Positions 1 to 64,000 of a DNA stretch of 64,000 nucleotides are shown here, one piece after another; within the stretch, counting starts at the first letter, position 1; each line of letters starts with the position of its first letter. The notes under the pieces are model-generated. The model worked only from the letters and a program-made list of their open reading frames with translations. It searched no databases and was not told where the DNA came from. Source of the stretch: Paenibacillus sp. FSL H7-0737 (GTDB taxonomy: Bacteria > Bacillota > Bacilli > Paenibacillales > Paenibacillaceae); NCBI RefSeq assembly GCF_000758545.1, contig NZ_CP009279.1, positions 2,790,001 to 2,854,000 on the forward strand, in the 5' to 3' direction. A program made the position numbers and the translations under genes.

Positions 1-2
1 CA

Positions 3-383
3 AGAATTAAAGATAGCATTGCTGCAGATACAACGAATGATCAGTATCAAATTCTGCGTCTGATTAATGCTCAGGAACATTGTACCTCTACATATCTAGC
101 AGAAACTTTTTGCGTGGGTAAAAGCTCCATTACAGCAATAATCAACAGACTGGTGCAAGCAGGCATTATTGAGCGAACTCGTGACGAGAATGATCGTCGT
201 CAGGTGTATTTATCGATGTCAGAGCATGGTAAAAGAGTATTTGAAGCCGCTGAGTCGCAAGTACATGAAGTAGTGGCCCCGTATTTGTTTCATTTTGAAA
301 AGAAGGATATTGAGACGTTCATCATGATGTTTGAGAAACTGGCAAGTCTAATTCAGAATGATAATGGAGGGAAGAGCCAATGA
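3..383 (+). CDS. MarR-family transcriptional regulator, N-terminus cut off by the window edge
   Basis: The frame is open from the first bases of the window, so the true start lies outside it; the GTG at 114 is internal. The visible part is a MarR winged helix: a helix-turn-helix around SSITAIINRLVQAGIIERTR followed by the wing motif DENDRRQVYLSMSEHG and a C-terminal dimerisation helix. MarR proteins are usually dimeric repressors released by small ligands. The stop overlaps the start of the MMPL exporter by 4 bp (ATGA), so the two are translationally coupled. By inference it controls that exporter. The ligand is unknown. Confidence 0.9.
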   Translation, partial: RIKDSIAADTTNDQYQILRLINAQEHCTSTYLAETFCVGKSSITAIINRLVQAGIIERTRDENDRRQVYLSMSEHGKRVFEAAESQVHEVVAPYLFHFEKKDIETFIMMFEKLASLIQNDNGGKSQ

Positions 384-3300
384 AGACGATTCTAAAAGCA
401 AGATGGGCGGTTATCGCAATCTGGCTCGCTGTAGCGGTGGTGCTAGTGATGACGGCCCCGTCTTTCTCTGATCTTGTCCGTGAGAAGGGGCAGGTTACCG
501 TTCCAGAGGGATACCCTTCATCAAGAGCAGCAGAAATCATGAAGGAAGCGTCAAGTGACAAGGGAGGCGAATCACTCCATCAAGTAGCCCTTGTGTTCAA
601 TAACCCGAAGGGAATCGGAGCGGAAGAAACAGCAAGTATTCAACAAGGCGTTGAGAAGCTGGCTGCGAATAAGGAAGCTTTGCAGTTAGATTCCATCACC
701 GATCCTTTTTCACAAAGTGAGCTTAAAGATACACTAATTTCCAAAGATGGCAAGACTATTATGGTGGCGTTGTCCGTAAAAGGTGAAGGAGAGGCTGTTA
801 CTGCTCTGCCAGATAAAGTGGATGAGATGCTCTCAGGTGTTAAAGCAGATCATTATTTGACCAGTGAAGGTCTGATTACAGAGGATATGATTGCTAGCTC
901 AGAAGCAGGGCTAAAGAAGTCGGAGTATATTACAGTTGTCTTTATCCTACTTATTCTATTCGTCGTGTTTCGTTCGTTCGTAGCGCCTTTTGTACCGCTG
1001 CTGACCGTGGGTATCAGCTATATTGTATCCCAATCTGTCGTGGCTTTTTTGGTGGATCGTTATGATTTTCCTTTATCAACGTTTACTCAAATCTTTATGG
1101 TTGCGGTCATGTTCGGGATCGGTACGGATTATTGTATTCTGCTGATCAGTCGCTTTAAAGAAGAATTGATGACCGCAGAAGATACTAAAAGTGCAATCAT
1201 TGCAACTTATCGAAAAGCTGGAGGAACGGTGTTCTATTCGGGCTTAGCGGTGTTTGTAGGTTTTGTAGCAATTGGGTTATCGAAATTTATTCTTTATCGT
1301 TCAGCAGTAGCTGTTGCAGTTGGTATTGCAGTTATGCTATTGGCACTTGTGACGATTGTTCCGTTCTTTATGGCTGTTCTAGGCAAAAAGCTATTCTGGC
1401 CCTCCCGTGGCAAGCTGGAGCATAGTGAGAGCCGTATTTGGGGATGGGCAGGTTCTTTTTCTTTAAAAAGACCGTGGGCCGCACTTCTAATCGTTGCAGT
1501 AATCGTATCCCCATTCCTAGTCACCTATAGCGGTAAGCTGTCCTTTAACAGCTTGGAGGAAATTGGCTCGGAATATGCTTCGGTAAAAGGTTTTAATATT
1601 ATTTCGGAGAGCTTCGGACCAGGTGAATCGATGCCTGGCAAGATCGTTATCAAGAATGATGATCGTATGGACAATTCAGAATATCTGGGACTTGCGGAGA
1701 AAATTAGCCGCGAGCTGGAAAAAGTGGATAGTGTAAAATCTGTTCGGAGTATGTCACGTCCAACAGGTGAGCTGATTAGTGATTTCTTGATTCCGAATCA
1801 GGTAGGTACTCTTTCTGATGGACTGGACCAGAGTAACGAAGGTCTGACCAAGATTCAGACCGGCTTGTCTGAAGCTAGTAAACAGCTTAGCGATAATGCC
1901 CCTAAACTTACAGAAGCTGTTGCAGGGAGTGCTAAGCTGACAGAGGGCACAGCTGATCTCAAAGACGGAATTGTTGCTTTAGGCGCTGGGCTCACTCAGA
2001 TTGAGAGCGGGATTAAGAGTGGCTCAGCGGGTGCAGGAGAGATCAAAGCCGGTCTTCAGCAGGCAGCAACAAGTGCTAAACAGTTAGCAGATGCAAATGC
2101 GAAGTTACTTGAGGGCTATAAAAAAATCGGTGGAGGCTTAACCCAGCTGGATGAAGGACTCGGACAGCTTCCGAAGCAGCTACAAGGTGTTGCAGAGGCA
2201 TTAAAAGGACTGGACGGTTCCTTCGCTGGCCTAGAGAGCAGTTATCCGGAAATTGTTCAGGATGTAAATTATTTGACGATCAAAGGTACAGTAGCACAAA
2301 GTAGTACGGGTGCAGCGCAACTAGCAGCCGGTCTTGGTCAGGTTTCAGAACAGCTTAAAGGTGCAGCTACAGGCTTAAATGAGGCGAATGCCGGTTATGC
2401 CAAAGCTGCGGCTGGGCAAACCGCGCTCGCGCAAGGTTTAGCTAAGCTTGTAGCTGGAATCGGTCAGCTGCAAGCTGGACTCGATCAGGCGGCAGCAGGT
2501 CAAGGACAGATCGTAGATAAGATTCCATCTATCACAAGTGGGCTTGATCAATTGCAAGGCGGACAGAAGCAGCTTGCAGATGGTTTTGGTGAATTGACAG
2601 GTCAGATTGGAGCCTTAACCACTGGACTAAGCGATAGTGCTGATGGATTGAAGCAAATTACAAGCGGTCTGGGCTCGGCACAAGAATACTTGAATCAGAT
2701 TCAAGCGGCTAAGGATGAAGAGCTGAGCGGATTCTTCGTGCCAGCTGAGGCACTTAAAGCTGAAGGTATAAAGCAGGTATTTGATACGTACTTGTCTGAT
2801 GACCGTAAGGTGATGACGTTGGATGTGGTATTTACCGAGAATCCTTACAGCTCAGAGGCTATAGATAGTGTGGGTGATATTCAAGCAGCAGTAGATCGTG
2901 CAGTTAAAGGTACGAAGCTTGAAAATGCTGAAACAGCTATTAGCGGGGTTACAAGCAGTCAAAGCGATTTGCGGAATATTTCCAATGAAGACTATACGCG
3001 TACAGTAATCTTGATGCTGAGCGGTATTTTCATCATATTAGTGTTGCTGCTCCGTTCAATCGTAATGCCGATTTACCTTATTATTTCACTTTTGATCACT
3101 TACTTTTCAGCGTTGGGCGTTACAGAGGCTATTTTCGTTAATCTTCTGCACTATGAAGGGATTACCTGGACGACGCCATTCTTTAGTTTTGTTATGCTGA
3201 TTGCACTAGGTGTGGATTATAGCATTTTCTTAATGGCCCGGTTTAACGAAAATAAAACATGGGACGTAAAAGAAGCGATTCTACACGCTATGCGAAATAT

Positions 3301-3541
3301 GGGTACAGTTATCCTTTCAGCTGTAGTTATTCTGGGTGGTACCTTCGCCTCGATGTATCCTTCTGGGGTATTGTCGATGATGCAGATTGCTACAGTGGTG
3401 CTCGTAGGATTGGCCTTGTATGCTTTAATCTTCCTGCCGTTCTTTGTCCCTGTAATGGTACGGGTCTTCGGCCGAGGGAATTGGTGGCCATTTTCGGTTA
3501 AACAGAGCGGAGAAGCTAACAAGCAGGATTTAAATATGTAA
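380..3541 (+). CDS. MMPL/RND-family membrane exporter
   Basis: This 1053-residue protein has the two-repeat MMPL plan. One membrane helix (about residues 8-26) is followed by an outer domain and five helices (about 180-345) with the signature GIGTDYCILLISRF near residue 250. The second half has five or six helices with GVDYSIFLMARF near residue 944. The aspartates in these two motifs are the expected proton-relay residues. The outer loop at about 475-800 is unusually long, with repeated L-x2-G-x3-QL units as in YhgE/Pip-type proteins. It probably exports lipids or hydrophobic drugs by proton antiport; the substrate cannot be read. It is coupled to the MarR gene by a 4-bp overlap and followed by a terminator. 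Confidence 0.9.
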   Translation: MKTILKARWAVIAIWLAVAVVLVMTAPSFSDLVREKGQVTVPEGYPSSRAAEIMKEASSDKGGESLHQVALVFNNPKGIGAEETASIQQGVEKLAANKEALQLDSITDPFSQSELKDTLISKDGKTIMVALSVKGEGEAVTALPDKVDEMLSGVKADHYLTSEGLITEDMIASSEAGLKKSEYITVVFILLILFVVFRSFVAPFVPLLTVGISYIVSQSVVAFLVDRYDFPLSTFTQIFMVAVMFGIGTDYCILLISRFKEELMTAEDTKSAIIATYRKAGGTVFYSGLAVFVGFVAIGLSKFILYRSAVAVAVGIAVMLLALVTIVPFFMAVLGKKLFWPSRGKLEHSESRIWGWAGSFSLKRPWAALLIVAVIVSPFLVTYSGKLSFNSLEEIGSEYASVKGFNIISESFGPGESMPGKIVIKNDDRMDNSEYLGLAEKISRELEKVDSVKSVRSMSRPTGELISDFLIPNQVGTLSDGLDQSNEGLTKIQTGLSEASKQLSDNAPKLTEAVAGSAKLTEGTADLKDGIVALGAGLTQIESGIKSGSAGAGEIKAGLQQAATSAKQLADANAKLLEGYKKIGGGLTQLDEGLGQLPKQLQGVAEALKGLDGSFAGLESSYPEIVQDVNYLTIKGTVAQSSTGAAQLAAGLGQVSEQLKGAATGLNEANAGYAKAAAGQTALAQGLAKLVAGIGQLQAGLDQAAAGQGQIVDKIPSITSGLDQLQGGQKQLADGFGELTGQIGALTTGLSDSADGLKQITSGLGSAQEYLNQIQAAKDEELSGFFVPAEALKAEGIKQVFDTYLSDDRKVMTLDVVFTENPYSSEAIDSVGDIQAAVDRAVKGTKLENAETAISGVTSSQSDLRNISNEDYTRTVILMLSGIFIILVLLLRSIVMPIYLIISLLITYFSALGVTEAIFVNLLHYEGITWTTPFFSFVMLIALGVDYSIFLMARFNENKTWDVKEAILHAMRNMGTVILSAVVILGGTFASMYPSGVLSMMQIATVVLVGLALYALIFLPFFVPVMVRVFGRGNWWPFSVKQSGEANKQDLNM

Positions 3542-3598
3542 ATGGGACTATACCCCATTTATGAATCAGAAGTCATAACAAGTTGTTTTTTTGCAGTC

Positions 3599-3633
3599 AG
3601 CCACCGATATATTTATCGGTGGCTGGCTTTTTA
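3599..3633 (+). terminator. Rho-independent terminator after the MMPL exporter
   Basis: A perfect 11-bp stem, AGCCACCGATA (3599-3609) with TATCGGTGGCT (3614-3624), has a 4-base loop and is followed by GGCTTTTTATTT. Confidence 0.9.
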
Positions 3634-3824
3634 TTTGAGTAGAATGAATCGTTTCGATGGGGCATTATTAGCGGGGAGAACTACTAATCCGTTCAATTGT
3701 CATGGGTCTTTTATCCATTGTCGTCTGGTTCTTTAGGTTATTGTTATTATGTTTTCAGAAAATTATAATAACACTGGATTCGTTTTCAAAGTCTCCAAAT
3801 TACAACTAGAAAGCGAGATGATGA

Positions 3825-5228
3825 ATGATGAAAGTAAGCATGAAGAACAGCAGTATCGCAAAGAAGGTTGCTCCATTTGTTATTACTGCGGGGGTTATTG
3901 CCGGAGTAGGACTTATCGATACCGATAAAGCGTTAGGACACGGTTATGTATCCGAACCAGCAAGTCGTGCGAAGCTTGGTGCAGCGAATAATGTGGGTTC
4001 TGTTCAATATGAGCCACAGAGTCTAGAGGCACCAAAGGGTTTCCCATTGGCGGGTCCTGCGGACGGGAAGATTGCATCTGCGGGTGGCATGTTCGGAGGA
4101 ATTCTGGATCAACAATCAAGTGATCGTTGGATTAAGCACGATATGGTTGGCGGAGTCAATGACATCACTTGGTATCATACAGCACAACATAGAACAACAA
4201 AATGGCATTACTATATTACGAAAAAAGGTTGGAATCCTAATACGCCAATTAAACGTTCCGATTTAGAGCTTATTGGAACTTTTGAAAATGGCGGTAAACA
4301 GCCTGAGCGTTCTGTGACGCACAAAGTAAATGTCCCAACTGACCGCAGTGGATACCATGTTATTTTGGCAGTGTGGGATATCGATGATACATCGAATGCC
4401 TTCTATCAAGTCATTGATGTGAATCTAAAGAACAGTGAATCAGGACCTGGGGTACAACCAGACACGGAGAAGCCGTCAACAGTAACGGGGTTACACACGA
4501 TGAGTGTAGAATCGAGCAGTGTAGATCTTATGTGGAATGCTGCAACAGATAACATAGGCGTAGATCATTACATGATTTATCGCGGGGATAGCGTCGGTAT
4601 AGCGAAACAAATCGGAACATCTTCAACAACGAGCTTTAAAGACATTACTGTAGAACCAGGTAAAATTTATACATATTATAGTGTTGCGGTGGATCGTGCA
4701 GGAAACACGTCAGGCGCAAGTAATATTATTGTTGTTAGCACACCAAACCCGGAAGTGGTTATACCTCCAGTGGAAACACCAGATACTTTGAAACCTTCGA
4801 TGGTTGAGGGGCTGCATACCATGTCTGTGAAGCACAATAGTGTTAATCTGATGTGGAACGCAGCCCAAGATAATGTAGGTGTTGATCATTATGTTGTGTA
4901 TCGAGAGGGTGTTGAATTGACCCAAACTAAGGGAACTTCCTTTACGGATTTAACGGTGCAAGCTTCCACTACGTACAATTATCATGTGAGAGCTGTAGAC
5001 GCTGCTGGTAATATTTCAGACAAGAGCTCTTTGTATACAGTCACAACCCTTGTGAAACCCGTATTACCAGATGTAGCAGCTTGGAATGCAACCGGGTTGT
5101 ACATTGTAGGAACAAAAGTTGAATACAAGGGTAACGTTTATGAAGCTCGAGTGACATTTAGAAGTTTCGGTGATACCAACTGGAATCCGGAGTCGGCACT
5201 ATCGCTTTGGAAATTAGTGACGAACTAA
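3825..5228 (+). CDS. Secreted AA10 lytic polysaccharide monooxygenase with two FnIII domains and a CBM5/12 domain
   Basis: Residues 1-38 are a signal peptide ending ...KALG, so the mature protein would begin with His39 (HGYVSEPASR), the N-terminal copper ligand of AA10 enzymes. The second histidine of the copper brace is probably His122 in TAQHRTTKWHYYITKKGW. The catalytic domain spans about 39-208. Two near-identical fibronectin III domains follow (about 212-308 and 319-410, each with GLHTMSV and DHYxxYR), then a chitin-binding CBM5/12 domain (about 416-465, AWNATGLYIVGTKVEYKGN). The domain mix points to oxidative cleavage of crystalline chitin outside the cell. Several ATGs cluster at 3818-3840; 3825 keeps the whole signal peptide. 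It is a single gene between terminators. Confidence 0.95.
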   Translation: MMKVSMKNSSIAKKVAPFVITAGVIAGVGLIDTDKALGHGYVSEPASRAKLGAANNVGSVQYEPQSLEAPKGFPLAGPADGKIASAGGMFGGILDQQSSDRWIKHDMVGGVNDITWYHTAQHRTTKWHYYITKKGWNPNTPIKRSDLELIGTFENGGKQPERSVTHKVNVPTDRSGYHVILAVWDIDDTSNAFYQVIDVNLKNSESGPGVQPDTEKPSTVTGLHTMSVESSSVDLMWNAATDNIGVDHYMIYRGDSVGIAKQIGTSSTTSFKDITVEPGKIYTYYSVAVDRAGNTSGASNIIVVSTPNPEVVIPPVETPDTLKPSMVEGLHTMSVKHNSVNLMWNAAQDNVGVDHYVVYREGVELTQTKGTSFTDLTVQASTTYNYHVRAVDAAGNISDKSSLYTVTTLVKPVLPDVAAWNATGLYIVGTKVEYKGNVYEARVTFRSFGDTNWNPESALSLWKLVTN

Positions 5229-5257
5229 TAACATCGTTTCCCCCCCCAATTTATTAT

Positions 5258-5306
5258 AAAAAAACGGAGATCATTTCTGATAATCAGAAGTGATCTCCGT
5301 TTTTTG
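5258..5306. terminator. Bidirectional terminator between the LPMO and TPR genes
   Basis: A 17-bp stem with one wobble (5264-5280 with 5284-5300, loop TAA) is flanked by A-rich and T-rich runs, so it can end the convergent genes on both strands. Confidence 0.9.
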
Positions 5307-5325
5307 GGTTAAGGAGTCGTCAAGT

Positions 5326-5997
5326 TTATTTCATCTTGGCGAAAAAGCTGCGCAACGCCCAACCGCGCTCCTGCCGTTTTTTATATTTAGGAAGTGAACG
5401 ATAAACAGCGGTGGATTCTTCGAAAGCTCGTTTCGCATCCTCTGATCTGCCAAGCGCTTTATACATCGAACCAGCCAGATAATACGCCTCAGAAGAAGAA
5501 GACTGGATTTCTTGATACTGAGTAACGTAATGCAATGCTTTATCATGATTCGTATGGCGGAAAGTTTCCGCTAACCAAAGATATGGCTGTCCATATCGAG
5601 CCTTACGGTTGATCTCCAGACCACGAAGCATTTGTGCTTCGCCTTCCTCCAAAGCGCCTAGCTTAAGATTCACATGTCCGAGTTCTACCCAATATTCAGC
5701 AGATTGTTCATAACGGTCCTCGATTTGCAGTAGGAGATCCTTCGCTTCCCTGTATTTTTTACGTTCTGTCAAACTCCGCGCTAAATCAAATTTGGATGAA
5801 ACATCATTAGGATTTAAAGAAATGGTTGTACGTAACTTGGAAATTTGACGCATTCTTTTGAAGGGCTTTGTAATGCTGGGGAAGATGCCCACATATCGCC
5901 GATCCAAGAAATACAAGATAAGAAGCAGGATGAATATAGCCAGAAAAGGGTTGCCCACTAATCTGAAGAGCAGTAAAACACCTATAAATTTAAGCAT
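5326..5997 (-). CDS. Membrane-anchored tetratricopeptide-repeat protein
   Basis: A 223-residue protein with a strongly hydrophobic N-terminus (about residues 3-31, one or two membrane helices), a short basic stretch, then TPR-like helical pairs from about residue 55 to 205 (NPNDVSSKFDLARSLTERKKYREAKDLL, YWVELGHVNLKLGALEEGEAQM, EAYYLAGSMYKALGRSEDAKRAFEES). TPRs are protein-binding scaffolds, and this one probably displays them on the cytoplasmic face of the membrane. It is monocistronic and the partner is unknown. Confidence 0.8.
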   Translation of the reverse strand: MLKFIGVLLLFRLVGNPFLAIFILLLILYFLDRRYVGIFPSITKPFKRMRQISKLRTTISLNPNDVSSKFDLARSLTERKKYREAKDLLLQIEDRYEQSAEYWVELGHVNLKLGALEEGEAQMLRGLEINRKARYGQPYLWLAETFRHTNHDKALHYVTQYQEIQSSSSEAYYLAGSMYKALGRSEDAKRAFEESTAVYRSLPKYKKRQERGWALRSFFAKMK

Positions 5998-6189
5998 AAC
6001 TTCCCTCCATAATCATTTGGTTCCGGTATTGCGATTGAAAAGAGTAGATCCAAGGCAGCGTAATTATAACATAATTCAAAGCAATCTGAATCCCAGGATT
6101 TTAAAATTATACAACTTTGAGCAGCTTAATAGCGTCTTAGTGTAAGATGAATAATAATTACAATAATATCATAAGAAGGGAAAAACAAG

Positions 6190-7746
6190 ATGAACTTATT
6201 AGCAAGGAAGCTACAGCTGTTTAGTTTGGCTGTTTGTTCTACTTTTATGGCTGTTACGTCAGTCCCACAAGTGATAAGCGCGGATCCCTCATCCGCGAAG
6301 CTGAGTGGAATTAAGGAGATTGTTGCCACTTCTGGATTTTGGGGAGGGAGCTCCTTCGCACTGGGGACTGACGGAACCGTATGGTCTTGGGGGAGCAATG
6401 TTTTTGGACAATTTGCAAATGGAACTGCAGGTCCTGAAGGGTGGACGATTACTCCCCATAGCATAGCAGCGCTTGATCGTACGAAGCAGTTAGAGATCGG
6501 TGGAATTTATTATGTTGCGCTGAACGAAGACGGGACGGTTAAAGCTTGGGGAGATTACCGGGATAAGAATGCTATAGAAGCAGGCAATGGGGTAAGCACT
6601 AAACAGTACAAGGTGCTGCTTCCTCAGGTTATCTCTGGGATGACCGATGTAGTCAGTATAGCTTCAGGCATACACAATACCTTAGCTTTGAGAAAGGATG
6701 GAAGCGTACTACAGTGGAATCCTCCAGAAATCACTGATGTAGGTTTTACAGCGTTGCCTGCTGCTACCAAGGTTCAGGGTTTAAGTGAGGTAATGTGGGT
6801 CGGTAACAGTGACTATCAGGCCGCAATTCGCACCAACGGTACTCTTTGGATTTGGAGCGCTAACCCACAAATAGAGAATACAAAAGCGGTGAAGAAGCCG
6901 ACCCCAGTCAAGGATTTATACCATGTGAAGTCCGTTTCTATGAACTGGAGGAGTATACTGGCGTTAACTGAGACTGGAAGTGTCTGGGCAACGGTTGACA
7001 GCAATAATTATAACGAAATCATGATGAAGAAGATGCCAGGTCTTACGGATATTGTATCTGTTCAGACGAATAATGGGTTCAATCTTGTTGCCAATAAAAA
7101 AGGAGAATACTGGGTATGGAAAGCTGGCACTTTATTGCAAGGTCTGCAAAAGATCACAGTCATAAAGCCGATCTCCAAACTTACGCTGGATTTAGGTGGC
7201 TTTGTAGCTGTTAAAAAAGATGGCACCGTGTGGACTTGGAGTACCCAATCATCAACCGACAGTAAATGGGTCTTTACTAAACCTAAACAAATCAAAGGCT
7301 TGAGCAATCCGATTTCTTTTGCCACGGGGGAAAATAGTAAATATGCAGTTTTGAAGGATGGGACAGCAGTAGCTTGGGGGACGAATATGTTTGGTCAACT
7401 TGGTATCAGTGCGCTTGATTCACGTCCTTTTACTATATCACCTATCTTGAAGCCTGTTACTGTAATCGTGGATGGGAAGAAGATCGACTCCGCGCAATCT
7501 GCTATATTCTTGGATGGAAGTGTAAGAGTACCGATCAGGGAAGTGGCGGAAAATCTGGGCTACACCCTCTCATGGGACGGCGATATGACGCTCTTGAAAG
7601 AAGGTAAGAAAACCATCTTTAAAGAGGGAGCCATTAAAGTAAGTTATGCATCACTTGTTCCAGCGGCAGCTTTGGCTAAGGCACTAGGTGTTACTGCAGA
7701 GTGGAATAGTAAACTGTACCAATTAACGATACAAACAAAAAGATGA
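6190..7746 (+). CDS. Secreted RCC1-repeat protein with a C-terminal copper-amine-oxidase-N-like domain
   Basis: Residues 1 to about 31 form a signal peptide (hydrophobic FSLAVCSTFMAVTSVPQVISA). Residues about 45-420 carry repeated blade-like units of the RCC1/alpha-tubulin-suppressor type (ALGTDGTVWSWGSN, ALNEDGTVKAWGD, AVKKDGTVWTWS, AVLKDGTAVAWGTNMFGQLG). The last 95 residues (VTVIVDGKKI, SVRVPIREVAENLGYTLSWDGD) match the copper amine oxidase N-terminal-like domain common in secreted Paenibacillus proteins. That domain is structural here; no oxidase domain is present. Probably a beta-propeller surface or wall protein with a binding role. Confidence 0.85.
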   Translation: MNLLARKLQLFSLAVCSTFMAVTSVPQVISADPSSAKLSGIKEIVATSGFWGGSSFALGTDGTVWSWGSNVFGQFANGTAGPEGWTITPHSIAALDRTKQLEIGGIYYVALNEDGTVKAWGDYRDKNAIEAGNGVSTKQYKVLLPQVISGMTDVVSIASGIHNTLALRKDGSVLQWNPPEITDVGFTALPAATKVQGLSEVMWVGNSDYQAAIRTNGTLWIWSANPQIENTKAVKKPTPVKDLYHVKSVSMNWRSILALTETGSVWATVDSNNYNEIMMKKMPGLTDIVSVQTNNGFNLVANKKGEYWVWKAGTLLQGLQKITVIKPISKLTLDLGGFVAVKKDGTVWTWSTQSSTDSKWVFTKPKQIKGLSNPISFATGENSKYAVLKDGTAVAWGTNMFGQLGISALDSRPFTISPILKPVTVIVDGKKIDSAQSAIFLDGSVRVPIREVAENLGYTLSWDGDMTLLKEGKKTIFKEGAIKVSYASLVPAAALAKALGVTAEWNSKLYQLTIQTKR

Positions 7747-7834
7747 CTTTCATTTAACACTTATTTTAATATTCTGATGTACAATAAGTGAATTATCTCA
7801 ATTGAACCATAATAACCAGTCTGGAGTGATAGGT

Positions 7835-8428
7835 ATGGCTTTTACAATATGTGTGTTCGCCGGTTCGAATCCAGGTCTTAATTCAGAATATACAGAAATG
7901 GCTAGAGAGTTGGGTTATCATATAGCTGCACAAGGTTGTAGGCTGGTTTATGGAGGTTCAAGAAATGGCCTGATGGGACAGGTGGCAGACGGAGTGTTGG
8001 CAAATGGTGGTGAAGTCGTCGGTATCATGCCAGTGGATCTTTTTAAAGATGAAATCAGGCATTCTGGGCTAACGAATCTGATTGAGGTTTCTAGTATGCA
8101 TGAACGAAAGGCCGTTATGAGCGGTATGGCTGATGCGTTTATTGCCCTGCCGGGTGGTCTCGGAACCTTTGATGAGTTATTTGAAATTCTATGCTGGATG
8201 CAGATTGGGATTCATCAGAAGCCTATAGGGATGCTGAATATAAGAGGTTATTTTAATCCACTGTTAGCCATGATCACTCACAGTGTAAGTGAAGGGTTTG
8301 CTCCAAAAAATGCGTTGAAAATGTTAGATATGAACTCTGATCCCGAATATTTGCTTGAACTGATGAGAGGTCAAGTTGATCATAGTAATAAAGATTTTGG
8401 GAACGCTAGATTTCCATCACAGCGTTGA
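7835..8428 (+). CDS. LOG-family protein (TIGR00730), putative nucleotide 5'-monophosphate phosphoribohydrolase
   Basis: This 197-residue cytosolic protein has the two LOG signatures: GGSRNGLMG near residue 46 and PGGLGTFDELFEIL, the PGGxGTxxE phosphate/ribose-binding and catalytic motif. LOG enzymes release free base from cytokinin-type or other nucleoside monophosphates; the natural bacterial substrate is often unknown. ATG 7835 is preferred (GGAGTGATAGG just upstream, product beginning MAFTICVFAGSNPG) over an upstream TTG at 7802. It is monocistronic with a terminator after it. Confidence 0.9.
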   Translation: MAFTICVFAGSNPGLNSEYTEMARELGYHIAAQGCRLVYGGSRNGLMGQVADGVLANGGEVVGIMPVDLFKDEIRHSGLTNLIEVSSMHERKAVMSGMADAFIALPGGLGTFDELFEILCWMQIGIHQKPIGMLNIRGYFNPLLAMITHSVSEGFAPKNALKMLDMNSDPEYLLELMRGQVDHSNKDFGNARFPSQR

Positions 8429-8446
8429 GAAAATGAACAGAAATTA

Positions 8447-8486
8447 AACAACCTCCAGCTGTTTTACAGCTTGGAGGTTGTTTTCA
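8447..8486 (+). terminator. Terminator after the LOG-family gene
   Basis: AACAACCTCCAGCT (8447-8460) pairs with AGCTTGGAGGTTGTT (8468-8482) with one bulge, followed by TTTTC. Confidence 0.85.
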
Positions 8487-8601
8487 TATGAACATGTGAT
8501 AAACTTGTTTCGGTCTATATGTTGCTGGGTAAGTAACTTTTAAGTAGTAGTGGTTGCTCTGCGTATTTCAGGAAATGATTACCTAAGGAGGTTGGAATTC
8601 A

Positions 8602-8766
8602 ATGAATGTGATGGTACATAATCTTATGGCTTACAATCATCAGTTTTTTAGACCTCAGCCCGTGGTCAATCCTAAACAAGAGAGATCTAATAAGAAGAAG
8701 CAGAGTTTTCAGGAAGTCTTGAATGAAAAAATGAAAGTGTATGGCACATACAAAAATATTAAGTAA
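8602..8766 (+). CDS. Small hypothetical protein, 54 residues
   Basis: An ATG at 8602 sits 10 bases after a strong AAGGAGG site (8585-8591), and the frame ends just before a strong terminator, so it looks like a real small gene. The product begins MNVMVHNLMAYNHQFFRPQP, has a very basic centre (RSNKKKQ) and a C-terminal amphipathic stretch SFQEVLNEKMKVYG. It has no signal peptide or membrane helix. I do not recognise the family. The FQEVLNEKM element resembles short docking segments of some flagellar-operon proteins, but that is a loose resemblance. Confidence 0.65.
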   Translation: MNVMVHNLMAYNHQFFRPQPVVNPKQERSNKKKQSFQEVLNEKMKVYGTYKNIK

Positions 8767-8788
8767 GAGCTACTACATATGTCTGCTG

Positions 8789-8840
8789 AAAAAAGCCGGA
8801 ACGCATTGATCCCAAGGGTCACTGTGTTCCGGCTTTTTTT
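8789..8840. terminator. Bidirectional terminator
   Basis: GCCGGAACGCA (8795-8805) pairs with TGTGTTCCGGC (8823-8833), flanked by A and T runs. It serves the small plus-strand gene and the convergent minus-strand gene. Confidence 0.9.
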
Positions 8841-9051
8841 AGGGTCTAACCTCATAAAATTGGCAACTCTTACGAGCGTAATAAGTCAGATCGCTAACCC
8901 TCGACTGAATAACTACATCAGAATCGGTGAAGCGGACAACAGTGGCCCCTGAATTCACCAAATGATCGTCCTGAAATACACGAACAGGTAGTTTGCGGTC
9001 AACGGCTTCTTGGAAATCGCTGTCTGTTAGCAGCGGGCGGTTAATTGGCAT
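8839..9051 (-). CDS. Hypothetical 70-residue protein, predicted small beta-barrel
   Basis: AGGAG lies 10 bases before the ATG. The product begins MPINRPLLTDSDFQEAVDRK and continues with alternating beta-strand patterns (PVRVFQDDHLVNSGATVVRF, DSDVVIQSR, TYYARKSCQFYEVR), compatible with a small SH3/Sm-like barrel. It has one cysteine and no membrane helix or signal peptide. Not recognised as a named family. It ends in the shared bidirectional terminator. Confidence 0.7.
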   Translation of the reverse strand: MPINRPLLTDSDFQEAVDRKLPVRVFQDDHLVNSGATVVRFTDSDVVIQSRVSDLTYYARKSCQFYEVRP

Positions 9052-9233
9052 AAGTATTTAACTCCTTTTGATCATTTAATGAAGTTAGAAATAAAAATAG
9101 TATACCTGTGGAAGCATGAGAAATCCAATATAAATGAAGCTGACGAACATTTTATGAGCAGCACATTTGGACAAAATTCTATACGCCCATCTCAGACATA
9201 ACATAGTTATGAATGTATTAAGGGGGTCTAGAT

Positions 9234-9827
9234 ATGCATTGGCTTTCCATCATCATTATTGGGTTGGCTTCAAATTTGGATAACTTAGGAATAGGCGTTT
9301 CCTTTGGTGCTAGGTCCACAAGAATTACACCATTTTCTAATCTGATTATTGCTGTTCTGTCGATGCTGGCTACCTTCCTTTCAATTACCTCAGGAGAATA
9401 TGTATCAGAATATTTCTCGGAGGCACTTGGCAATGCCATCGGTGGCTGCTTGATTCTGTTTATGGGAATCTGGAGTATTAGAACTGTGTATAAGAAACCA
9501 ACTTCAAGTGTAAGCATGGATATAGAGGCCAACGTGCTCAGCACATCATCTACAGATACTGGCTATCGTCATGTTTTAAAATGGCAAGAATCGGTGTGGT
9601 TGGGTGTGGCGCTAGCTATCAATTGTATTGCTACAGGCTTTGGAGCAGGGATCAGCGGCGTGAACGCAACATTCACAGCGATCTCAGTGGGTGCCTTTTC
9701 GTTTATCACTGTTGCTGCCGGAATGAAAATCGGGAATCGAATGTCCAAAACTTGGCTAGGTAAACATTCTGATCTTATCGGTGGATTGTTATTAGTAGGC
9801 ATAGGTCTGTATGAAATATTGATTTAA
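9234..9827 (+). CDS. ytaF: YtaF/MntP-like sporulation membrane protein
   Basis: A 197-residue, six-helix membrane protein in two repeated halves. Each half has the polar-in-helix signature of the family: GLASNLDNLGIGVSFG near residue 8 and ALAINCIATGFGAGISG near residue 125. The soluble loop between helices 3 and 4 is about 25 residues. The family is related to the MntP manganese exporters, and in Bacillus YtaF is a sporulation-associated membrane protein of unknown function. GGGGG lies upstream of the start. It is monocistronic with a hairpin after it. Confidence 0.85.
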   Translation: MHWLSIIIIGLASNLDNLGIGVSFGARSTRITPFSNLIIAVLSMLATFLSITSGEYVSEYFSEALGNAIGGCLILFMGIWSIRTVYKKPTSSVSMDIEANVLSTSSTDTGYRHVLKWQESVWLGVALAINCIATGFGAGISGVNATFTAISVGAFSFITVAAGMKIGNRMSKTWLGKHSDLIGGLLLVGIGLYEILI

Positions 9828-9856
9828 GGAAGGTCAAAGATACGAAGTAAATGTTT

Positions 9857-9884
9857 AAGACCACATTCAATTGAATGTGGTTTG
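9857..9884 (+). terminator. Probable terminator after ytaF
   Basis: A palindrome CCACATTCAATTGAATGTGG is followed by TTTGTT. The T run is weak. Confidence 0.6.
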
Positions 9885-10077
9885 TTAGCAACGATTTTTG
9901 AACGCTTGCTGGAAAATCTAACGAAAACAATCACAAACCGTTAATCGTGGAACTCATATCGACGGCATTGTAGATGTAGTTAGCTGCAGCGGTACATTCG
10001 TAGTCTCTTAACAATGTCCTACCCTATCACCCGGTTTTTGGATATACTTGGTATATTAATATATTGGAGGTCAGACA
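9885..10077. other. Intergenic region before the leader ORF
   Basis: No gene recognised. Near its end is an AT-rich promoter-like stretch (TTGGATATACTTGGTATATT, about 10037-10056) just upstream of the GGAGG site used by the leader ORF. Confidence 0.4.
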
Positions 10078-10164
10078 TTGAAAAAGAAGATTATCGAAAC
10101 TTTAGGGCATAATGCTACCGATGACAGCGCGCAAGCTACAGAGCTGGAGAAGAGGCATGAATAG
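10078..10164 (+). CDS. Putative 28-codon leader ORF overlapping the lipoprotein start
   Basis: TTG 10078 lies 7 bases after a clear GGAGG (10066-10070). The frame reads MKKKIIETLGHNATDDSAQ... and stops with TAG at 10162-10164, overlapping the ATG of the downstream lipoprotein (10157) in another frame. The overlap suggests translational coupling. There is no obvious run of one amino acid, so it does not look like a classic attenuator. It could also be the remnant of a longer gene. Confidence 0.45.
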   Translation: MKKKIIETLGHNATDDSAQATELEKRHE

Positions 10165-10759
10165 AAAAACACTTTATTTGATGCTCCTAGTCATATCTTT
10201 ATCAGCATGTTCTTCAAATGTGCAGAATACACCACCGGAACCCACGAAATCACCAGAAGAAGTCAATAAAGCATTATCCGGTCTGATTGAGGAGAGGGAT
10301 GAGTTTGGAGAATTCTCAGTCTATTATGCACAAACAACCATTGATAACATAGACAAGAATGATTTTTACGTTTATTTCATAAAAAACGAAGAAGGTATTG
10401 TCTCAAATCTTCATTATGTGGTTGATTATATAGGTAATCGTCAGATTGACACAAAGTGGATTCAGATTAGAGCAGATGATGAAGTTTTTGAAGTTACTAA
10501 TAATGCGGGAATTCTAATAAAGAAATCATTTTCTTATAGTACTGTACGTGAAGTTTATGAAGATACTGTTTATCTTAAAGATTTAAAGATGATAAAGGCG
10601 ATGGCTAATGCCGAGAAAACAATTGTGCGATTGACAGGATTGGGTTTATACCAGGAAGACATAGTACTGAGTAAACGTCAGAAACAGGCCATGCTAAACG
10701 TTCTCAGAGCCTATAAAAACGCTGGTGGGGAAAACAAATTTTATGGTAATGAACTTTGA
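10157..10759 (+). CDS. Hypothetical lipoprotein, 200 residues
   Basis: The preferred start is ATG 10157, giving MNRKTLYLMLLVISLSACSS with a lipobox LSAC at Cys18; a longer frame from 10112 would bury the signal. After the lipid anchor comes a Pro/Thr-rich linker, then a soluble domain of about 170 residues with alternating strands and helices (FYVYFIKNEEGIVSNLHYVVDYIGN, IVRLTGLGLYQEDIVLSKRQ). Family not recognised. Its start overlaps the upstream leader ORF and a terminator follows. Confidence 0.7.
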   Translation: MNRKTLYLMLLVISLSACSSNVQNTPPEPTKSPEEVNKALSGLIEERDEFGEFSVYYAQTTIDNIDKNDFYVYFIKNEEGIVSNLHYVVDYIGNRQIDTKWIQIRADDEVFEVTNNAGILIKKSFSYSTVREVYEDTVYLKDLKMIKAMANAEKTIVRLTGLGLYQEDIVLSKRQKQAMLNVLRAYKNAGGENKFYGNEL

Positions 10760-10785
10760 GTCCTCTTATGAGGGCTTTTTTTAAT
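10760..10785 (+). terminator. Terminator after the lipoprotein gene
   Basis: GTCCTC pairs with GAGGGC across a TTAT loop, followed by seven Ts. Confidence 0.8.
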
Positions 10786-10895
10786 TGAATCAGAAGTATT
10801 TCCACCATAAATCGGAAGTTTGCCTCCTCAAAAAAAGAATATAAACCCTGTACACTAAATCTTGTAAGAGAAACCTTTGAAAGGGGTACAGGGGA

Positions 10896-12251
10896 ATGAA
10901 TAAAGTAAAACACTTGGCGCTTTCGTTAGTCGCTATCATGCTTGTAGGTTCACTGGCAGCATGCGGAGGCAACAACGCCGAGAATAATGCATCGAGTAAA
11001 AATACAGGTAACAACGCAGCAAGCACAAGTGAACCTGCAAAAGACGAGGGTACTGAGCCTGCTGAGAAAATCGAACTTTCTTTCTGGACACTCGGTAACG
11101 TGAACTACGAGGATCTAGCGAAAGAGTACACGAAGGAACATCCAAACGTTACGATCAAGGTTCAAAATACCGGTGACCAAACGGCTCACCATAATAATTT
11201 GACCACTGCTTTATCGGCGGGGTCGGGCGCACCAGATATTTTCCAACTTGAAATCGGTTTCATGGAGCGTTTTATCAATGCACAGGATAAATTCTATAAC
11301 CTGAATGATCTCGGAGCCAAAGATATTCAAGCGAACTATCTGGATTGGAAATGGAAACAAGCCTCTTCCGTAGATGGAAGCTTCCAGCTGGGTCTTCCTA
11401 CAGATATCGGTCCAACGGTTGTGTATTACAGAACAGATTTGGCTGAAGAAGCGGGATTGCCAAGTGACTCCGAGGGATTCGGCGCAGCGATTGATACTTG
11501 GGACAAGTTCGCAGCTGTAGCCAAAGCTTTCAAGGAAAAGACAGGCAAACCTTTTGTAGACCTTACTGATCTTACATTTAACGCATTACGTGACCAATCT
11601 GCGGATGAAATCTATTTCAGCAAAGCGGATGGCAGCTTTATCGGAGACACCAATCCGCAAGTTCGCAAAGCTTATGATTTCACAGTTAAAGGTATCCAAG
11701 AAGGCTGGATCAGCAATGTGATGCTCTGGTCTCCCGAATGGGGCCAAGGCATGAACGACGGATCATTTGCAGTGGTTATGGGACCTGCTTGGATGGCAGG
11801 GAATGTTAAGAGTAATGCTCCAGACTCCACTGGCAAATGGAAAATCGCGCAGCTTCCAGAAGGTGCTGGTAACTGGGGTGGTTCGTTCCTGACACTCCCT
11901 AAAGAAGGTAAGCATTCCAAAGAAGCTTATGACTTTATCGCATGGATGGATAACAAGGATAATCAACTGGAATCATTCAAAACAAAAGGTTTGATGCCTT
12001 CCATTCCAGCACTGTACGAAGATCCGGCATTCGTAGATTTCAAAGATGAATTCTTCGGTGGACAACAAACAGCTGTTGAATTTGGTAAAGCTGCTAATCG
12101 TGTAAAACCTGTATACTACGGTCCTCTTCATGACCAAACCGATACCTTCTTCAAAAATGCACTGAAAAATGTGCTGGAGAAAAAGGCTGATCCGGCTAAA
12201 GAGTGGGATGAAGCTGTAAAACAAGCGAAAACACTGGCTGAACGCAGTTAA
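10896..12251 (+). CDS. Carbohydrate ABC transporter substrate-binding lipoprotein
   Basis: A 451-residue family-1 extracellular binding protein with lipobox LAAC (Cys23), an Asn/Ser/Glu-rich linker, then the typical fold (KIELSFWTLGNVNYEDLAKEYTKEHPNVTIKVQNTGDQ; GAPDIFQLE near residue 110; FAVVMGPAWMAGN; AYDFIAWM). It captures a sugar outside the membrane for the two permeases downstream. The sugar cannot be read. No ATPase gene is in the cluster, so a shared MsmX-type ATPase is expected. A long hairpin without a T run separates it from the permeases. Confidence 0.92.
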   Translation: MNKVKHLALSLVAIMLVGSLAACGGNNAENNASSKNTGNNAASTSEPAKDEGTEPAEKIELSFWTLGNVNYEDLAKEYTKEHPNVTIKVQNTGDQTAHHNNLTTALSAGSGAPDIFQLEIGFMERFINAQDKFYNLNDLGAKDIQANYLDWKWKQASSVDGSFQLGLPTDIGPTVVYYRTDLAEEAGLPSDSEGFGAAIDTWDKFAAVAKAFKEKTGKPFVDLTDLTFNALRDQSADEIYFSKADGSFIGDTNPQVRKAYDFTVKGIQEGWISNVMLWSPEWGQGMNDGSFAVVMGPAWMAGNVKSNAPDSTGKWKIAQLPEGAGNWGGSFLTLPKEGKHSKEAYDFIAWMDNKDNQLESFKTKGLMPSIPALYEDPAFVDFKDEFFGGQQTAVEFGKAANRVKPVYYGPLHDQTDTFFKNALKNVLEKKADPAKEWDEAVKQAKTLAERS

Positions 12252-12282
12252 GACTTCTAATAAAAGCACTCTATTTCTAGAA

Positions 12283-12326
12283 GGTCCGGATTCATGGAGA
12301 ACGGTATTCTCTATGAATTCGGATTT
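12283..12326 (+). promoter_or_regulatory. Intercistronic hairpin between binding protein and permeases
   Basis: TCCGGATTCATGGAGAA pairs with TTCTCTATGAATTCGGA over about 17 bp with wobbles and a CGGTA loop. No T run follows, so it is more likely an RNA-stabilising or partial read-through element. Such elements often raise binding-protein over permease expression. Confidence 0.55.
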
Positions 12327-12407
12327 ATCTCGCATAAACGCTTAGCGTCCTTATAGAGACGCGGAAGACGTTTTTGCTTAATACGTTAGATTACCTGGAG
12401 GTGTGAC

Positions 12408-13361
12408 ATGGCTGAGCCTGTTATTTCGAGTCCGCATGCCGAGAGCAAGCGCCCGTTTTTAACTGAACAAAGAAGGAGCCGCATCACCGCTTATACTTTC
12501 ATTTCTCCTTTTTTTATTCTGTTCTCGATATTTGGACTATATCCGATCTTCTTTACGATCTACCTCTCATTCTTTAAATGGGATGCCTTGAATCCTATGA
12601 AATTCGTAGGAATGAAAAATTATGAATTGGTCACAAGCGACCCTACCTTTTGGATTTCTTTTAGCAACACCTTAATTATGGGACTGCTCGGAACTGTTCC
12701 ACAGATCCTATTGGCGCTTTTGATTGCCGTATTGTTGAATTCGGGGATGACTCGTTTCAAGAAAACGTTCCGTGTTCTCTTTTTCATGCCCAATATTACG
12801 TCTATCGTTGCGGTTACCCTGGTGTTTAGTACGCTGTTTGGGAACAACGGGATGATCAACTGGATGCTCAGTGGTTTAGGGCTTGATAGTGTGGCCTTCA
12901 ACTCTGGCTGGTGGGGGGTCAAAATCGCGATCTCAACCATGGTGATGTGGCGCTGGACAGGGTATAATGCCATTATTTTTCTATCAGGACTTCAAAGTAT
13001 TCCGACGGATTTGTATGAAGCAGCCCGTATTGATGGAGCGAACAGAAGGCAACAATTAACCTTCATTACATTGCCATTACTGAAACCGTTCATCGTATTT
13101 GTCACTTTGCTATCGACTATAGGCGCCCTGCAGCTGTTCACTGAGCCTTATGTATTCTTAGGACAATCAGGAACGGGATCTACACGCCAGGAAGGCATCA
13201 CTATGGTTACCTATTTGTACAGCGAGGCATTCCGCAATGGATTCTTCGGTACGGCGGCGGCTACGGCAGTCCTGCTGTTTGTGGTCACGATTATATTTTC
13301 TGTCCTTAATATGCTGGTTTCAAGCCGCATGGGTGGAGATACAGGAGGGGGTAAAGCGTGA
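12408..13361 (+). CDS. Sugar ABC transporter permease, MalF/UgpA type
   Basis: A 317-residue protein with six membrane helices, the first at about residues 29-54 after a cytosolic tail. The EAA loop that contacts the ATPase reads YEAARIDGANRRQQLTFITLPLLKP near residues 203-227. GGAGGTGTGAC precedes the ATG. The stop overlaps the next permease start by 4 bp. With its partner it forms the channel for the sugar captured by the 10.9-kb binding protein. Confidence 0.92.
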   Translation: MAEPVISSPHAESKRPFLTEQRRSRITAYTFISPFFILFSIFGLYPIFFTIYLSFFKWDALNPMKFVGMKNYELVTSDPTFWISFSNTLIMGLLGTVPQILLALLIAVLLNSGMTRFKKTFRVLFFMPNITSIVAVTLVFSTLFGNNGMINWMLSGLGLDSVAFNSGWWGVKIAISTMVMWRWTGYNAIIFLSGLQSIPTDLYEAARIDGANRRQQLTFITLPLLKPFIVFVTLLSTIGALQLFTEPYVFLGQSGTGSTRQEGITMVTYLYSEAFRNGFFGTAAATAVLLFVVTIIFSVLNMLVSSRMGGDTGGGKA

Positions 13362-14221
13362 GTACTGTGCGTCTATTAAAAAAAGATCCGGATGATCTTG
13401 GGATTTTCGGCAAAGTAGGATTTTATCTCATTCTGATTCTTGGTGCACTCGTGTCCATCTTTCCTTTTTACTGGATGTTTGTAGTTGGCACAAATGATAG
13501 GGGCGCAGTATTCCATGTCCCCCCTTTGCTTACGGTTGGGAACCAGTTTTTTGATAATTTCCAGCGGGTTCTGGATAAAACGGATTTCTTCCAAGCCCTT
13601 GGAAACTCATTATTCGTCTCGTCTATGGTAACCATATCGGTCGTATTTTTCTGTACACTGGCTGGTTATGCTTTTGCTAAATATGAATTCCCGTTTAAAA
13701 ATATTCTATTTTACTTTGTTATTGCCACTCTATTTGTACCCCAGCAGCTTGGTGTGTTACCTACTTATGTAATTATGGCCAAGCTCCACTGGATCGACTC
13801 TTTCAAGGCGCTGATTGTTCCTGCAATGGTTAATGCCTTTGGGATCTTTTGGATGCGGCAGTATACCTCTACAGCTGTACATACGGAACTGATCGAAGCT
13901 GGACGGATTGATGGCGGAGGACATTTCCGGATCTTCTGGAACATCGCCATTCCAGTTATCACTCCAGCTATGGCAACTCTAGGCATACTGAATTTTATGA
14001 CCGTATGGAATGACTTCTTCTGGCCTTTGGTCGTGTTAAAGAACCAAGAACATTTTACAATACAAATCGCGCTCCAGCAGTTATTCTCCAATCGCGACGG
14101 TCTGGATTATGGAATGATCATGTCAGCTACGTTTACGGCGACCTTGCCACTGCTGATCGTCTTCCTGTTATTTAGTCGTTGGGTAATTGCAGGACTAACC
14201 TCAGGAGCTATTAAGAGCTGA
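13358..14221 (+). CDS. Sugar ABC transporter permease, MalG/UgpE type
   Basis: A 287-residue protein with six membrane helices. Its EAA loop reads IEAGRIDGGGHFRIFWNIAIPVITP, the second-permease form. The start is a GTG in the 4-bp overlap GTGA with the upstream permease, so translation is coupled. It pairs with the MalF-like subunit. The cluster lacks an ATPase. Confidence 0.92.
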   Translation: MSTVRLLKKDPDDLGIFGKVGFYLILILGALVSIFPFYWMFVVGTNDRGAVFHVPPLLTVGNQFFDNFQRVLDKTDFFQALGNSLFVSSMVTISVVFFCTLAGYAFAKYEFPFKNILFYFVIATLFVPQQLGVLPTYVIMAKLHWIDSFKALIVPAMVNAFGIFWMRQYTSTAVHTELIEAGRIDGGGHFRIFWNIAIPVITPAMATLGILNFMTVWNDFFWPLVVLKNQEHFTIQIALQQLFSNRDGLDYGMIMSATFTATLPLLIVFLLFSRWVIAGLTSGAIKS

Positions 14222-14304
14222 TTTTACTTTTAACATTTACAAGGGAATGGGCGGTTTCGTGAAGAATACTAGAGGACAGAGACAGCAGGGGGAAGGGGAA
14301 TACC

Positions 14305-16029
14305 ATGAAGCTCCGCCGTAAAATCTTGTTCGCTATTATTCTTCTCGTCTTTATTCCAGTGATTCTGATGGGGATTGTTACTTACGTTAACTTCTCTAAC
14401 GCTATGGAGAAAAAATCAAGTAACTTCTACTGGGTTTCACTACTCGAAACGGATCGAAAGCTCAAATTCGCCCTTAGTGAGATCTCCTCGATCTCAAATT
14501 CTGCGATCACACAACCGGTTATTCAACAATCGCTAAAGCAGACTAACTTTGTGCTCACCTATGATCGCAAGCAGGAACTCAACAATTTACTCATTAATCA
14601 CCCGATGATTACTTCATTTAGTTTATATAGTAAAGATCGGTTGCTTTATCAATACAATGCGCCGATGTCCTTTGAGGAGATGAAGAAGCAGAGCTGGTTT
14701 CATACTATGGAAAGTGCTGAGGGTCGCCCTGTATGGTCAGGACCTGGTGAGAACGGTTCGGCGTTATCGGGCCATCCGGTACTTGTGCAAGCCAGAGTAA
14801 TCAAAGATTATTATTCTCTTGAAGATATAGGCTATTTGGTCGTTAATGTTAAACCTGATTTACTAGATCAGATTTTCTGGGAGGCAGCAACTCTTAAGAA
14901 GGGTGATATTCTGCTGGTGAACAAGCTGGGGAATATCGTTTTTAACAAATCCGGTGAACATATTGGGCAGCGCACGCAGTTCCCTTTTTTAGAAAATGAT
15001 TATGCCAAGGAACAAAACTATTACATCGACAACTATCAGGGGGAAAAATCACTCATAACCTTCCTTCCTTCACATAATAAAGACTGGTATTTGGCAGCGA
15101 TTACACCGATGAATCTAATTTCTTCGGAATCTATATCTATTCGTAATATTGCGATTATTTTGAGTACGGTTTCATTGTTATCCGCCATTTTGTTTGACCG
15201 ATATTTTGTTAGAAGGCTCGTTTATAGCATTAACAGCGCGGTCAACGGGATGAAACGAGTGAAGCAGGGGATTTTTACACCTATCACTACACGATATCGT
15301 GCGGATGATGAAAGTGATTTTCTGATTGATGGCTTTAACCGGATGAGCACACAGATCAACGAATTGATTGTGCAAGTGCAGACGGAGCAGGGTCGCAAAA
15401 AGGAAGCGGAAATGAAGGCATTAATGGCGCAGATTAATCCTCATTTTATTTATAATTCACTAGAATCGATTAATTCGATGGCCGTGCTGCAAGGTAATAA
15501 AGATATTAGTAAAATGGTCATTTCACTCGGCAAGCTGCTGCGAATCAGTATTAGTCAGAATCAAGAGCTGATACCGCTGCAAATGGAGTTTGAACATGTT
15601 CGTCATTATCTGGATATTCAGAAGTTCCGTTTCGAGGATAAATTTTCGTATATTATAAATCTTCCTGAGGGTCTTAGAACGTTTATGACTCAAAAGCTGA
15701 TTGTTCAGCCCATTGTAGAGAATGCATTGTACCATGCGATTGAACCGATGGAGGACCCTGGTATCATCGAAATCACAGCCTATGAAATGGGTACGGATAT
15801 GATCATTATCGTAAAAGATAACGGTCCGGGCTTCGACTTAGCCAAGATGATGAATCTATGGGATAACGAGGGAGGCGGCCAGAAGAAATATAGTGACAGT
15901 GGCGTAGGGCTTAAGAATGTTCATGAGCGCCTGAATATCCGATTCGGCAGTCCATATGGCTTACTTGTGTGTTCATCCCCTGGATTTGGTTCAACGATTC
16001 GAATTCGTATACCAAAAATACTGCCATAA
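14305..16029 (+). CDS. YesM-type sensor histidine kinase
   Basis: 574 residues: membrane helix 1 at about 6-28, an extracytoplasmic sensor domain of about 250 residues, membrane helix 2 at about 277-297, HAMP-like linker, then His_kinase domain with the phosphorylatable His380 in QINPHFIYNSLESIN and an HATPase_c domain (QPIVENALYHAIE, VKDNGPGFDL, SGVGLKNVHERL). It belongs to the LytS/YesM group. Its partner is the YesN-like regulator at 17.4 kb. It probably senses the sugar or its binding protein and switches on the transporter genes upstream. Confidence 0.92.
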   Translation: MKLRRKILFAIILLVFIPVILMGIVTYVNFSNAMEKKSSNFYWVSLLETDRKLKFALSEISSISNSAITQPVIQQSLKQTNFVLTYDRKQELNNLLINHPMITSFSLYSKDRLLYQYNAPMSFEEMKKQSWFHTMESAEGRPVWSGPGENGSALSGHPVLVQARVIKDYYSLEDIGYLVVNVKPDLLDQIFWEAATLKKGDILLVNKLGNIVFNKSGEHIGQRTQFPFLENDYAKEQNYYIDNYQGEKSLITFLPSHNKDWYLAAITPMNLISSESISIRNIAIILSTVSLLSAILFDRYFVRRLVYSINSAVNGMKRVKQGIFTPITTRYRADDESDFLIDGFNRMSTQINELIVQVQTEQGRKKEAEMKALMAQINPHFIYNSLESINSMAVLQGNKDISKMVISLGKLLRISISQNQELIPLQMEFEHVRHYLDIQKFRFEDKFSYIINLPEGLRTFMTQKLIVQPIVENALYHAIEPMEDPGIIEITAYEMGTDMIIIVKDNGPGFDLAKMMNLWDNEGGGQKKYSDSGVGLKNVHERLNIRFGSPYGLLVCSSPGFGSTIRIRIPKILP

Positions 16030-16062
16030 TCGATCATACAGAGGAAACAGGGGGAGATTGAC

Positions 16063-17409
16063 ATGAAGTGGTTATTGAAGTGGGGCTGGATGTGGATATA
16101 TCTAGTGCTGATATCTGGCGCTGTTCTATTTATTACTTTAGGAGATCACGAACCGATTGAAGATAACTCACCAGAAAAAATAACGCTGACCTTCCGTCAT
16201 TTCTGGATCAAAGAGCATGATCGGCCACTATTGGCTATCTTTGAAGAGATCGTGGATAAATACCAAATTGCGCATCCGAATGTGAAGGTCAATTTTGAAG
16301 GACTAGACCAGACGATTCACCGTGAACAAAAACTGAAAAGCGAAATGGTTACTGGCACGCCACCAGATATGTTTGTTTTATTTGGTGGAGCTGAAATAGA
16401 GCCGTACGTGCGCTCCAATCGGCTGGTTGATCTGACTGATTTTGTCCGAGAGAACGGTCTAACCAATCAATTCAAGGATCTGCATCTATGGACCTTTGAC
16501 AACCATATTTATGGATTGCCCATCGAAGGAAACGCTGAACCACTGTATTTCAATAAGACTATTTTCAACAAGCTTGGTCTCGGGGCGCCTACAACGCTTC
16601 AAGAACTCGATGATGTCATACTGGGGCTCAAGGCTGGAGGATATATTCCGTTTGCACTTGGGAACGAGGATCGCTGGCCTGCCGGGATCTTTGCACATTA
16701 TTTAATGGATCGTTATGCTGGTTCCGAGCTGATCCAGAAGCTAATCACAGGTGAGGATCAAGCAAGCTTTCAGAATGAGTCCTATTTAAAGGCTTTCGAG
16801 CATTTGAATCAATGGATAAAAGAAGGAGCCTTCAGTACTCAGTCTAATGATCTCTCAACTGAAAATGCAGTCGGATTGTTTACAAGCGGCAAGGCTGCGA
16901 TGTATTTAAACGGGAACTGGGATATCAATTTATTTTCTGGTAGTGCGGCTCCAGCTGATTTTCAGAATGAGGTAGGCGTTATTCCATTTCCTGCCTTGAA
17001 GCAAGGAGAGGAGCCTTCGATTGCGGGGGGATATACCATCGGCATCGGTCTTTCCTCCGAACTAAATGGAGCTAAACGGGAAGCCGCTTTGGATCTTATG
17101 AAGGCTTTTTACACGCAGGAAGTTCAGACCCGAATTGTATATGAAGGACTGAGAATTCCATCCATTCGTATTGCCTTTGATCCGGAGAAGACCGGTCCGG
17201 TATTCGCGCAAGTGATGGAAATGATGGAAGTGAACCGCAAGAGCTTTGTGCCTTACGATAACGTATTATCACCTGAAGTTAAGAAAATGTTCCTAAGTGT
17301 CATCGAAAAAATGATTAACGAAGAAATGTCTGCAGATCACGCTTTAAAGCTAGTGCAGGCATCATCGATGGAATACTGGAATCTGATCCAAAACTCAAGT
17401 GTTCAATAA
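16063..17409 (+). CDS. Second extracellular solute-binding protein, membrane-anchored, inside the two-component operon
   Basis: A 448-residue family-1 binding protein (TLTFRHFWIKEHDRP, GTPPDMFVLFGGAEIEPYVRS, YGLPIEGNAEPLYFNK, GKAAMYLNGNWDINLF). Its N-terminus WLLKWGWMWIYLVLISGAVLFITLG is a single hydrophobic helix with no lipobox cysteine, so it is likely held by an uncleaved helix. It lies 33 bp after the kinase and 16 bp before the regulator. The position suggests it presents the ligand to the kinase sensor domain rather than feeding the permeases; this is inference. Confidence 0.85.
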   Translation: MKWLLKWGWMWIYLVLISGAVLFITLGDHEPIEDNSPEKITLTFRHFWIKEHDRPLLAIFEEIVDKYQIAHPNVKVNFEGLDQTIHREQKLKSEMVTGTPPDMFVLFGGAEIEPYVRSNRLVDLTDFVRENGLTNQFKDLHLWTFDNHIYGLPIEGNAEPLYFNKTIFNKLGLGAPTTLQELDDVILGLKAGGYIPFALGNEDRWPAGIFAHYLMDRYAGSELIQKLITGEDQASFQNESYLKAFEHLNQWIKEGAFSTQSNDLSTENAVGLFTSGKAAMYLNGNWDINLFSGSAAPADFQNEVGVIPFPALKQGEEPSIAGGYTIGIGLSSELNGAKREAALDLMKAFYTQEVQTRIVYEGLRIPSIRIAFDPEKTGPVFAQVMEMMEVNRKSFVPYDNVLSPEVKKMFLSVIEKMINEEMSADHALKLVQASSMEYWNLIQNSSVQ

Positions 17410-17425
17410 GCATGGAGGTGCTGGA

Positions 17426-19024
17426 ATGGATGAGATAGAAGAGAAATATAAAGTACTGCTCGTAGATGATGAGCCGATTATTCTTCGTAGTCTAAAAGTA
17501 GCTATTCCATGGGATGATCTCCAGATGGAAATTGTGGGAGAGGCTCGAAATGGAGAGCTTGCCCTCCGCTTAATAGAAGAAACTACACCGCATATTATAA
17601 TCAGCGATATCCGTATGCCTGTGATTGACGGAATCACTTTGATGAAGGAAGTATTACCAAAGAATTCTAAGCTGGTATTTATCTTTATTAGTGGTTATGG
17701 GGAGTTCGAATATGCGAGAGAAGCTTTGCGTCAAGGAGCCTTTGATTATTTGCTGAAACCCATCGACCATGACGAACTGGTTGAAATGCTATACCGAGCG
17801 AAAACGAGGCTGGATGAGCAAAAAGAGAACGATCAGATGATGCATTCCGTTCAGATGCTGTCGATGCTAGCTCGTGAACGGATGTTTGCTGAAATTACTT
17901 TGGGAAATGCAAGGCCGCTTGAACACCTGAAATGGCTGGAGAACAGTGAACTTGAGAGTGGATATTTCATGGCTGTTGTCCAATTGGATGATTATTCTGT
18001 GCTTACTGGGCAGTGGAGTGTGGAAGAAAAGCGGCTGTGGCTGTTTGCGATCCGTAATATTGTTGAAGAGTGGTCGCTGGAACATGGAGTACTTACAGTC
18101 TTTCCTTTTCATAACGGGGAGTGGATATTGCTCTTTCCTGGATCTTTAAGCGCGAGCAGAAGAGAACTAGGTGAACATTTAATTACAGGGATCAAAAGAT
18201 ACTCCAAGCTAAGCTGCTCTGTAGGAATCAGCCGCTGTACACAAGGGATTGATCAATTAAGTACGGTGTATCCATTGGCTGCGAAGGCTTTGTATCAACG
18301 TTTCTATTATGGTCTTGCCGGGGTGTATATAGATGAGGAAACAACCTTCGCAGGCAATACAGAAGTGAAATATCCAAAAGAACTGGAGACCTCGTTGATA
18401 GAGAGTATTCGTACCTTGAATAGAAACCAAATGTCATCATTGTTTGATGAGTTGGCATTATATATTGAGGCTCAAGCTATTCCTAAAGAGATAGCAGAAC
18501 GTCTTCTTGTGGAAATGGTTGTTGTGTTATACAGACATTTTGAACATTTGAATCTAAATTCGGATTGGTCTCTACATGGATTACTAAGTAAGCTGCACCA
18601 TTTGGTTACCTTGAGTGAAATGATGTCTGCGTTGAAGGAAGAATTTGGGGAGCGATTGGATCAAGGTAGTAAACCTGTGAATCGGGAAGACACACGCAGT
18701 TCCATCGAGAAGACGAAACGTTTTATCGAGAGTAATTACTATAAAGACTTAAGTATTGAAGAAGTATCGGAGCTTGCCGATCTTAGTGTCAGTCATTTTT
18801 GTACTTTATTTAAACAAATAACAGGCTATACGTTCTTGGAGTATGTGACTCACTGTCGAATGGAGAAGGCGAAGGATATATTGCAAAGTAGTAATGTGAA
18901 GGTATATCAGATCGCTCCACTAGTTGGTTATCAGGATCCACGATATTTTACTCAAGTCTTTAAAAAAGCTAGCGGTCAGACGCCTACGGAATATCGTGAA
19001 GAGCATACGAGGCAGGTTAATTAA
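17426..19024 (+). CDS. YesN-type response regulator with AraC DNA-binding domain
   Basis: 532 residues from ATG 17426, which follows GGAGGTG (a GTG at 17399 would start inside the previous gene). The receiver domain has acidic pocket DDE at 14-16, phospho-acceptor Asp61 in ISDIRMP and Lys in LLKPI. A middle region of about 270 residues precedes two AraC helix-turn-helix units at the C-terminus (DLSIEEVSELADLSVSHFCTLFKQITG and VYQIAPLVGYQDPRYFTQVFKKASGQTP). It should activate the sugar transporter promoter when phosphorylated by the 14.3-kb kinase. Confidence 0.93.
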   Translation: MDEIEEKYKVLLVDDEPIILRSLKVAIPWDDLQMEIVGEARNGELALRLIEETTPHIIISDIRMPVIDGITLMKEVLPKNSKLVFIFISGYGEFEYAREALRQGAFDYLLKPIDHDELVEMLYRAKTRLDEQKENDQMMHSVQMLSMLARERMFAEITLGNARPLEHLKWLENSELESGYFMAVVQLDDYSVLTGQWSVEEKRLWLFAIRNIVEEWSLEHGVLTVFPFHNGEWILLFPGSLSASRRELGEHLITGIKRYSKLSCSVGISRCTQGIDQLSTVYPLAAKALYQRFYYGLAGVYIDEETTFAGNTEVKYPKELETSLIESIRTLNRNQMSSLFDELALYIEAQAIPKEIAERLLVEMVVVLYRHFEHLNLNSDWSLHGLLSKLHHLVTLSEMMSALKEEFGERLDQGSKPVNREDTRSSIEKTKRFIESNYYKDLSIEEVSELADLSVSHFCTLFKQITGYTFLEYVTHCRMEKAKDILQSSNVKVYQIAPLVGYQDPRYFTQVFKKASGQTPTEYREEHTRQVN

Positions 19025-19072
19025 CGAAAAAGTACACGGATTGCATAGCAAAAGGGGGAAAATAGGGCATAA

Positions 19073-19123
19073 GTATGACATTTATCATACCCTTTACTTG
19101 ATGTTTATGACTTATAGGATGAC
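19073..19123 (+). promoter_or_regulatory. Candidate DesR operators upstream of des
   Basis: A perfect inverted repeat GTATGACATTTATCATAC (19073-19090) is followed by two more TATGAC/GATGAC half-sites at 19106-19111 and 19118-19123. They lie just upstream of a TATACT box (19135-19140) that lacks a good -35, as expected for an activator-dependent promoter. Assignment to DesR is inferred from gene context. Confidence 0.5.
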
Positions 19124-19193
19124 ACTTTATCTCCTATACTTAGGATAGATAAAAAGATCCTTAGCCAGACACATCAAGGAGGAAACGATAAAG

Positions 19194-20258
19194 ATGACTA
19201 CAAAACAGACATCACAGCTCTCCAGTCTTAAAAAAAGTGTAGCCCCTTACGAAAAAAACGACCGCAACGCGAGCATAAGACAGCTCATTAATACTTTAGG
19301 GCCACTTGTGCTGTTATGGGGCGGAGCTTATTTCTCTTTATCCGTTTCCTACTGGCTCACCCTTTTGTTGGCCATTCCTGCAGCAGGATTTGTAATCCGA
19401 ACTTTTATTATTTTCCATGACTGCACACATGGTTCGTTCTTTAAAAATCGTAGAGCGAATGACATTATCGGAACGATTACAGGTGTACTTACACTTGTTC
19501 CTTATCGGCAGTGGAAGCATAGTCATTCCATTCATCACGCCAGCTCCAGTAACCTCGATAAAAGAGGGATTGGTGACATATGGATTATGACTGTCGATGA
19601 ATATGAAGCAGCTTCATCCTGGAAACGTCTGTATTACCGGATTTATCGTAATCCACTCGTGATGTTCGGTTTAGGACCTATTGCTGTTTTTATGATTCAA
19701 TATCGCTTTAATGCTAAAGGCGCTAGACGTAAAGAACGGATGAATACCTATTTAACAAATGTATCTATCGCAGCTCTCTACGGATTGCTTATTTGGGCGA
19801 TCGGCTGGCAAGCCTTTATCATGGTGCAATTGCCAATAGCCTTTGTATCCGGTTTTCTCGGAATATGGTTGTTCTATGTTCAGCATCAGTTCGAGGATTC
19901 CTACTTCGAGAATGAATCGGAGTGGAGTTATGTTATGGCTGCAGTAGAGGGAAGCTCATATTACAAGCTACCTAAGCTATTGCAATGGATCACAGGGAAC
20001 ATCGGGTTCCACCATGTCCATCATTTAAGTCCAAAGGTACCCAACTATAATTTAGAAAAAGCACATAATGCAACGCCACCATTGCAAAAGGCGACGACCA
20101 TAACGCTTAGCACTAGCTTGAAGGCTCTACACTTCCGTCTTTGGGATGAGGAGAATAAGTGCTTCATCAGCTTTAAAGAGGTAAAGTCGAGACTAAGCAA
20201 ACCTAAGGTAGCGGGAGAAGTCCTGCAAGTTCATAAGACTAGACTCCAAGGAGAATAA
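19194..20258 (+). CDS. des: Membrane phospholipid (acyl-lipid) fatty acid desaturase
   Basis: 354 residues with four or more membrane helices and the three histidine boxes of diiron desaturases: HDCTH (near residue 80), HSIHH (near 108) and HHVHH (near 278). In B. subtilis the Des enzyme inserts a delta-5 double bond into membrane lipids in the cold. A good AGGAGG precedes the ATG, a terminator follows, and desK-desR come next. Expression is probably activated by DesR at the repeats upstream. Confidence 0.93.
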   Translation: MTTKQTSQLSSLKKSVAPYEKNDRNASIRQLINTLGPLVLLWGGAYFSLSVSYWLTLLLAIPAAGFVIRTFIIFHDCTHGSFFKNRRANDIIGTITGVLTLVPYRQWKHSHSIHHASSSNLDKRGIGDIWIMTVDEYEAASSWKRLYYRIYRNPLVMFGLGPIAVFMIQYRFNAKGARRKERMNTYLTNVSIAALYGLLIWAIGWQAFIMVQLPIAFVSGFLGIWLFYVQHQFEDSYFENESEWSYVMAAVEGSSYYKLPKLLQWITGNIGFHHVHHLSPKVPNYNLEKAHNATPPLQKATTITLSTSLKALHFRLWDEENKCFISFKEVKSRLSKPKVAGEVLQVHKTRLQGE

Positions 20259-20294
20259 TAACTATAGGTTCGAACAAAATAGGAGTATAAAGAA

Positions 20295-20337
20295 AGGTTA
20301 GAGCCGGAGAAATCATTCGTGGCTCTAATCTTTTTCT
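20295..20337 (+). terminator. Terminator between des and desK
   Basis: AGGTTAGAGCC (20295-20305) pairs with GGCTCTAATCT (20321-20331), followed by TTTTTC. Read-through may feed desKR. Confidence 0.8.
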
Positions 20338-20419
20338 ATTTATCGTAGTGGTTCAACAGATTTTCACTGAATTTGTGCTAGAATAAGGAGAGTAATGTAT
20401 GGTAAAAAGGAGAGCGGTC

Positions 20420-21556
20420 ATGCAAAAGTGGCATCATATTTTTCATAAAAGCACAGGTCTCAGCCCTTATGTGTGGGTCGTTTTTTACATTCTACCGTTT
20501 TATTTTATATTTCGCTCCTCCTCTACCTACCAAGTAGTTTGGGGAATCTTGATGATTGCTGTATTTTTTGTTTGTTATGTGCTTTCCTTTGTTTCTAAGG
20601 GGTGGCTGGTTTATTTCTGGACGAGTGTCCAAATTATTGTTTCTATAACAATGACGCTTTTGTTCGGATATATGTATTTTGCACTTTTTCTAGCCTTTTT
20701 TATCGGGAACATACAGAATCGAGTGGGGTTCTTCACACTGTACTCTATTCATCTGTTAACTACGATCATTACAATCAATTATGAGCTGCTCTCGCGTAAT
20801 TCAGTGTTTATTAGCCAGCTTCCGTTCGTACTTGTTAGTATGATTGCAGTAATTCTTCTACCCATCACTACCTACAACCGTAACAATCAAGAGAAGCTGC
20901 AAGACCAATTGGAAGATGCCAATAAACGGATATCCGAACTCGTTAAGCTTGAAGAACGACAACGAATTTCGCGAGATCTTCATGATACATTAGGTCAGAA
21001 GCTTTCATTAATTGGTCTGAAGAGTGATTTGGCAGGAAAGCTAATCGACTCCAATCCTACCCAAGCAAAAGCAGAGATCAATGATGTGCGACAAACGGCG
21101 AGAAGTGCGCTGAAAGAGGTTCGGGAAATGGTAACGCGGATGCGTGGCATTCGGCTTGAAGATGAACTGGTTCATATTCAGCAGTTCCTTGCAGCTGCGG
21201 AGATTGATTTCACATTGGAAGGGAATCCGAAGCTGACCAATACCTCATTGATTACCGAGAATGTCCTTAGTATGTGTATAAAGGAAGCCGTCACAAATGT
21301 TGTGAAGCACAGTGCAGCAAAGTCTTGCTCTATACTGATTGAACCCTCACGGACGGATCTAGTCATTAAAGTAAAAGATGATGGGACTGGTATACCTGGG
21401 AATGATCTTTATTTTAAAGGCCATGGCCTGCAAGGCATGAGAGAGCGTCTTGAATTCGTAAATGGCTGTATGGACATCGTGAGAGATAGCGGGACTACAA
21501 TTGTAATTAAAGTACCCAATGCATTCAAACATCAGGAACAGGAGGTCATCCTATAA
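20420..21556 (+). CDS. desK: DesK membrane-thickness/temperature sensor histidine kinase
   Basis: Five membrane helices occupy about residues 17-150 (PYVWVVFYILPFYFIFRSSS; FVSKGW), then a coiled linker DQLEDANKRISELVKLEERQRIS and the kinase motif RDLHDTLGQKLSLIGLKSDL. With start ATG 20420 (AAGGAG 8 bases upstream) the phospho-acceptor is His188, the same number as in B. subtilis DesK; an alternative ATG at 20399 also has a ribosome site. The HATPase motifs are EAVTNVVKHS, DDGTGI and GHGLQGMRERL. It phosphorylates DesR in the cold. Its stop overlaps the desR ATG. Confidence 0.93.
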   Translation: MQKWHHIFHKSTGLSPYVWVVFYILPFYFIFRSSSTYQVVWGILMIAVFFVCYVLSFVSKGWLVYFWTSVQIIVSITMTLLFGYMYFALFLAFFIGNIQNRVGFFTLYSIHLLTTIITINYELLSRNSVFISQLPFVLVSMIAVILLPITTYNRNNQEKLQDQLEDANKRISELVKLEERQRISRDLHDTLGQKLSLIGLKSDLAGKLIDSNPTQAKAEINDVRQTARSALKEVREMVTRMRGIRLEDELVHIQQFLAAAEIDFTLEGNPKLTNTSLITENVLSMCIKEAVTNVVKHSAAKSCSILIEPSRTDLVIKVKDDGTGIPGNDLYFKGHGLQGMRERLEFVNGCMDIVRDSGTTIVIKVPNAFKHQEQEVIL

Positions 21557-22158
21557 TGATTAAAATTGTAATCGCTGAGGATCAACGAATGCTCCTCGGG
21601 GCGTTGGCTTCTTTACTCGATTTAGAAGAGGATATGAAGGTCGTGGGCCGAGCAAGCAATGGGGAAGAAGCTGTAGCGATGGTTCAGCAGCTTAAACCGG
21701 ATATCTGTATTATGGATATTGAGATGCCGGCGATGAGTGGTCTCGACGCTGCAGAAGCGCTGAAGACTAGCGGCTGCAAAACGATGATATTAACGACTTT
21801 TGCCCGGGCGGGATATTTCGAACGTGCGCTCAAAGCGGGTGTCCATGCTTATTTACTGAAGGACAGTCCTAGTGAAGAGCTGGCACTCTCTATCCGGAAT
21901 GTTATGGCAGGCAGACGCATGTATGCACCGGAGCTGATGGATGAAGCCTACAGCGGTGAAGTCAATCCATTGACTCAGCGGGAGAAGGAAGTACTCGGCC
22001 TGATCGCCGATGGCAAAAATACGAAAGAAATTGCCAGCGAGCTGTACATTACCACTGGTACGGTTCGGAACTACATTTCTGTTATCCTCGATAAGCTGGA
22101 TGTGGGAAATCGGATTGAAGCGATCACTCGATTTAAGGAAAAAGGCTGGTTTAAATGA
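21556..22158 (+). CDS. desR: DesR response regulator, NarL/LuxR type
   Basis: 200 residues. The receiver domain has Asp54 in CIMDIEMPAMSG, matching the phospho-acceptor of B. subtilis DesR, and LLKDS at the conserved lysine. The C-terminal LuxR helix-turn-helix reads LTQREKEVLGLIADGKNTKEIASELYITTGTVRNY. It overlaps desK by one base and should activate des. Confidence 0.93.
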   Translation: MIKIVIAEDQRMLLGALASLLDLEEDMKVVGRASNGEEAVAMVQQLKPDICIMDIEMPAMSGLDAAEALKTSGCKTMILTTFARAGYFERALKAGVHAYLLKDSPSEELALSIRNVMAGRRMYAPELMDEAYSGEVNPLTQREKEVLGLIADGKNTKEIASELYITTGTVRNYISVILDKLDVGNRIEAITRFKEKGWFK

Positions 22159-22283
22159 AAATATTAATTTTTTTAATGTTATTTTGATGTTAACACTCGC
22201 CAAATGTTCTCGACCCGTATATCATTAATTATCGGCCTATTATTCACAATAGGACAGTTAATCAAAAGGAAGTGTATTTTCTG

Positions 22284-23369
22284 ATGTCAAGAAAGCTAAG
22301 AGCCGGCATAGTTGGCGGCACAGGTATGGTAGGACAACGTTTTATTGCCCTTCTAGAGAATCATCCTTGGTTTGAAGTAACTGCGATTGCTGCCAGTGCG
22401 AAATCTGCTGGGAAAACGTATGAAGAATCGGCCAAGGGCAGATGGAAGCTATCTACTCCAATGCCTGAGAACGTGAAGAATATTATGGTTCAAGATGCTT
22501 CTAAGGTAGAAGAAGTAGCTGCGGACGTAGACCTGATCTTTTGCGCAGTAGACATGAAAAAAGAAGAGATTAAAGCGCTCGAAGAAGCTTATGCTCGTAC
22601 AGGCACTCCAGTTATCTCTAATAACTCAGCACATCGTTGGACACCGGACGTGCCTATGGTTATTCCTGAGATTAACCCAGAGCATCTTGAGGTTATTGCG
22701 CAGCAAAGAAAACGTCTGGGCACTGAGACTGGTTTCATTGCGGTTAAACCTAACTGCTCCATTCAAAGTTATGTGCCTGCGCTTCATGCACTTAAAGAAT
22801 TCAACCCATCTAAAGTTGTAGTCACCACTTACCAAGCAATTTCGGGTGCGGGCAAGACTTTTGCTGACTGGCCTGAAATGCTGGACAACGTGATTCCTTA
22901 CATTGGTGGCGAAGAAGAGAAGAGCGAGCAAGAGCCGTTGCGCATCTGGGGAAGCGTGCAAGAAGAAGGTATCGTAAAAAGTGAAGCGCCGACGATTACT
23001 TCGCAGTGTATCCGTGTGCCTGTAGCGGATGGACATATGGCTGCTGTATTTGTTTCTTTTGAGAAAAAGCCATCCAAAGAAGAGATTCTGAAACTCTGGA
23101 ATAACTTCAAAGGACGTCCTCAAGAGCTTGAACTGCCTAGCGCCCCTAAACAGTTCATTACTTATTTCGAAGAGGAGAACCGTCCACAGACCAAACTGGA
23201 TCGTGATATTGAGAATGGTATGGGCGTATCGACGGGCAGACTTCGCGAAGATGCCATCTATGATTACAAATTCGTAGGTCTCTCCCATAACACCCTGCGC
23301 GGAGCAGCAGGCGGTGCTGTATTGATCGCTGAGCTTCTGAAAGCAGAAGGTTATATTCAGCCTAAATAA
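22284..23369 (+). CDS. asd: Aspartate-semialdehyde dehydrogenase, archaeal/fungal-type
   Basis: 361 residues from ATG 22284 (AAGGAAG upstream; an in-frame GTG at 22272 is less likely). The NADP motif GIVGGTGMVGQRF is near residue 8 and the active-site cysteine is Cys158 in KPNCSIQ. Later motifs are TYQAISGAGK and RVPVADGHMAAVFV. It reduces aspartyl phosphate to the semialdehyde for lysine/diaminopimelate, methionine and threonine synthesis. The sequence style is that of the archaeal/fungal subfamily (TIGR00978-like) rather than the usual Bacillus Asd. It stands alone. Confidence 0.9.
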   Translation: MSRKLRAGIVGGTGMVGQRFIALLENHPWFEVTAIAASAKSAGKTYEESAKGRWKLSTPMPENVKNIMVQDASKVEEVAADVDLIFCAVDMKKEEIKALEEAYARTGTPVISNNSAHRWTPDVPMVIPEINPEHLEVIAQQRKRLGTETGFIAVKPNCSIQSYVPALHALKEFNPSKVVVTTYQAISGAGKTFADWPEMLDNVIPYIGGEEEKSEQEPLRIWGSVQEEGIVKSEAPTITSQCIRVPVADGHMAAVFVSFEKKPSKEEILKLWNNFKGRPQELELPSAPKQFITYFEEENRPQTKLDRDIENGMGVSTGRLREDAIYDYKFVGLSHNTLRGAAGGAVLIAELLKAEGYIQPK

Positions 23370-23401
23370 AATGGATGAGCTGTAAAGCTGATTCGAAATA
23401 G

Positions 23402-23441
23402 ACACCTCATCAAAGCTTAGTCTTTGGTGGGGTGTTTTTTA
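23402..23441 (+). terminator. Terminator after asd
   Basis: ACACCTCATCAAAG (23402-23415) pairs with CTTTGGTGGGGTGT (23422-23435), followed by TTTTTT. Confidence 0.9.
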
Positions 23442-23485
23442 ATGGATTGATTTGGTAAAATAAGTTGGGGAAGGAGCTGATATAC

Positions 23486-23884
23486 TTGTATAAATATTTA
23501 TTAGCTTTTATATGGTTACCTTTAATACTATTCACAAGCGGATGTACATCATCAACTCAAGAGGAGCAAGAGTACGGAATATCTTCTATAAATGCTGAAA
23601 TTCCTATTCCTAAGAAAGCAAAGGAAATCGAAGTGACAACAACTTCAAGTAACCCCAATATAAAAATAGGCGTAAAATACGAATTGGATAATATAGGGGG
23701 AGAACAAGGTCTCTATCGACCTGACCACTACTTTAATAAATTAGAGGATGCTGGCTGGGTGGAGTTGGAGGATAAGCGATTAGGGCATGTGCAATTTTTC
23801 GAAAAAGAGGGTACTGTCATTGCCATTGAAATACATGAAGATACCTTTGATATTCATGAAATGAATAAAGATGCTAAATATTAG
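23486..23884 (+). CDS. Hypothetical small lipoprotein
   Basis: TTG 23486 follows AAGGAG (23471-23476) and gives MYKYLLAFIWLPLILFTSGC, a signal peptide with lipobox TSGC at Cys20. An upstream TTG at 23465 is possible but has no ribosome site. The 112-residue mature part has strand-like patterns (AEIPIPKKAKEIEVTT, NIKIGVKYELDN, VQFFEKEGTVIAIEIHEDTFDI). Family not recognised. Confidence 0.7.
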   Translation: MYKYLLAFIWLPLILFTSGCTSSTQEEQEYGISSINAEIPIPKKAKEIEVTTTSSNPNIKIGVKYELDNIGGEQGLYRPDHYFNKLEDAGWVELEDKRLGHVQFFEKEGTVIAIEIHEDTFDIHEMNKDAKY

Positions 23885-23999
23885 TCAGAGTATCGTTAGT
23901 CGAAGCTGAGCTATTACTTAACCAGAAAGTTTGAGAGTGTGGTAAAATAGATGAAGTGTATAAACTATACGAATTCTGAATGACTGACGGAGTGATAAG

Positions 24000-24182
24000 A
24001 TGGGTGCAAAAAGTAAAGGTGGCGGCACGGGCAGAGGTACGGGGAGTAAGGGCTGGACACGCTGGAACAAAACAGCAAAACCAGTTAAACCTGCAAAAGG
24101 TGCTCCAACCACGGGTCCAGGCGCTAAAGATGCAAGTGGAAGCAAGGGCAATAACGTGAAAAAAAGCGGAAGCTCGAAATAG
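24000..24182 (+). CDS. Small basic Gly/Lys/Ser-rich protein
   Basis: 60 residues, almost all Gly, Lys, Ser, Thr, Pro and Ala (MGAKSKGGGTGRGTGSKGWT..., ending KKSGSSK), with two Trp and no acidic cluster. GGAGTG precedes the ATG and a terminator follows. It should be disordered and strongly cationic, so nucleic-acid or spore-core binding is conceivable, but there is no direct evidence. Not a recognised family. Confidence 0.6.
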   Translation: MGAKSKGGGTGRGTGSKGWTRWNKTAKPVKPAKGAPTTGPGAKDASGSKGNNVKKSGSSK

Positions 24183-24212
24183 CTCCCTTGAAATCAATTA
24201 TTCCTGAAGGTT

Positions 24213-24248
24213 AACATCTGATTTTGATCGTTAAAATCAGGTGTTTTT
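24213..24248 (+). terminator. Terminator after the small basic protein
   Basis: CATCTGATTTT pairs with AAAATCAGGTG with one wobble, followed by seven Ts. Confidence 0.85.
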
Positions 24249-24290
24249 TTATGGATAGATGCAAGTATCAGAAGGAAAGTAGGATCATCA

Positions 24291-24983
24291 GTGAGAATCG
24301 ATAAATATATAAGCGAAACAGGCTTCTGTTCCAGAAGGGAAACGAAACGACTCATTGCCGCAGGGCGGATCGCTGTTAACGGCATAGTCTGTGATGCGAA
24401 TATTCTTTTAGAGCCAGAGGATATCGTATGGATTGATGGAGAGCCCATAACAAGCAGTAAAGGGGAGCCGGTATACCTCGCGCTGAATAAACCGATAGGC
24501 ATCACCTGTACAGCTGCGCCAAATGTGGCCGGGAATATTATAGATTTTGTAGGTTATCCCTCACGGATCTTTGCGATCGGCAGATTAGATAAACACTCGG
24601 AAGGCCTCATTTTGTTAACCAACGATGGAGATATCGTAAACAAAATGATGCGTTCCGAGAATGGGCATGAAAAAGAATATGTAGTTCATGTAGACAAGCC
24701 AATAACGTCAGAGTTCATACATGCCATGTCTAGTGGTGTGGATATTCTTGGCGTCACAACAAAACCTTGTGAGGTCTCTCGGATCGCGGAATGTCAGTTT
24801 AGAATTATCCTAACTCAAGGCCTTAATCTGCAAATACGCAGAATGTGCAAGGAGTTAGGATATAGAGTACTAAAGCTAGAGCGTATAAGAATCATGAATA
24901 TTACACTTGGTAGTTTGGAGCGAGGACAATGGCGGCATTTGAGCGGAGAAGAGCTGAGTGAGCTTATGACCCGCTTAAATTAA
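24291..24983 (+). CDS. rluF: 23S rRNA pseudouridine synthase, RluF/RluB family
   Basis: 230 residues from a GTG start with AGGA just upstream. An S4 RNA-binding domain (about 2-45, MRIDKYISETGFCSRRETKRLI) precedes the RsuA-type catalytic domain with the catalytic Asp100 in GRLDKHSEGLILLTNDG, KEYVVHV, and the C-terminal motif LNLQIRRMCKELGYRVLKLERIRI. The length and motifs fit RluF, which modifies U2604 of 23S rRNA. Its 3' end overlaps convergent thiE by 20 bp with no terminator between. Confidence 0.88.
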   Translation: MRIDKYISETGFCSRRETKRLIAAGRIAVNGIVCDANILLEPEDIVWIDGEPITSSKGEPVYLALNKPIGITCTAAPNVAGNIIDFVGYPSRIFAIGRLDKHSEGLILLTNDGDIVNKMMRSENGHEKEYVVHVDKPITSEFIHAMSSGVDILGVTTKPCEVSRIAECQFRIILTQGLNLQIRRMCKELGYRVLKLERIRIMNITLGSLERGQWRHLSGEELSELMTRLN

Positions 24984-25629
24984 CTTCGTGAACAAATCCT
25001 CTGGCTGCCAAGGCGATGTCTTCAGCGCCCGCAATAGCTGAGATAACGGAGATACCGTCCGCACCCGCAGCTAGTACTGGTGCTGCATTGTGCACCGTGA
25101 TCCCGCCTATGCCAACCAAAGGAATCGTAATGCCGCTGTTTCGTATTTCTTCAATAACTGATGTGCCTCGAACAGCTTGGGCATCCTCCTTGGAAGAGGT
25201 AGGATAAACAGGACCAATGCCCAGATAATCGGCTCCATCCGCTATCGCCTGCCGAGCTTCGGCGAGCGAATGAGCGGACACACCAACGATCTTATCCTCG
25301 CCAAGCAACTGCCTAATCGCTAGCGCAGGGGTATCATCTTGTCCTACATGAATGCCGTCCGCATCAAGGGCGATGGCTAGATCAATATCGTCATTAACGA
25401 TAAAAGGGACTCCGTTAGCACGACATATCTTTTGGAGCCGTCTTCCTAAATTAAATTTAACTTGGGCAGTTAATGCCCCCGTACCTTTTTCACGAAATTG
25501 GAACATCGTTATGCCTCCCGCGACGGCTTCTTTTAATACCTTGGCTGGGGCTATCCGACAATTCACACTGCCCATAATGAAATAGACTTTTAATAAATCC
25601 CGCAGTTGATCACTGTCTATTTGCTTCAA
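24964..25629 (-). CDS. thiE: Thiamine-phosphate synthase
   Basis: 221 residues, a TIM barrel with the ThiE motifs FQFREKGTG, NDDIDLAIALDADGIHVGQDDTP, VSAHSLAEARQAIADGADYLGIGPVYPTSSK and GIGGI. It joins HMP-PP with thiazole phosphate to make thiamin monophosphate. Last gene of the TPP-controlled operon; its start overlaps thiD by 20 bp. Confidence 0.95.
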   Translation of the reverse strand: MKQIDSDQLRDLLKVYFIMGSVNCRIAPAKVLKEAVAGGITMFQFREKGTGALTAQVKFNLGRRLQKICRANGVPFIVNDDIDLAIALDADGIHVGQDDTPALAIRQLLGEDKIVGVSAHSLAEARQAIADGADYLGIGPVYPTSSKEDAQAVRGTSVIEEIRNSGITIPLVGIGGITVHNAAPVLAAGADGISVISAIAGAEDIALAARGFVHEVNLSGS

Positions 25630-26440
25630 GGTTCATCCCTCGCAATCTATTCTGATATGCAAAATGATTCGTAGGTCCATGTCCAGCCCCTATGCCCAGC
25701 TCGTCTTCAATCGCCGCTTGTATAAAAGCTTTAGCTATGTGTGTTGCTTCGGGAACGGTTTTGCCCTTGGCAAGCTCGGCAGTGACTGCTGCTGAATAGG
25801 TGCAGCCTGTGCCGTGCGTGTGTCTAGTCTGAACTCGTTGACTCTCCATAAAGATGAATTCGTGACCATCATATAGGAGATCCACAACAGCCTTAGTTGA
25901 AGTATCATGCCCACCTTTTAGCACTACATAGTTAGAGCCCATGGCATGAATTATTTTAGCTGCTTCTTTACGATCGTCTATAGTAGTGATGCTTCTGTTG
26001 GTAATCATTTCAGCCTCTGGAATATTGGGTGTCGTCACTAAGGCTAGCGGGAGGAGATGATTGATTAAGGACTGAACAGCTTCTTGCTGTAGCAGCGTGG
26101 AACCTCCTTTAGCAACCATCACAGGATCAACTACAAGATTACGCCAGCTGTATTGCTGGATCTTCTCTGCTACGATACGTATAATGTCACTGCTAAAAAG
26201 CATCCCGGTCTTCACAGCATCCGGCTTCAGATCAAGTCCAATGGAATCAAGCTGCTGAGTAATAACTTCCAGTGTCAACGGATAAACGCCTTGAACTCCG
26301 AGGGTGTTCTGGGCTGTCACAGCCGTAAGAGCACTCATTCCATATACAGAAAGCTCCTGAAAGGTTTTTAGATCTGCTTGGATGCCAGCGCCACCACCGC
26401 TATCCGAGCCGGCTATAGTTAAAGCTTTAGATATCATCAT
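25610..26440 (-). CDS. thiD: Hydroxymethylpyrimidine (phosphate) kinase
   Basis: 276-residue ribokinase-fold enzyme. It has ALTIAGSDSGGGAGIQADLKTF at the N-terminus, VVDPVMVAKGG near 127 and the catalytic/anion-hole motif HGTGCTYSAAVTAELA near 213. It phosphorylates HMP to HMP-PP for ThiE. It lies 19 bp after thiM and overlaps thiE. Confidence 0.95.
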   Translation of the reverse strand: MMISKALTIAGSDSGGGAGIQADLKTFQELSVYGMSALTAVTAQNTLGVQGVYPLTLEVITQQLDSIGLDLKPDAVKTGMLFSSDIIRIVAEKIQQYSWRNLVVDPVMVAKGGSTLLQQEAVQSLINHLLPLALVTTPNIPEAEMITNRSITTIDDRKEAAKIIHAMGSNYVVLKGGHDTSTKAVVDLLYDGHEFIFMESQRVQTRHTHGTGCTYSAAVTAELAKGKTVPEATHIAKAFIQAAIEDELGIGAGHGPTNHFAYQNRLRGMNLEANRQ

Positions 26441-26459
26441 TGTTCACTCCTTAGGGTTG

Positions 26460-27254
26460 TTATCTGAGTTGCTTGATTATTGATTTATCTTGGTAAGTTT
26501 CAGCTGTGACCAAGCTCAATTGATTTAGAAACTCGATTTGAAAGCTCCCCGGACCTTGTCCAGTCGTTAGTTCAGCGGCTATTTCAGCAGCCACTCCATA
26601 GAAGGAGAGAGCTTCGACTGCGGCTTCAAGAGATGCTCCTTCACTTACCGCTAGAAATGCACCGACTACTGCACTTAGCAGACAACCTGTTCCCGTTACT
26701 TTCGTTAGAATTGGGTGACCATTGCTGGCAATGTAGGTGTTATATCCATTTGTGATGACATCGTCTTTTCCGGTGATGATAACTACACAGCCTAACTTCC
26801 GCGCGGCTGTCTCAGCCAAGACGACTACGTCGCCATCCCCTTCGCCTGCATCTACCCCTTTAATAGACCAGCTTTCACCAATGACATTGGCAACTTCAGC
26901 TACATTGCCACGTAGAGCGGTAATCTGCATCTCATTCACTAGCTTTTGAGTGACCGCTGTTCGATAAGAAGTGGCTCCCGCACCCACTGGATCAAGAACT
27001 AAGGGAACGCCGTGCTTATTCGCAGATTGTCCCGCGAGCACCATGGATTGAATGGCATAGTCATTCAGTGTGCCGATATTTAGAACTACAGCAGATGAAA
27101 ATGCGGCGATATCGACCACTTCCTCGTGAGCATCCGCCATAAAGGGGGAGGCACCCAGCGCCAAAAGACCGTTGGCTGAGAAATTGGCTACGACGATGTT
27201 GGTGATATTGTGGACCAGTGGATTGGATTCCCGTACTTTGGATAGATAACTCAT
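26460..27254 (-). CDS. thiM: Hydroxyethylthiazole kinase
   Basis: 264 residues. N-terminal [36 protein letters not shown] in the middle, and [18 protein letters not shown] with the catalytic cysteine of the anion hole are ThiM signatures. It salvages hydroxyethylthiazole to its phosphate. GAGGAG precedes the ATG. The operon therefore salvages both thiamin halves. Confidence 0.95.
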
Positions 27255-27295
27255 GATTTATTCCTCCTCAAGTTTTATTAGCGAATAGCTAATGT

Positions 27296-28330
27296 TTAAA
27301 GATTAATAAAAGAATCCTCAGCTTTGATGTCAGTAGACAGTAAATCATTGTCCGATAGCCACTGTCTTACCTTCTCCCAAGACGCTGGCGCTTGATATCC
27401 AAAATCTTGATCACCCGCATTCATTAACGGTAGTAGAATCGCTAGGCTCTTCTCTTCAATTTGCTTATCGAGTGGAGAGGTCTCATCTTCGTGTGCAAGC
27501 AGCAAATTTAACGCTTTTTCCGGATTATCCTGCACAAATTGTTGTCCTTTTGTAATTGCATTTAGAAACTTTTTGAAATAGGATTCAGAATTTTGTATTC
27601 CTTGATCGCTGGCGACAAGGACTAGCTCATAATAATCGGGGACTCCGTAATCCGTGGGATTGAACGAGTTCACGGGATAACCTTCTTTTTCCAAGATTAA
27701 TTGTTCGTGGTTAATGAACCCTCCCATAATGGCATCCACTTGCCCCGTCGCAATCGCCGGAATAAGGTCAAAGCCTACGTCTATTAATTTGCTGGCCTTA
27801 GGGTCACCCCCATCGTTTTGGATCATCGTACGAATCATGGCTTCATAAAGAGGAATGGAAGAATACCCAATCTGTTTACCTATGAGGTCTTTGGGACTAT
27901 GAACGTCTCCAGCCTGAGGTACCATTAAATGATTAAGCGGATGTCTCACAATCGCAGCAATCGAACGTACTGGAATGTTCTCACTGCGTGCCATGAGCAC
28001 CTGAGGTTGATAACTAAACGCTAAATCGATTTGATTCGCTGCTACAAGCTTCAGTGCGTCATTGCTGTCTGCGGGCATTTGGATCTCTACGTCCAGACCT
28101 TCCTCTTGGAAATAACCATTCTGCTCAGCAGCATATAAAAAAGAGTGAACGGCATTGGGATACCAATCGAGCATAATCTTCAGCTTGTGCGTTTGTATAA
28201 TTTCGTTATTAGATGAATTAGCAGGAGGACTACTTACATTGGATGCTTTTCCGCAGCTGGTGAAGATTAGGAGTGAACATATGAGAAATACGGGAATAAG
28301 CCATTTTCTTTGGAAATTCAAATCATTCAT
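27296..28330 (-). CDS. thiY: Thiamin-precursor ABC transporter binding lipoprotein, ThiY/NMT1 type
   Basis: 344 residues with signal peptide and lipobox FTSC (Cys26). The NMT1/THI5-like motif is KIMLDWYPNAVHSFLYAAEQNGYFQEEGLDVEIQMPADSND, typical of pyrimidine-precursor binding proteins (ThiY binds formylaminopyrimidine). It overlaps the permease by 4 bp. The substrate is inferred from family and operon. Confidence 0.88.
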   Translation of the reverse strand: MNDLNFQRKWLIPVFLICSLLIFTSCGKASNVSSPPANSSNNEIIQTHKLKIMLDWYPNAVHSFLYAAEQNGYFQEEGLDVEIQMPADSNDALKLVAANQIDLAFSYQPQVLMARSENIPVRSIAAIVRHPLNHLMVPQAGDVHSPKDLIGKQIGYSSIPLYEAMIRTMIQNDGGDPKASKLIDVGFDLIPAIATGQVDAIMGGFINHEQLILEKEGYPVNSFNPTDYGVPDYYELVLVASDQGIQNSESYFKKFLNAITKGQQFVQDNPEKALNLLLAHEDETSPLDKQIEEKSLAILLPLMNAGDQDFGYQAPASWEKVRQWLSDNDLLSTDIKAEDSFINL

Positions 28331-29100
28331 TGCTTAGATCCTCTTTTCTTTAAAAATAATGGTTCGAGCAGAGCTATCATCACAAACAACACTACACCGA
28401 GCGCGGACAACAGAAATACAGCGGCGAACATTTCGGCACTTTGCATATTTCCGGCCATCCTTCGGCTAAAATAACCGAGTCCTTTGCTGCCTCCAAGCCA
28501 TTCGCCGATGGTTGCTCCAATTACGCAGTACACAATGCATAGCTTTAGTCCTGAGAAAAAAGAGGGCAGCGCCAGCGGAATTTGGGTTTTAGCAAGCAGT
28601 TGCCAGCGGTTTGCGCCAAATGTTAACAATAAGTCTTTGTAGGCTTGACCACTTGTACGAAGTCCGTCATATGTACTCACAACGACTGGAAAAAAAGCAG
28701 TTAGAAACACAACAGCCACTTTGCTCCACAGCGTATACCCGAACCACATAATAAAAATGGGGGATAGCGCGATTAACGGGATCGTCTGACTGATAATAAG
28801 GAACGGATAGATGGCTTTTTCAAGGGGGCGAAACAAGAACATTCCGGTGCCCAGCAGTGAACCACAGATAACCGAGAGAACAAAACCTACCAATATTTCC
28901 TGCAGTGTCGCCATTAAATGCGGTCTGAGTAATTGCCTGTGTTCGATCAATGCGATACCTATTGAAGAAGGTGCAGGTAGAATAAAGGCTGGAATCAAGT
29001 GAAGACGAACAGCTGATTCCCAGATCACAAGAATGAACAATAGCAGTAGAATGAAGGGGCCGTAATTGTTTAAATATTTTTTAAAAGGTATGGGATGCAT
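28327..29100 (-). CDS. thiX: Thiamin-precursor ABC transporter permease, ThiX type
   Basis: 257-residue SsuC/TauC-like permease with six membrane helices (the first at about 12-35) and the ATPase-contact loop LLTFGANRWQLLAKTQIPLALPSFFSGLKL. It overlaps the ATPase gene by 20 bp and the binding-protein gene by 4 bp. Confidence 0.88.
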   Translation of the reverse strand: MHPIPFKKYLNNYGPFILLLLFILVIWESAVRLHLIPAFILPAPSSIGIALIEHRQLLRPHLMATLQEILVGFVLSVICGSLLGTGMFLFRPLEKAIYPFLIISQTIPLIALSPIFIMWFGYTLWSKVAVVFLTAFFPVVVSTYDGLRTSGQAYKDLLLTFGANRWQLLAKTQIPLALPSFFSGLKLCIVYCVIGATIGEWLGGSKGLGYFSRRMAGNMQSAEMFAAVFLLSALGVVLFVMIALLEPLFLKKRGSKQ

Positions 29101-29857
29101 ACAGTCTCCGCTCCAACTCTTCCCGTAACGCTATAAACCGGGGTTCATAGTTCATCTTGTAATGTCTTGGCCTCGGTAAATCAACGATGATCTCCTGTAA
29201 TTCGCTATGCACGCCTCCAGACAATAAATAAATCCGATCGCTTAGTAACAGCGCTTCCTCTAGATCATGGGTGATGAGCATCACTGTTTGATCCAGCTCA
29301 TCCCAAAGCTCCAACAGCCAACGGTGTATCTCACGTTTGCTCATAGCGTCGAGCGCTCCAAATGGCTCATCTAGCAGCATAAGACCGGCCCCGCCGCCAG
29401 CTACAAGCGTTCGTAGAAATGCGACTCGCTGTTTCATGCCACCCGATAGCTCATGGGGAAAAGCCTTCTCTACATCGGCCAAACCGAAGCGTGACAGCAT
29501 TTCCCGAATGTGAGAGATCGTCTGTTGTTTACTAAACCTTGGTTTAATCTCCCAGGGCAAAAGACAGTTGTCGAGCACGGTTCTCCAAGGCAGCAGCAAA
29601 TCCTGCTGAGGCATGTATGCGATCTGACCTAAGCGAGTAGAGGATGACGAGTTCGAATGAATTATTATTTTCCCATGAGTGGGTTCGAGCAAGCCTGCTA
29701 TAGTTTTGAAAAGCGTACTTTTTCCGCATCCGCTAGCCCCAATGACAGAAACAAACTCACCTTGCCTGATATCCATGGATAGATCTGCGAATACAGGGGG
29801 TTGTTCTGATTCCGGAAAAGAGTAGGTTAAGCCTTGAATGGATAGGATTGTCGTGAT
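29081..29857 (-). CDS. thiZ: Thiamin-precursor ABC transporter ATPase, ThiZ type, with probable non-canonical ATC start
   Basis: It contains Walker A GASGCGKST, Q-loop MPQQDLLLPW, signature LSGGMKQR, Walker B LMLLDEPFGALD and H-loop ITHD. The first ATG in frame (29776) starts inside the fold: upstream in the same frame are an N-terminal strand and A-loop (ILSIQGLTYSFP, then VFADLS). These are preceded by AGGAGG (29870-29865) and, seven bases later, an ATC at 29857 with no ATG, GTG or TTG in between. The annotated start is therefore ATC 29857 (258 residues). A base error is the alternative. First gene of the operon, directly after the riboswitch leader. Confidence 0.8.
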   Translation of the reverse strand: MTTILSIQGLTYSFPESEQPPVFADLSMDIRQGEFVSVIGASGCGKSTLFKTIAGLLEPTHGKIIIHSNSSSSTRLGQIAYMPQQDLLLPWRTVLDNCLLPWEIKPRFSKQQTISHIREMLSRFGLADVEKAFPHELSGGMKQRVAFLRTLVAGGGAGLMLLDEPFGALDAMSKREIHRWLLELWDELDQTVMLITHDLEEALLLSDRIYLLSGGVHSELQEIIVDLPRPRHYKMNYEPRFIALREELERRLYASHTF

Positions 29858-29873
29858 GATCGAACCTCCTAAA

Positions 29874-29946
29874 AAGTTTTGTGAGCGTTGGCTTCTTGGA
29901 AAGCATCGTACAAAACTTGCTTCGGAAGCCTACGCTTAAGTTTTGT
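29874..29946 (-). promoter_or_regulatory. Second structured leader: three alternating complementary segments before thiZ
   Basis: In RNA order the leader has ACAAAACTT (29946-29938), its complement AAGTTTTGT (29918-29910), and ACAAAACTT again (29882-29874), which ends three bases before the AGGAGG of thiZ. The middle copy can pair with only one partner at a time. A further 12-base pair with one mismatch (29936-29925 with 29895-29884) competes with both. This looks like a second switch after the terminator. Confidence 0.55.
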
Positions 29947-29954
29947 GATTGATT

Positions 29955-30001
29955 GTAAACAAACAAAGACCCATTCATTTCCGGTGGGAAATAAATGGGT
30001 C
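29955..30001 (-). terminator. Riboswitch expression-platform terminator
   Basis: On the minus strand GACCCATTTATTTCC (30001-29987) pairs with GGAAATGAATGGGTC (29982-29968), with a four-base loop and TTTGTTTGTTT after it. It probably ends transcription when TPP is bound. Confidence 0.8.
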
Positions 30002-30054
30002 AAAAAGTTCATTCAGCATAGGAACACTAAAAATGCATGGGATGAAAATTCTGC

Positions 30055-30141
30055 TCCACTTCCCTCCGCTGGTATGATCCAGATCAGGTTCCAAGGGTCC
30101 GGAGCTTGAAGCTCCGTCTCAGTCGGCCGACTCCCCTAGTG
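30055..30141 (-). promoter_or_regulatory. TPP riboswitch (THI element)
   Basis: The minus strand reads ACTAGGGGAGTC ... CTGAGA ... GACCCTTGGAACCTGATC ... ATACCAGCGGAGGGAAG, the conserved THI box in the right order, including the CUGAGA pyrimidine-sensing motif and the GGAACCUGAU helix. It controls the thiZXY-thiMDE operon. Confidence 0.97.
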
Positions 30142-30172
30142 AAATAACAGGTCCATATTTAATTTGTTTATA

Positions 30173-30200
30173 AATATACCATATCTTTCTGAGATGTAAA
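30173..30200 (-). promoter_or_regulatory. Probable promoter of the thiamin operon
   Basis: On the minus strand TTTACA (30200-30195) and TATATT (30178-30173) are separated by 16 bases, ending about 30 bases before the riboswitch. Confidence 0.55.
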
Positions 30201-30269
30201 GAGAGGATCTTGTGAAGGATTATTCTAAGAATGGGTAATATAAGGGTAGAGATTTACCTAATATTACAA

Positions 30270-30354
30270 TTCCGATGAATATAATCGGAAAAAATCATTG
30301 ACGGTAAACATCAGCCAGTGTAGTATACAATTTACCGGATGAATTCCGGGTAAA
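30270..30354 (+). promoter_or_regulatory. Promoter and two inverted repeats upstream of the amino-acid ABC operon
   Basis: TTGACG (30298-30303) and TAGTAT (30321-30326) are 17 bases apart. An inverted repeat TTCCGAT-N7-ATCGGAA (30270-30290) lies just upstream of the -35 box, and a second imperfect one (TTTACC...GGTAAA, 30331-30354) lies over the start region. They may be operators, perhaps for a sulfur regulator of the CymR kind; this is not proven. Confidence 0.5.
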
Positions 30355-30370
30355 GAGAGGGGAATTAATA

Positions 30371-31207
30371 ATGAAAAAACTAAGTTTAACTATTCTATTG
30401 GCGTTAACCGTGGTGTTTGTAGCGGCCTGCGGCAATAATTCGAATACCGATACTTCTAATAATTCTTCAGCTGGAACGAATGGTGGAAATACAGCCACTG
30501 CGCAAAACAGCCTGGAAGCTGTTAAAGCTAGCGGCAAATTGCGTATAGGAACAGAAGGGACGTATGCTCCCTTTACTTATCATGACGCTTCGGGAAAACT
30601 GACCGGCTTTGACGTAGAAATTGCTGAGGAAGTAGCGAAGCGCCTCGGTGTTGAACCAGAATTTTTTGAGACACAGTGGGACGGTATTTTTGCTGGGATG
30701 GATGCCAAGCGGTTTGATGTTATTTTTAACGAAGTATCCATTAATGAAGATCGTAAAGTGAAATATGATTTCTCTGAACCGTATATCGTATCTAAAGCGG
30801 TATTGATAGTGAGTGAAAACAATGAGGATATCAAAACATTTGCAGATCTTAAGGGTAAAAAAGCCGGACAATCTCTAACCAGTAACCTGTCCGATATCGC
30901 CCGTGAGAACGGTGCTGAAATCGTTGCTACAGACGGGTTCAATCAAGCGATGGACCTATTGACCTCAGGCCGTATTGATGCGACTGTAAATGATGGTTTG
31001 TCTTATCTGGACCTGAAAAAGCAAAAGCCTGATGTGAAAATTAAAGTGGTAGATGAGATTCCTGACGGTTCGCAAAGCGCAGCTGTTTTCTTAAAAGGCA
31101 ACGATGAGTTGGTAAAAGCAGTTAGTGATGCAATTGTTGAAATGAAGAGCGATGGCACATACTTAAAGATTTCTGAGAAATACTTTGGTGCTGACGTTTC
31201 AAAATAA
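30371..31207 (+). CDS. tcyA: Amino-acid (probably cystine) ABC transporter binding lipoprotein
   Basis: 278 residues with lipobox VAAC (Cys20) and an Asn/Ser/Thr-rich linker, then a family-3 binding domain: SGKLRIGTEGTYAPFTYHDASGKLTGFDVEIAEEVAKRLG, QWDGIFAGMDAKRFDVIFNEVSI, LKGKKAGQSLTSN, and DATVNDGLSYL. The motifs are closest to cystine/amino-acid binding proteins such as TcyA; the exact ligand is not certain. GAGAGGGG precedes the ATG. First gene of a three-gene transporter. Confidence 0.85.
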   Translation: MKKLSLTILLALTVVFVAACGNNSNTDTSNNSSAGTNGGNTATAQNSLEAVKASGKLRIGTEGTYAPFTYHDASGKLTGFDVEIAEEVAKRLGVEPEFFETQWDGIFAGMDAKRFDVIFNEVSINEDRKVKYDFSEPYIVSKAVLIVSENNEDIKTFADLKGKKAGQSLTSNLSDIARENGAEIVATDGFNQAMDLLTSGRIDATVNDGLSYLDLKKQKPDVKIKVVDEIPDGSQSAAVFLKGNDELVKAVSDAIVEMKSDGTYLKISEKYFGADVSK

Positions 31208-31258
31208 TACAAGGTTTCAGAAGCTAACCAGCTTGGAGCCAAAAAAGGATGTCTAAAA

Positions 31259-31927
31259 ATGGATGACCGCAAAATACAAATTTTCTTAGATTCACTGCTA
31301 CCCCTGCTAAAAGCTGGGGTGGCTTTTACCATTCCTTTGGCATTGATATCATTTGCACTGGGACTGATCTTAGCGATATTGACTGCATTAGCTCGTCTCT
31401 CCCCGTGGGTACTTCCGAAGCTGATCGCTCGCTTTTATGTATGGGTCATTCGTGGAACCCCTTTGTTGGTGCAACTGTTTATTATTTTCTATGGTTTGCC
31501 GGCAGTTGGAATCGTGCTAGACCCTTTCATAGCCGCAACCATTGGATTTACGCTTAGTGTAGGGGCTTATTCATCAGAAATTATACGTGCTGCTATCCTG
31601 TCTATACATAAAGGTCAGTGGGAAGCGGCCTTCTCCGTTGGGATGACTCGTACCCAGGCACTGCGCCGCGTTATACTGCCACAAGCTGCCCGTGTTTCTG
31701 TACCGCCGTTATCGAATTCCTTTATTAGCTTGGTCAAAGACACTTCACTGGCAGCGACCATTACCTATACGGAGATGTTCAGAACAGCACAGCAGGTTGC
31801 TTCCACCTCCTATGAGCCACTGCTGATCTATTGCGAGGCAGGATTGTTCTATTTACTATTCTGCTCAGTGTTATCAGCACTGCAAAATTACTTGGAGAAA
31901 CGACTGAGTCGTTACTCTGCGAGCTAA
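31259..31927 (+). CDS. tcyB: Polar amino-acid ABC transporter permease
   Basis: 222 residues, five membrane helices, with the HisM/TcyB motifs VWVIRGTPLLVQLFIIFYGLP and the EAA loop WEAAFSVGMTRTQALRRVILPQAARVSVPPLSNSF. It sits 51 bp after the binding protein and 14 bp before the ATPase. Confidence 0.88.
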   Translation: MDDRKIQIFLDSLLPLLKAGVAFTIPLALISFALGLILAILTALARLSPWVLPKLIARFYVWVIRGTPLLVQLFIIFYGLPAVGIVLDPFIAATIGFTLSVGAYSSEIIRAAILSIHKGQWEAAFSVGMTRTQALRRVILPQAARVSVPPLSNSFISLVKDTSLAATITYTEMFRTAQQVASTSYEPLLIYCEAGLFYLLFCSVLSALQNYLEKRLSRYSAS

Positions 31928-31941
31928 AGGGGGAGACAATT

Positions 31942-32694
31942 ATGATTGAAATACTTAATTTGCATAAATCCTTCGGTGAGCTGCAGGTATTAAAGGGCAT
32001 TGATCTCGAAATGGAACATGGCAAGGTACTGGTCATTATTGGCCCATCGGGTTCAGGCAAAACAACGCTTTTACGCTGCTTTAATCTGCTTGAAGTCCCT
32101 GATCAAGGAAGCTTATCGCTCAGTGATATTAAAATTAATTTCACGGATAACAAGAAAATCCCCCAGAAGTCCATTTTGGCATTACGCCAAAAAACAGGGA
32201 TGGTTTTTCAGTCCTATAATCTTTTTCCGCATATGACTGCACTAGGCAACGTGATGGAAGGGCAGGTGACGGTCCAGAAACGATCCAAGGACGAAGCACG
32301 CGAACGTGCCCTTCAGTTGTTAACTAAAGTTGGCTTGGCGGACAAAGCGGATGCTTATCCGCACCAACTGTCTGGTGGCCAGCAGCAACGGGTAGCTATC
32401 GCTCGTGCCATGGCAGTAGATCCAGAGGTGCTGTTGTTCGATGAGCCTACCTCTGCGCTTGATCCTGAGTTGGTGGGGGAAGTGCTTAAGGTTATTAAAC
32501 AGTTAGCGGCAGAGGGAATGACTATGGTGATAGTGACCCATGAGATGAAATTTGCTGCTGATGTGGCTGACCGAATCATTCTGATGGATGGAGGCCATAT
32601 TCTAGAGCAAGGGACTCCGCAAGAAGTTCTTGAGCATCCTCAGCATCCTCGTGCTCTACAATTTCTGAACAGAATTAGTGGAGAAGAAGTATAG
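31942..32694 (+). CDS. tcyC: Polar amino-acid ABC transporter ATPase
   Basis: 250 residues from ATG 31942 (GGGGGAG upstream; the frame is open further upstream but inside the permease). Walker A GPSGSGKT, Q-loop VFQSYNLFPHMTALGNV, signature LSGGQQQR, Walker B LLFDEPTSALDPELV and H-loop VTHE are intact. Terminator follows. Confidence 0.9.
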   Translation: MIEILNLHKSFGELQVLKGIDLEMEHGKVLVIIGPSGSGKTTLLRCFNLLEVPDQGSLSLSDIKINFTDNKKIPQKSILALRQKTGMVFQSYNLFPHMTALGNVMEGQVTVQKRSKDEARERALQLLTKVGLADKADAYPHQLSGGQQQRVAIARAMAVDPEVLLFDEPTSALDPELVGEVLKVIKQLAAEGMTMVIVTHEMKFAADVADRIILMDGGHILEQGTPQEVLEHPQHPRALQFLNRISGEEV

Positions 32695-32709
32695 AAGAAG
32701 ATCAAGACG

Positions 32710-32751
32710 CAAAAAAGCAGTTCAGGACTATACCTGGGCTGCTTTTTCTTG
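32710..32751 (+). terminator. Terminator after the amino-acid ABC operon
   Basis: AAAAAGCAG-T-TCAGG pairs with CCTGG-G-CTGCTTTTT around an ACTATA loop; T run TTTTTCTT. Confidence 0.88.
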
Positions 32752-32787
32752 TTTAACATTCAATGTTAGTGGTGCGTCGCTTCTAGG

Positions 32788-33450
32788 TTAGGATTTAATA
32801 CCAGTCTTCAGAAATTCCAAAGCATTATAGAGCATAATCGCAGCTTCGGCGCGAGTGATTTCACTTTTCGGATTAAACTTCCCATTAGCGTCTAAACTAT
32901 TGATTTTGTATTTAAGCGAACGTTGAATACTGCCTTGATAAGAGGGGTTAAGCGCAGCATCGTCAGCGATATCTACGGGCACTATATTGATCATCGGCAG
33001 ATTCCCAATGCCTTCGACCCCTTGCACTAGATAATTGGTGAACTCTTCTTTGGTCATTGTTTTGGTTGGATCAATATCCTTAGGAAGCTCGACATGATTG
33101 TAATACGCATTGATAAAGGCTTCAGCGTACCAAGCTTTATCCTTGACTTTCGTGAACAAGCCACTGGCAACGGGAGCTTTGTTGAAATCAATAGCCGCGA
33201 GACTAAGCTGGAGTCCACCCGAAATGAACTGGATCCCTTGTGCTGTTGTTACTTTGGAGCTGGGCAAGAATTGGGATTCACTAACCCCTTTAATCAAGCC
33301 TTGATTTTTTAAAGAAATAATTTTTTCTTTGCCGTTTATATTATCAATATCCTTAAAGGTATTTCCGGCTGCAAATATTTGGCCACCCAAAGAGAAGGAG
33401 AGAATCGTAACGGTTGTAATCGCGGCTAACGTTCTTTTTTTCATATTCAT
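32788..33450 (-). CDS. Secreted S-layer-homology (SLH) domain protein
   Basis: 220 residues with signal peptide about 1-27 (ending GQIFAAG). The first SLH-like unit is TFKDIDNINGKEKIISLKNQGLIKGVSESQFLPSSKVTTAQG. A second degenerate unit lies near 95-140, and a clear C-terminal one is SYQGSIQRSLKYKINSLDANGKFNPKSEITRAEAAIMLYNAL. SLH domains bind pyruvylated wall polymers. It is nearly all SLH, with no enzyme domain, so probably a wall-anchored accessory protein. Confidence 0.85.
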   Translation of the reverse strand: MNMKKRTLAAITTVTILSFSLGGQIFAAGNTFKDIDNINGKEKIISLKNQGLIKGVSESQFLPSSKVTTAQGIQFISGGLQLSLAAIDFNKAPVASGLFTKVKDKAWYAEAFINAYYNHVELPKDIDPTKTMTKEEFTNYLVQGVEGIGNLPMINIVPVDIADDAALNPSYQGSIQRSLKYKINSLDANGKFNPKSEITRAEAAIMLYNALEFLKTGIKS

Positions 33451-33770
33451 GGTTATTTCACCTCGTTGTATGGATAGGCCTCGTGGCCGCTATCACAAAC
33501 TTAAACGCAGAAAAATATGGAAAGGTTGCGGTCAAACCTATAATATTTCACGAAAAAGTAGATTTTGGCAGAAAAATAGGCAGGAATGGATGAAAGAACT
33601 TTGGATAAGAGAGCTGAAATGTTATAATGATGTCAGGCTCTATTCATTCGTGATTATTTTTGATATGATTATATCGTAAAGATTACTATTTACGTTTAAT
33701 ATTTGATGCATAAATGGGTGCGTCTCAGTGGATACGGATGTTAAATCATTCCGGGAAGGTAGGAGATCAA
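33451..33770. other. Divergent intergenic region between the SLH gene and fur
   Basis: AT-rich; holds the SLH gene's ribosome site (GAGGTG on the minus strand) and probably both promoters. No gene or clear operator seen. An open frame across 33329-33679 runs antisense through the SLH start and is not believed. Confidence 0.5.
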
Positions 33771-34244
33771 ATGGATCAAATTTCAAATATCAGTCAGCTT
33801 TTTGCGGCGCAAAAATATAAATTAACGCCCCAGCGTGAGGCCATAGTGAACATATTGCTCGACAATGAGAAAGATCATCTCAGCGTAGAAGAAGTATATA
33901 TGCTTGTCAAGAACAGTTATCCGCATTTAGGGCTGGCAACGGTATACCGTACACTTGAGCTCTTATGCGAGCTTCACATTGTAGAAAAGATGAACTTCGG
34001 AGATGGAGTCGCTCGTTACGATCTGCGCGGGAATGATCATTCTCACATGCATCATCATTTGATATGCAGCGTGTGCGGCAGGTTGGAGGAAATTAAGGAT
34101 GACTGGCTGGTGGAGCTGGAGAAAAGAGTGGAACGTGAATATGGCTTTAACGTCACGGATCACCGCCTTGATTTCAAGGGCACTTATGACACATGTAAAC
34201 GAACAGGCTGCAAAAAAGAAAAAGCAAACAAAGCGGTTTCTTAA
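33771..34244 (+). CDS. fur: Ferric uptake regulator Fur
   Basis: 157 residues from ATG 33771 (GGTAGGAG upstream; the longer frame from 33714 has no ribosome site). The winged helix reads KLTPQREAIVNILLDNEKDHLSVEEVYMLVK...LGLATVYRTLELL. The metal sites include HSHMHHH (92-96) and structural-zinc pairs C99-x2-C102 and C142-x4-C147. Closest in form to Bacillus Fur rather than PerR or Zur. It should repress iron genes; a strong Fur box is present at 44.77 kb upstream of oppD. Confidence 0.9.
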   Translation: MDQISNISQLFAAQKYKLTPQREAIVNILLDNEKDHLSVEEVYMLVKNSYPHLGLATVYRTLELLCELHIVEKMNFGDGVARYDLRGNDHSHMHHHLICSVCGRLEEIKDDWLVELEKRVEREYGFNVTDHRLDFKGTYDTCKRTGCKKEKANKAVS

Positions 34245-34261
34245 GCCGCTTTCTACCTAAA

Positions 34262-34315
34262 AGAAGAAGCTGTCTCAGAAGTAGTAAGTACTACTTAGGG
34301 GGCAGCTTCTTTTTC
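34262..34315 (+). terminator. Terminator after fur
   Basis: A long stem AAGAAGCTG...AAGTAGTA pairs with TACTACTT...CAGCTTCTT and is followed by TTTTTC. Confidence 0.85.
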
Positions 34316-34322
34316 GGAAAAG

Positions 34323-34510
34323 AATTAGGGAAAAACTCCCTCTAAATAACTGATAATTGCCCGATACGAATGGAAATGGGGAAATCCTCCCTATAAATCG
34401 GACAAATATCTATATTTCACAACAAATAAGTTGAATTATAGGGAGGATTTCCCTAATTAGTAGTCAAATGCGCAGACATCTCTGAATTATAGGGAGATAT
34501 TCCTTAATTT
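34323..34510. repeat. Nested inverted-repeat element built from four copies of one motif
   Basis: Four copies of a 20-25 base unit (core GGGAAATCCTCCCTATAA) lie at about 34323-34349, 34376-34400, 34433-34460 and 34483-34510. The first two run on the plus strand and the last two on the minus strand. The inner pair matches over about 20 bp and the outer pair is less perfect, so the whole element can fold into one long interrupted hairpin. No coding frame. Confidence 0.75.
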
Positions 34511-34609
34511 GCACGCACAGCAGCGCTTCTTGAAAACCGGAGCAGCGCTATCTTGCCTTTTAAACAGTTAAAGGAAATCCTAATTATGAGAAAGCCTATG
34601 ACATTTTTC

Positions 34610-35293
34610 TTAGCTTCGAGTGGGTACGAAGGATTTAATCCACGTTCCGAAGCTCCCAGGGTTACGGCTCTGAACGAGGATTACACCTTCTCCGCGGAAT
34701 CGGCAGACTAACGCTTCACCACTGGTTAAACTGTTCAACCAACCCGAGGCTGCTTTTTCTACCTTATAGTCCATATAATCTGGCCAAGCGACGAGATGTC
34801 CATTGTCGATAATCATCTCTTCACCAGGTGCTAAATTAATGGCGTGGATCGCTCCGAAGGAGGACAGGAATACTGTTCCTCTGCCGCTGATTTCTACAAT
34901 GAAGAAGCCTTCACCAGAGAAAAGTCCGCGTGTTAAATTTTGCATTTTGGTATTTACTTGAATGCCTTCCGTTCCGGCTAAGAATCCGTCCTTTTGAACT
35001 AACAGCTTATAGGAACCATCTAATTCGATAGCTTGGATATCACCTAATGATCCAGGAGACAGTAGGACCTCACTTTGACCACGGATAGCTCTGAGTTCCT
35101 GGAAGAAGAACTTTTCACCGCTCAGCATTCTTCCCAGACCGCGCATTACGCCTCCATCAGCGGTTCCTTTTAATTCTACGTTAGGAGACATGGCAACCAT
35201 TGCGCCCATCTCAGCTTTAACACTTTCGCCGGGGTCCAAATATACCTTTAACATTGCAAAAGCACCCTCGTACAAAACATCGTATTTCATCAC
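34610..35293 (-). CDS. AIM24-family protein (TIGR00266)
   Basis: 227 residues of beta-rich repeats: YEGAFAMLKVYLDPGESVKAEMGAMVAMSPNVELKGTADGG, SGEKFFFQEL, LSPGSLGDIQAIEL, EGFFIVEISGRGTVFLSSFGAIHAINL and C-terminal GEALVCRFRGEGVILVQSRNPGSF. This matches the Aim24/TIGR00266 family of unknown function, related to tryptophan-RNA-binding-attenuator-like folds. Cytosolic, monocistronic. Confidence 0.88.
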   Translation of the reverse strand: MMKYDVLYEGAFAMLKVYLDPGESVKAEMGAMVAMSPNVELKGTADGGVMRGLGRMLSGEKFFFQELRAIRGQSEVLLSPGSLGDIQAIELDGSYKLLVQKDGFLAGTEGIQVNTKMQNLTRGLFSGEGFFIVEISGRGTVFLSSFGAIHAINLAPGEEMIIDNGHLVAWPDYMDYKVEKAASGWLNSLTSGEALVCRFRGEGVILVQSRNPGSFGTWIKSFVPTRS

Positions 35294-35435
35294 TAAAAAC
35301 CTCCGAATCTATTTAGATAAGTAAGAAAACTAGCAGTGATCTCATTGTAACGGAATTCTGGCTGCGCTCATAGTCTGTATTATGTTAAACTGTAGTTGTC
35401 TAATAGTTCATCTATGAATAGGAGAGTGGTGCCAC

Positions 35436-35642
35436 ATGGCACGAACCAAGACTCAAAAAGCCTTGTTAAAGGCAGAGCGCTCAGGAACCTGGTGCGCAGC
35501 TCAAAGTCGAAGATCCAATGGAGATTATGGCGCCATTTCACAGCATGTACGGTTAACGCCGAGCAAACAACAGCAATTGAATAAGAACAAACACAAGGAG
35601 CGGATCTTCCAAGATGATGCTCCTTTTTATTTGGCGATTTGA
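35436..35642 (+). CDS. Small basic hypothetical protein, 68 residues
   Basis: GGAGAG lies upstream of ATG 35436. The product begins MARTKTQKALLKAERSGTWC and is rich in Lys, Arg and Gln, without signal peptide. Not recognised. The last 15 codons overlap a terminator-like hairpin (AAGGAGC...GCTCCTT, then TTTTTATTT, about 35595-35634), so the true 3' end is odd. Confidence 0.55.
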   Translation: MARTKTQKALLKAERSGTWCAAQSRRSNGDYGAISQHVRLTPSKQQQLNKNKHKERIFQDDAPFYLAI

Positions 35643-35703
35643 AAATAATGCGTCACTAAGAATATACTGATGGAAGACATTATGGATAGGAGATATATAA
35701 CTG

Positions 35704-36435
35704 ATGAAACAAAATAAATACGACGATACGAATTTCTTCTCAGCCTATAAACAAATGCCTCGTTCCATTGGTGGGCTTGAAGCAGCTGGAGAATGGCATG
35801 TATTACAACCTCTGATCCCAGACTTACATAATAAAAGTGTTCTTGATTTAGGCTGCGGATTTGGCTGGCATTGTCTATATGCACGCGAGCAGCAGGCAAG
35901 CTCAGTCGTTGGCGTAGATATCTCTGAAAAAATGCTTCAAGAAGCGCGTGAAAAAACAGACGATCCAGCTATTTCATATATCCAGATGCCGATTGAAGAT
36001 ATTGAATTTGCGAGCGAACAATTTGATGTGGTCATCAGTTCATTGGCCCTGCATTATGTAGAGTCCTTTGAAGCTATCTGTCGCAAGGTTCATACTTACC
36101 TTAAGCCAGGCGGTAGCTTTATATTTTCAGTGGAGCATCCCATCTTTACTTCTCGAAATGAACAGGATTGGTATGTGGATGACCAAGGCAATCGTCTTCA
36201 TTGGCCTGTAGATCATTATCAGTCTGAGGGGTTGCGTGAAACGACCTTCTTAACAGAAAATGTGATTAAATATCATCGCACAATCTCAACCTACTTCAAT
36301 GACTTGATTGGAGCCGGGTTTGCTATCAAAGCAGTTAAGGAGCCTAAGCCTTCTGATGAAATGAGCAATGATCCGTGGATGAAGGACGAGGATCGCAGGC
36401 CGATGTTCCTGATCATTTCAGCTGAAAAAGAATAA
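35704..36435 (+). CDS. Class I SAM-dependent methyltransferase
   Basis: 243 residues. SAM motif I is VLDLGCGFGWHCLYA (near 46), motif II VVGVDISEKMLQEA, then FDVVISSLALHYVESF and LKPGGSFIFSVEHPIF. It is a Methyltransf_11-type enzyme; the substrate is unknown. GATAGGAGATAT precedes the ATG. Confidence 0.88.
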   Translation: MKQNKYDDTNFFSAYKQMPRSIGGLEAAGEWHVLQPLIPDLHNKSVLDLGCGFGWHCLYAREQQASSVVGVDISEKMLQEAREKTDDPAISYIQMPIEDIEFASEQFDVVISSLALHYVESFEAICRKVHTYLKPGGSFIFSVEHPIFTSRNEQDWYVDDQGNRLHWPVDHYQSEGLRETTFLTENVIKYHRTISTYFNDLIGAGFAIKAVKEPKPSDEMSNDPWMKDEDRRPMFLIISAEKE

Positions 36436-36473
36436 TCATCTCATTAACATGAGTATTGTTTGAATATAGAAGC

Positions 36474-36526
36474 AAGGGTTATCCTCGTAGTAGTTTATCT
36501 ACTATAGGGATAGCCCTATTTTTGTT
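36474..36526. terminator. Terminator after the methyltransferase
   Basis: AGGGTTATCC...GTAGTAG pairs with CTACTAT...GGATAGCCCT, followed by ATTTTTG; it can also serve the convergent AraC gene. Confidence 0.85.
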
Positions 36527-36545
36527 GATGCAATTCACCTCTATA

Positions 36546-37364
36546 TTATACTTGAGTTCTGCTGTGTACACGGTACTGTCTAGGGGACATGCCGAAACGA
36601 CTTCGGAATACACGGTGAAAATAAGTATAGTTCGCGAAACCGCAGGTTTCTGCTACTTGCTCCAGCGGCATCGGGCTGAAGGTTATTCGTTCTCTTGCCA
36701 TCTCTAGCCGGACATCATTTACATATTTGATAATACTGGTCCCGAAGGCCTCCTTAAATAAATGAACGGCACGGGAGACGGAAATATCTACATGTGCGGC
36801 AACATCCTCCAACAGAAAAGGTAAGGTTGCATGCTCCTCAACATATTGCTTCATTCGGTAAGCTAGATAGCCTTTAGGCGTAATCGCTGGCTGATCTGTA
36901 ATGAGTCTGTCGATTTCCATACACAGGATTTGCAGATAACAGGCAGATATCGCTGGTGAGAAATCGGAAAGACGTCTGTGCTCAAGAATCAGTTGACGAA
37001 ATAAGCCGAGGAAATTCTCACTAAGTGGCACACTTAAGAGTGAGGGTCTCTGAGCACGTTCCCACCATTCAACAATCCAAGTTCCTTCACAAAAAATATG
37101 ATAATCTCCGCTTTCAATCCGCGGCTTACCCACAGGATACTCTTCCTTATCAATGATTAAATAGTAAGGATCATTAGGAGCAAACAGCATGATATCGCCG
37201 CTCTCTACTGGAGTCATCACACCGTCGATCATTGCTCGGCTTCGGCCCTCTGTTTGCAGACGAATTAAATAGTTCTGATTTCCATGGCTATGTGACATAT
37301 GAAAAGGTTTGCGGTGAAAGGAAAATCCAGCAGATAAAACGTGACAGGTAGTTGATTGATTCAT
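36546..37364 (-). CDS. AraC-family regulator of the divergent sugar cassette
   Basis: 272 residues from the ATG at 37364, right after AGGAGG (the longer frame to 37406 is unsupported). An N-terminal cupin-like sensor (HSHGNQNYLIRLQTEG, VESGDIMLFAPNDPYYLI) precedes two helix-turn-helix units (LEDVAAHVDISVSRAVHLFKEAFGTS and LEQVAETCGFANYTYFHRVFRSRFGMSPRQYR). It is divergent from the isomerase/oxidoreductase operon, which it probably controls. Confidence 0.9.
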   Translation of the reverse strand: MNQSTTCHVLSAGFSFHRKPFHMSHSHGNQNYLIRLQTEGRSRAMIDGVMTPVESGDIMLFAPNDPYYLIIDKEEYPVGKPRIESGDYHIFCEGTWIVEWWERAQRPSLLSVPLSENFLGLFRQLILEHRRLSDFSPAISACYLQILCMEIDRLITDQPAITPKGYLAYRMKQYVEEHATLPFLLEDVAAHVDISVSRAVHLFKEAFGTSIIKYVNDVRLEMARERITFSPMPLEQVAETCGFANYTYFHRVFRSRFGMSPRQYRVHSRTQV

Positions 37365-37462
37365 GTGTCCTCCTTGATGTCTAGAAATGATAATCAGATT
37401 GTTCATGTTTTAATCATATTATTCATTTTATTATATACGCTTTCATATTACTATGTACCTAA

Positions 37463-37640
37463 GCAATAAAGAAAGAAATCGACCATCCACGCTATACGGA
37501 GTCGATATTAGCTATGCAAACAAGAATGGCAGTTGAAGGAAACTAATGGGAATCAGATTAGTCAATTCTGCAACAGCATTATTGTTCAAGTGATTGCTGC
37601 TGTTGATCTCTTTGGGGACGAGCAGCAGAAAGAAGTTTAA
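37463..37640 (+). pseudogene. Possible gene remnant in the AraC/isomerase intergenic region
   Basis: Two adjacent open stretches in different frames read like protein: AIKKEIDHPRYTESILAMQT... up to TAA at 37544, then, after a shift at about 37541, NQISQFCNSIIVQVIAAVDLFGDEQQKEV to TAA at 37638. There is no good ribosome site. They may be the two halves of a decayed gene of unknown family, or chance. The 320-bp region also must hold both divergent promoters. Confidence 0.3.
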
Positions 37641-37684
37641 ATGAATTAGTAAGCTAACCCTAAACCCATTGGAGTGATTAGAAA

Positions 37685-38458
37685 ATGCTGAAGATAGGTC
37701 TGCAATTGTACACGCTTAGAGAAGAATTGGAACAGGATTTTGAAGGAACACTGCGTAAGGTAGCAGCCCTTGGATATAAAGGCGTAGAGTTTTTCCACTA
37801 TTTCGGCCGCACCGCAGCAGAAGTCAAACAATTGCTAAATGAGCTTGGACTAGTTGCGCTCGGCGCACATCGTCCATATGACGCATTGCTGAATGATACA
37901 GAAGCAGAGATCTCTTACAATCTTGAGATTGGAAATCCAAATTTGATTGTTCCTTATTTGTCAGAAGAACAACGTAACTATGTAGAGGTTGCCGCGAATC
38001 TGAAGGTTATTGGAGAAAAGTGCAAAGCGGGCGGAGCAGTTCTTCTGTATCACAATCATGATTTCGAGTTAACAGATAAATATGGTGATAGTGACCGTAC
38101 TGCTTTTGATGGATTGTTTGAAGAGGTGCCGGCTGACCTGTTGCAAGTGGAAATGGATACTTGCTGGGTACATCATGCAGGCTATGATCCAGTTGAATAT
38201 ATCAATAAATACGCAGGTCGACTACCGATCATCCATCTGAAGGATTTGAAGAAAAAAGAAGACGGATCTCCGGAAACTGTTGTACTAGGTGAAGGTGAAG
38301 TGAACCTTACTGCAATTTTAAATGCAGCTGTACAGGCAAATGTGGAGTGGGCGGTAGTAGAGCAGGATTTCTGCAGTCGTTCACCATTAGAAAGTGTAGA
38401 AGATAGTTTGAAATGGGTAAAAGCATACGCAAATCAAGGAGGAAAAGTTAATGTCTAA
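37685..38458 (+). CDS. Sugar phosphate isomerase/epimerase (AP-endonuclease-2 TIM barrel)
   Basis: 257 residues: KIGLQLYTLREELEQDFEGTLRKVAALGYKGVEFF at the start, LYHNHDFEL in the middle, VEMDTCWVHHAG and IIHLKDLK near 180, WAVVEQDF near 225. The Glu/Asp/His/Glu metal site of the xylose-isomerase-like family is recognisable. It starts the cassette and overlaps the next gene by 8 bp. The substrate is unknown. Confidence 0.88.
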   Translation: MLKIGLQLYTLREELEQDFEGTLRKVAALGYKGVEFFHYFGRTAAEVKQLLNELGLVALGAHRPYDALLNDTEAEISYNLEIGNPNLIVPYLSEEQRNYVEVAANLKVIGEKCKAGGAVLLYHNHDFELTDKYGDSDRTAFDGLFEEVPADLLQVEMDTCWVHHAGYDPVEYINKYAGRLPIIHLKDLKKKEDGSPETVVLGEGEVNLTAILNAAVQANVEWAVVEQDFCSRSPLESVEDSLKWVKAYANQGGKVNV

Positions 38459-39548
38459 TAAGTTGAGAATTGCTATTGTAGGTTGCGGTGGTATCGCAAA
38501 TGGGAAACATATGCCAAGTTTGTCACGTCAGAAGGATGCTGAAATGGTAGCTTTCTGCGATATCATAGAAGAGCGTGCACAGAAAGCCGCTCAGACTTAT
38601 GGCGCTGAAGGCGCTGCTGTTTATACAGATTACACTGAGCTTTTGAAAGCTGGCGGATTTGATATTGTTCATGTATGTACACCAAATGACAGTCACTCCG
38701 TGATTACTATTGCTGCATTGGAAGCAGGTAACCATGTAATGTGCGAGAAACCAATGGCTAAAACCACTGCCCAAGCACAAGAAATGTTGGATGCTGCGAA
38801 GCGTACGGGGATGAAGTTGTCTGTCGCTTACCAGAACCGTTATCGTTCGGATAGTGAATACCTTAAAGCACTCTGCGAAAACGGCGAACTAGGTGATATC
38901 TATTATGCAAAAGCAATTGCCCTTCGTCGTCGTGCGGTTCCTACTTGGGGCGTGTTCCTGGATGAAGAAAAGCAAGGCGGCGGCCCACTGATCGATATCG
39001 GTACGCATGCACTTGATCTTACTTTATGGATGATGGATAATTATAAACCACGCAGTGTTATGGGCTCGTCTTTCCATAAGCTGAGTAACCGAAAGAACGC
39101 TGGAAATGCCTTTGGTCCTTGGGATCCTGAGCAATTTAAGGTAGAAGATTCAGCTTTTGGATTTATTACCATGGAAAATGGTGCTACAATTGTACTTGAA
39201 TCTAGCTGGGCACTAAATGTATCTGAGTATCGAGAAGCTCAGACGCTTCTTGCAGGTACAGAAGGTGGTGCAGATATGAAGGATGGTCTGCGCCTAAACG
39301 GTGACCGTGGTGGACGTCTGTATGAGACCAAAGTAGACTTGTCTGCTGGTGGAGTAGCGTTCTTTGATGGTGGACAGGAAAATGAATCTGATCGTGAAGC
39401 TCGTTTGTGGCTTGAGGCGGTTAGAGAAGACAAGGAACCTGTAGTTAAACCTGAGCAGGCCCTCGTTGTTACTCAAATCTTGGAAGCTATTTATGAATCT
39501 TCACGTACAGGTCGCGCTGTGTATTTTGACGGCACATCAGATAATTAA
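38451..39548 (+). CDS. Gfo/Idh/MocA-family NAD(P)-dependent oxidoreductase
   Basis: 365 residues. Rossmann motif IAIVGCGGIANGKHMPSL, CTPNDSHSVITIAALEAGNHVMCEKPMAKT with the conserved EKP lysine, and GPLIDIGTHALDLTLWM in the catalytic-site strand. Oxidises or reduces a sugar or cyclitol hydroxyl. AGGAGG precedes the ATG. It is co-transcribed with the flanking isomerase and second oxidoreductase. Confidence 0.9.
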   Translation: MSNKLRIAIVGCGGIANGKHMPSLSRQKDAEMVAFCDIIEERAQKAAQTYGAEGAAVYTDYTELLKAGGFDIVHVCTPNDSHSVITIAALEAGNHVMCEKPMAKTTAQAQEMLDAAKRTGMKLSVAYQNRYRSDSEYLKALCENGELGDIYYAKAIALRRRAVPTWGVFLDEEKQGGGPLIDIGTHALDLTLWMMDNYKPRSVMGSSFHKLSNRKNAGNAFGPWDPEQFKVEDSAFGFITMENGATIVLESSWALNVSEYREAQTLLAGTEGGADMKDGLRLNGDRGGRLYETKVDLSAGGVAFFDGGQENESDREARLWLEAVREDKEPVVKPEQALVVTQILEAIYESSRTGRAVYFDGTSDN

Positions 39549-39570
39549 TAGGGAAGTAGGAGTGGAAGTC

Positions 39571-40647
39571 ATGAGCTCAAAGATACATTCCGTAGTCATC
39601 GTTGGCTTTGGTGGAATGGGAAGTTATCACGCGAAATTAATTAAGGAGACTAACTCTCTAGAAGTGGTAGGGACATACGACTTGCTTGAAGCACGTCGTG
39701 CGGACTCCATCAATGCTGGTTACAAGGTATATGAAAGTTATGAAGAAGTATTAGCAGATCCTGCAGTTGAGATTGTTCTTATTGCGACACCAAACGATGT
39801 ACACAAAGAAATCGCTATACGTGCGCTACAAGCTGGCAAACATGTTATTTGTGAGAAGCCAGTCGCTATGTCCAAGGAAGAGCTTCAAGATATGCTGGAT
39901 GCTGCGGATGCAGCAGGACGTGTGTTCATGGTACATCAGAACAGACGTTGGGATGAGGATTTCTTAACCATCAAAAAAATGTATGATCAAGAGACCATCG
40001 GTTCTTTGTTCCAGCTTGAATCTCGCGTACATGGAGCGAATGGTATTCCAGGAGACTGGCGCCATGTCAAGGCACAAGGTGGAGGAATGCTGCTAGATTG
40101 GGGCGTTCATTTATTAGATCAGCTCTTATTTATGATCGATAGCAAAGTCATCAGTGTGAGCAGCAGTCTGAGCTTTATTTTAGGCAATGATGTAGATGAT
40201 GGCTTTGAAGCCATCCTGCAATTTGAGAATGGAATTAAAGCTATCGTTGAGGTTGGGACAACTAACTTTATTACGCTGCCTAGATGGTATGTGAAGGGTA
40301 TTGAAGGAACGGGTATTATCGAAGATTGGTCTTTAACTGGACGTTTAGTAACCAGAAACAATGAAGGTGAAAAGATCGAACCTAAGCCTATACGTGCTGG
40401 TGTTGGATTAACCAAAACTATGGCGCCTCCTTCAGAAGGGGCTACGATTACAGAAGCTTTACCTCAACCTGCGGAGCTAGGCTCTAGCTTCTATGACAAT
40501 TTCGCAGCCGTTATTGAGGGAACAGCAGAGCCAATCGTTAAGAATGCCGAAGTAATGCGTGTTCAGAATTTGATTGAAGCTATTTTTGAATCTGCTGAGA
40601 AGAACCAAGTAGTAAAAGACTTCGATATGTATGGTGAAGGTAAGTAA
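39571..40647 (+). CDS. Second Gfo/Idh/MocA-family oxidoreductase
   Basis: 358 residues from ATG 39571 (AGGAG 8 bases upstream; the frame is open further back inside the previous gene). Rossmann motif VVIVGFGGMGSYHAKLI, ATPNDVHKEIAIRALQAGKHVICEKPVAMS, and GGMLLDWGVHLLDQLLFM. It shares the plan of its neighbour but is clearly divergent, so the two probably act on different positions or in opposite directions. Confidence 0.9.
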   Translation: MSSKIHSVVIVGFGGMGSYHAKLIKETNSLEVVGTYDLLEARRADSINAGYKVYESYEEVLADPAVEIVLIATPNDVHKEIAIRALQAGKHVICEKPVAMSKEELQDMLDAADAAGRVFMVHQNRRWDEDFLTIKKMYDQETIGSLFQLESRVHGANGIPGDWRHVKAQGGGMLLDWGVHLLDQLLFMIDSKVISVSSSLSFILGNDVDDGFEAILQFENGIKAIVEVGTTNFITLPRWYVKGIEGTGIIEDWSLTGRLVTRNNEGEKIEPKPIRAGVGLTKTMAPPSEGATITEALPQPAELGSSFYDNFAAVIEGTAEPIVKNAEVMRVQNLIEAIFESAEKNQVVKDFDMYGEGK

Positions 40648-40673
40648 ACTATTTGCAAAAGAGGTGACTTACA

Positions 40674-41642
40674 ATGAAACTTGGAGTATTTATGGTCTTG
40701 TTTGGGGGTCGCAAGCTGGAGGATGCTCTTGATTATGTAGCGTCCAAAGGTCTAAAGGCGGTAGAGATTGGTACAGGAGGGAATCCTGGTAACAGCCATT
40801 GTGATCCTAAGATGCTTCTCGAGAATGAGACAGCATTGAAAGAATTCAAACATGCTGTGGAATCCCGTGGATTGACGATCAGTGCATTGAGCTGTCACGG
40901 AAATCCCCTACACCCACAAAAAGAGCTTGCCCAGAAGGATCATGAGGACTTTGTGAACTCGGTCAAATTGGCGCAGAAGCTAGGAGTTCCAGTCGTTAAT
41001 ACGTTCTCTGGCTGTCCAGGTGATCATGAGGGTGCCAAGTATCCGAACTGGCCGGTAGCTCCATGGCCAAATGATTATCAAGAAATTCTGGATTGGCAAT
41101 GGGAAAATAAAGTGATTCCTTACTGGACTGAATGGGGAGCCTTTGCCGCAGAGCATGATGTGAAGGTTGGTCTTGAGCTGCACGGCGGATTCTCCGTTCA
41201 CACACCTGCTACTCTACTGCGGTTGAGAGAAGCTGCAGGTGAAGTAATCGGAGCTAACCTTGATCCGAGTCATATGTGGTGGCAAGGAATTGATCCAGTG
41301 CAGGCAATTCATATTTTAGGCCGCCAAGGCGCAATTCATCATTTCCACGCTAAAGATACAGTTATTGATCCAGTCAATGTCAATATGCATGGCTTAACAG
41401 ATATGCAATCCTATACCAAAATGCTTGACCGTGCATGGCAGTTCCGTTCGGTTGGCTTTGGACATGATCTTAAGACTTGGGCTGATATTATGAGTGCTCT
41501 TCGTTTGGTAGGATATGATTATGTGGTCAGTATTGAGCATGAAGATGGATTGATGTCTGTGGAAGAAGGCTTCTCCAAAGCTGTAAGTAACCTTCAACAA
41601 GTATTGATTGAGGAGCCACTAGCAGAAATGTGGTGGGTTTAG
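40674..41642 (+). CDS. Second sugar phosphate isomerase/epimerase-family TIM barrel
   Basis: 322 residues: KLGVFMVLFGGRKLEDALDYVASKGLKAVEIGTGG, VNTFSGCPGDHEGAKYPNWPVAPWP, GLELHGGFSVHTPATLLRL, NLDPSHMWWQGIDP, HFHAKDT and VSIEHED. Glu, Asp, His and Glu of the metal site are present. Longer than its 257-residue partner and with Trp-rich loops. Related enzymes act on keto-sugars or cyclitols. A perfect terminator follows. Confidence 0.88.
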   Translation: MKLGVFMVLFGGRKLEDALDYVASKGLKAVEIGTGGNPGNSHCDPKMLLENETALKEFKHAVESRGLTISALSCHGNPLHPQKELAQKDHEDFVNSVKLAQKLGVPVVNTFSGCPGDHEGAKYPNWPVAPWPNDYQEILDWQWENKVIPYWTEWGAFAAEHDVKVGLELHGGFSVHTPATLLRLREAAGEVIGANLDPSHMWWQGIDPVQAIHILGRQGAIHHFHAKDTVIDPVNVNMHGLTDMQSYTKMLDRAWQFRSVGFGHDLKTWADIMSALRLVGYDYVVSIEHEDGLMSVEEGFSKAVSNLQQVLIEEPLAEMWWV

Positions 41643-41663
41643 ATTAAAGGGTGTAGATATAAG

Positions 41664-41692
41664 AAATGACGTGCGCAAGCACGTCATTTTTC
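41664..41692 (+). terminator. Terminator after the isomerase/oxidoreductase cassette
   Basis: AAATGACGTGC and GCACGTCATTT form an 11-bp perfect stem with a GCAA tetraloop and a T run. Confidence 0.93.
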
Positions 41693-41739
41693 CTGTATTA
41701 ATAATCTGAATTTTAAACCATACAAATTGGAGGACGATC

Positions 41740-41997
41740 ATGCAGCCGATAAAAATACAGAGAGAACACAAACTACAAATTACATCCAGCATTCAGGATT
41801 ATTTTGAAACGGAGCTGTCTAGCGAAATTGGCCAATTAGCAAGTGAGAATCTTCTTGATTTTATGCTCAAAGAACTCTCACCTTATATTTATAATCAGGC
41901 ACTGGCAGATGCCCGTAAAGTGATTGAGCAAAAGATGATTTCCATTGAAGAAGAATTGTATGCACTTGAGCAACCACTAACATCTGCTAGAAGATAG
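41740..41997 (+). CDS. DUF2164 family protein
   Basis: 85 residues: IKIQREHKLQITSSIQDYFETELSSEIGQLASENLLDFMLKELSPYIYNQALADARKVI, the pattern of DUF2164. Function unknown. GGAGGACGATC precedes the ATG. Confidence 0.85.
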   Translation: MQPIKIQREHKLQITSSIQDYFETELSSEIGQLASENLLDFMLKELSPYIYNQALADARKVIEQKMISIEEELYALEQPLTSARR

Positions 41998-42017
41998 TCC
42001 GCAACATAATGTATTGT

Positions 42018-43208
42018 TTACCGCTGATTGGTAACCGTTACGTCTGGATCAGTCTCAGCTTCATAATCTACACCCTCAGTCTCAAATCCGAATAACTGGA
42101 AAAACTCCTGTTTGTAGCTTTCTAGATCTGTCAATTCATAGATATTGTCTGTCGTGAGTTTATCCCAGATTTGAGTCACTTGATCCTGTACATCCGGGGA
42201 CATCTCCCAGTCATCGATTCGGATACGCCCTTCTTCGTCCACAGAAGTCCCTTCGATCGCATAAAGACGTTCTGCAAACAACCGATAGGTTTGCTCAATA
42301 CAACCCTCATGAAGTCCTTTCTCTTTCATGACTTTGTATAGCGCAGAAGTGTACAGGGGGACGACAGGAATTGCTGAGCTAGACTGTGTGACCAGTCCTT
42401 TCGTAACTGCTACATAAGCTCGACCGTCTATACTAGATAGTTCATCGTTAAGAGTGTGTGCTGTTAATTCTAGATGATCTTTTGCGCGTCCAATCGTTCC
42501 CTTACGATATACAGACTGGGTAATCTCCGGCCCGATATATGAGAATGCGATGGTGGTGGCATGATCGGCCAAAGCTCCGGCTTGATGGAGAGCTTCAATC
42601 CAAAGCTGCCAATCGTCACCACCCATCACTCGAATGGTATCATCGATTTCTTTGTCTGTAGCAGGCTCAATAGAAATTTGACTAACTTCACCCGTATGAA
42701 AGTTTACGGTTTTATTAGTGTAGGTATCTCCTATAGGTTTAATTACGGAGTTATAAACTTCACCCGTCACAGGATCTGTTCGACGGGCAGAAGCAACGCT
42801 GTAGATGACTAGATCAACTTGTCCCAATTCACTGCGAATCAGCTGTATGGTTCTATCCTTAGTTTCTTTGGAGAAGGCATCACCGGTTACGCTGTAGGAT
42901 TGAAGTCCAGCTTTCTCTGCAAGTTCCTCAAAGGCTGCTGAATTGTACCATCCAGCAGAGGCTGTACGGGCTCCATTGCTGCTGCTCTGGCGGTAGACGC
43001 CTACTGTGCTGGCTCCAGCCCCAAAGGCGGCTGTAATCCGTGAGGCGAGGCCATATCCTGTAGAGGCGCCAATGACAAGCACCTTGCGTGGTCCTTTGAT
43101 CTCGGGTTGTGTCTGGATATATTCGATTTGCCGCTCTACTTGACGAGCGCAACCTTGCGGGTGTGCGGTAGTACAGATAAAGCCGCGTGTTCTAGGTTTA
43201 ATAATCAT
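42018..43208 (-). CDS. fabV: FabV-type enoyl-ACP / trans-2-enoyl-CoA reductase
   Basis: 396 residues, the length of FabV. The N-terminus IIKPRTRGFICTTAHPQGC and the NADH motif GASTGYGLASR (47-57) are characteristic, and the catalytic pair is Tyr234-x8-Lys243 (VYRKGTIGRAK). It reduces the enoyl intermediate in fatty-acid elongation. FabV enzymes are known for triclosan tolerance. Monocistronic. Confidence 0.93.
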   Translation of the reverse strand: MIIKPRTRGFICTTAHPQGCARQVERQIEYIQTQPEIKGPRKVLVIGASTGYGLASRITAAFGAGASTVGVYRQSSSNGARTASAGWYNSAAFEELAEKAGLQSYSVTGDAFSKETKDRTIQLIRSELGQVDLVIYSVASARRTDPVTGEVYNSVIKPIGDTYTNKTVNFHTGEVSQISIEPATDKEIDDTIRVMGGDDWQLWIEALHQAGALADHATTIAFSYIGPEITQSVYRKGTIGRAKDHLELTAHTLNDELSSIDGRAYVAVTKGLVTQSSSAIPVVPLYTSALYKVMKEKGLHEGCIEQTYRLFAERLYAIEGTSVDEEGRIRIDDWEMSPDVQDQVTQIWDKLTTDNIYELTDLESYKQEFFQLFGFETEGVDYEAETDPDVTVTNQR

Positions 43209-43337
43209 GTTAATCGTTTCCTCTCTTTCATAAAAAGCAGGCTAATGAGACTCGTTTGTTCTAATTTTAACAATTTTCAATCAAATGGAGAAGGATTGTT
43301 TATCCTTTGATACTTATTTCATTATGGTGGTGAGATC

Positions 43338-44300
43338 TTGGAGAGCTTTACTAAAACAAAATTAACGACAGAGCAACAGAATGATTTGGTAGGTGTTACT
43401 TTTGGAAGCCATGTGAGCATTCAGCGAAGTACTGAACTGACAGGTGGCTATTTTAACGCAGCATATGACCTTTTATTATCAGATGGAAGAGACATGATTC
43501 TTAAGATAGCACCGTCAGCTGAAGCAGATACCCTTAGTTACGAGCATGATATTATGTCTGTAGAGGTTGCGGCGATGCGACTGATGAAGTCAAAAGGGAC
43601 AGTACCTGTGCCTGAGGTATACGCTTATGATAACAGTAAAGAAATGATTTCAAGTGAGTTTTTTTTCATGGAGAAAATAGTTGGCCAGCCCTATAATGAA
43701 ATTAAGGAAGCGCTAAGCTCGCAGCAGAGAATAAGTATTGAGGAAGAGTTAGGTCGTTATTCCCGTTTAATTAATGAAATTCCTGGTGAGCGTTTCGGAT
43801 TATTTAGTGCGTCCACACCAGTAAAAGGAACTTCATGGCGGGAAACTTTTAAACATTTGATAATGAATCTGCTTGAAGATGCACGTCGTTTAAAGGTAGA
43901 AATGCCCATTCCGTTAGAAACTGTTGAGGCAGAGATCAAAAGTCACTTACATGTTATGGACGCAGTCGTTGAGCCTCGTCTAATACATTGGGATTTATGG
44001 GATGGCAATGTGTTTGTGCGAGAGGGCCGCATTGTTGCATTGATTGATTGGGAACGGGCACTTTGGGGCGATCCACTTATGGAATATTATTTTCGCTATA
44101 TTGAGAATTCAGAGCATTTCTGCAGAGGTTACGGGAATAGCTTCGACAGCCCAAACGAACATGCCCGTAAAAAACTCTACGACTTATATATCGACTTAAT
44201 TTACTTCATCGAGTGTTATTCGCGTAAGTACGATAGCCAAGGTCACCTTGAGTGGGCGCATGATAATCTGCTTGAGGGCTGGAAGCGGTTCATGAATTAA
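43338..44300 (+). CDS. Aminoglycoside-phosphotransferase-fold kinase
   Basis: 320 residues from TTG 43338 with GGTGGTGAGAT just upstream. The APH fold shows as GGYFNAAYDLLLSDGRDMILKIAP, the Brenner motif LIHWDLWDGNVFVREGRIVALIDWERALWGDPLMEY (catalytic Asp in HWD, metal Asp in DWE) and a helical C-terminus. The histidine-tryptophan HWD in place of HGD is a variation. The substrate could be a metabolite or an antibiotic; there is no resistance context. Confidence 0.85.
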   Translation: MESFTKTKLTTEQQNDLVGVTFGSHVSIQRSTELTGGYFNAAYDLLLSDGRDMILKIAPSAEADTLSYEHDIMSVEVAAMRLMKSKGTVPVPEVYAYDNSKEMISSEFFFMEKIVGQPYNEIKEALSSQQRISIEEELGRYSRLINEIPGERFGLFSASTPVKGTSWRETFKHLIMNLLEDARRLKVEMPIPLETVEAEIKSHLHVMDAVVEPRLIHWDLWDGNVFVREGRIVALIDWERALWGDPLMEYYFRYIENSEHFCRGYGNSFDSPNEHARKKLYDLYIDLIYFIECYSRKYDSQGHLEWAHDNLLEGWKRFMN

Positions 44301-44709
44301 CACATTTTTGACACAACTACAACATGACAGATAGGGAGACTGAGCAACAGTAGGGGAGAATTCTTATATTTGAACGGCTGAGTGTACATATTGATACCGT
44401 AAGTTTGCTGTAGCCGCTGTCAATACTACGTTTGTTTCATGATCATTTATGCACAAATAGCATTGCTTACTGAAGTACATGACCATGTAACTTTTGCTTT
44501 GGTTGTATTATTCGTGTATATTTTGATAGTGGGCTTTAGAATCATGGCAGTATTCCTTCCATACCATTTATTGTATTTAGCAGTACCTAGTAGTTCTTCC
44601 TTATTCTCTATTTGCGTATTTTAAAGAGGAGCTATCGCAACTATTGAGCACGCAATAATTAGATCTAGTACTAAAGTGTGAGGTTAGCCGTATTTTTTTC
44701 AGAAAAATC

Positions 44710-44739
44710 TTGACTAGAACCCTTAAAACTAGATAAAAT
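44710..44739 (+). promoter_or_regulatory. oppD promoter
   Basis: TTGACT (44710-44715) and TAAAAT (44734-44739) are 18 bases apart, on a TA-rich stretch before the Fur box. Confidence 0.6.
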
Positions 44740-44762
44740 AATACTTATTGCTTACAACATGC

Positions 44763-44777
44763 TGAGAATCATTATCA
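44763..44777 (+). promoter_or_regulatory. Fur box upstream of oppD
   Basis: TGAGAATCATTATCA matches the 7-1-7 Bacillus Fur box TGATAATNATTATCA with one mismatch. It sits just downstream of the predicted transcription start, where Fur would block initiation. Confidence 0.75.
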
Positions 44778-44807
44778 TAATTGACGAGGAAATGAGAGGG
44801 TGACAAG

Positions 44808-45875
44808 ATGGAGCGCCTTTTAGAGGTAAAAGACTTAGCGATATCATTCAAAACACACGGCGGAGAGGTACAAGCGATCCGTGGTGTTAGCTTCCATGTA
44901 GATAAAGGTGAAACTCTAGCGATTGTTGGGGAGTCAGGTTCCGGTAAAAGTGTAACCTCACAAGCGGTTATGAAGCTAGTTCCCACACCACCAGGAGAAT
45001 ATAAACGCGGACAGATTCTGTTCGATGGACAAGATTTGATTGGCAAGACAGAGAAGCAGATGCAGAAGATCCGCGGTAAAGAGATCGGTATGATCTTCCA
45101 AGATCCGATGACCTCTCTGAACCCAATGATGAAGGTCGGCAGACAAATTACTGAAGTGCTGCTTAAACATGAGAACATCTCCAAGGCTGATGCGAATAAA
45201 CGTGGGATTGAGCTTCTCAATCTTGTAGGTATTCCTTCTCCAGAACGTCGCTTCAATCAATATCCACATGAATTCAGTGGTGGTATGCGTCAACGTGTTG
45301 TTATTGCAATGGCACTTGCTGCGAACCCTAAGCTTCTGATTGCGGATGAGCCGACTACTGCGCTCGACGTAACCATCCAAGCACAAATCCTTGATTTGAT
45401 GAAGGAATTGCAAAAGAAGATTGATACGGCTATTATTTTTATCACCCATGATCTCGGGGTTGTAGCAAGAATGGCAGATCGTGTAGCTGTAATGTATGCC
45501 GGACAAATTGTTGAAATGGGAACAGCGGAAGAGATCTTCTACGATCCAAGACACCCATACACTTGGGGCTTGCTAGCTTCCATGCCAAGTCTAGAGAGCA
45601 AAGGATCTTTGCTAACAGCAATCCCTGGTACTCCTCCAGATTTGATCAAACCGCCTAAGGGCGATGCTTTCGCACTACGTTCCACTTACGCTATGCAAAT
45701 CGATATGGAGAAAGAGCCTCCAATGTATAAGGTTTCGGATACCCATATGGTGAAGTCTTGGCTAATGCATCCGATGGCTCCTAAGGTGGAACCGCCGGCA
45801 GTTGTTAAGAACAGACAACGTGTGCTTAAGAATGCTTATCCAGAGCCAGTTTTGGTACAAGAAGGCGCTAATTAA
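44808..45875 (+). CDS. oppD: Oligopeptide-type ABC transporter ATPase OppD, standing alone
   Basis: 355 residues. Walker A GESGSGKS, Q-loop IFQDPMTSLNPMMKVG, signature FSGGMRQRVVIAMAL, Walker B LLIADEPTTALD, H-loop ITHD and the C-terminal extension PGTPPDLIKPPKGDAFA are those of OppD. The usual cysteines of the C-terminal DppD/OppF iron-sulfur-like motif (GCxFxxRC) are replaced (GDAFALRSTYAMQ). No permease, binding protein or OppF lies beside it, and it ends in its own terminator. Partners must be encoded elsewhere. Confidence 0.88.
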   Translation: MERLLEVKDLAISFKTHGGEVQAIRGVSFHVDKGETLAIVGESGSGKSVTSQAVMKLVPTPPGEYKRGQILFDGQDLIGKTEKQMQKIRGKEIGMIFQDPMTSLNPMMKVGRQITEVLLKHENISKADANKRGIELLNLVGIPSPERRFNQYPHEFSGGMRQRVVIAMALAANPKLLIADEPTTALDVTIQAQILDLMKELQKKIDTAIIFITHDLGVVARMADRVAVMYAGQIVEMGTAEEIFYDPRHPYTWGLLASMPSLESKGSLLTAIPGTPPDLIKPPKGDAFALRSTYAMQIDMEKEPPMYKVSDTHMVKSWLMHPMAPKVEPPAVVKNRQRVLKNAYPEPVLVQEGAN

Positions 45876-45904
45876 AGAGATTATTTTACGTAAAATATAA
45901 AAGA

Positions 45905-45943
45905 AACGTCAGGCCATTTCGATGGCTTGGCGTTTTTTTATGT
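45905..45943 (+). terminator. Terminator after oppD
   Basis: AACGTCAGGCCATTTCG pairs with CGATGGCTTGGCGTT with wobbles, followed by TTTTT. Confidence 0.85.
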
Positions 45944-46062
45944 GTATGAATGTTCACTATTATTTAAATAAATATGAATTAATACGAACTTAGTTAAATA
46001 AAAAGATTGACTATTGTTTGTTTTCGTTTCAAAATGAAAAGGCATACATAGGAGGTATAACG

Positions 46063-47529
46063 ATGAGAAAAGCAATTATGACTACAATGATCAGCGTTTC
46101 ATTATTAGCAGTAACCGCGTGCAATGACAATTCAGCTAGTTCCAGCAACACAAATAACGTAGCTGACTCTGCCCAGCCTGTCTTCAAAAATGTATCTGTA
46201 CATGATCCGTCGATCATTATGACAGATAACAAATACTATGTGTTCGGCTCTCATTTAGCATCTGCTAAATCAAATGATCTGATGTCTTGGACTCAGCTGT
46301 CCTCTGGGGTGGTAGAAGGAAACGTTCTCATTCCTAATGTCAAAGAGGAGTTTGCTGAAGCATTAAAATGGGCACAGACGGATACCTTATGGGCACCCGA
46401 TGTTATCCAATTGGCGGATGGCAAATACTATATGTATTACAATGCTTGTAAAGGGGATTCCCCGTTGTCTGCACTCGGCATAGCTGTGTCGGACAATATT
46501 GAGGGACCTTATAAGAATAAAGGAATCATTCTGAAGTCAGGTATGATGGGCAAGGGTGATGATGGAGAAATATATGATGCCACTCAAAAGCCGAATGTAG
46601 TAGATCCGGATGTGTTCTTTGATAAAGAAGGGAAGCTGTGGATGGTCTATGGCTCTTACTCCGGTGGTATTTTTATTATGGAACTAGATGCGAATACAGG
46701 CTTCCCGCTGCCAGATCAAGGTTATGGCAAAAAGCTTTTGGGTGCGAACCATGCTCGGATAGAAGCTCCATATATGCTGTACAGTCCGGAAACGGATTAC
46801 TACTATCTGTTCCTATCCTACGGTGGTCTGGCTGCAGACGGTGGATATAACATCCGTGTAGCTCGTTCAAAGGCGCCTGATGGACCTTTCGAAGATTCTG
46901 AGGGTCAAGATATGATTAATGCACAAGGATCGCCATCCGTATTGTTCGATGATCCAGCATATGCTCCTTATGGAGTGAAGCTAATGGGGAATTTCGAATT
47001 CTTGAATACAGATGACGAGCTGCCAGTGAGTGGAGAAGGATATGTATCACCAGGTCATAACTCAGCGTTTTATGATGAAGAGAATGGCAAGTATTATCTG
47101 ATCTTCCATACACGGTTCCCGAATCGTGGAGAAAAGCATGAGGTAAGAGTTCATCAGATGTTTATGAACAGTGAGGGCTGGCCGGTTGTAGCCCCGCACC
47201 GCTATGGCGGAGAGAGCATAGAGAAATACACAAAAGAGCAAATTTCAGGCGAATATAAATATGTAAACCATAACAAAGACATTACGGCTGATATCGTGCA
47301 GTCGGAGCTGATTGAATTCACTAAGAGCGGTAAGATTAAAGGAGCAGTAAAAGGGAAATGGAAGCTTATTGATGATCATACTGCTGAGCTTACCATTGAC
47401 GGTTCTACTTATAATGGGGTGTTCCTGAAAGAGTGGAATGAAGCAACAGCTAGTAACGTTATGACGTTTACTGCGGTTTCCAAGGAAGGTATCTCTATCT
47501 GGGGGAGCCACGTATCAACGATGGAATAA
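46063..47529 (+). CDS. abnB: Secreted lipoprotein arabinan endo-1,5-alpha-L-arabinosidase, GH43
   Basis: 488 residues from ATG 46063 (GGAGG 8 bases upstream; a longer frame from 46018 lacks a ribosome site). Lipobox VTAC (Cys20). The five-blade propeller has catalytic Asp48 (VHDPSII), pKa-modulating Asp181 (VVDPDVFF) and proton-donor Glu234 (RIEAPYML). C-terminal residues about 390-488 form the small beta-barrel domain of extracellular arabinanases such as B. subtilis AbnB. It degrades pectin-linked arabinan at the cell surface. Confidence 0.9.
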   Translation: MRKAIMTTMISVSLLAVTACNDNSASSSNTNNVADSAQPVFKNVSVHDPSIIMTDNKYYVFGSHLASAKSNDLMSWTQLSSGVVEGNVLIPNVKEEFAEALKWAQTDTLWAPDVIQLADGKYYMYYNACKGDSPLSALGIAVSDNIEGPYKNKGIILKSGMMGKGDDGEIYDATQKPNVVDPDVFFDKEGKLWMVYGSYSGGIFIMELDANTGFPLPDQGYGKKLLGANHARIEAPYMLYSPETDYYYLFLSYGGLAADGGYNIRVARSKAPDGPFEDSEGQDMINAQGSPSVLFDDPAYAPYGVKLMGNFEFLNTDDELPVSGEGYVSPGHNSAFYDEENGKYYLIFHTRFPNRGEKHEVRVHQMFMNSEGWPVVAPHRYGGESIEKYTKEQISGEYKYVNHNKDITADIVQSELIEFTKSGKIKGAVKGKWKLIDDHTAELTIDGSTYNGVFLKEWNEATASNVMTFTAVSKEGISIWGSHVSTME

Positions 47530-47554
47530 CAGATTTTTTTGAAATTGGCAGTAG

Positions 47555-47605
47555 AAACGGGGTTCCAATTAGTCCTAAGAATGACTAAGTCGGAACCCCG
47601 TTTTA
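47555..47605. terminator. Bidirectional terminator between abnB and fabF
   Basis: AAACGGGGTTCC (47555-47566) pairs with GGAACCCCGTTT (47592-47603), with a second stem inside. Confidence 0.9.
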
Positions 47606-47616
47606 TGGATGATTGG

Positions 47617-48855
47617 TCAATCTTCAAACTTTCGAATCACAATGACAGCATTATGCCCACCGAAACCAAAGGAGTTAGACATACCTATAGTAAGATCAGA
47701 TTTTCGCGCAATGTTCGGAACATAATCTAAATCACAGATGGAATCTTTGACCTCCTGATTAATGGTAGGTGGGATGATTCCTTCTTGAATGCTCTTAATA
47801 AGGGCAATGGCTTCTAGGCCACCAGCCGCCCCTAAGGCGTGTCCAGTCATGGACTTATTAGCAGTTACGGGAATCTGGTAGGCTTGATCACCGAATAACT
47901 TCTTTATCGCAAGGGTCTCAGAGCGGTCACCTACTACTGTACTCGTGGCATGAGCACTAATTACATCCACCTCTTCGGGCTGGAGATTAGCTTCATTCAG
48001 GGCCAGCTTCATCGCTTGATAAGCACCAATTCCTTCTGGATGGGTGGCGACCATATGATAGGCATCAGAGCTGGCACCATAACCGATAACCTCTCCGTGA
48101 ATCTTGGCGTTTCTACGCTGCGCATGAGAAAGTGACTCCAGAATAACTATTCCGCCACCTTCACCGATAACAAATCCGTCACGTTCCCCGTCAAAAGGCC
48201 GACTCGCCTTAATCGGCTCCTCATTTCGAGTGGATAAGGAGGTGGCATTGCCGAAACTGGCTAAAGAGATTTCAGTAATGGCTGCTTCTGATCCACCAGC
48301 AATTACGATGTCGGCACCTCCATAACGGATCAACCGGAAGGCTTCACCGATTGCCGTATTTCCAATAGAGCAGGCAGTTACTGGAGACATTGTAGGACCT
48401 AAGGCTCCTAATTTAATGCTGATCATCGCCGCAGCCATATTAGAGATCATCATGGGAATTAAAGTGGGGCTGACCCGATCTGGTCCGCGGCCCTTTAGCA
48501 CATTCCCTTGTTCCATCAAGGTTTGAATTCCACCAACGCCTGATCCTACATAAACCCCGAGACGTTCCTTGTCAATCTTATCAAGCTGTAGACCGGAATG
48601 TGTCCAGGCATCTTCAGCGGCTGCCAGAGCGAACTGACTAAATCTATCCATTCTGCGTGCTTCTTTACGGCCAAATCTGGCCTCCGCATCGAAATCATGC
48701 ACGACTCCCGCGATCTTTGTCTTAAAGTTAGAGGTATCAAATGAAGTGATTGGGGAAATACCCGACTCACCAGAAACTAGACGATCCCAGAATTGTTCTA
48801 TTGTATTTCCAAGGGGTGAGATTAAGCCCATACCTGTAATAACTACGCGTTCCAT
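47617..48855 (-). CDS. fabF: Beta-ketoacyl-ACP synthase II, FabF-type
   Basis: 412 residues from the ATG at 48855 (AGGAGG before it). Catalytic triad Cys162 (TACSIGNTAIG), His302 (SAHATST) and His339 (SMTGHALGAAGG). It condenses acyl-ACP with malonyl-ACP. It is not next to acpP/fabG, so it looks like an extra FabF copy. The XRE regulator gene is divergent, 124 bp away. Confidence 0.92.
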   Translation of the reverse strand: MERVVITGMGLISPLGNTIEQFWDRLVSGESGISPITSFDTSNFKTKIAGVVHDFDAEARFGRKEARRMDRFSQFALAAAEDAWTHSGLQLDKIDKERLGVYVGSGVGGIQTLMEQGNVLKGRGPDRVSPTLIPMMISNMAAAMISIKLGALGPTMSPVTACSIGNTAIGEAFRLIRYGGADIVIAGGSEAAITEISLASFGNATSLSTRNEEPIKASRPFDGERDGFVIGEGGGIVILESLSHAQRRNAKIHGEVIGYGASSDAYHMVATHPEGIGAYQAMKLALNEANLQPEEVDVISAHATSTVVGDRSETLAIKKLFGDQAYQIPVTANKSMTGHALGAAGGLEAIALIKSIQEGIIPPTINQEVKDSICDLDYVPNIARKSDLTIGMSNSFGFGGHNAVIVIRKFED

Positions 48856-48928
48856 AATGAACCTCCTCAAGAAGTGTATATAGGTATTTTTCCACTTATT
48901 TTATCCTATTACAAGTTATCGTTTATCA

Positions 48929-48950
48929 TAGTATAATTTGTACTATACTA
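48929..48950. promoter_or_regulatory. Inverted repeat overlapping the XRE-gene promoter
   Basis: TAGTATA (48929-48935) and TATACTA (48944-48950) flank an 8-base spacer, over a -10-like TATAAT (48932-48937) in the fabF/XRE intergenic region. A likely operator. Confidence 0.5.
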
Positions 48951-48979
48951 AAGAATGTAACAGAGAGGAGAGGAAGCGT

Positions 48980-49828
48980 ATGGCTAATCAGACGAGGTTG
49001 CAGGCATTATCAGATTTCTTAAAAGCACGCCGTGCTGCAATCTCACCCAGCTCTGTTGGACTGCCAGAAGGCACACGTAGGAGAACGCCTGGACTTCGCA
49101 GGGAAGAGGTTGCACAGTTAGCGGGGGTAAGCAGTACCTGGTATACGTGGCTAGAACAGGGCAGGGATATTAAAGTATCTTCGTCTGTTCTGGACTGTAT
49201 TGCGACTGCCCTAAAGCTAACTAATGATGAGCGGAAATATCTTTTTGCACTAGCACTAGAGACTGGAACAGGGAACGTTCTATTTCAGCAAGAAGAATCC
49301 TCAATAATAAGTCCTTCTCTACAGAAAATTTTACAGGAGCTTAAGACTTGTCCTACGATTATTTCAGACCGGCGTTGCGGGATTGTAGGTTGGAATGAGG
49401 CTGCAGCACATGTGTTTCTAGATTTCTCTAAGTTGCCCATCGAGGAGAGAAACATGATTCGTTTGTTATTTGTTCGTAAGGAGTTCAGACGTTTAGCTGT
49501 AAATTGGGAACAATTCGTAAGTGGTTATCTATCCATCTTTAGAGCGTATTACGGACAATATGTAGAGGATCGTTGGTATGATGAATTCATAGAGGAATTA
49601 AAGGGACTGCATCCAGCGTTTAATGAAATGTGGGAACAAAGTCGTGTAAGTTCTGCTCCAGATGTGCTATTGGAATTCAGACATGCCAAAGCAGGGAAAA
49701 TGTTATTTCATTTAACCTCACTACAGGTTCAAGGCAGCACAGATTTACGTTGTAGTATTTATACACCTGCCGCAGATTCAAATACTGAAATCAAACTGAA
49801 GCAGCTTATGGAGCAGCATAAAGAATGA
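48980..49828 (+). CDS. XRE-family regulator with MmyB-like ligand-binding domain
   Basis: 282 residues from ATG 48980 (GAGGAGAGGAAG upstream). N-terminal helix-turn-helix with RRRTPGLRREEVAQLAGVSSTWYTWLEQGRDIKVSSSVLDCIATAL, then a PAS-like MmyB domain (ISDRRCGIVGWNEAAAHVF, LEFRHAKAGKMLFHLTSLQVQGSTDLRCSIYTP). MmyB-domain regulators often bind fatty-acid-like ligands, which fits the divergent fabF. Regulation of fabF is inference. Confidence 0.88.
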   Translation: MANQTRLQALSDFLKARRAAISPSSVGLPEGTRRRTPGLRREEVAQLAGVSSTWYTWLEQGRDIKVSSSVLDCIATALKLTNDERKYLFALALETGTGNVLFQQEESSIISPSLQKILQELKTCPTIISDRRCGIVGWNEAAAHVFLDFSKLPIEERNMIRLLFVRKEFRRLAVNWEQFVSGYLSIFRAYYGQYVEDRWYDEFIEELKGLHPAFNEMWEQSRVSSAPDVLLEFRHAKAGKMLFHLTSLQVQGSTDLRCSIYTPAADSNTEIKLKQLMEQHKE

Positions 49829-49934
49829 CTTAGGTAGAAGTTCATAGAAAAGCATCTCTAGCTGAATTATCAACTAGAGTGCTGCGACCAACAGTGCATG
49901 AACTTGAAGTGTAAGACTATTGAATGCTGGAAGA

Positions 49935-51104
49935 TTAATGAGTGGCTATATTCTTTTTATTAGCGTGTTTACTTCCATAGATTCTGTACAATATCAATCC
50001 GAACAGCATACCGATAAATGACATCACGGAAATTGTTAAATAAAGGACCTTACCTCCAAAGGCTTCATATAATGCTCCACCTGCATAAGAGGCGAGAATT
50101 CCTGATACACCGAAGAACAGTAACGCCAACACAGTTTGACCCGTAGCACGCCATTCCACAGGCACAATACTATATAGATACTGAATAGCTGCAGAGTAGA
50201 ATACCGGAAAGGTAAGGATTTGTAGAATCTGTAGATAAGCTAATAAATGCGGATCCAAAATCCAGGCCGAAATAAAGAATCGAAGAAAATAAAAGGCTCC
50301 AGAAATCGAAATAATGATTAGCTCTTTTCCTTTGCGTAGCCACCAAAAGCTTAAGGCGAACACAATAATTTCACTCATTGCGGCGATAAAGAACGATTGA
50401 CCAACTAATTCAGGACTGCCACCAAGCTCGCGAATATAAACTCCAAGGAAGGTATCGTTCATTCGTGCGGGAACGGAGCTAATAAAGATGAGCACTAGAA
50501 ATAGCAGTGTTTCTTTGTTGCTAAGAAAATGCTTCAGGCTGTCAAGTGTGACCGGTTTACCGGTCACAGGAGCATCTGGCATGAACCAGCTGACTACGAA
50601 GCTTGTAAGACTAATCGCGACGAACAGCAAGGCCATCCCTTGTGAACCGAAATAACTCATCACATAACCTGTGAGTAGGGCCATAACACCGTACCCTAAC
50701 GCACCGTATGTACGTATCGAACCATAACTAATTCCAGCTGCCTCAGAGATCCGGAAATTCAGGCTTTCAGCTAGCGGATCGATAGGCATTAAGAAGAAAT
50801 AGAGCAGCATCGCAAAAAGAATAAGTCGCACGTAGCTGCTAGAATCGAATAAAAAGTATCCCGTTACCGCAGAGCATAACAACAGAATTAACAGCACTTT
50901 GCGGATCGTTCTTGTTTTGTCACTGATCATCCCCCATAAGGGTTGAGCAATAATGGTAACAAACCCTCCAGTACCAATAATGAATCCAATTTGCGCCGGG
51001 TTAAGACCCTGCTCCCCTAAATAGACTGGCAGAAAAGGAATAAACATAGCCAGCAACGCAAAATACAAAAAGTTAAACCCTCGTAATAGTGTTGGTGCAT
51101 TCAT
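49935..51104 (-). CDS. MFS transporter, MFS_1-like
   Basis: 389 residues, twelve membrane helices with GFNFLYFALLAMFIPFLPVYLGEQGLNPAQIGFIIG at the start and GMISDKTRTIRK in the loop between helices 2 and 3 (MFS motif A). The form resembles HcaT/NupG-like sugar or phenylpropionate transporters. Substrate unknown. Terminates 106 bp from the XRE gene end without a clear terminator. Confidence 0.85.
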   Translation of the reverse strand: MNAPTLLRGFNFLYFALLAMFIPFLPVYLGEQGLNPAQIGFIIGTGGFVTIIAQPLWGMISDKTRTIRKVLLILLLCSAVTGYFLFDSSSYVRLILFAMLLYFFLMPIDPLAESLNFRISEAAGISYGSIRTYGALGYGVMALLTGYVMSYFGSQGMALLFVAISLTSFVVSWFMPDAPVTGKPVTLDSLKHFLSNKETLLFLVLIFISSVPARMNDTFLGVYIRELGGSPELVGQSFFIAAMSEIIVFALSFWWLRKGKELIIISISGAFYFLRFFISAWILDPHLLAYLQILQILTFPVFYSAAIQYLYSIVPVEWRATGQTVLALLFFGVSGILASYAGGALYEAFGGKVLYLTISVMSFIGMLFGLILYRIYGSKHANKKNIATH

Positions 51105-51262
51105 AAGTCTCTTTACCTCACGTATTTAATAATATTTGTATAGTGTCAATTTGGTTATTGTATCACGGATGTTGAATGATTAGGATATAAATCTATGATA
51201 AAAATATACTATTCTCCCATATGATATATCCATTCAAGGTTCAGTTCATTTTCATAGAATGT

Positions 51263-51274
51263 TGTATAACCTTG
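51263..51274 (+). promoter_or_regulatory. Shared upstream motif TGTATAACCTTG, copy 1
   Basis: The same 12-mer lies at 51263 (28 bases before the ATG) and at 59045 (35 bases before the ATG of the paralogue). It probably marks a shared promoter or leader. Confidence 0.5.
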
Positions 51275-51290
51275 AAAGGAAGTGTTAAGA

Positions 51291-51707
51291 ATGGCGTCAA
51301 TTATTGATTATGGTTCTACGTTTTTAACTGTTGATGGTCCAGTATTGGCGGTTGGTGTTGGTCAAGGAATAACTACTACCTCTGTATTTCTTGATCCGGC
51401 TAATCCTGCAACTTTTCGTTCGAGAGTTGAGCTAAAAGCGAGTTTCGGTGTTGATAGTTTTTCATTTACAGATGATATTCGCGTAGATATTTACAGAGGT
51501 GCTACAAAAGTATACAGTAGCCCGCTCAATCGATTCTTTGAACCTGGTAACAACCTTCAGATTGTAAACGTGCTTGCTGTGGATGGTGGACTGCCGGGAA
51601 CCCAAATTTATACACTGGGTGTTCTATTTGCTAATAGTAATAATGCTGGAAGTTTAATTCAAATAAAAGGCCCAATTACATTCACAGCTACAGCCATTGG
51701 TCTATAA
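51291..51707 (+). CDS. Orphan beta-rich protein, paralogue of the 59.1-kb gene
   Basis: 138 residues from ATG 51291 (AAAGGAAG upstream). Predominantly beta: SRVELKASFGVDSFSFTDDIRVDIYRGATKVYSSPL and C-terminal LIQIKGPITFTATAIG. About 35% identical by eye to the product at 59080. It has no signal peptide or membrane helix. Possibly a surface or spore-coat protein of the BclA-C-terminal type; this is a guess. Terminator follows. Confidence 0.7.
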   Translation: MASIIDYGSTFLTVDGPVLAVGVGQGITTTSVFLDPANPATFRSRVELKASFGVDSFSFTDDIRVDIYRGATKVYSSPLNRFFEPGNNLQIVNVLAVDGGLPGTQIYTLGVLFANSNNAGSLIQIKGPITFTATAIGL

Positions 51708-51730
51708 GTTAGCTAGCGTATGAATTAACC

Positions 51731-51776
51731 AAAAGCTGCACCAATTCTCCGCAATGGAGAGAGGTGCGGCTTTTGC
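51731..51776 (+). terminator. Terminator after the 51.3-kb orphan
   Basis: AAAAGCTGCACC pairs with GGTGCGGCTTTT around an inner TTCTCC/GGAGAG stem. Confidence 0.88.
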
Positions 51777-51862
51777 TGCTATACATATCCCGTCAGCTCA
51801 CTATAGTGATATAATAACCGCAGTAATAGTATAACTAAAGCAAAATGCAAGGAGAAAAGCCG

Positions 51863-52630
51863 ATGATAAAGCTGGTATCATGGAATGTTAATGGCCTTCG
51901 GGCCTGTGTCAAAAAAGGGTTTAATGACTATTTCAAAGAAGTAGATGCGGATATCTTCTGTGTTCAAGAAACAAAGCTTCAGGAAGGGCAAATTACACTG
52001 GAGCATGGCGAAGAATACGATCAATATTGGAATTACGCAGTGAAGAAGGGCTATTCCGGTACGGCAATATTCACTAAAATCAAGCCGATCTCTGCGAGAT
52101 ATGGGATGGAAGAAGATGAAGAAGCAGAAGGTCGGATCATTACATTAGAGTTCGAACATTTTTATCTGGTCAACGTCTATACGCCTAATGCCAAACGAGA
52201 TCTGTCTCGATTGGCATATAGGATGGAATGGGAGGACCGTTTCCGTAATTATCTCTTAGAACTGGATAAGCGTAAACCAGTTGTTGTCTGTGGAGACCTA
52301 AATGTTGCCCATGAAGATATTGATATCAAGAATGCAAAGGCTAACCGTGGGAACTCCGGTTTTACGGATGAAGAGAGAGGGAAAATGAGTACACTGCTTG
52401 AGTCGGGCTTCATAGATACGTTCAGATATCTTCACCCGGAGCTTGAGGGAGTGTATTCATGGTGGTCTTATATGCCGAAGGTGAGAGAGCGGAATGTGGG
52501 CTGGCGAATTGATTATTTCTTAGCTTCTTCTAGACTTGCACCTAATGTAATTGATGCCCAAATTGATTGTCAGATCATGGGTAGTGATCATTGCCCAGTC
52601 ATGTTGAAGCTAGCTGATTTTTCGGAATAA
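51863..52630 (+). CDS. exoA: Exodeoxyribonuclease III
   Basis: 255 residues from ATG 51863 (AAGGAG upstream). Motifs LVSWNVNGLRA, VQETKLQ (metal Glu), NVYTPNA, CGDLNVAHEDID, RIDYFLAS and MGSDHCPV are all intact for AP-endonuclease/3' exonuclease activity in base-excision repair. Confidence 0.95.
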   Translation: MIKLVSWNVNGLRACVKKGFNDYFKEVDADIFCVQETKLQEGQITLEHGEEYDQYWNYAVKKGYSGTAIFTKIKPISARYGMEEDEEAEGRIITLEFEHFYLVNVYTPNAKRDLSRLAYRMEWEDRFRNYLLELDKRKPVVVCGDLNVAHEDIDIKNAKANRGNSGFTDEERGKMSTLLESGFIDTFRYLHPELEGVYSWWSYMPKVRERNVGWRIDYFLASSRLAPNVIDAQIDCQIMGSDHCPVMLKLADFSE

Positions 52631-52637
52631 AAAAAGG

Positions 52638-52686
52638 GATATAAGGCCGCTAAGTTCCTGCATAGGACGAAGCGGCCTTTCTTTTA
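52638..52686. terminator. Bidirectional terminator after exoA
   Basis: AAGGCCGCT pairs with AGCGGCCTT, inner stem around GTTCCTGCATAGGAC; T run TTCTTTTA. Confidence 0.85.
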
Positions 52687-52696
52687 TTAACTATAC

Positions 52697-54139
52697 CTAT
52701 TGTATTCTTCCGATTATATCATCGAATTCAAGCGGTCCCATATTCACATTAATCCGCTGCTTAAGGATAAGCATGTTCTCTAGAATATTAATATCAAGTG
52801 TAATTAAGAAAGGCATTTCAACAAATAGCAAGGACAATTTAAGTTGATCTTCTGCAGTCCAAGTAAAGCTGGACATAATCCGGTTCATGAAAGGCTCCAG
52901 GATGAGTGCAAAGCTTTCGAGCCATTGTCCTCGGCCTAATCGAATGACATTCTTTTCACCAAGTTTAGTTATTAAAGTAACTTCAGCTTCATCATTGTTG
53001 AAAGAGATAGAGATAGTAGCTAGTGAAAATTGGTTGTCATCGAGTGTATAGGTTATACCATTCAATTGATCTTCTTGAAAAGATGACCGCTGCAATTGTG
53101 GAGGGTCTATCGATAAGTTTTTTAATTGGTCTGCCAATTTGGCTGCTAATGCTTGTTCTTCCAGAAGAGGGACATCTTTCATATTGGGTAATAAATGCTC
53201 CCACACTGCATTCAAAATACCTTGAATACTATTTGAAGCGGCAGTAATAGCAATTACCGCATCCTGATCGGGAAGAACAACGCAGAGTTGTCCGAATGCG
53301 CCATCGGCGCGGTAGGCTCCGTGTTGGCATCTCCAGAATTGATAACCATATCCGAGCGCCCAGTCATGATCGCCTTCGCCATTGGAAATGTGTTTGGAAG
53401 TTGCCTCATTAATCCACTGTTCAGGCAGGATTCGTTGATTATTCCAGATCCCTTTTTGTAAGTAAAGCTGGCCGAATTTAGCGATATCCTCTGTGGTAAT
53501 GCTTAAGCCAAATCCCCCCGTGTTAATTCCACGTGGACAAGACTGCCAAGTTGCTCCGTGAATACCGAGCGGAGCGAACAGACGCGGTTCTAGATATTCT
53601 AGCAGTGTTTGGCCAGTAACTCGTTGAAGGATCGCGGACAGCATGTAAGTGGCGCCGGTATTATATAGGAAATGTGTACCTGGTTGTTTCTCCACTGGGA
53701 CTGAGAAGAAAGCTTTAACCCAATTCCCGTCTGCACTTTTATGAAGTGTGTCCATAGTATCCACGACATGCCCGGTACCCATCATCAATAGATGTCTGAT
53801 TGTCATGTTGGATAGATTGTCAGTGATAGTCGCAGGAGCCTCTTCAGGGAAGAAGGAGATGACTGAATTGTCGAGTGTGATTAGCTTTTCTGTGACCGCA
53901 ATCCCGATTGCCGTTGAGGTGAAGCTTTTGCTAAGGGAAAATAGCATATGTGGAAGATCGGACTTATAAGGAGACCACCAGCCTTCAGAGACCACATACC
54001 CATGCCTAAGGAGCATGAAGCTATGCAGACCTAAGCTTTGCGTCTCTACTGCATCAATAAAGCTGGATATTGCGGCTGATGATATGCCCTGCTCTTCTGG
54101 AAGACTTCTAGACAACTGCAAGCTACTTGTAGTTTCCAT
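52697..54139 (-). CDS. Serine beta-lactamase-fold hydrolase (class C family)
   Basis: 480 residues. SxxK nucleophile in FSLSKSFTSTAIG, YNTGATYMLSAILQRVTGQ in the Tyr-x-Asn position, LSITTEDIAKFGQLYL, and a C-terminal domain of about 130 residues. No signal peptide, so a cytosolic esterase or peptidase of the PBP4*/EstB kind is as likely as a beta-lactamase. Substrate unknown. Confidence 0.85.
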   Translation of the reverse strand: METTSSLQLSRSLPEEQGISSAAISSFIDAVETQSLGLHSFMLLRHGYVVSEGWWSPYKSDLPHMLFSLSKSFTSTAIGIAVTEKLITLDNSVISFFPEEAPATITDNLSNMTIRHLLMMGTGHVVDTMDTLHKSADGNWVKAFFSVPVEKQPGTHFLYNTGATYMLSAILQRVTGQTLLEYLEPRLFAPLGIHGATWQSCPRGINTGGFGLSITTEDIAKFGQLYLQKGIWNNQRILPEQWINEATSKHISNGEGDHDWALGYGYQFWRCQHGAYRADGAFGQLCVVLPDQDAVIAITAASNSIQGILNAVWEHLLPNMKDVPLLEEQALAAKLADQLKNLSIDPPQLQRSSFQEDQLNGITYTLDDNQFSLATISISFNNDEAEVTLITKLGEKNVIRLGRGQWLESFALILEPFMNRIMSSFTWTAEDQLKLSLLFVEMPFLITLDINILENMLILKQRINVNMGPLEFDDIIGRIQ

Positions 54140-54225
54140 TCATTCATCTCCTAAATTTTGAGAATCCTTGCCTTCCTATTTTATAATAAATTCCATTGTA
54201 TAAATACTATATAAAATGAAGATTT

Positions 54226-55362
54226 TTAATCCTCTAAAGAGCTGCTGTTGGAGGCATCGGTATGCAATCTTTTCTCAGGCCATGAAATAACATGCGAGGT
54301 TCGGCTTAATTTCTCATAGATTAGCTGGTCATCTTTTTTGAATACCTTAATGATTAAATGAATAAAGAAAACTAAATCGACCAGTAGAACAATGAGGTAA
54401 GCGACCGTTCTCAATGGTGAAGATAGAAGCCCTGTCACATCAGAATCGATAACAAGCGCGTGAAGTCCAAGTAATATCCAATATAGCAGACCATATCGGA
54501 TCATAAGCGCCCAGAAAGAAGCTCGATTACCTTTGCTCGTCACCCGAATACGTACAATCCATTTGCCTAAGGTCCGCCCACCAGTGAAAGCTGGAATCAG
54601 GATGAAGTAAATCCCTGTTACAATCCAGAAAGCACTTTTTATATCGAATCCATAAAGTACACCAAACCCGATGATCCACACCATACTATCGATGAAAAAA
54701 GCAATCCCTCTGCGGGTATAGGAGACTCTTTTGGCAGAACGGTCGATATTCGTATCCAGTTGTTCTATGCGTGGCAGTAACCCGTTTATCCAGATAGAAA
54801 TTCGGAATCCAAAGATCCCTCCCAGCGTGTTGGTTATAAGATCATCGACATCAAATAGACGGTAGGGATGATCAAAAAAGCCGTAGATGCCTGTAACCTG
54901 AGTGACCTCAAAAGATAACGAAAGTATGAAAGACAAGAGAATACACATTCCCCAGCGCGTTCGGAAATAGTAGCCCAGAAACAATCCAAACGGCACGGTC
55001 AAAGCGATGTTAAATATCACCTGTAAAAAAGCAGGCTCGCGCAGTAATGACCAATACGTTGAAATCTGATCAGGTATGATCTTAGAACCATCTATAATAT
55101 CTTGTATGAATTGAAGAGGGACGAGCTGCATCATACTTCCCGAAGGTGCCATATTATGTCTTGAGGAAGGCATCGGAAGCAAAACGAGAAAATAAGCGTT
55201 CATCAGATAGAGCAGCAATAAGTATAGGATTAAAGCTCTAAGCTTATGGATGTAGCCGTGTCTACGGTATTGAACGATTAGAAAAGGGAGTGTGAAGATC
55301 AATGCCGCTATAGGAAACATCATAAAGGCATAAGAAATTGGGAAAAAGTAAGAATGAAACAT
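54226..55362 (-). CDS. VanZ-RDD fusion membrane protein
   Basis: 378 residues. The N-terminal half (about 10-195) is a VanZ-like domain: five membrane helices, LVLLPMPSSRHN, VPFGLFLGYYFRTRW and YRLFDVDDLITNTLGGIFGF. The C-terminal half (about 215-345) is an RDD domain (RRGIAFFIDSMVWIIG, GGRTLGKWIVRIRVTSKGN). VanZ proteins confer mild glycopeptide tolerance and RDD proteins act in ion tolerance or transport. Their role in one chain is unknown. Confidence 0.88.
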   Translation of the reverse strand: MFHSYFFPISYAFMMFPIAALIFTLPFLIVQYRRHGYIHKLRALILYLLLLYLMNAYFLVLLPMPSSRHNMAPSGSMMQLVPLQFIQDIIDGSKIIPDQISTYWSLLREPAFLQVIFNIALTVPFGLFLGYYFRTRWGMCILLSFILSLSFEVTQVTGIYGFFDHPYRLFDVDDLITNTLGGIFGFRISIWINGLLPRIEQLDTNIDRSAKRVSYTRRGIAFFIDSMVWIIGFGVLYGFDIKSAFWIVTGIYFILIPAFTGGRTLGKWIVRIRVTSKGNRASFWALMIRYGLLYWILLGLHALVIDSDVTGLLSSPLRTVAYLIVLLVDLVFFIHLIIKVFKKDDQLIYEKLSRTSHVISWPEKRLHTDASNSSSLED

Positions 55363-55511
55363 AAGTCACCTGCCGAATCATTGTTTTTGTGGAATAATGT
55401 AGTTTGCTGCAAACTAGCGTTCCCGGCTCATTATAAAATTTTATGATAGGGAACTCAACTTATTTATTTAGCGCTTCCGGCATACATATGTCTATAGAGG
55501 AGCGTGAAGTG

Positions 55512-55859
55512 ATGGAGAAAAAGGTGCAGCAGTATTATCGACTGAAGCAAAAGCAAAAGGAAATTGAAAAAGAGTTAGCAGAGCTTCGGCAGGATATTCT
55601 AAGCTATTGTAGTGAGCAGGGGGCTACCGAGACTGAAATCGGAAGCTACAAAGTGAAGCTAGTGATGCAAAATCGCAAAGAATATGATGATCTCAAGTTA
55701 TATGAAACCCTATCAGACCCCGAAGTGTGGCGTATGCTCTCCAAATCAGATCCCGCGAAGGTAGCAAGTTTGACCAAGCTTAACGTAATCTCTGAGGACA
55801 AGATTATGCATACCTATTCTTTAAAGACCGTAACGTTGCTGCAAGTGGATAAAAAATAA
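55512..55859 (+). CDS. Hypothetical coiled-coil protein
   Basis: 115 residues if started at ATG 55512 (AGAGGAG 10 bases upstream); a longer frame reaches 55443 without a ribosome site, and ATG 55488 is also possible. N-terminal coiled coil QQYYRLKQKQKEIEKELAELRQDIL, then a compact domain (IGSYKVKLVMQNRKEYDDLKLYETLSDPEVWRML, ASLTKLNVISEDKI). It resembles phage-type recombination accessory proteins in shape, but the family is not recognised. Confidence 0.6.
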   Translation: MEKKVQQYYRLKQKQKEIEKELAELRQDILSYCSEQGATETEIGSYKVKLVMQNRKEYDDLKLYETLSDPEVWRMLSKSDPAKVASLTKLNVISEDKIMHTYSLKTVTLLQVDKK

Positions 55860-56025
55860 GGATTTACGTGAGCGGTTCCTTTCATGGGGGCCGCTTTATT
55901 ATATCGAATCGCAACTCTTAGCATTTTGCGTTAAAATAAGAAGTGAAGCTGACCGTCTGCTGTTAAGGAGCTCCGGTGCTTTGGTGCGACAGTAAAGCAA
56001 CCATAGAGATGGAGGAAGAGAATTC

Positions 56026-57258
56026 ATGAAAGATTTTGATGTCATGTTAGAGAAATATGCGAACCTGGTTGTAAAAGTAGGGGTAAATGTACAGCCTGGA
56101 CAAGTTTTGATGGTGCATGCACCTATTGAAACGGCAGAGCTTACTCGCTTGATTGTAAGTAAAGCCTATGAAGCAGGTGCTAAATATGTAATCGTTGATT
56201 GGGACGATGAAGCGACTACACGTATTCGTTACGAAAAAGCCCCAGAAGATTCCTTCGATTACTATCCACAGTGGCAAGCAGAAATGATGGAGAAGTTTGC
56301 GGAAGAGAACGGCGCCATCTTACATATTAAAGTACCAGATCCGGAATTGTTCAATGGTATTGATTCTTCCAAAGTGTCAAGAGCAGTTAAAGCGGCAGCT
56401 GTTGCTCGCAAAAACTACTCCAAATATACTCGTAATAGCAAAATTAGCTGGTCTCTCGTTAAGGCTCCAACGCGTGCTTGGGCGAACAAGGTGTTTGCTG
56501 ATCTTCCAGAGGAAGAGCGAGTAGAGGCTATGTGGGAAGCGGTGTTCCAGATGAATCGTGTAGGTAGCGAGGATCCAGTTGCCGCATGGAGAGAGCATAT
56601 CGGTCAATTGAAAGAAAGTCAGGATAGAATGAACGCTAAGCGTTATAAAAGCCTGCATTACCGCGCTCCGGGAACGGATCTGCATGTGGAGCTTCCAGAA
56701 GGACATTTATGGCGTGGAGGCGGCGGAGAGAATGATAAAGGCGTGTATTTCGTGGCTAATATGCCAACGGAAGAGATCTATTCCATGCCACATCGTACAG
56801 GTGTGAATGGTACCGTTAGAAGCACACTTCCATTGAATCTGAACGGACGTTTGGTAGAAGGCCTTTCCTTCACTTTTAAAGATGGAAAAGTAGTAGCATA
56901 TGAAGCTGAATCCGGACGTGAGCATTTGACTTCGCTGCTGGCAACCGATGAAGGTGCATCCTATTTAGGAGAAGTGGCTTTAGTGCAGCATGATTCTCCA
57001 ATCTCTCGCTTGAACCGAATTTTCTACAATACAGGGATTGATGAGAATGCCTCCTGCCATTTCGCGTTGGGAAGTGCTTATCCTGTCAATATTGAAGGCG
57101 GCACAAAGCTTACGAATGAAGAGCTTGTCGCACGAGGTGCTAATGTCAGCTTAACGCATGTCGATTTTATGATTGGTTCAGCTGAGCTGGATATTGACGG
57201 AGAATTGGCGGATGGTACGATTGAGCCGGTATTCCGTAAAGGGAATTGGGTGCTATAA
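56026..57258 (+). CDS. M29-family aminopeptidase
   Basis: 410 residues. N-terminal domain YANLVVKVGVNVQPGQVLMVHAPIETAELTRLIVSKAYEAGA, then the M29 metal motifs (LHVELPEGHLWRGGGG, FVANMPTEEIYSMPHRTGVNGTV, and C-terminal CHFALGSAY and THVDFMIGSAELDIDG) of AmpS/thermophilic aminopeptidase T. It removes N-terminal residues from peptides. GGAGGAAGAG precedes the ATG. Confidence 0.93.
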   Translation: MKDFDVMLEKYANLVVKVGVNVQPGQVLMVHAPIETAELTRLIVSKAYEAGAKYVIVDWDDEATTRIRYEKAPEDSFDYYPQWQAEMMEKFAEENGAILHIKVPDPELFNGIDSSKVSRAVKAAAVARKNYSKYTRNSKISWSLVKAPTRAWANKVFADLPEEERVEAMWEAVFQMNRVGSEDPVAAWREHIGQLKESQDRMNAKRYKSLHYRAPGTDLHVELPEGHLWRGGGGENDKGVYFVANMPTEEIYSMPHRTGVNGTVRSTLPLNLNGRLVEGLSFTFKDGKVVAYEAESGREHLTSLLATDEGASYLGEVALVQHDSPISRLNRIFYNTGIDENASCHFALGSAYPVNIEGGTKLTNEELVARGANVSLTHVDFMIGSAELDIDGELADGTIEPVFRKGNWVL

Positions 57259-57263
57259 GTGAA

Positions 57264-57309
57264 AATAAGGCCGTAATGATCCCTTGGGGGGAGGGTTACG
57301 GCCTTTTTT
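57264..57309 (+). terminator. Terminator after the M29 gene
   Basis: AAGGCCGTAA pairs with TTACGGCCTT, followed by TTTTTTT. Confidence 0.92.
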
Positions 57310-57314
57310 TGAAG

Positions 57315-57478
57315 AAAGGATTTACGTTATAGAAAGTATTTTTATATAGAAGCGGACAAGTATAAAGTCCTAACCCCTGGTCCAGAGTATAGCTTCAAGG
57401 AGGGATCGACGCTTGTAGCTGCAAGCGAAGCAAAAACAGCCGGCGCTCTCTCCAATAGAGAGTCCGGCGTTTTTTTAT
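57315..57478 (+). ncRNA. Candidate orphan transcript with a strong ribosome site and start-stop codon
   Basis: Between the M29 and trpS ends a promoter-like TTTACG-N16-TATATA (about 57321-57348) is followed by AAGGAGGGA (57398-57406), a TTG at 57413 directly followed by TAG, then a hairpin GCCGGCGCTCTCT...AGAGAGTCCGGC and seven Ts (57438-57477). Not long enough for a protein; may be a small RNA. Confidence 0.35.
57438..57477 (+). terminator. Terminator of the candidate orphan transcript
   Basis: GCCGG and CTCTCT on the left pair with AGAGAG and CCGGC on the right, then TTTTTTT. It may also help end trpS from the other side. Confidence 0.75.
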
Positions 57479-57496
57479 TGCCCTTAGAGATCAGTT

Positions 57497-58492
57497 TTAT
57501 TTTGAAAAATAATTAAGGCCAATAGCCTCGCGTACTTCGGACATCGTTTCTTGAGCAATATCGCGGGCACGCTTAGTTCCGGATAATAAGATATCCTCAA
57601 CAACCTTGGGTCTGGCAGCATAATAGGAGCGACGCTCACGCATTGGTTCAATTAGCTGGTCTAGAGCTGTCGTGATAAGCTGCTTACAGGCAGAACAGCT
57701 TATACTGCCACTTTCGCAGCTATCGTGAATTTCTGAGGCGCCATGCGAACGAACAGCACGATGATAAGCATAAATGGGACAAATATCTGGATGCCCAGGA
57801 TCATTTTTATGAACACGGGCTGGATCGGTTGTGGCTTTACGGATCTTGAAGGTGATCTCTTCTTTCGTAGAGTCCAGCTCGATAGCATTGCCGAGGCTTT
57901 TACTCATTTTAGCATTGCCGTCTGTTCCTACTAGTCTTGGCGTCTCGCTGATGAGCGCTCTGGGCTCCACAAGGATGGGGCTGTACAGTTCGTTGAATCT
58001 ACGTACGATTTTGCGGGTCAACTCCAGATGGGGAAGCTGGTCTTCTCCTACAGGAATAATCGTCGCTTTACAAAAGGTTATATCCGCAGCCTGGCTAACT
58101 GGATAACCTAGAAAACCATAATACAATTCATCTAAGCTGGAATTTTTCGATTCGGCTTTAATCGTGGGATTATGCCGTAAAGAATTCACAGTAACAAACA
58201 TGGAGAATAGGACGGTCAGCTCAGCGATCTCAGGAACCATAGATTGAATAAATAGGGTGGCTTTATCTGGATTTATACCCGCCGATAAATAGTCCAGTGT
58301 GATTTCATTCAAGTTTTGACCAAGGTATTGAGGCCGATCAAAGTGAGTCGTTAGGGCTTGAATATCTGCTAGAAACACAAAAGTATCATATTGCTCCTGT
58401 AGAGTCACTCGGTTCTGTAAACTGCCCACGTAATGGCCAAGGTGCAGCTTTCCGGTCACTCGATCTCCAGTTAATACACGTTCTTTTATCAT
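57497..58492 (-). CDS. trpS: Tryptophanyl-tRNA synthetase
   Basis: 331 residues from ATG 58492, right after AGGAGGAATTCAA. Class I motifs are GKLHLGHYVGS (HIGH-like) and AKMSKSLGN (KMSKS). It charges tRNA-Trp. A Trp T-box and a Trp-rich leader ORF precede it. The frame is also open in phase upstream to 58552, but that extension is leader sequence and is not annotated as coding. Confidence 0.95.
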   Translation of the reverse strand: MIKERVLTGDRVTGKLHLGHYVGSLQNRVTLQEQYDTFVFLADIQALTTHFDRPQYLGQNLNEITLDYLSAGINPDKATLFIQSMVPEIAELTVLFSMFVTVNSLRHNPTIKAESKNSSLDELYYGFLGYPVSQAADITFCKATIIPVGEDQLPHLELTRKIVRRFNELYSPILVEPRALISETPRLVGTDGNAKMSKSLGNAIELDSTKEEITFKIRKATTDPARVHKNDPGHPDICPIYAYHRAVRSHGASEIHDSCESGSISCSACKQLITTALDQLIEPMRERRSYYAARPKVVEDILLSGTKRARDIAQETMSEVREAIGLNYFSK

Positions 58493-58556
58493 TTGAATTC
58501 CTCCTGTTTTGTCGCTTCTGATTAATATTGAGTCGCCACCACCAGCCATCATCCAT
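58386..58556 (-). CDS. Putative Trp-rich leader peptide overlapping the trpS start
   Basis: ATG 58556 follows AAAGGAGGTGAT (58572-58561), a 12-base match to the anti-Shine-Dalgarno, with ideal spacing. The peptide begins MDDGWWWRLNINQKRQNRRN. Codons 5-7 (58544-58536) are TGG TGG TGG. The ORF runs through the trpS ribosome site (AGGAGG at 58506-58501) and on in a different frame to TGA at 58386. It sits directly after the T-box terminator, so it is transcribed only with trpS. Confidence 0.6.
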   Translation of the reverse strand: MDDGWWWRLNINQKRQNRRNSNDKRTCINWRSSDRKAAPWPLRGQFTEPSDSTGAI

Positions 58557-58577
58557 GGCCATCACCTCCTTTAAATG

Positions 58578-58885
58578 ACAAAAAAACCTCATCCAATAAG
58601 GACGAAGTTGTCGTGGTACCACCTTAAATGATCGCGCAACCAGGTTTCGTTAGTATTACGATCTTCTCTTACCGGTACGGAGAAGGTCTGAGACAATCTC
58701 GATACAGGTCCCTTGATAACGGCGGGAAACCCGGCTTTCCCTACAACATCAGCTAAGATGGTTCGGAAGAGCAACTCTAAAGGCCATTCGATCAAGCGCT
58801 GGACACCGGTTCGCAGCAGCCACCGGCTCTCTGAAGTCCATGTTCGATTGTCTACTTACCCTTTGTCTGCGTTGTTCATGATATT
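58578..58885 (-). promoter_or_regulatory. Tryptophan T-box leader of trpS
   Basis: The minus strand carries the T-box AAGGTGGTACCACG (58625-58612) and a specifier triplet TGG (58786-58784) in the 3' part of Stem I (TCGAATGGCC). A terminator stem ACTTCGTCC/GGATGAGGT with T run lies at 58608-58580. Uncharged tRNA-Trp should favour read-through. Confidence 0.93.
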
Positions 58886-58891
58886 TTGGTA

Positions 58892-58920
58892 ATTGTAATT
58901 CTGATAAGTGAGTTTGTCAA
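58892..58920 (-). promoter_or_regulatory. trpS promoter
   Basis: TTGACA (58920-58915) and TACAAT (58897-58892) on the minus strand are exactly 17 bases apart. Confidence 0.8.
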
Positions 58921-59044
58921 TGGTTGGAAATTAGATGATGATACAGAGCATCTAGGTTTATATGATCTAGCAAAGTATCACTTAAATGTATATTATCATC
59001 AGCAATTAAGTCCAATCTATCATTGTTGATTCACAATATAATAA

Positions 59045-59056
59045 TGTATAACCTTG
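59045..59056 (+). promoter_or_regulatory. Shared upstream motif TGTATAACCTTG, copy 2
   Basis: Identical to the 12-mer at 51263-51274 upstream of the paralogous gene. A CATA/ATATAA-like box just upstream might be a sporulation-sigma -10; weak. Confidence 0.5.
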
Positions 59057-59079
59057 TAATTGGAATGGAGTGATGATAA

Positions 59080-59505
59080 ATGGCGACAAATATAAGTTAT
59101 GGTTCACAGGCAAAAATCCCTTTAGACCCGTTTAATGCTGTTACAACGGTTGCAGGGATTCCTGGAGCTGGAGTGGGTCTTGCCACAGCGCAAGTAAATA
59201 TTAGCCCAGCTAACCCAGCTTCTTTCTCTAGTAGAGTCGAGTTAAATGGTAGTTTTAGTCTTACTGCACTTGCTGATAGTCAATTTCTTGTTTTAATCCG
59301 ACGTGCAGGAGTCGATATTTATAGCTCCTTTTTTCGTTTTACTACAATTACTGATATTCAATTAAATGTTCAGTGGGTTGATGGTCCTTATATTGGAGTC
59401 CACAATTATGAATTGGTAATTCAAAATGATAGCAACTTACCTATAAATCTATTTGGCCCCATATCATTCACAGCAACTGCTATTGGAGGAGACGGAGTAA
59501 TTTAA
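59080..59505 (+). CDS. Orphan beta-rich protein, paralogue of the 51.3-kb gene
   Basis: 141 residues, GGAGTG before ATG 59080. Shares NPASFSSRVELNGSF, the IRRAGVDIYSS pattern and the C-terminus NLFGPISFTATAIGG with the 51.3-kb product (NPATFRSRVELKASF, IKGPITFTATAIG). No signal peptide; small, mainly beta-strand. Function unknown; a surface or spore-associated role is a guess. Strong terminator follows. Confidence 0.7.
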   Translation: MATNISYGSQAKIPLDPFNAVTTVAGIPGAGVGLATAQVNISPANPASFSSRVELNGSFSLTALADSQFLVLIRRAGVDIYSSFFRFTTITDIQLNVQWVDGPYIGVHNYELVIQNDSNLPINLFGPISFTATAIGGDGVI

Positions 59506-59507
59506 GT

Positions 59508-59549
59508 TAAGGACAGTTAAATCAATCTGATTTAACTGTCCTTATTTTC
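59508..59549 (+). terminator. Terminator after the 59.1-kb orphan
   Basis: AAGGACAGTTAAATCA pairs with TGATTTAACTGTCCTT, then ATTTT. Confidence 0.92.
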
Positions 59550-59561
59550 ATAGGGTAAAAT

Positions 59562-59930
59562 TTATTTATTTAAAATGTTGTCCTCTAAAACAGCATATTT
59601 ATCGCCATACTGCTTAATGATATGTTGTTCTCCCCAATTACATAGAGAAGTTAAAATGTCGCTTAAACTATCACCATACTCACTAAGCTCATATTCCACT
59701 TTGGGTGGAACCTGATTGTATACGATCCGGTTGATAATTCCATCGGCCTCAAGTTCGCGTAGTTGCTGGGTTAACATTTTTTGAGTAATTCCGGGCATTA
59801 ACTGTTTTAGTTCCGATGTTCGCTTTTTGCCATGAGTTAAATGACACAAAATTACACATTTCCATTTCCCTCCAATTACTTCGAGTGTGGCCTCAACAGA
59901 AATATTGTATTTTTTCTTGATAGTTGTCAT
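59562..59930 (-). CDS. HxlR-family transcriptional regulator
   Basis: 122 residues from the ATG at 59930 (GGAGG before it; an ATG four codons upstream is less likely). HxlR winged helix: CEVIGGKWK-like VEATLEVIGGKWKCVILCHLTHGKKRTSELKQLMPGITQKMLTQQLRELEADGIINR and VEYELSEYGDSL. The conserved N-terminal redox cysteine of this family is replaced (SVEATLEVIGG). Tandem palindromes upstream are likely its own operator. Confidence 0.9.
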   Translation of the reverse strand: MTTIKKKYNISVEATLEVIGGKWKCVILCHLTHGKKRTSELKQLMPGITQKMLTQQLRELEADGIINRIVYNQVPPKVEYELSEYGDSLSDILTSLCNWGEQHIIKQYGDKYAVLEDNILNK

Positions 59931-59949
59931 GATATCCTCCAATGTATGG

Positions 59950-59982
59950 GTACTTTTTAGTACCTATGGTACTTTTAAGTGC
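59950..59982. promoter_or_regulatory. Tandem HxlR operators
   Basis: GTACTTTTTAGTAC (59950-59963) and GTACTTTTAAGTGC (59969-59982) are two copies of the same palindrome, 19 bases centre to centre, 20 bases upstream of the HxlR ATG. Confidence 0.6.
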
Positions 59983-60089
59983 GTACTGTTGATTATGTCC
60001 AATTTTACTTATCATAACATTTATCGTTCTTTTTTTATAGAATGTTATAATTTTAAGTGCTCAGTCCCAAAAAAGTTAATACAAATAAA

Positions 60090-60113
60090 AACCGTTTCTA
60101 TACCCTCCCCGTC
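60090..60113 (+). promoter_or_regulatory. Candidate ECF-type autoregulated promoter
   Basis: AAC (60090-60092) and CGTC (60110-60113) are 17 bases apart, the pattern of ECF sigma promoters, just upstream of the sigma gene. Confidence 0.45.
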
Positions 60114-60160
60114 TTAATCTATGAGAGGTTTAGGAGAGGGGGCTAAGGAAGGATATGACG

Positions 60161-60691
60161 ATGACTAATGCAGAAATGAAGAAGGTAACGATTCTTGATT
60201 CTCGGAGCGAGACGGATTTCTACGATTCTATATTGGTACATAGAGAACAGCTATACAGTATTGCCTATAGCTACTTGCGTAACCGGAATGATGCGCTTGA
60301 AGCGATGCAGGAAATGACTTGCCGGGCCTGGATCAAAAGAAAAACGTTAAAGGATCCAAAAGCGTTTAAATCATGGATCATTCGGATCCTGATTTATGTC
60401 TGTATAGATGAACAAAGACGTAGAAAGCGTTCCATGCCGCTTGTTGACGAGAGAATAGGAGAGCAGATTACGCACATTGGCCATCATCGGATGGAAATGC
60501 TGTGGGCACTTGAACAGGTTAAACCCAAGTATCGCCATGTGCTGCTGCTTAAATACTACAACGATATGACCTTAAATGAGATTGCTAAAATACTGGATAA
60601 ACCTGAAGGAACGGTCAAGACATGGCAGCATAAAGGACTCAAGCAGTTAAGAACGATCATTAAGAATCGGGGTGATTGGAACCATGAGTAG
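60161..60691 (+). CDS. ECF-type RNA polymerase sigma factor
   Basis: 176 residues if started at ATG 60161 (AAGGAAGGAT upstream; ATG 60155 two codons earlier is also possible). Region 2: LVHREQLYSIAYSYLRNRNDALEAMQEMTCRAWIKRKTLKDPKAFKSWIIRILIYVCIDEQRR. Region 4: MTLNEIAKILDKPEGTVKTWQHKGLKQLR. No region 3. Overlaps the anti-sigma gene. Controls a stress regulon of unknown signal, probably including itself. Confidence 0.9.
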   Translation: MTNAEMKKVTILDSRSETDFYDSILVHREQLYSIAYSYLRNRNDALEAMQEMTCRAWIKRKTLKDPKAFKSWIIRILIYVCIDEQRRRKRSMPLVDERIGEQITHIGHHRMEMLWALEQVKPKYRHVLLLKYYNDMTLNEIAKILDKPEGTVKTWQHKGLKQLRTIIKNRGDWNHE

Positions 60692-61805
60692 TCAGGAGGA
60701 GCTTGCCATGTTAATCGATGCTGAACGAATCCCACAGGAGCAAAAAATGGAGAGTGCGGCCGCACAAATCTATGCCATTCAAGCAGGACTCGAACTAGGT
60801 AAAAAGCGCGGAAAAAAGCTAATGTTCGCTAGAAGCGCTATGGCTGTACTGACTGCATCTGTTTTGATTGCAGGTTTACTCTTCTTCAATCCAACCCAAT
60901 TGATGCCACAGCAAGCCTCTACAAGTATTGAATCAAGTGATTGGGGTGTGCTGGAACCTTTTAAGAAGCTGGCTGAATCTGATGTTGATGCCCTTACGTT
61001 AGAATCTGCAATTCGAAACGATTATGTGCAAATCGTGAATAAGAGCGCTGAGAAAAACGGATATAAGATCACTCTAAATGCTGTAATCGCTGATGAAAAT
61101 AAAATTATACTGCTATATACAGGGACTACAAGTGGTGGTCAGGAAATTTACAATGTGAATAGTGTATGGCTTACAGATGCTGTGACGGGACAAAGTGTAG
61201 TGGATAAAAATGGGGGTAGAGGTGGGATGGGTTTACATGCTGTGGATAGTATTTATACATGGCTCGGAAAAACTATCTATCCACTAGATAAGGATAAAGC
61301 ATTTCCAAAAGAGGTGGTGGCGAATTTTCAGATCGCTTCAGTGGATCCAGGAATGCTAGCAAAACCAAAAACGGGAACGGATCTAGCTGACATGCGCTAT
61401 TCTGAACGTTTAAAGGTGAGCTTCGCTATTGATCCAAAATTCTGGGAACAGAAGACCGAGACAGTAGTTATAAATCAGCCTTTTATGATTGACGGACATG
61501 AAGTGAATCTTGCGCAGGTGGAGCTATCTCCTTTAAGTATAGTAGTTAAATTTACGTTAAGTGAGGCATTAAAAACCGATTGGGAGATCAGGAATGAGTT
61601 ATTTGGAAAGACCCCCAGTGAGTTGACATCGCGGGTTGGGAAGCGCGAATTGAAAAATAATTCGATTGGCGGAAGTGGCAGTGAGGACGGATTTATAAGT
61701 AACTTTAGCAGTAACGTATTGGATCATCCAAAATTCATTCGTTTGAAGCTTGATGCGGGGCCTGATCGCGAGAAAGAGGAGTATATTGATATCTTGAAAA
61801 AATAA
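60684..61805 (+). CDS. DUF4179-type anti-sigma factor
   Basis: 373 residues from ATG 60684 (8-bp overlap with the sigma gene). A cytosolic N-terminus of about 48 residues binds the sigma factor; one membrane helix lies at about 50-67 (SAMAVLTASVLIAGLLFF). The extracytoplasmic part has a DUF4179 unit (about 100-190) and a DUF5643-like beta domain (about 225-370). It holds the sigma factor at the membrane until a signal arrives. Confidence 0.88.
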   Translation: MSSQEELAMLIDAERIPQEQKMESAAAQIYAIQAGLELGKKRGKKLMFARSAMAVLTASVLIAGLLFFNPTQLMPQQASTSIESSDWGVLEPFKKLAESDVDALTLESAIRNDYVQIVNKSAEKNGYKITLNAVIADENKIILLYTGTTSGGQEIYNVNSVWLTDAVTGQSVVDKNGGRGGMGLHAVDSIYTWLGKTIYPLDKDKAFPKEVVANFQIASVDPGMLAKPKTGTDLADMRYSERLKVSFAIDPKFWEQKTETVVINQPFMIDGHEVNLAQVELSPLSIVVKFTLSEALKTDWEIRNELFGKTPSELTSRVGKRELKNNSIGGSGSEDGFISNFSSNVLDHPKFIRLKLDAGPDREKEEYIDILKK

Positions 61806-61849
61806 GCAGCAAGTGATGAGAGTGAGAATGTGCTGGGATTCGTAATGCA

Positions 61850-61882
61850 GAAAAAGGTCCGCTGACAGCGACCTTTTTTTGT
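61850..61882 (+). terminator. Terminator after the sigma/anti-sigma pair
   Basis: AAAGGTCCGCTG pairs with CAGCGACCTTT, then TTTTT. Confidence 0.88.
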
Positions 61883-61991
61883 TTTCTAGAAGATTAAATA
61901 TGATTATAAAGTCCTTTTTAAAATAGTGCTATAATAGCTCTTTGAGTGTTCTGAGCTGTATTTTGATCTATATGAACTAGGGGTGATAGGT

Positions 61992-63563
61992 TTGAGCGTA
62001 ATCCGTATGGAGAACGTAACTAAGAAATATGAGAATACTTTGATTTTTCGAGATATATATTTTCGAGTTAGCAAGGGTGAACGGATTGGGTTAATCGGAC
62101 GAAATGGTGCGGGGAAGTCTACTGTATTTAAACTGATGATGGGAAAAGAGGAGCCAACAGCAGGGAAAGTAGAGTTAGATCCCAATGTGAAGATCAGTTA
62201 TTTCTCTCAATTCTCGGAGCTTTCCGGGGCCTTGTCTGTACAGCAAGAGTTAGAATTGTGCTTTGAGCAGGTAGCGCTTATCGAACAGGAGCTTAACCAA
62301 ATCGGGGAACAGCTTGGACAAGTGACGGATGATGACCAGATGAATACACTTTTAGAGCGGCAAGCGGCGCTTTTTGAACAAATGGATCATTTGGATGGCT
62401 GGAATGTATCTGTAGAAATCAACACTGTTCTGACGAAGTTGGGCTTCAATGAAAGATCACGGCATCAACCTGTAGATGAGTTATCGGGAGGATGGAGGAA
62501 CCGTGCAGCACTGGCTAAAGTCTTAATTGAAATGCCCGACGTCGTATTGCTCGATGAGCCTACTAACTTTTTGGATATCGAAGGGATCGTATGGTTGGAG
62601 CAGTGGCTTCACCGTTTTAATGGGGCGATGATTCTCATCTCCCATGACCGGCAATTTATTGACAGAGTAGTCACACGTACGATAGAAATCGAGAATTATC
62701 ATTTTCAGGAATATGAAGGCAATTACACCGACTATGTTCGTAAAAAGAAGATGCGCAAAAAGGTGCTTGATCGTCAATTCGAGTGGGAAGAAGAGCTTCT
62801 ACTTATGGAGTCTGAAGCCATTGAAACCCGTGGGAACAAAAAGTCCCCGAAGGATCGTCTATCACGTAAACTGACAGATATGAAAAAGCGTGTGGAGCCT
62901 CATCCAGTGAACGTACTGATCACCGATATCTACAGCAATTTACGGTTTCCGGAAAAGCTTGGTGAAGTGAAGGGAATTGGACAAAGCTATGATAATCGGA
63001 CAATATTCCAGAACATTAGCTTCGATATTCAAAAGGAAGATCGGATAGCTATTGTGGGGCCTAACGGAAGTGGGAAGTCGACACTCATAAAGGTATTGAC
63101 TGGGCAAGAAGAGCCTGAAAGGGGTGGTGTGACTTGGGAACGTGGGGTCAGCTACGCGTACTTCAATCAGATGTGGGACGAACTCGATGTTAAAGATACA
63201 GTCAGTCATGCCGTAAATGTGTATGGGCTGGGACTCGATGCTCCGCGGAAAAAAGTGAATAAATTTCTATCGATGCTACAATTCTCGGAAATGGATCTGA
63301 GCAAAACGATCGGCAGTCTGTCAGGTGGACAGCAGGCCAGAGTAGCGTTAGCGAAATGCCTTCTCTCTGGCGCGGCTGTCATTATTTTGGATGAGCCAAC
63401 GAATCATTTAGATTTGACGAGTATTCAGGTGATGGAGCAGGCACTCATTCATTTCCCTGGAGCCGTAGTTACCGTCAGTCATGACCGCTTCTTTATCGAT
63501 AAAATAGCAACGAAAATGCTTACCTTCGATCCTGAAGCAGGAATCACTGAGCAGAATGTTTAG
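61992..63563 (+). CDS. ABC-F family ATPase
   Basis: 523 residues from TTG 61992 (AGGGGTGAT 6-8 bases upstream; GTG 61983 is within that site). Two ATPase domains without membrane helices: Walker A GRNGAGKST and GPNGSGKST, signatures LSGGWRNRAALAK and LSGGQQARVALAK, Walker B VVLLDEPTNFLD and VIILDEPTNHLD. A charged linker (KKKMRKKVLDRQFEWEEELLLMESEA) is the P-site-contacting segment of ribosome-bound ABC-F factors. It may ease stalled or drug-bound ribosomes. No leader peptide of the antibiotic-resistance kind was seen. Confidence 0.9.
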   Translation: MSVIRMENVTKKYENTLIFRDIYFRVSKGERIGLIGRNGAGKSTVFKLMMGKEEPTAGKVELDPNVKISYFSQFSELSGALSVQQELELCFEQVALIEQELNQIGEQLGQVTDDDQMNTLLERQAALFEQMDHLDGWNVSVEINTVLTKLGFNERSRHQPVDELSGGWRNRAALAKVLIEMPDVVLLDEPTNFLDIEGIVWLEQWLHRFNGAMILISHDRQFIDRVVTRTIEIENYHFQEYEGNYTDYVRKKKMRKKVLDRQFEWEEELLLMESEAIETRGNKKSPKDRLSRKLTDMKKRVEPHPVNVLITDIYSNLRFPEKLGEVKGIGQSYDNRTIFQNISFDIQKEDRIAIVGPNGSGKSTLIKVLTGQEEPERGGVTWERGVSYAYFNQMWDELDVKDTVSHAVNVYGLGLDAPRKKVNKFLSMLQFSEMDLSKTIGSLSGGQQARVALAKCLLSGAAVIILDEPTNHLDLTSIQVMEQALIHFPGAVVTVSHDRFFIDKIATKMLTFDPEAGITEQNV

Positions 63564-63565
63564 GA

Positions 63566-64000
63566 TTATGCTGGCAGTCGGATGATCACGGTCGTCCCTT
63601 CACCTACTTGACTGGTGATTTCAATCCCATAGGCTTCACCAAAATGAAATTGAATACGATCATGAACATTTTTTATACCAATATGATCTTCATCTAGGGT
63701 GTCTGATGGTTGAGAGAGACGAAGACGTAACTGTTTAAGTTTCTCTTCATCGATACCAATTCCGTTATCTTTAACGATAATTAGCATGTCATCCCCCGAA
63801 ATCATCGAGGAGACTTCAAGGAGACCCGGTTCACTTCGACACTCCAGTCCATGGACGATAGCATTCTCAACGATGGGTTGAAGGGAAAAGTGCATGACTT
63901 TAATTATTTCGGTATTAGGTTTTAGCTGTTCAATATATTGAATTTTGTCCCCGAAACGTAATTGTTGGATTTTTACATACAGCCGGACGTGTTCAAGTTC
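63566..64000 (-). CDS. YesM/LytS-type sensor histidine kinase, C-terminal part (cut by window edge)
   Basis: The frame is open to the window edge (ELEHVRLYVKIQQLRFGDK is visible). HATPase motifs are FSLQPIVENAIVHGLE, VKDNGIGIDEEKLKQL, HIGIKNVHDRIQFHFGEAYG and GTTVIIRLP. The phospho-acceptor His lies outside. It is convergent with the ABC-F gene with only 2 bp between them and no terminator. Confidence 0.88.
   Translation of the reverse strand, partial: ELEHVRLYVKIQQLRFGDKIQYIEQLKPNTEIIKVMHFSLQPIVENAIVHGLECRSEPGLLEVSSMISGDDMLIIVKDNGIGIDEEKLKQLRLRLSQPSDTLDEDHIGIKNVHDRIQFHFGEAYGIEITSQVGEGTTVIIRLPA

Follow-up and report, generated by a model that had tools for sequence, protein, structure and literature searches.

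Read-through of a terminator in response to uncharged tRNA is an established property of T-boxes, and leader peptides elsewhere act classically by opening RNA structures or by attenuating transcription. In the rtpLP-rtpA system, the rtpLP stop lies just 5' of the Shine-Dalgarno (SD) sequence of rtpA. The combination of a T-box and a leader peptide at this locus was reportedly described by Chen and Yanofsky in 2003 and 2004. A leader-peptide attenuator of a Streptomyces trpS gene is likewise said to have been described by Vecchione and Sello in 2010, as cited in PMC4787780. PMC11255114 presents the rtpLP-rtpA operon of B. subtilis (yczA, anti-TRAP) as a T-box combined with a Trp leader peptide. 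PMC1262725, from 2005, predicts a Trp leader peptide acting as a transcription attenuator for Streptomyces trpS, finds no classical T-boxes in Actinobacteria and states that T-boxes control most synthetase genes of Firmicutes, with classical attenuation acting on none of them.

The locus analysed here lies on the minus strand of a 64 kb stretch (the window, i.e., the whole DNA analysed) of Paenibacillus sp. FSL H7-0737. As in rtpLP-rtpA, a Trp T-box is followed by a leader ORF that has its own SD and several Trp codons in a row and, as its layout suggests, would act on the translation of the next gene, so that tRNA-Trp would be sensed in tandem at the transcriptional and the translational level. 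Unlike there, the gene under control encodes a tRNA synthetase instead of anti-TRAP, and the leader stop is found beyond the ATG of the regulated gene in 131/131 loci instead of upstream of its SD. The parallel drawn in the initial annotation, with a synthetase gene and an overlapping peptide as the distinguishing features, agrees with the layout. As in Streptomyces, an auxiliary tryptophanyl-tRNA synthetase gene stands behind a Trp leader peptide, but the leader controls a terminator there, whereas the transcriptional step here would be the T-box: regarding attenuation of the trpL or Streptomyces type, no terminator-like site was found 3' of the leader in the window, and only one of 131 spacers (L069) holds a hairpin followed by a T run. 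No description of this leader was recognised among the open-licence papers searched, which is weak evidence of absence; although the tandem logic is known from rtpLP-rtpA, a T-box joined to an out-of-frame, overlapping leader on a synthetase gene is a new combination. The elements of the locus are the following.

58892..58920, minus strand: promoter-like site, TTGACA-17-TACAAT, 11 of 12 consensus bases, just 5' of the T-box; not evidence of function.
58595..58878, minus strand: T-box leader (RF00230; cmscan, 96 bits, gathering score 93).
58789-58784, minus strand: GAATGG with a Trp-type specifier codon, inside the T-box, from the sequence.
58580..58609, minus strand: intrinsic terminator of the T-box including its T run (hairpin 58609-58585; terminator scan; fold z -2.25 for 58575-58650).
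58561..58572, minus strand: leader SD, AAAGGAGGTGAT, a 12-nt match to the anti-SD complement.
58386..58556, minus strand: leader ORF of 56 codons, MDDGWWWRLNINQKRQ... (MDDGWWWRLN...), with its ATG from 58556, crossing the trpS start out of frame.
58536..58544, minus strand: TGG TGG TGG (TGGTGGTGG), leader codons 5-7, from the sequence.
58500..58505, minus strand: trpS SD, AGGAGG, read AGG AGG in the leader frame.
57497..58492, minus strand: trpS2, auxiliary tryptophanyl-tRNA synthetase of 331 aa (ATG at 58492; TIGR00233, 278.3 bits; nearest solved chain, TrpRS II 2a4m).

The initial annotation had described a strong SD and an ORF with three consecutive TGG codons at 58544-58536 behind the T-box terminator, running in another frame over the SD and start of trpS, with the Trp codons about 30 bases 5' of AGGAGG. 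Every one of these features is present: the leader extends from 58556, across the trpS ATG at 58492, to a stop at 58386 that lies 107 nt inside trpS, and the gap between the last TGG and AGGAGG measures 30 nt. The hairpin at 58609-58585 is the one terminator-like hairpin within 58380-59080 (shuffle mean 0.6), promoter-like sites in the region number four against a shuffle mean of 2.0, and GAATGG is taken to be the specifier site from the usual position of T-box specifiers. Given that TGGTGGTGG occurs twice in the 64 kb, both strands counted, the run alone means little, and the evidence beyond chance is comparative.

The identity of the regulated gene as trpS stands, with the amendment that it is an auxiliary second copy. 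It matches TIGR00233 well above the cut-off (278.3 vs 176.75 bits), and its best solved chain, 2a4m (315.5 bits), agrees with a TrpRS II-type assignment. The other trpS of the genome, at 5686642-5687613, is 34% identical to trpS2 and has its own T-box. Both genes thus resemble the T-box-controlled synthetase genes of Firmicutes in having a T-box and terminator upstream, but they differ in the Trp leader ORF placed between T-box and trpS2, since no Trp-rich ORF was found between the T-box and the other trpS. Among 27 T-box matches in the genome, only that of trpS2 is followed by such a leader (by eye, with up to five SD-led ORFs inspected for each). The genome also encodes TRAP (PF02081, 139.2 bits; L261, G000:C1:4689398-4689598), so Trp-TRAP control may coexist with the trpS2 leader. 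Elsewhere in the window, a TPP riboswitch (84.2 bits) is found at 30044-30147 on the minus strand.

The comparison with relatives drew on four overlapping samples, in which trpS2-like genes were present in 45/100 genus genomes (at least 61% identity), 100/394 family genomes (E 1e-90), 100/392 genomes drawn from the order (E 1e-70, including two partial or broken genes) and 46/299 genomes drawn from the class (E 1e-70, many remote). Without four matches of the order set (G483, G502, G507 and G142) and 16 weaker ones of the class set, these samples gave 152 loci, of which 144 are distinct and were scored; named among them are those of Paenibacillus jilunlii, P. taichungensis, P. allorhizosphaerae and Cohnella sp. 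REN36. A leader was scored when an SD match of at least 5 nt and a start codon were followed by at least two TGG within the first 14 codons and, if several in-frame starts qualified, the one placing the first TGG at codon 5 was chosen. In a control scan of named genomes, 9/80 loci were positive: six (L180-L185) are Paenibacillaceae trpS2 loci identical to already counted ones and add no new evidence, and the remaining three (L204, L211 and L218), representing a background of 3/74 other trpS loci, are chance ORFs ending 5' of the gene.

By this criterion, the leader is present in 131/144 distinct loci, which span eight families (f1, f6, f8, f16, f21, f32, f54 and f58). Twelve of the 13 misses are remote homologues with 41-46% identity (L168-L179), some of which, by eye, seem to have a T-box without the leader (L174 and L175). 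The 13th, L142, reads MDDGWWRFSS by eye behind a G-run SD that went unscored, and is excluded from the counts. As the criterion itself demands two TGG, the Trp conservation is partly built in, and the fair form of the result is that the leader is found in 132/132 loci with at least 60% identity (131 by criterion and L142 by eye). With three mismatches at most allowed, a leader pattern of 28 bases was found once each in 45/100 genus genomes, the reversed control giving none; 44 of these 45 carry trpS2, and the only trpS2-bearing genus genome lacking a match, G017, has the divergent leader MVDDWRWRP. The 45th, the 71% complete G089, holds a fragmented trpS2 with internal loss behind a stop-interrupted leader (L260, G089:C44:6700-8700), with no match to a T-box; leader and trpS2 seem to be decaying together in it. 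Overall, the comparison confirms the leader as a real and deeply conserved element of the sequence.

Since the sequences are related, the tips are not 131 independent cases and their counts overstate the evidence; fairer are parsimony counts, which were obtained on one midpoint-rooted FastTree tree of trpS2. By these counts the leader behaves as a genuine coding sequence would, codons 2-4 changing mainly at third positions: positions 1, 2 and 3 took 1, 2 and 30 changes in codon 2, 0, 4 and 22 in codon 3, and 1, 1 and 16 in codon 4, and the tail varies freely from codon 9 (about 33 to 50 changes per position in codons 9-12). The common peptide is (M/V/L)(E/D)DGWW(W/R), with D at position 3 in 119/131 and G at position 4 in 129/131. 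TGG stands at codon 5 in 131/131 (by placement, the numbering being conventional, since the start was chosen accordingly and another in-frame ATG is often present two codons earlier), at codon 6 in 122/131 and at codon 7 in 68/131. Conservation therefore concerns Trp codons that keep a constant spacing to the leader SD, and not the triple run: among the features whose conservation the initial annotation had proposed to check, the leader, its SD, its Trp codons and its frame held, and the uninterrupted TGG triplet did not. A GGCC just 5' of the leader start (window 58540-58560) is also conserved, for which the model set out below gives no account. It can pair with a downstream AUGGCU to form a small stem that would hide the leader start and is possible in most loci; the informative pair is matched in 101/131 (shuffle mean 89.5, maximum 98), so that the stem is weakly supported by a covariation indistinguishable from peptide conservation.

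The relative frame of leader and trpS is locked. The offset between the two starts is in phase 1 (mod 3) in 130/131 loci over distances from 58 to 238 nt, and on the tree this distance underwent about 58 changes of length against one change of phase; this count rests on the chosen trpS start, a choice avoided when measuring from the leader start to the trpS SD, which gives 59 changes with four of phase. The largest distances, 238 and 205 nt, belong to L153 and L135, in which repeated segments stretch the interval, frame and openness being kept. Upstream of the trpS ATG, the leader frame has no stop in any of the 131 loci, whereas stops within the interval from leader start to trpS ATG interrupt the trpS frame in 115/130 and the third frame in 96/130. 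Shifted to phase 2 (the third frame), 109/131 leaders would terminate at the trpS ATGA, an arrangement typical of positive coupling and the opposite of what an occlusion model needs. The single leader in frame with trpS2 (L008, from G039) would give a leader-TrpS fusion; owing to a T run near its trpS2 start, a sequencing error (a miscounted base) is possible, as is a real change. The trpS SD falls in the leader register in 124/130 loci, read as AGG AGG in 78 and as AGG AGA in 32. In the other 6/130 the register differs and phase 1 is kept, and the corresponding residue class of SD spacing is seen in 12/28 genes of the window. The possibility that the AGG AGG register is selected for its own sake was considered and set aside: this register is probably a by-product of the frame lock, as altering the SD-to-ATG interval by one base would put the leader into another frame.

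The overlap itself also seems to be under selection. Within the first 60 nt of trpS, phase 1 is stop-free in 131/131 loci, against 53% expected from synonymous codon resampling (L008 is included in this count in spite of its own leader being in another phase). For intervals measured from the trpS start, 0 phase-1 stops were observed vs 47.2 expected at +2..+32, 0 vs 23.6 at +32..+62, 15 vs 36.7 at +62..+92 and 85 vs 82.9 at +92..+122, in the 131 loci. Openness beyond +60 is found in 2/12 leaderless homologues, and in the third frame in 11/131. All 130 out-of-frame leaders terminate over 60 nt inside trpS, and the stop of the L008 leader coincides with that of trpS. With no stops up to +62 and the expected number from +92, selection seems to exclude the leader stop from roughly the first 60-90 nt and to relax further on. 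The overlapping leader was already part of the initial annotation; the exclusion of its stop from the initial 60 nt of trpS is an addition to it.

Upstream, the covariance model recognised a T-box in 34/35 scanned loci (19/20 and 15/15, at E 0.01 or better), several of them below the gathering score (33 bits in L147), and the one miss, L134, has only about 200 nt present upstream of trpS. A core motif was found in 127/131 loci, three of the other four (L021, L022 and L136) being positive by the model and the fourth being the short L134. The motif alone gives false positives, as it also occurs in 6/74 other loci (L188, L219, L225, L244, L248 and L254). A GAA(A)TGG specifier pattern was found in 114/131 relatives and none in the other 17. 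In one locus, a c-di-GMP-I riboswitch (64.3 bits; L016:3033-3123) lies on the other strand, upstream of the trpS2 region.

Taken together, the conserved leader, its SD, its Trp codons, its frame and the overlap held open support the dual T-box and Trp-leader reading of the initial annotation, and we consider it likely that trpS2 stands under two tRNA-Trp sensors in series, a T-box and then occlusion by the leader. In a first step, abundant uncharged tRNA-Trp would make the T-box, whose action here is deduced from the RNA family match, let the RNA polymerase past the terminator, yielding the full mRNA. In a second, ribosomes would enter that full-length mRNA at the leader SD, a very strong one. 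With ample Trp-tRNA they would pass the Trp codons, cross the trpS SD and ATG out of frame and block initiation there, so that the leader probably prevents trpS2 translation when Trp-loaded tRNA is plentiful. These ribosomes would terminate well past the trpS start and could not readily re-initiate at it; the position of the stop fits such an avoidance of re-initiation. With scarce Trp-tRNA, they would stall at the Trp run from codon 5, at least 40 nt 5' of the trpS ATG, leaving the initiation site free. A distance of at least 40 nt between the last TGG of the codon-5 run and the trpS ATG is indeed found in the leader loci and, from known 30S footprint sizes, should clear the initiation complex; some leaders have a further TGG nearer to trpS, as in L073, where 18 nt separate it from the SD. 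It also counts against the model that the trpS SD is predicted to be of intermediate accessibility, with no advantage over shuffled upstream sequence (0.58 and 0.56). AGG AGG or AGG AGA at the trpS SD may slow leader ribosomes there or be a by-product. As T-box and leader point the same way, trpS2 would be kept very tightly off. The coding signature, Trp codons, frame and open overlap are thus legible in the sequences, and stalling and occlusion would be their mechanistic counterpart.

Are there other ways to account for this arrangement? The nearest one, which we regard as unlikely, would have the nascent M-D/E-D-G-W-W chain arrest the ribosome or sense free tryptophan, with the overlap still acting as the switch. 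It would give a meaning to the nearly invariant D/E-D-G, whose mostly synonymous changes go beyond what a codon-only sensor needs, and codon-specific stalling alone leaves this conservation unaccounted for. Nonetheless, known arrest peptides require contacts of a longer chain with the exit tunnel, for which four residues before the first Trp are too few, and T-box and leader would no longer respond to the same signal. The role of the overlap could be questioned instead, with the leader stabilising the read-through mRNA (ribosomes stalled near a 5' end can do so in Bacillus) or serving some other purpose; this is less probable still, as it predicts neither the locked frame nor the 60 nt of trpS kept clear of stops. 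About equally improbable is that the stalled ribosome opens an RNA structure hiding the SD, as in ermC, or governs a second transcription attenuator, in favour of which there is the single spacer of L069. CCTCC or CTCCT was found in none of the 131 leaders, and the fold of the window leader is no better than its shuffles (z +1.03). Masking the region of the stalled ribosome raises accessibility by more than 0.2 in only 2/64 tests (every second of the 131 loci, two long ones dropped). The accessibility, terminator and fold tests thus do not support SD sequestration or a second terminator, which would also leave frame lock and stop-free overlap unexplained.

The remaining alternatives concern the protein product. 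A programmed +1 frameshift, e.g., at AGG AGG, would fuse leader and trpS, and the relative frame is precisely the one that such a shift would join, the trpS SD lying mostly in the leader register; in 38 long ORFs of the window, AGG accounts for 6.3% of the Arg codons. But the nearest trpS-frame stop falls between SD and ATG in 42/130 loci and further upstream in 73 more, so the product would be cut in many of them, and the SD and start of trpS are retained, which leaves a frameshift fusion unsupported and its probability slighter still. Least credible of all is an N-terminally extended TrpS from 58552, in which the TGG run would be read GGT GGT GGC (Gly): the trpS frame of the window is open up to 58552 (MMAGGGDSILIRSDKTGGIQM...), as it is in 15/130 leaders, but the stops of that frame in the other 115/130 contradict the extension, and the coding signature sits in the leader frame.

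Returning to the series of T-box and occluding leader, a more far-reaching form of it can be put forward tentatively, with somewhat less than even confidence: a structure-free switch in which ribosome traffic alone would silence the overlapped gene, the leader stop would be selected to lie past the range of re-initiation (about 60-90 nt), the SD would double as slow tandem AGG codons, and the whole, together with the T-box, would put an auxiliary synthetase behind two locks in eight or more families of the class. If the two-sensor reading is true, tandem transcriptional and translational sensing of one tRNA, as known from the anti-TRAP operon of B. subtilis, would be widespread and would control an enzyme of translation itself. 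It would also offer a naturally replicated system in which to measure the blocking of an internal start by elongating ribosomes and the distance between leader stop and gene start that is needed against re-initiation. Finally, it would bear on the question of why a spare synthetase must stay so tightly off.
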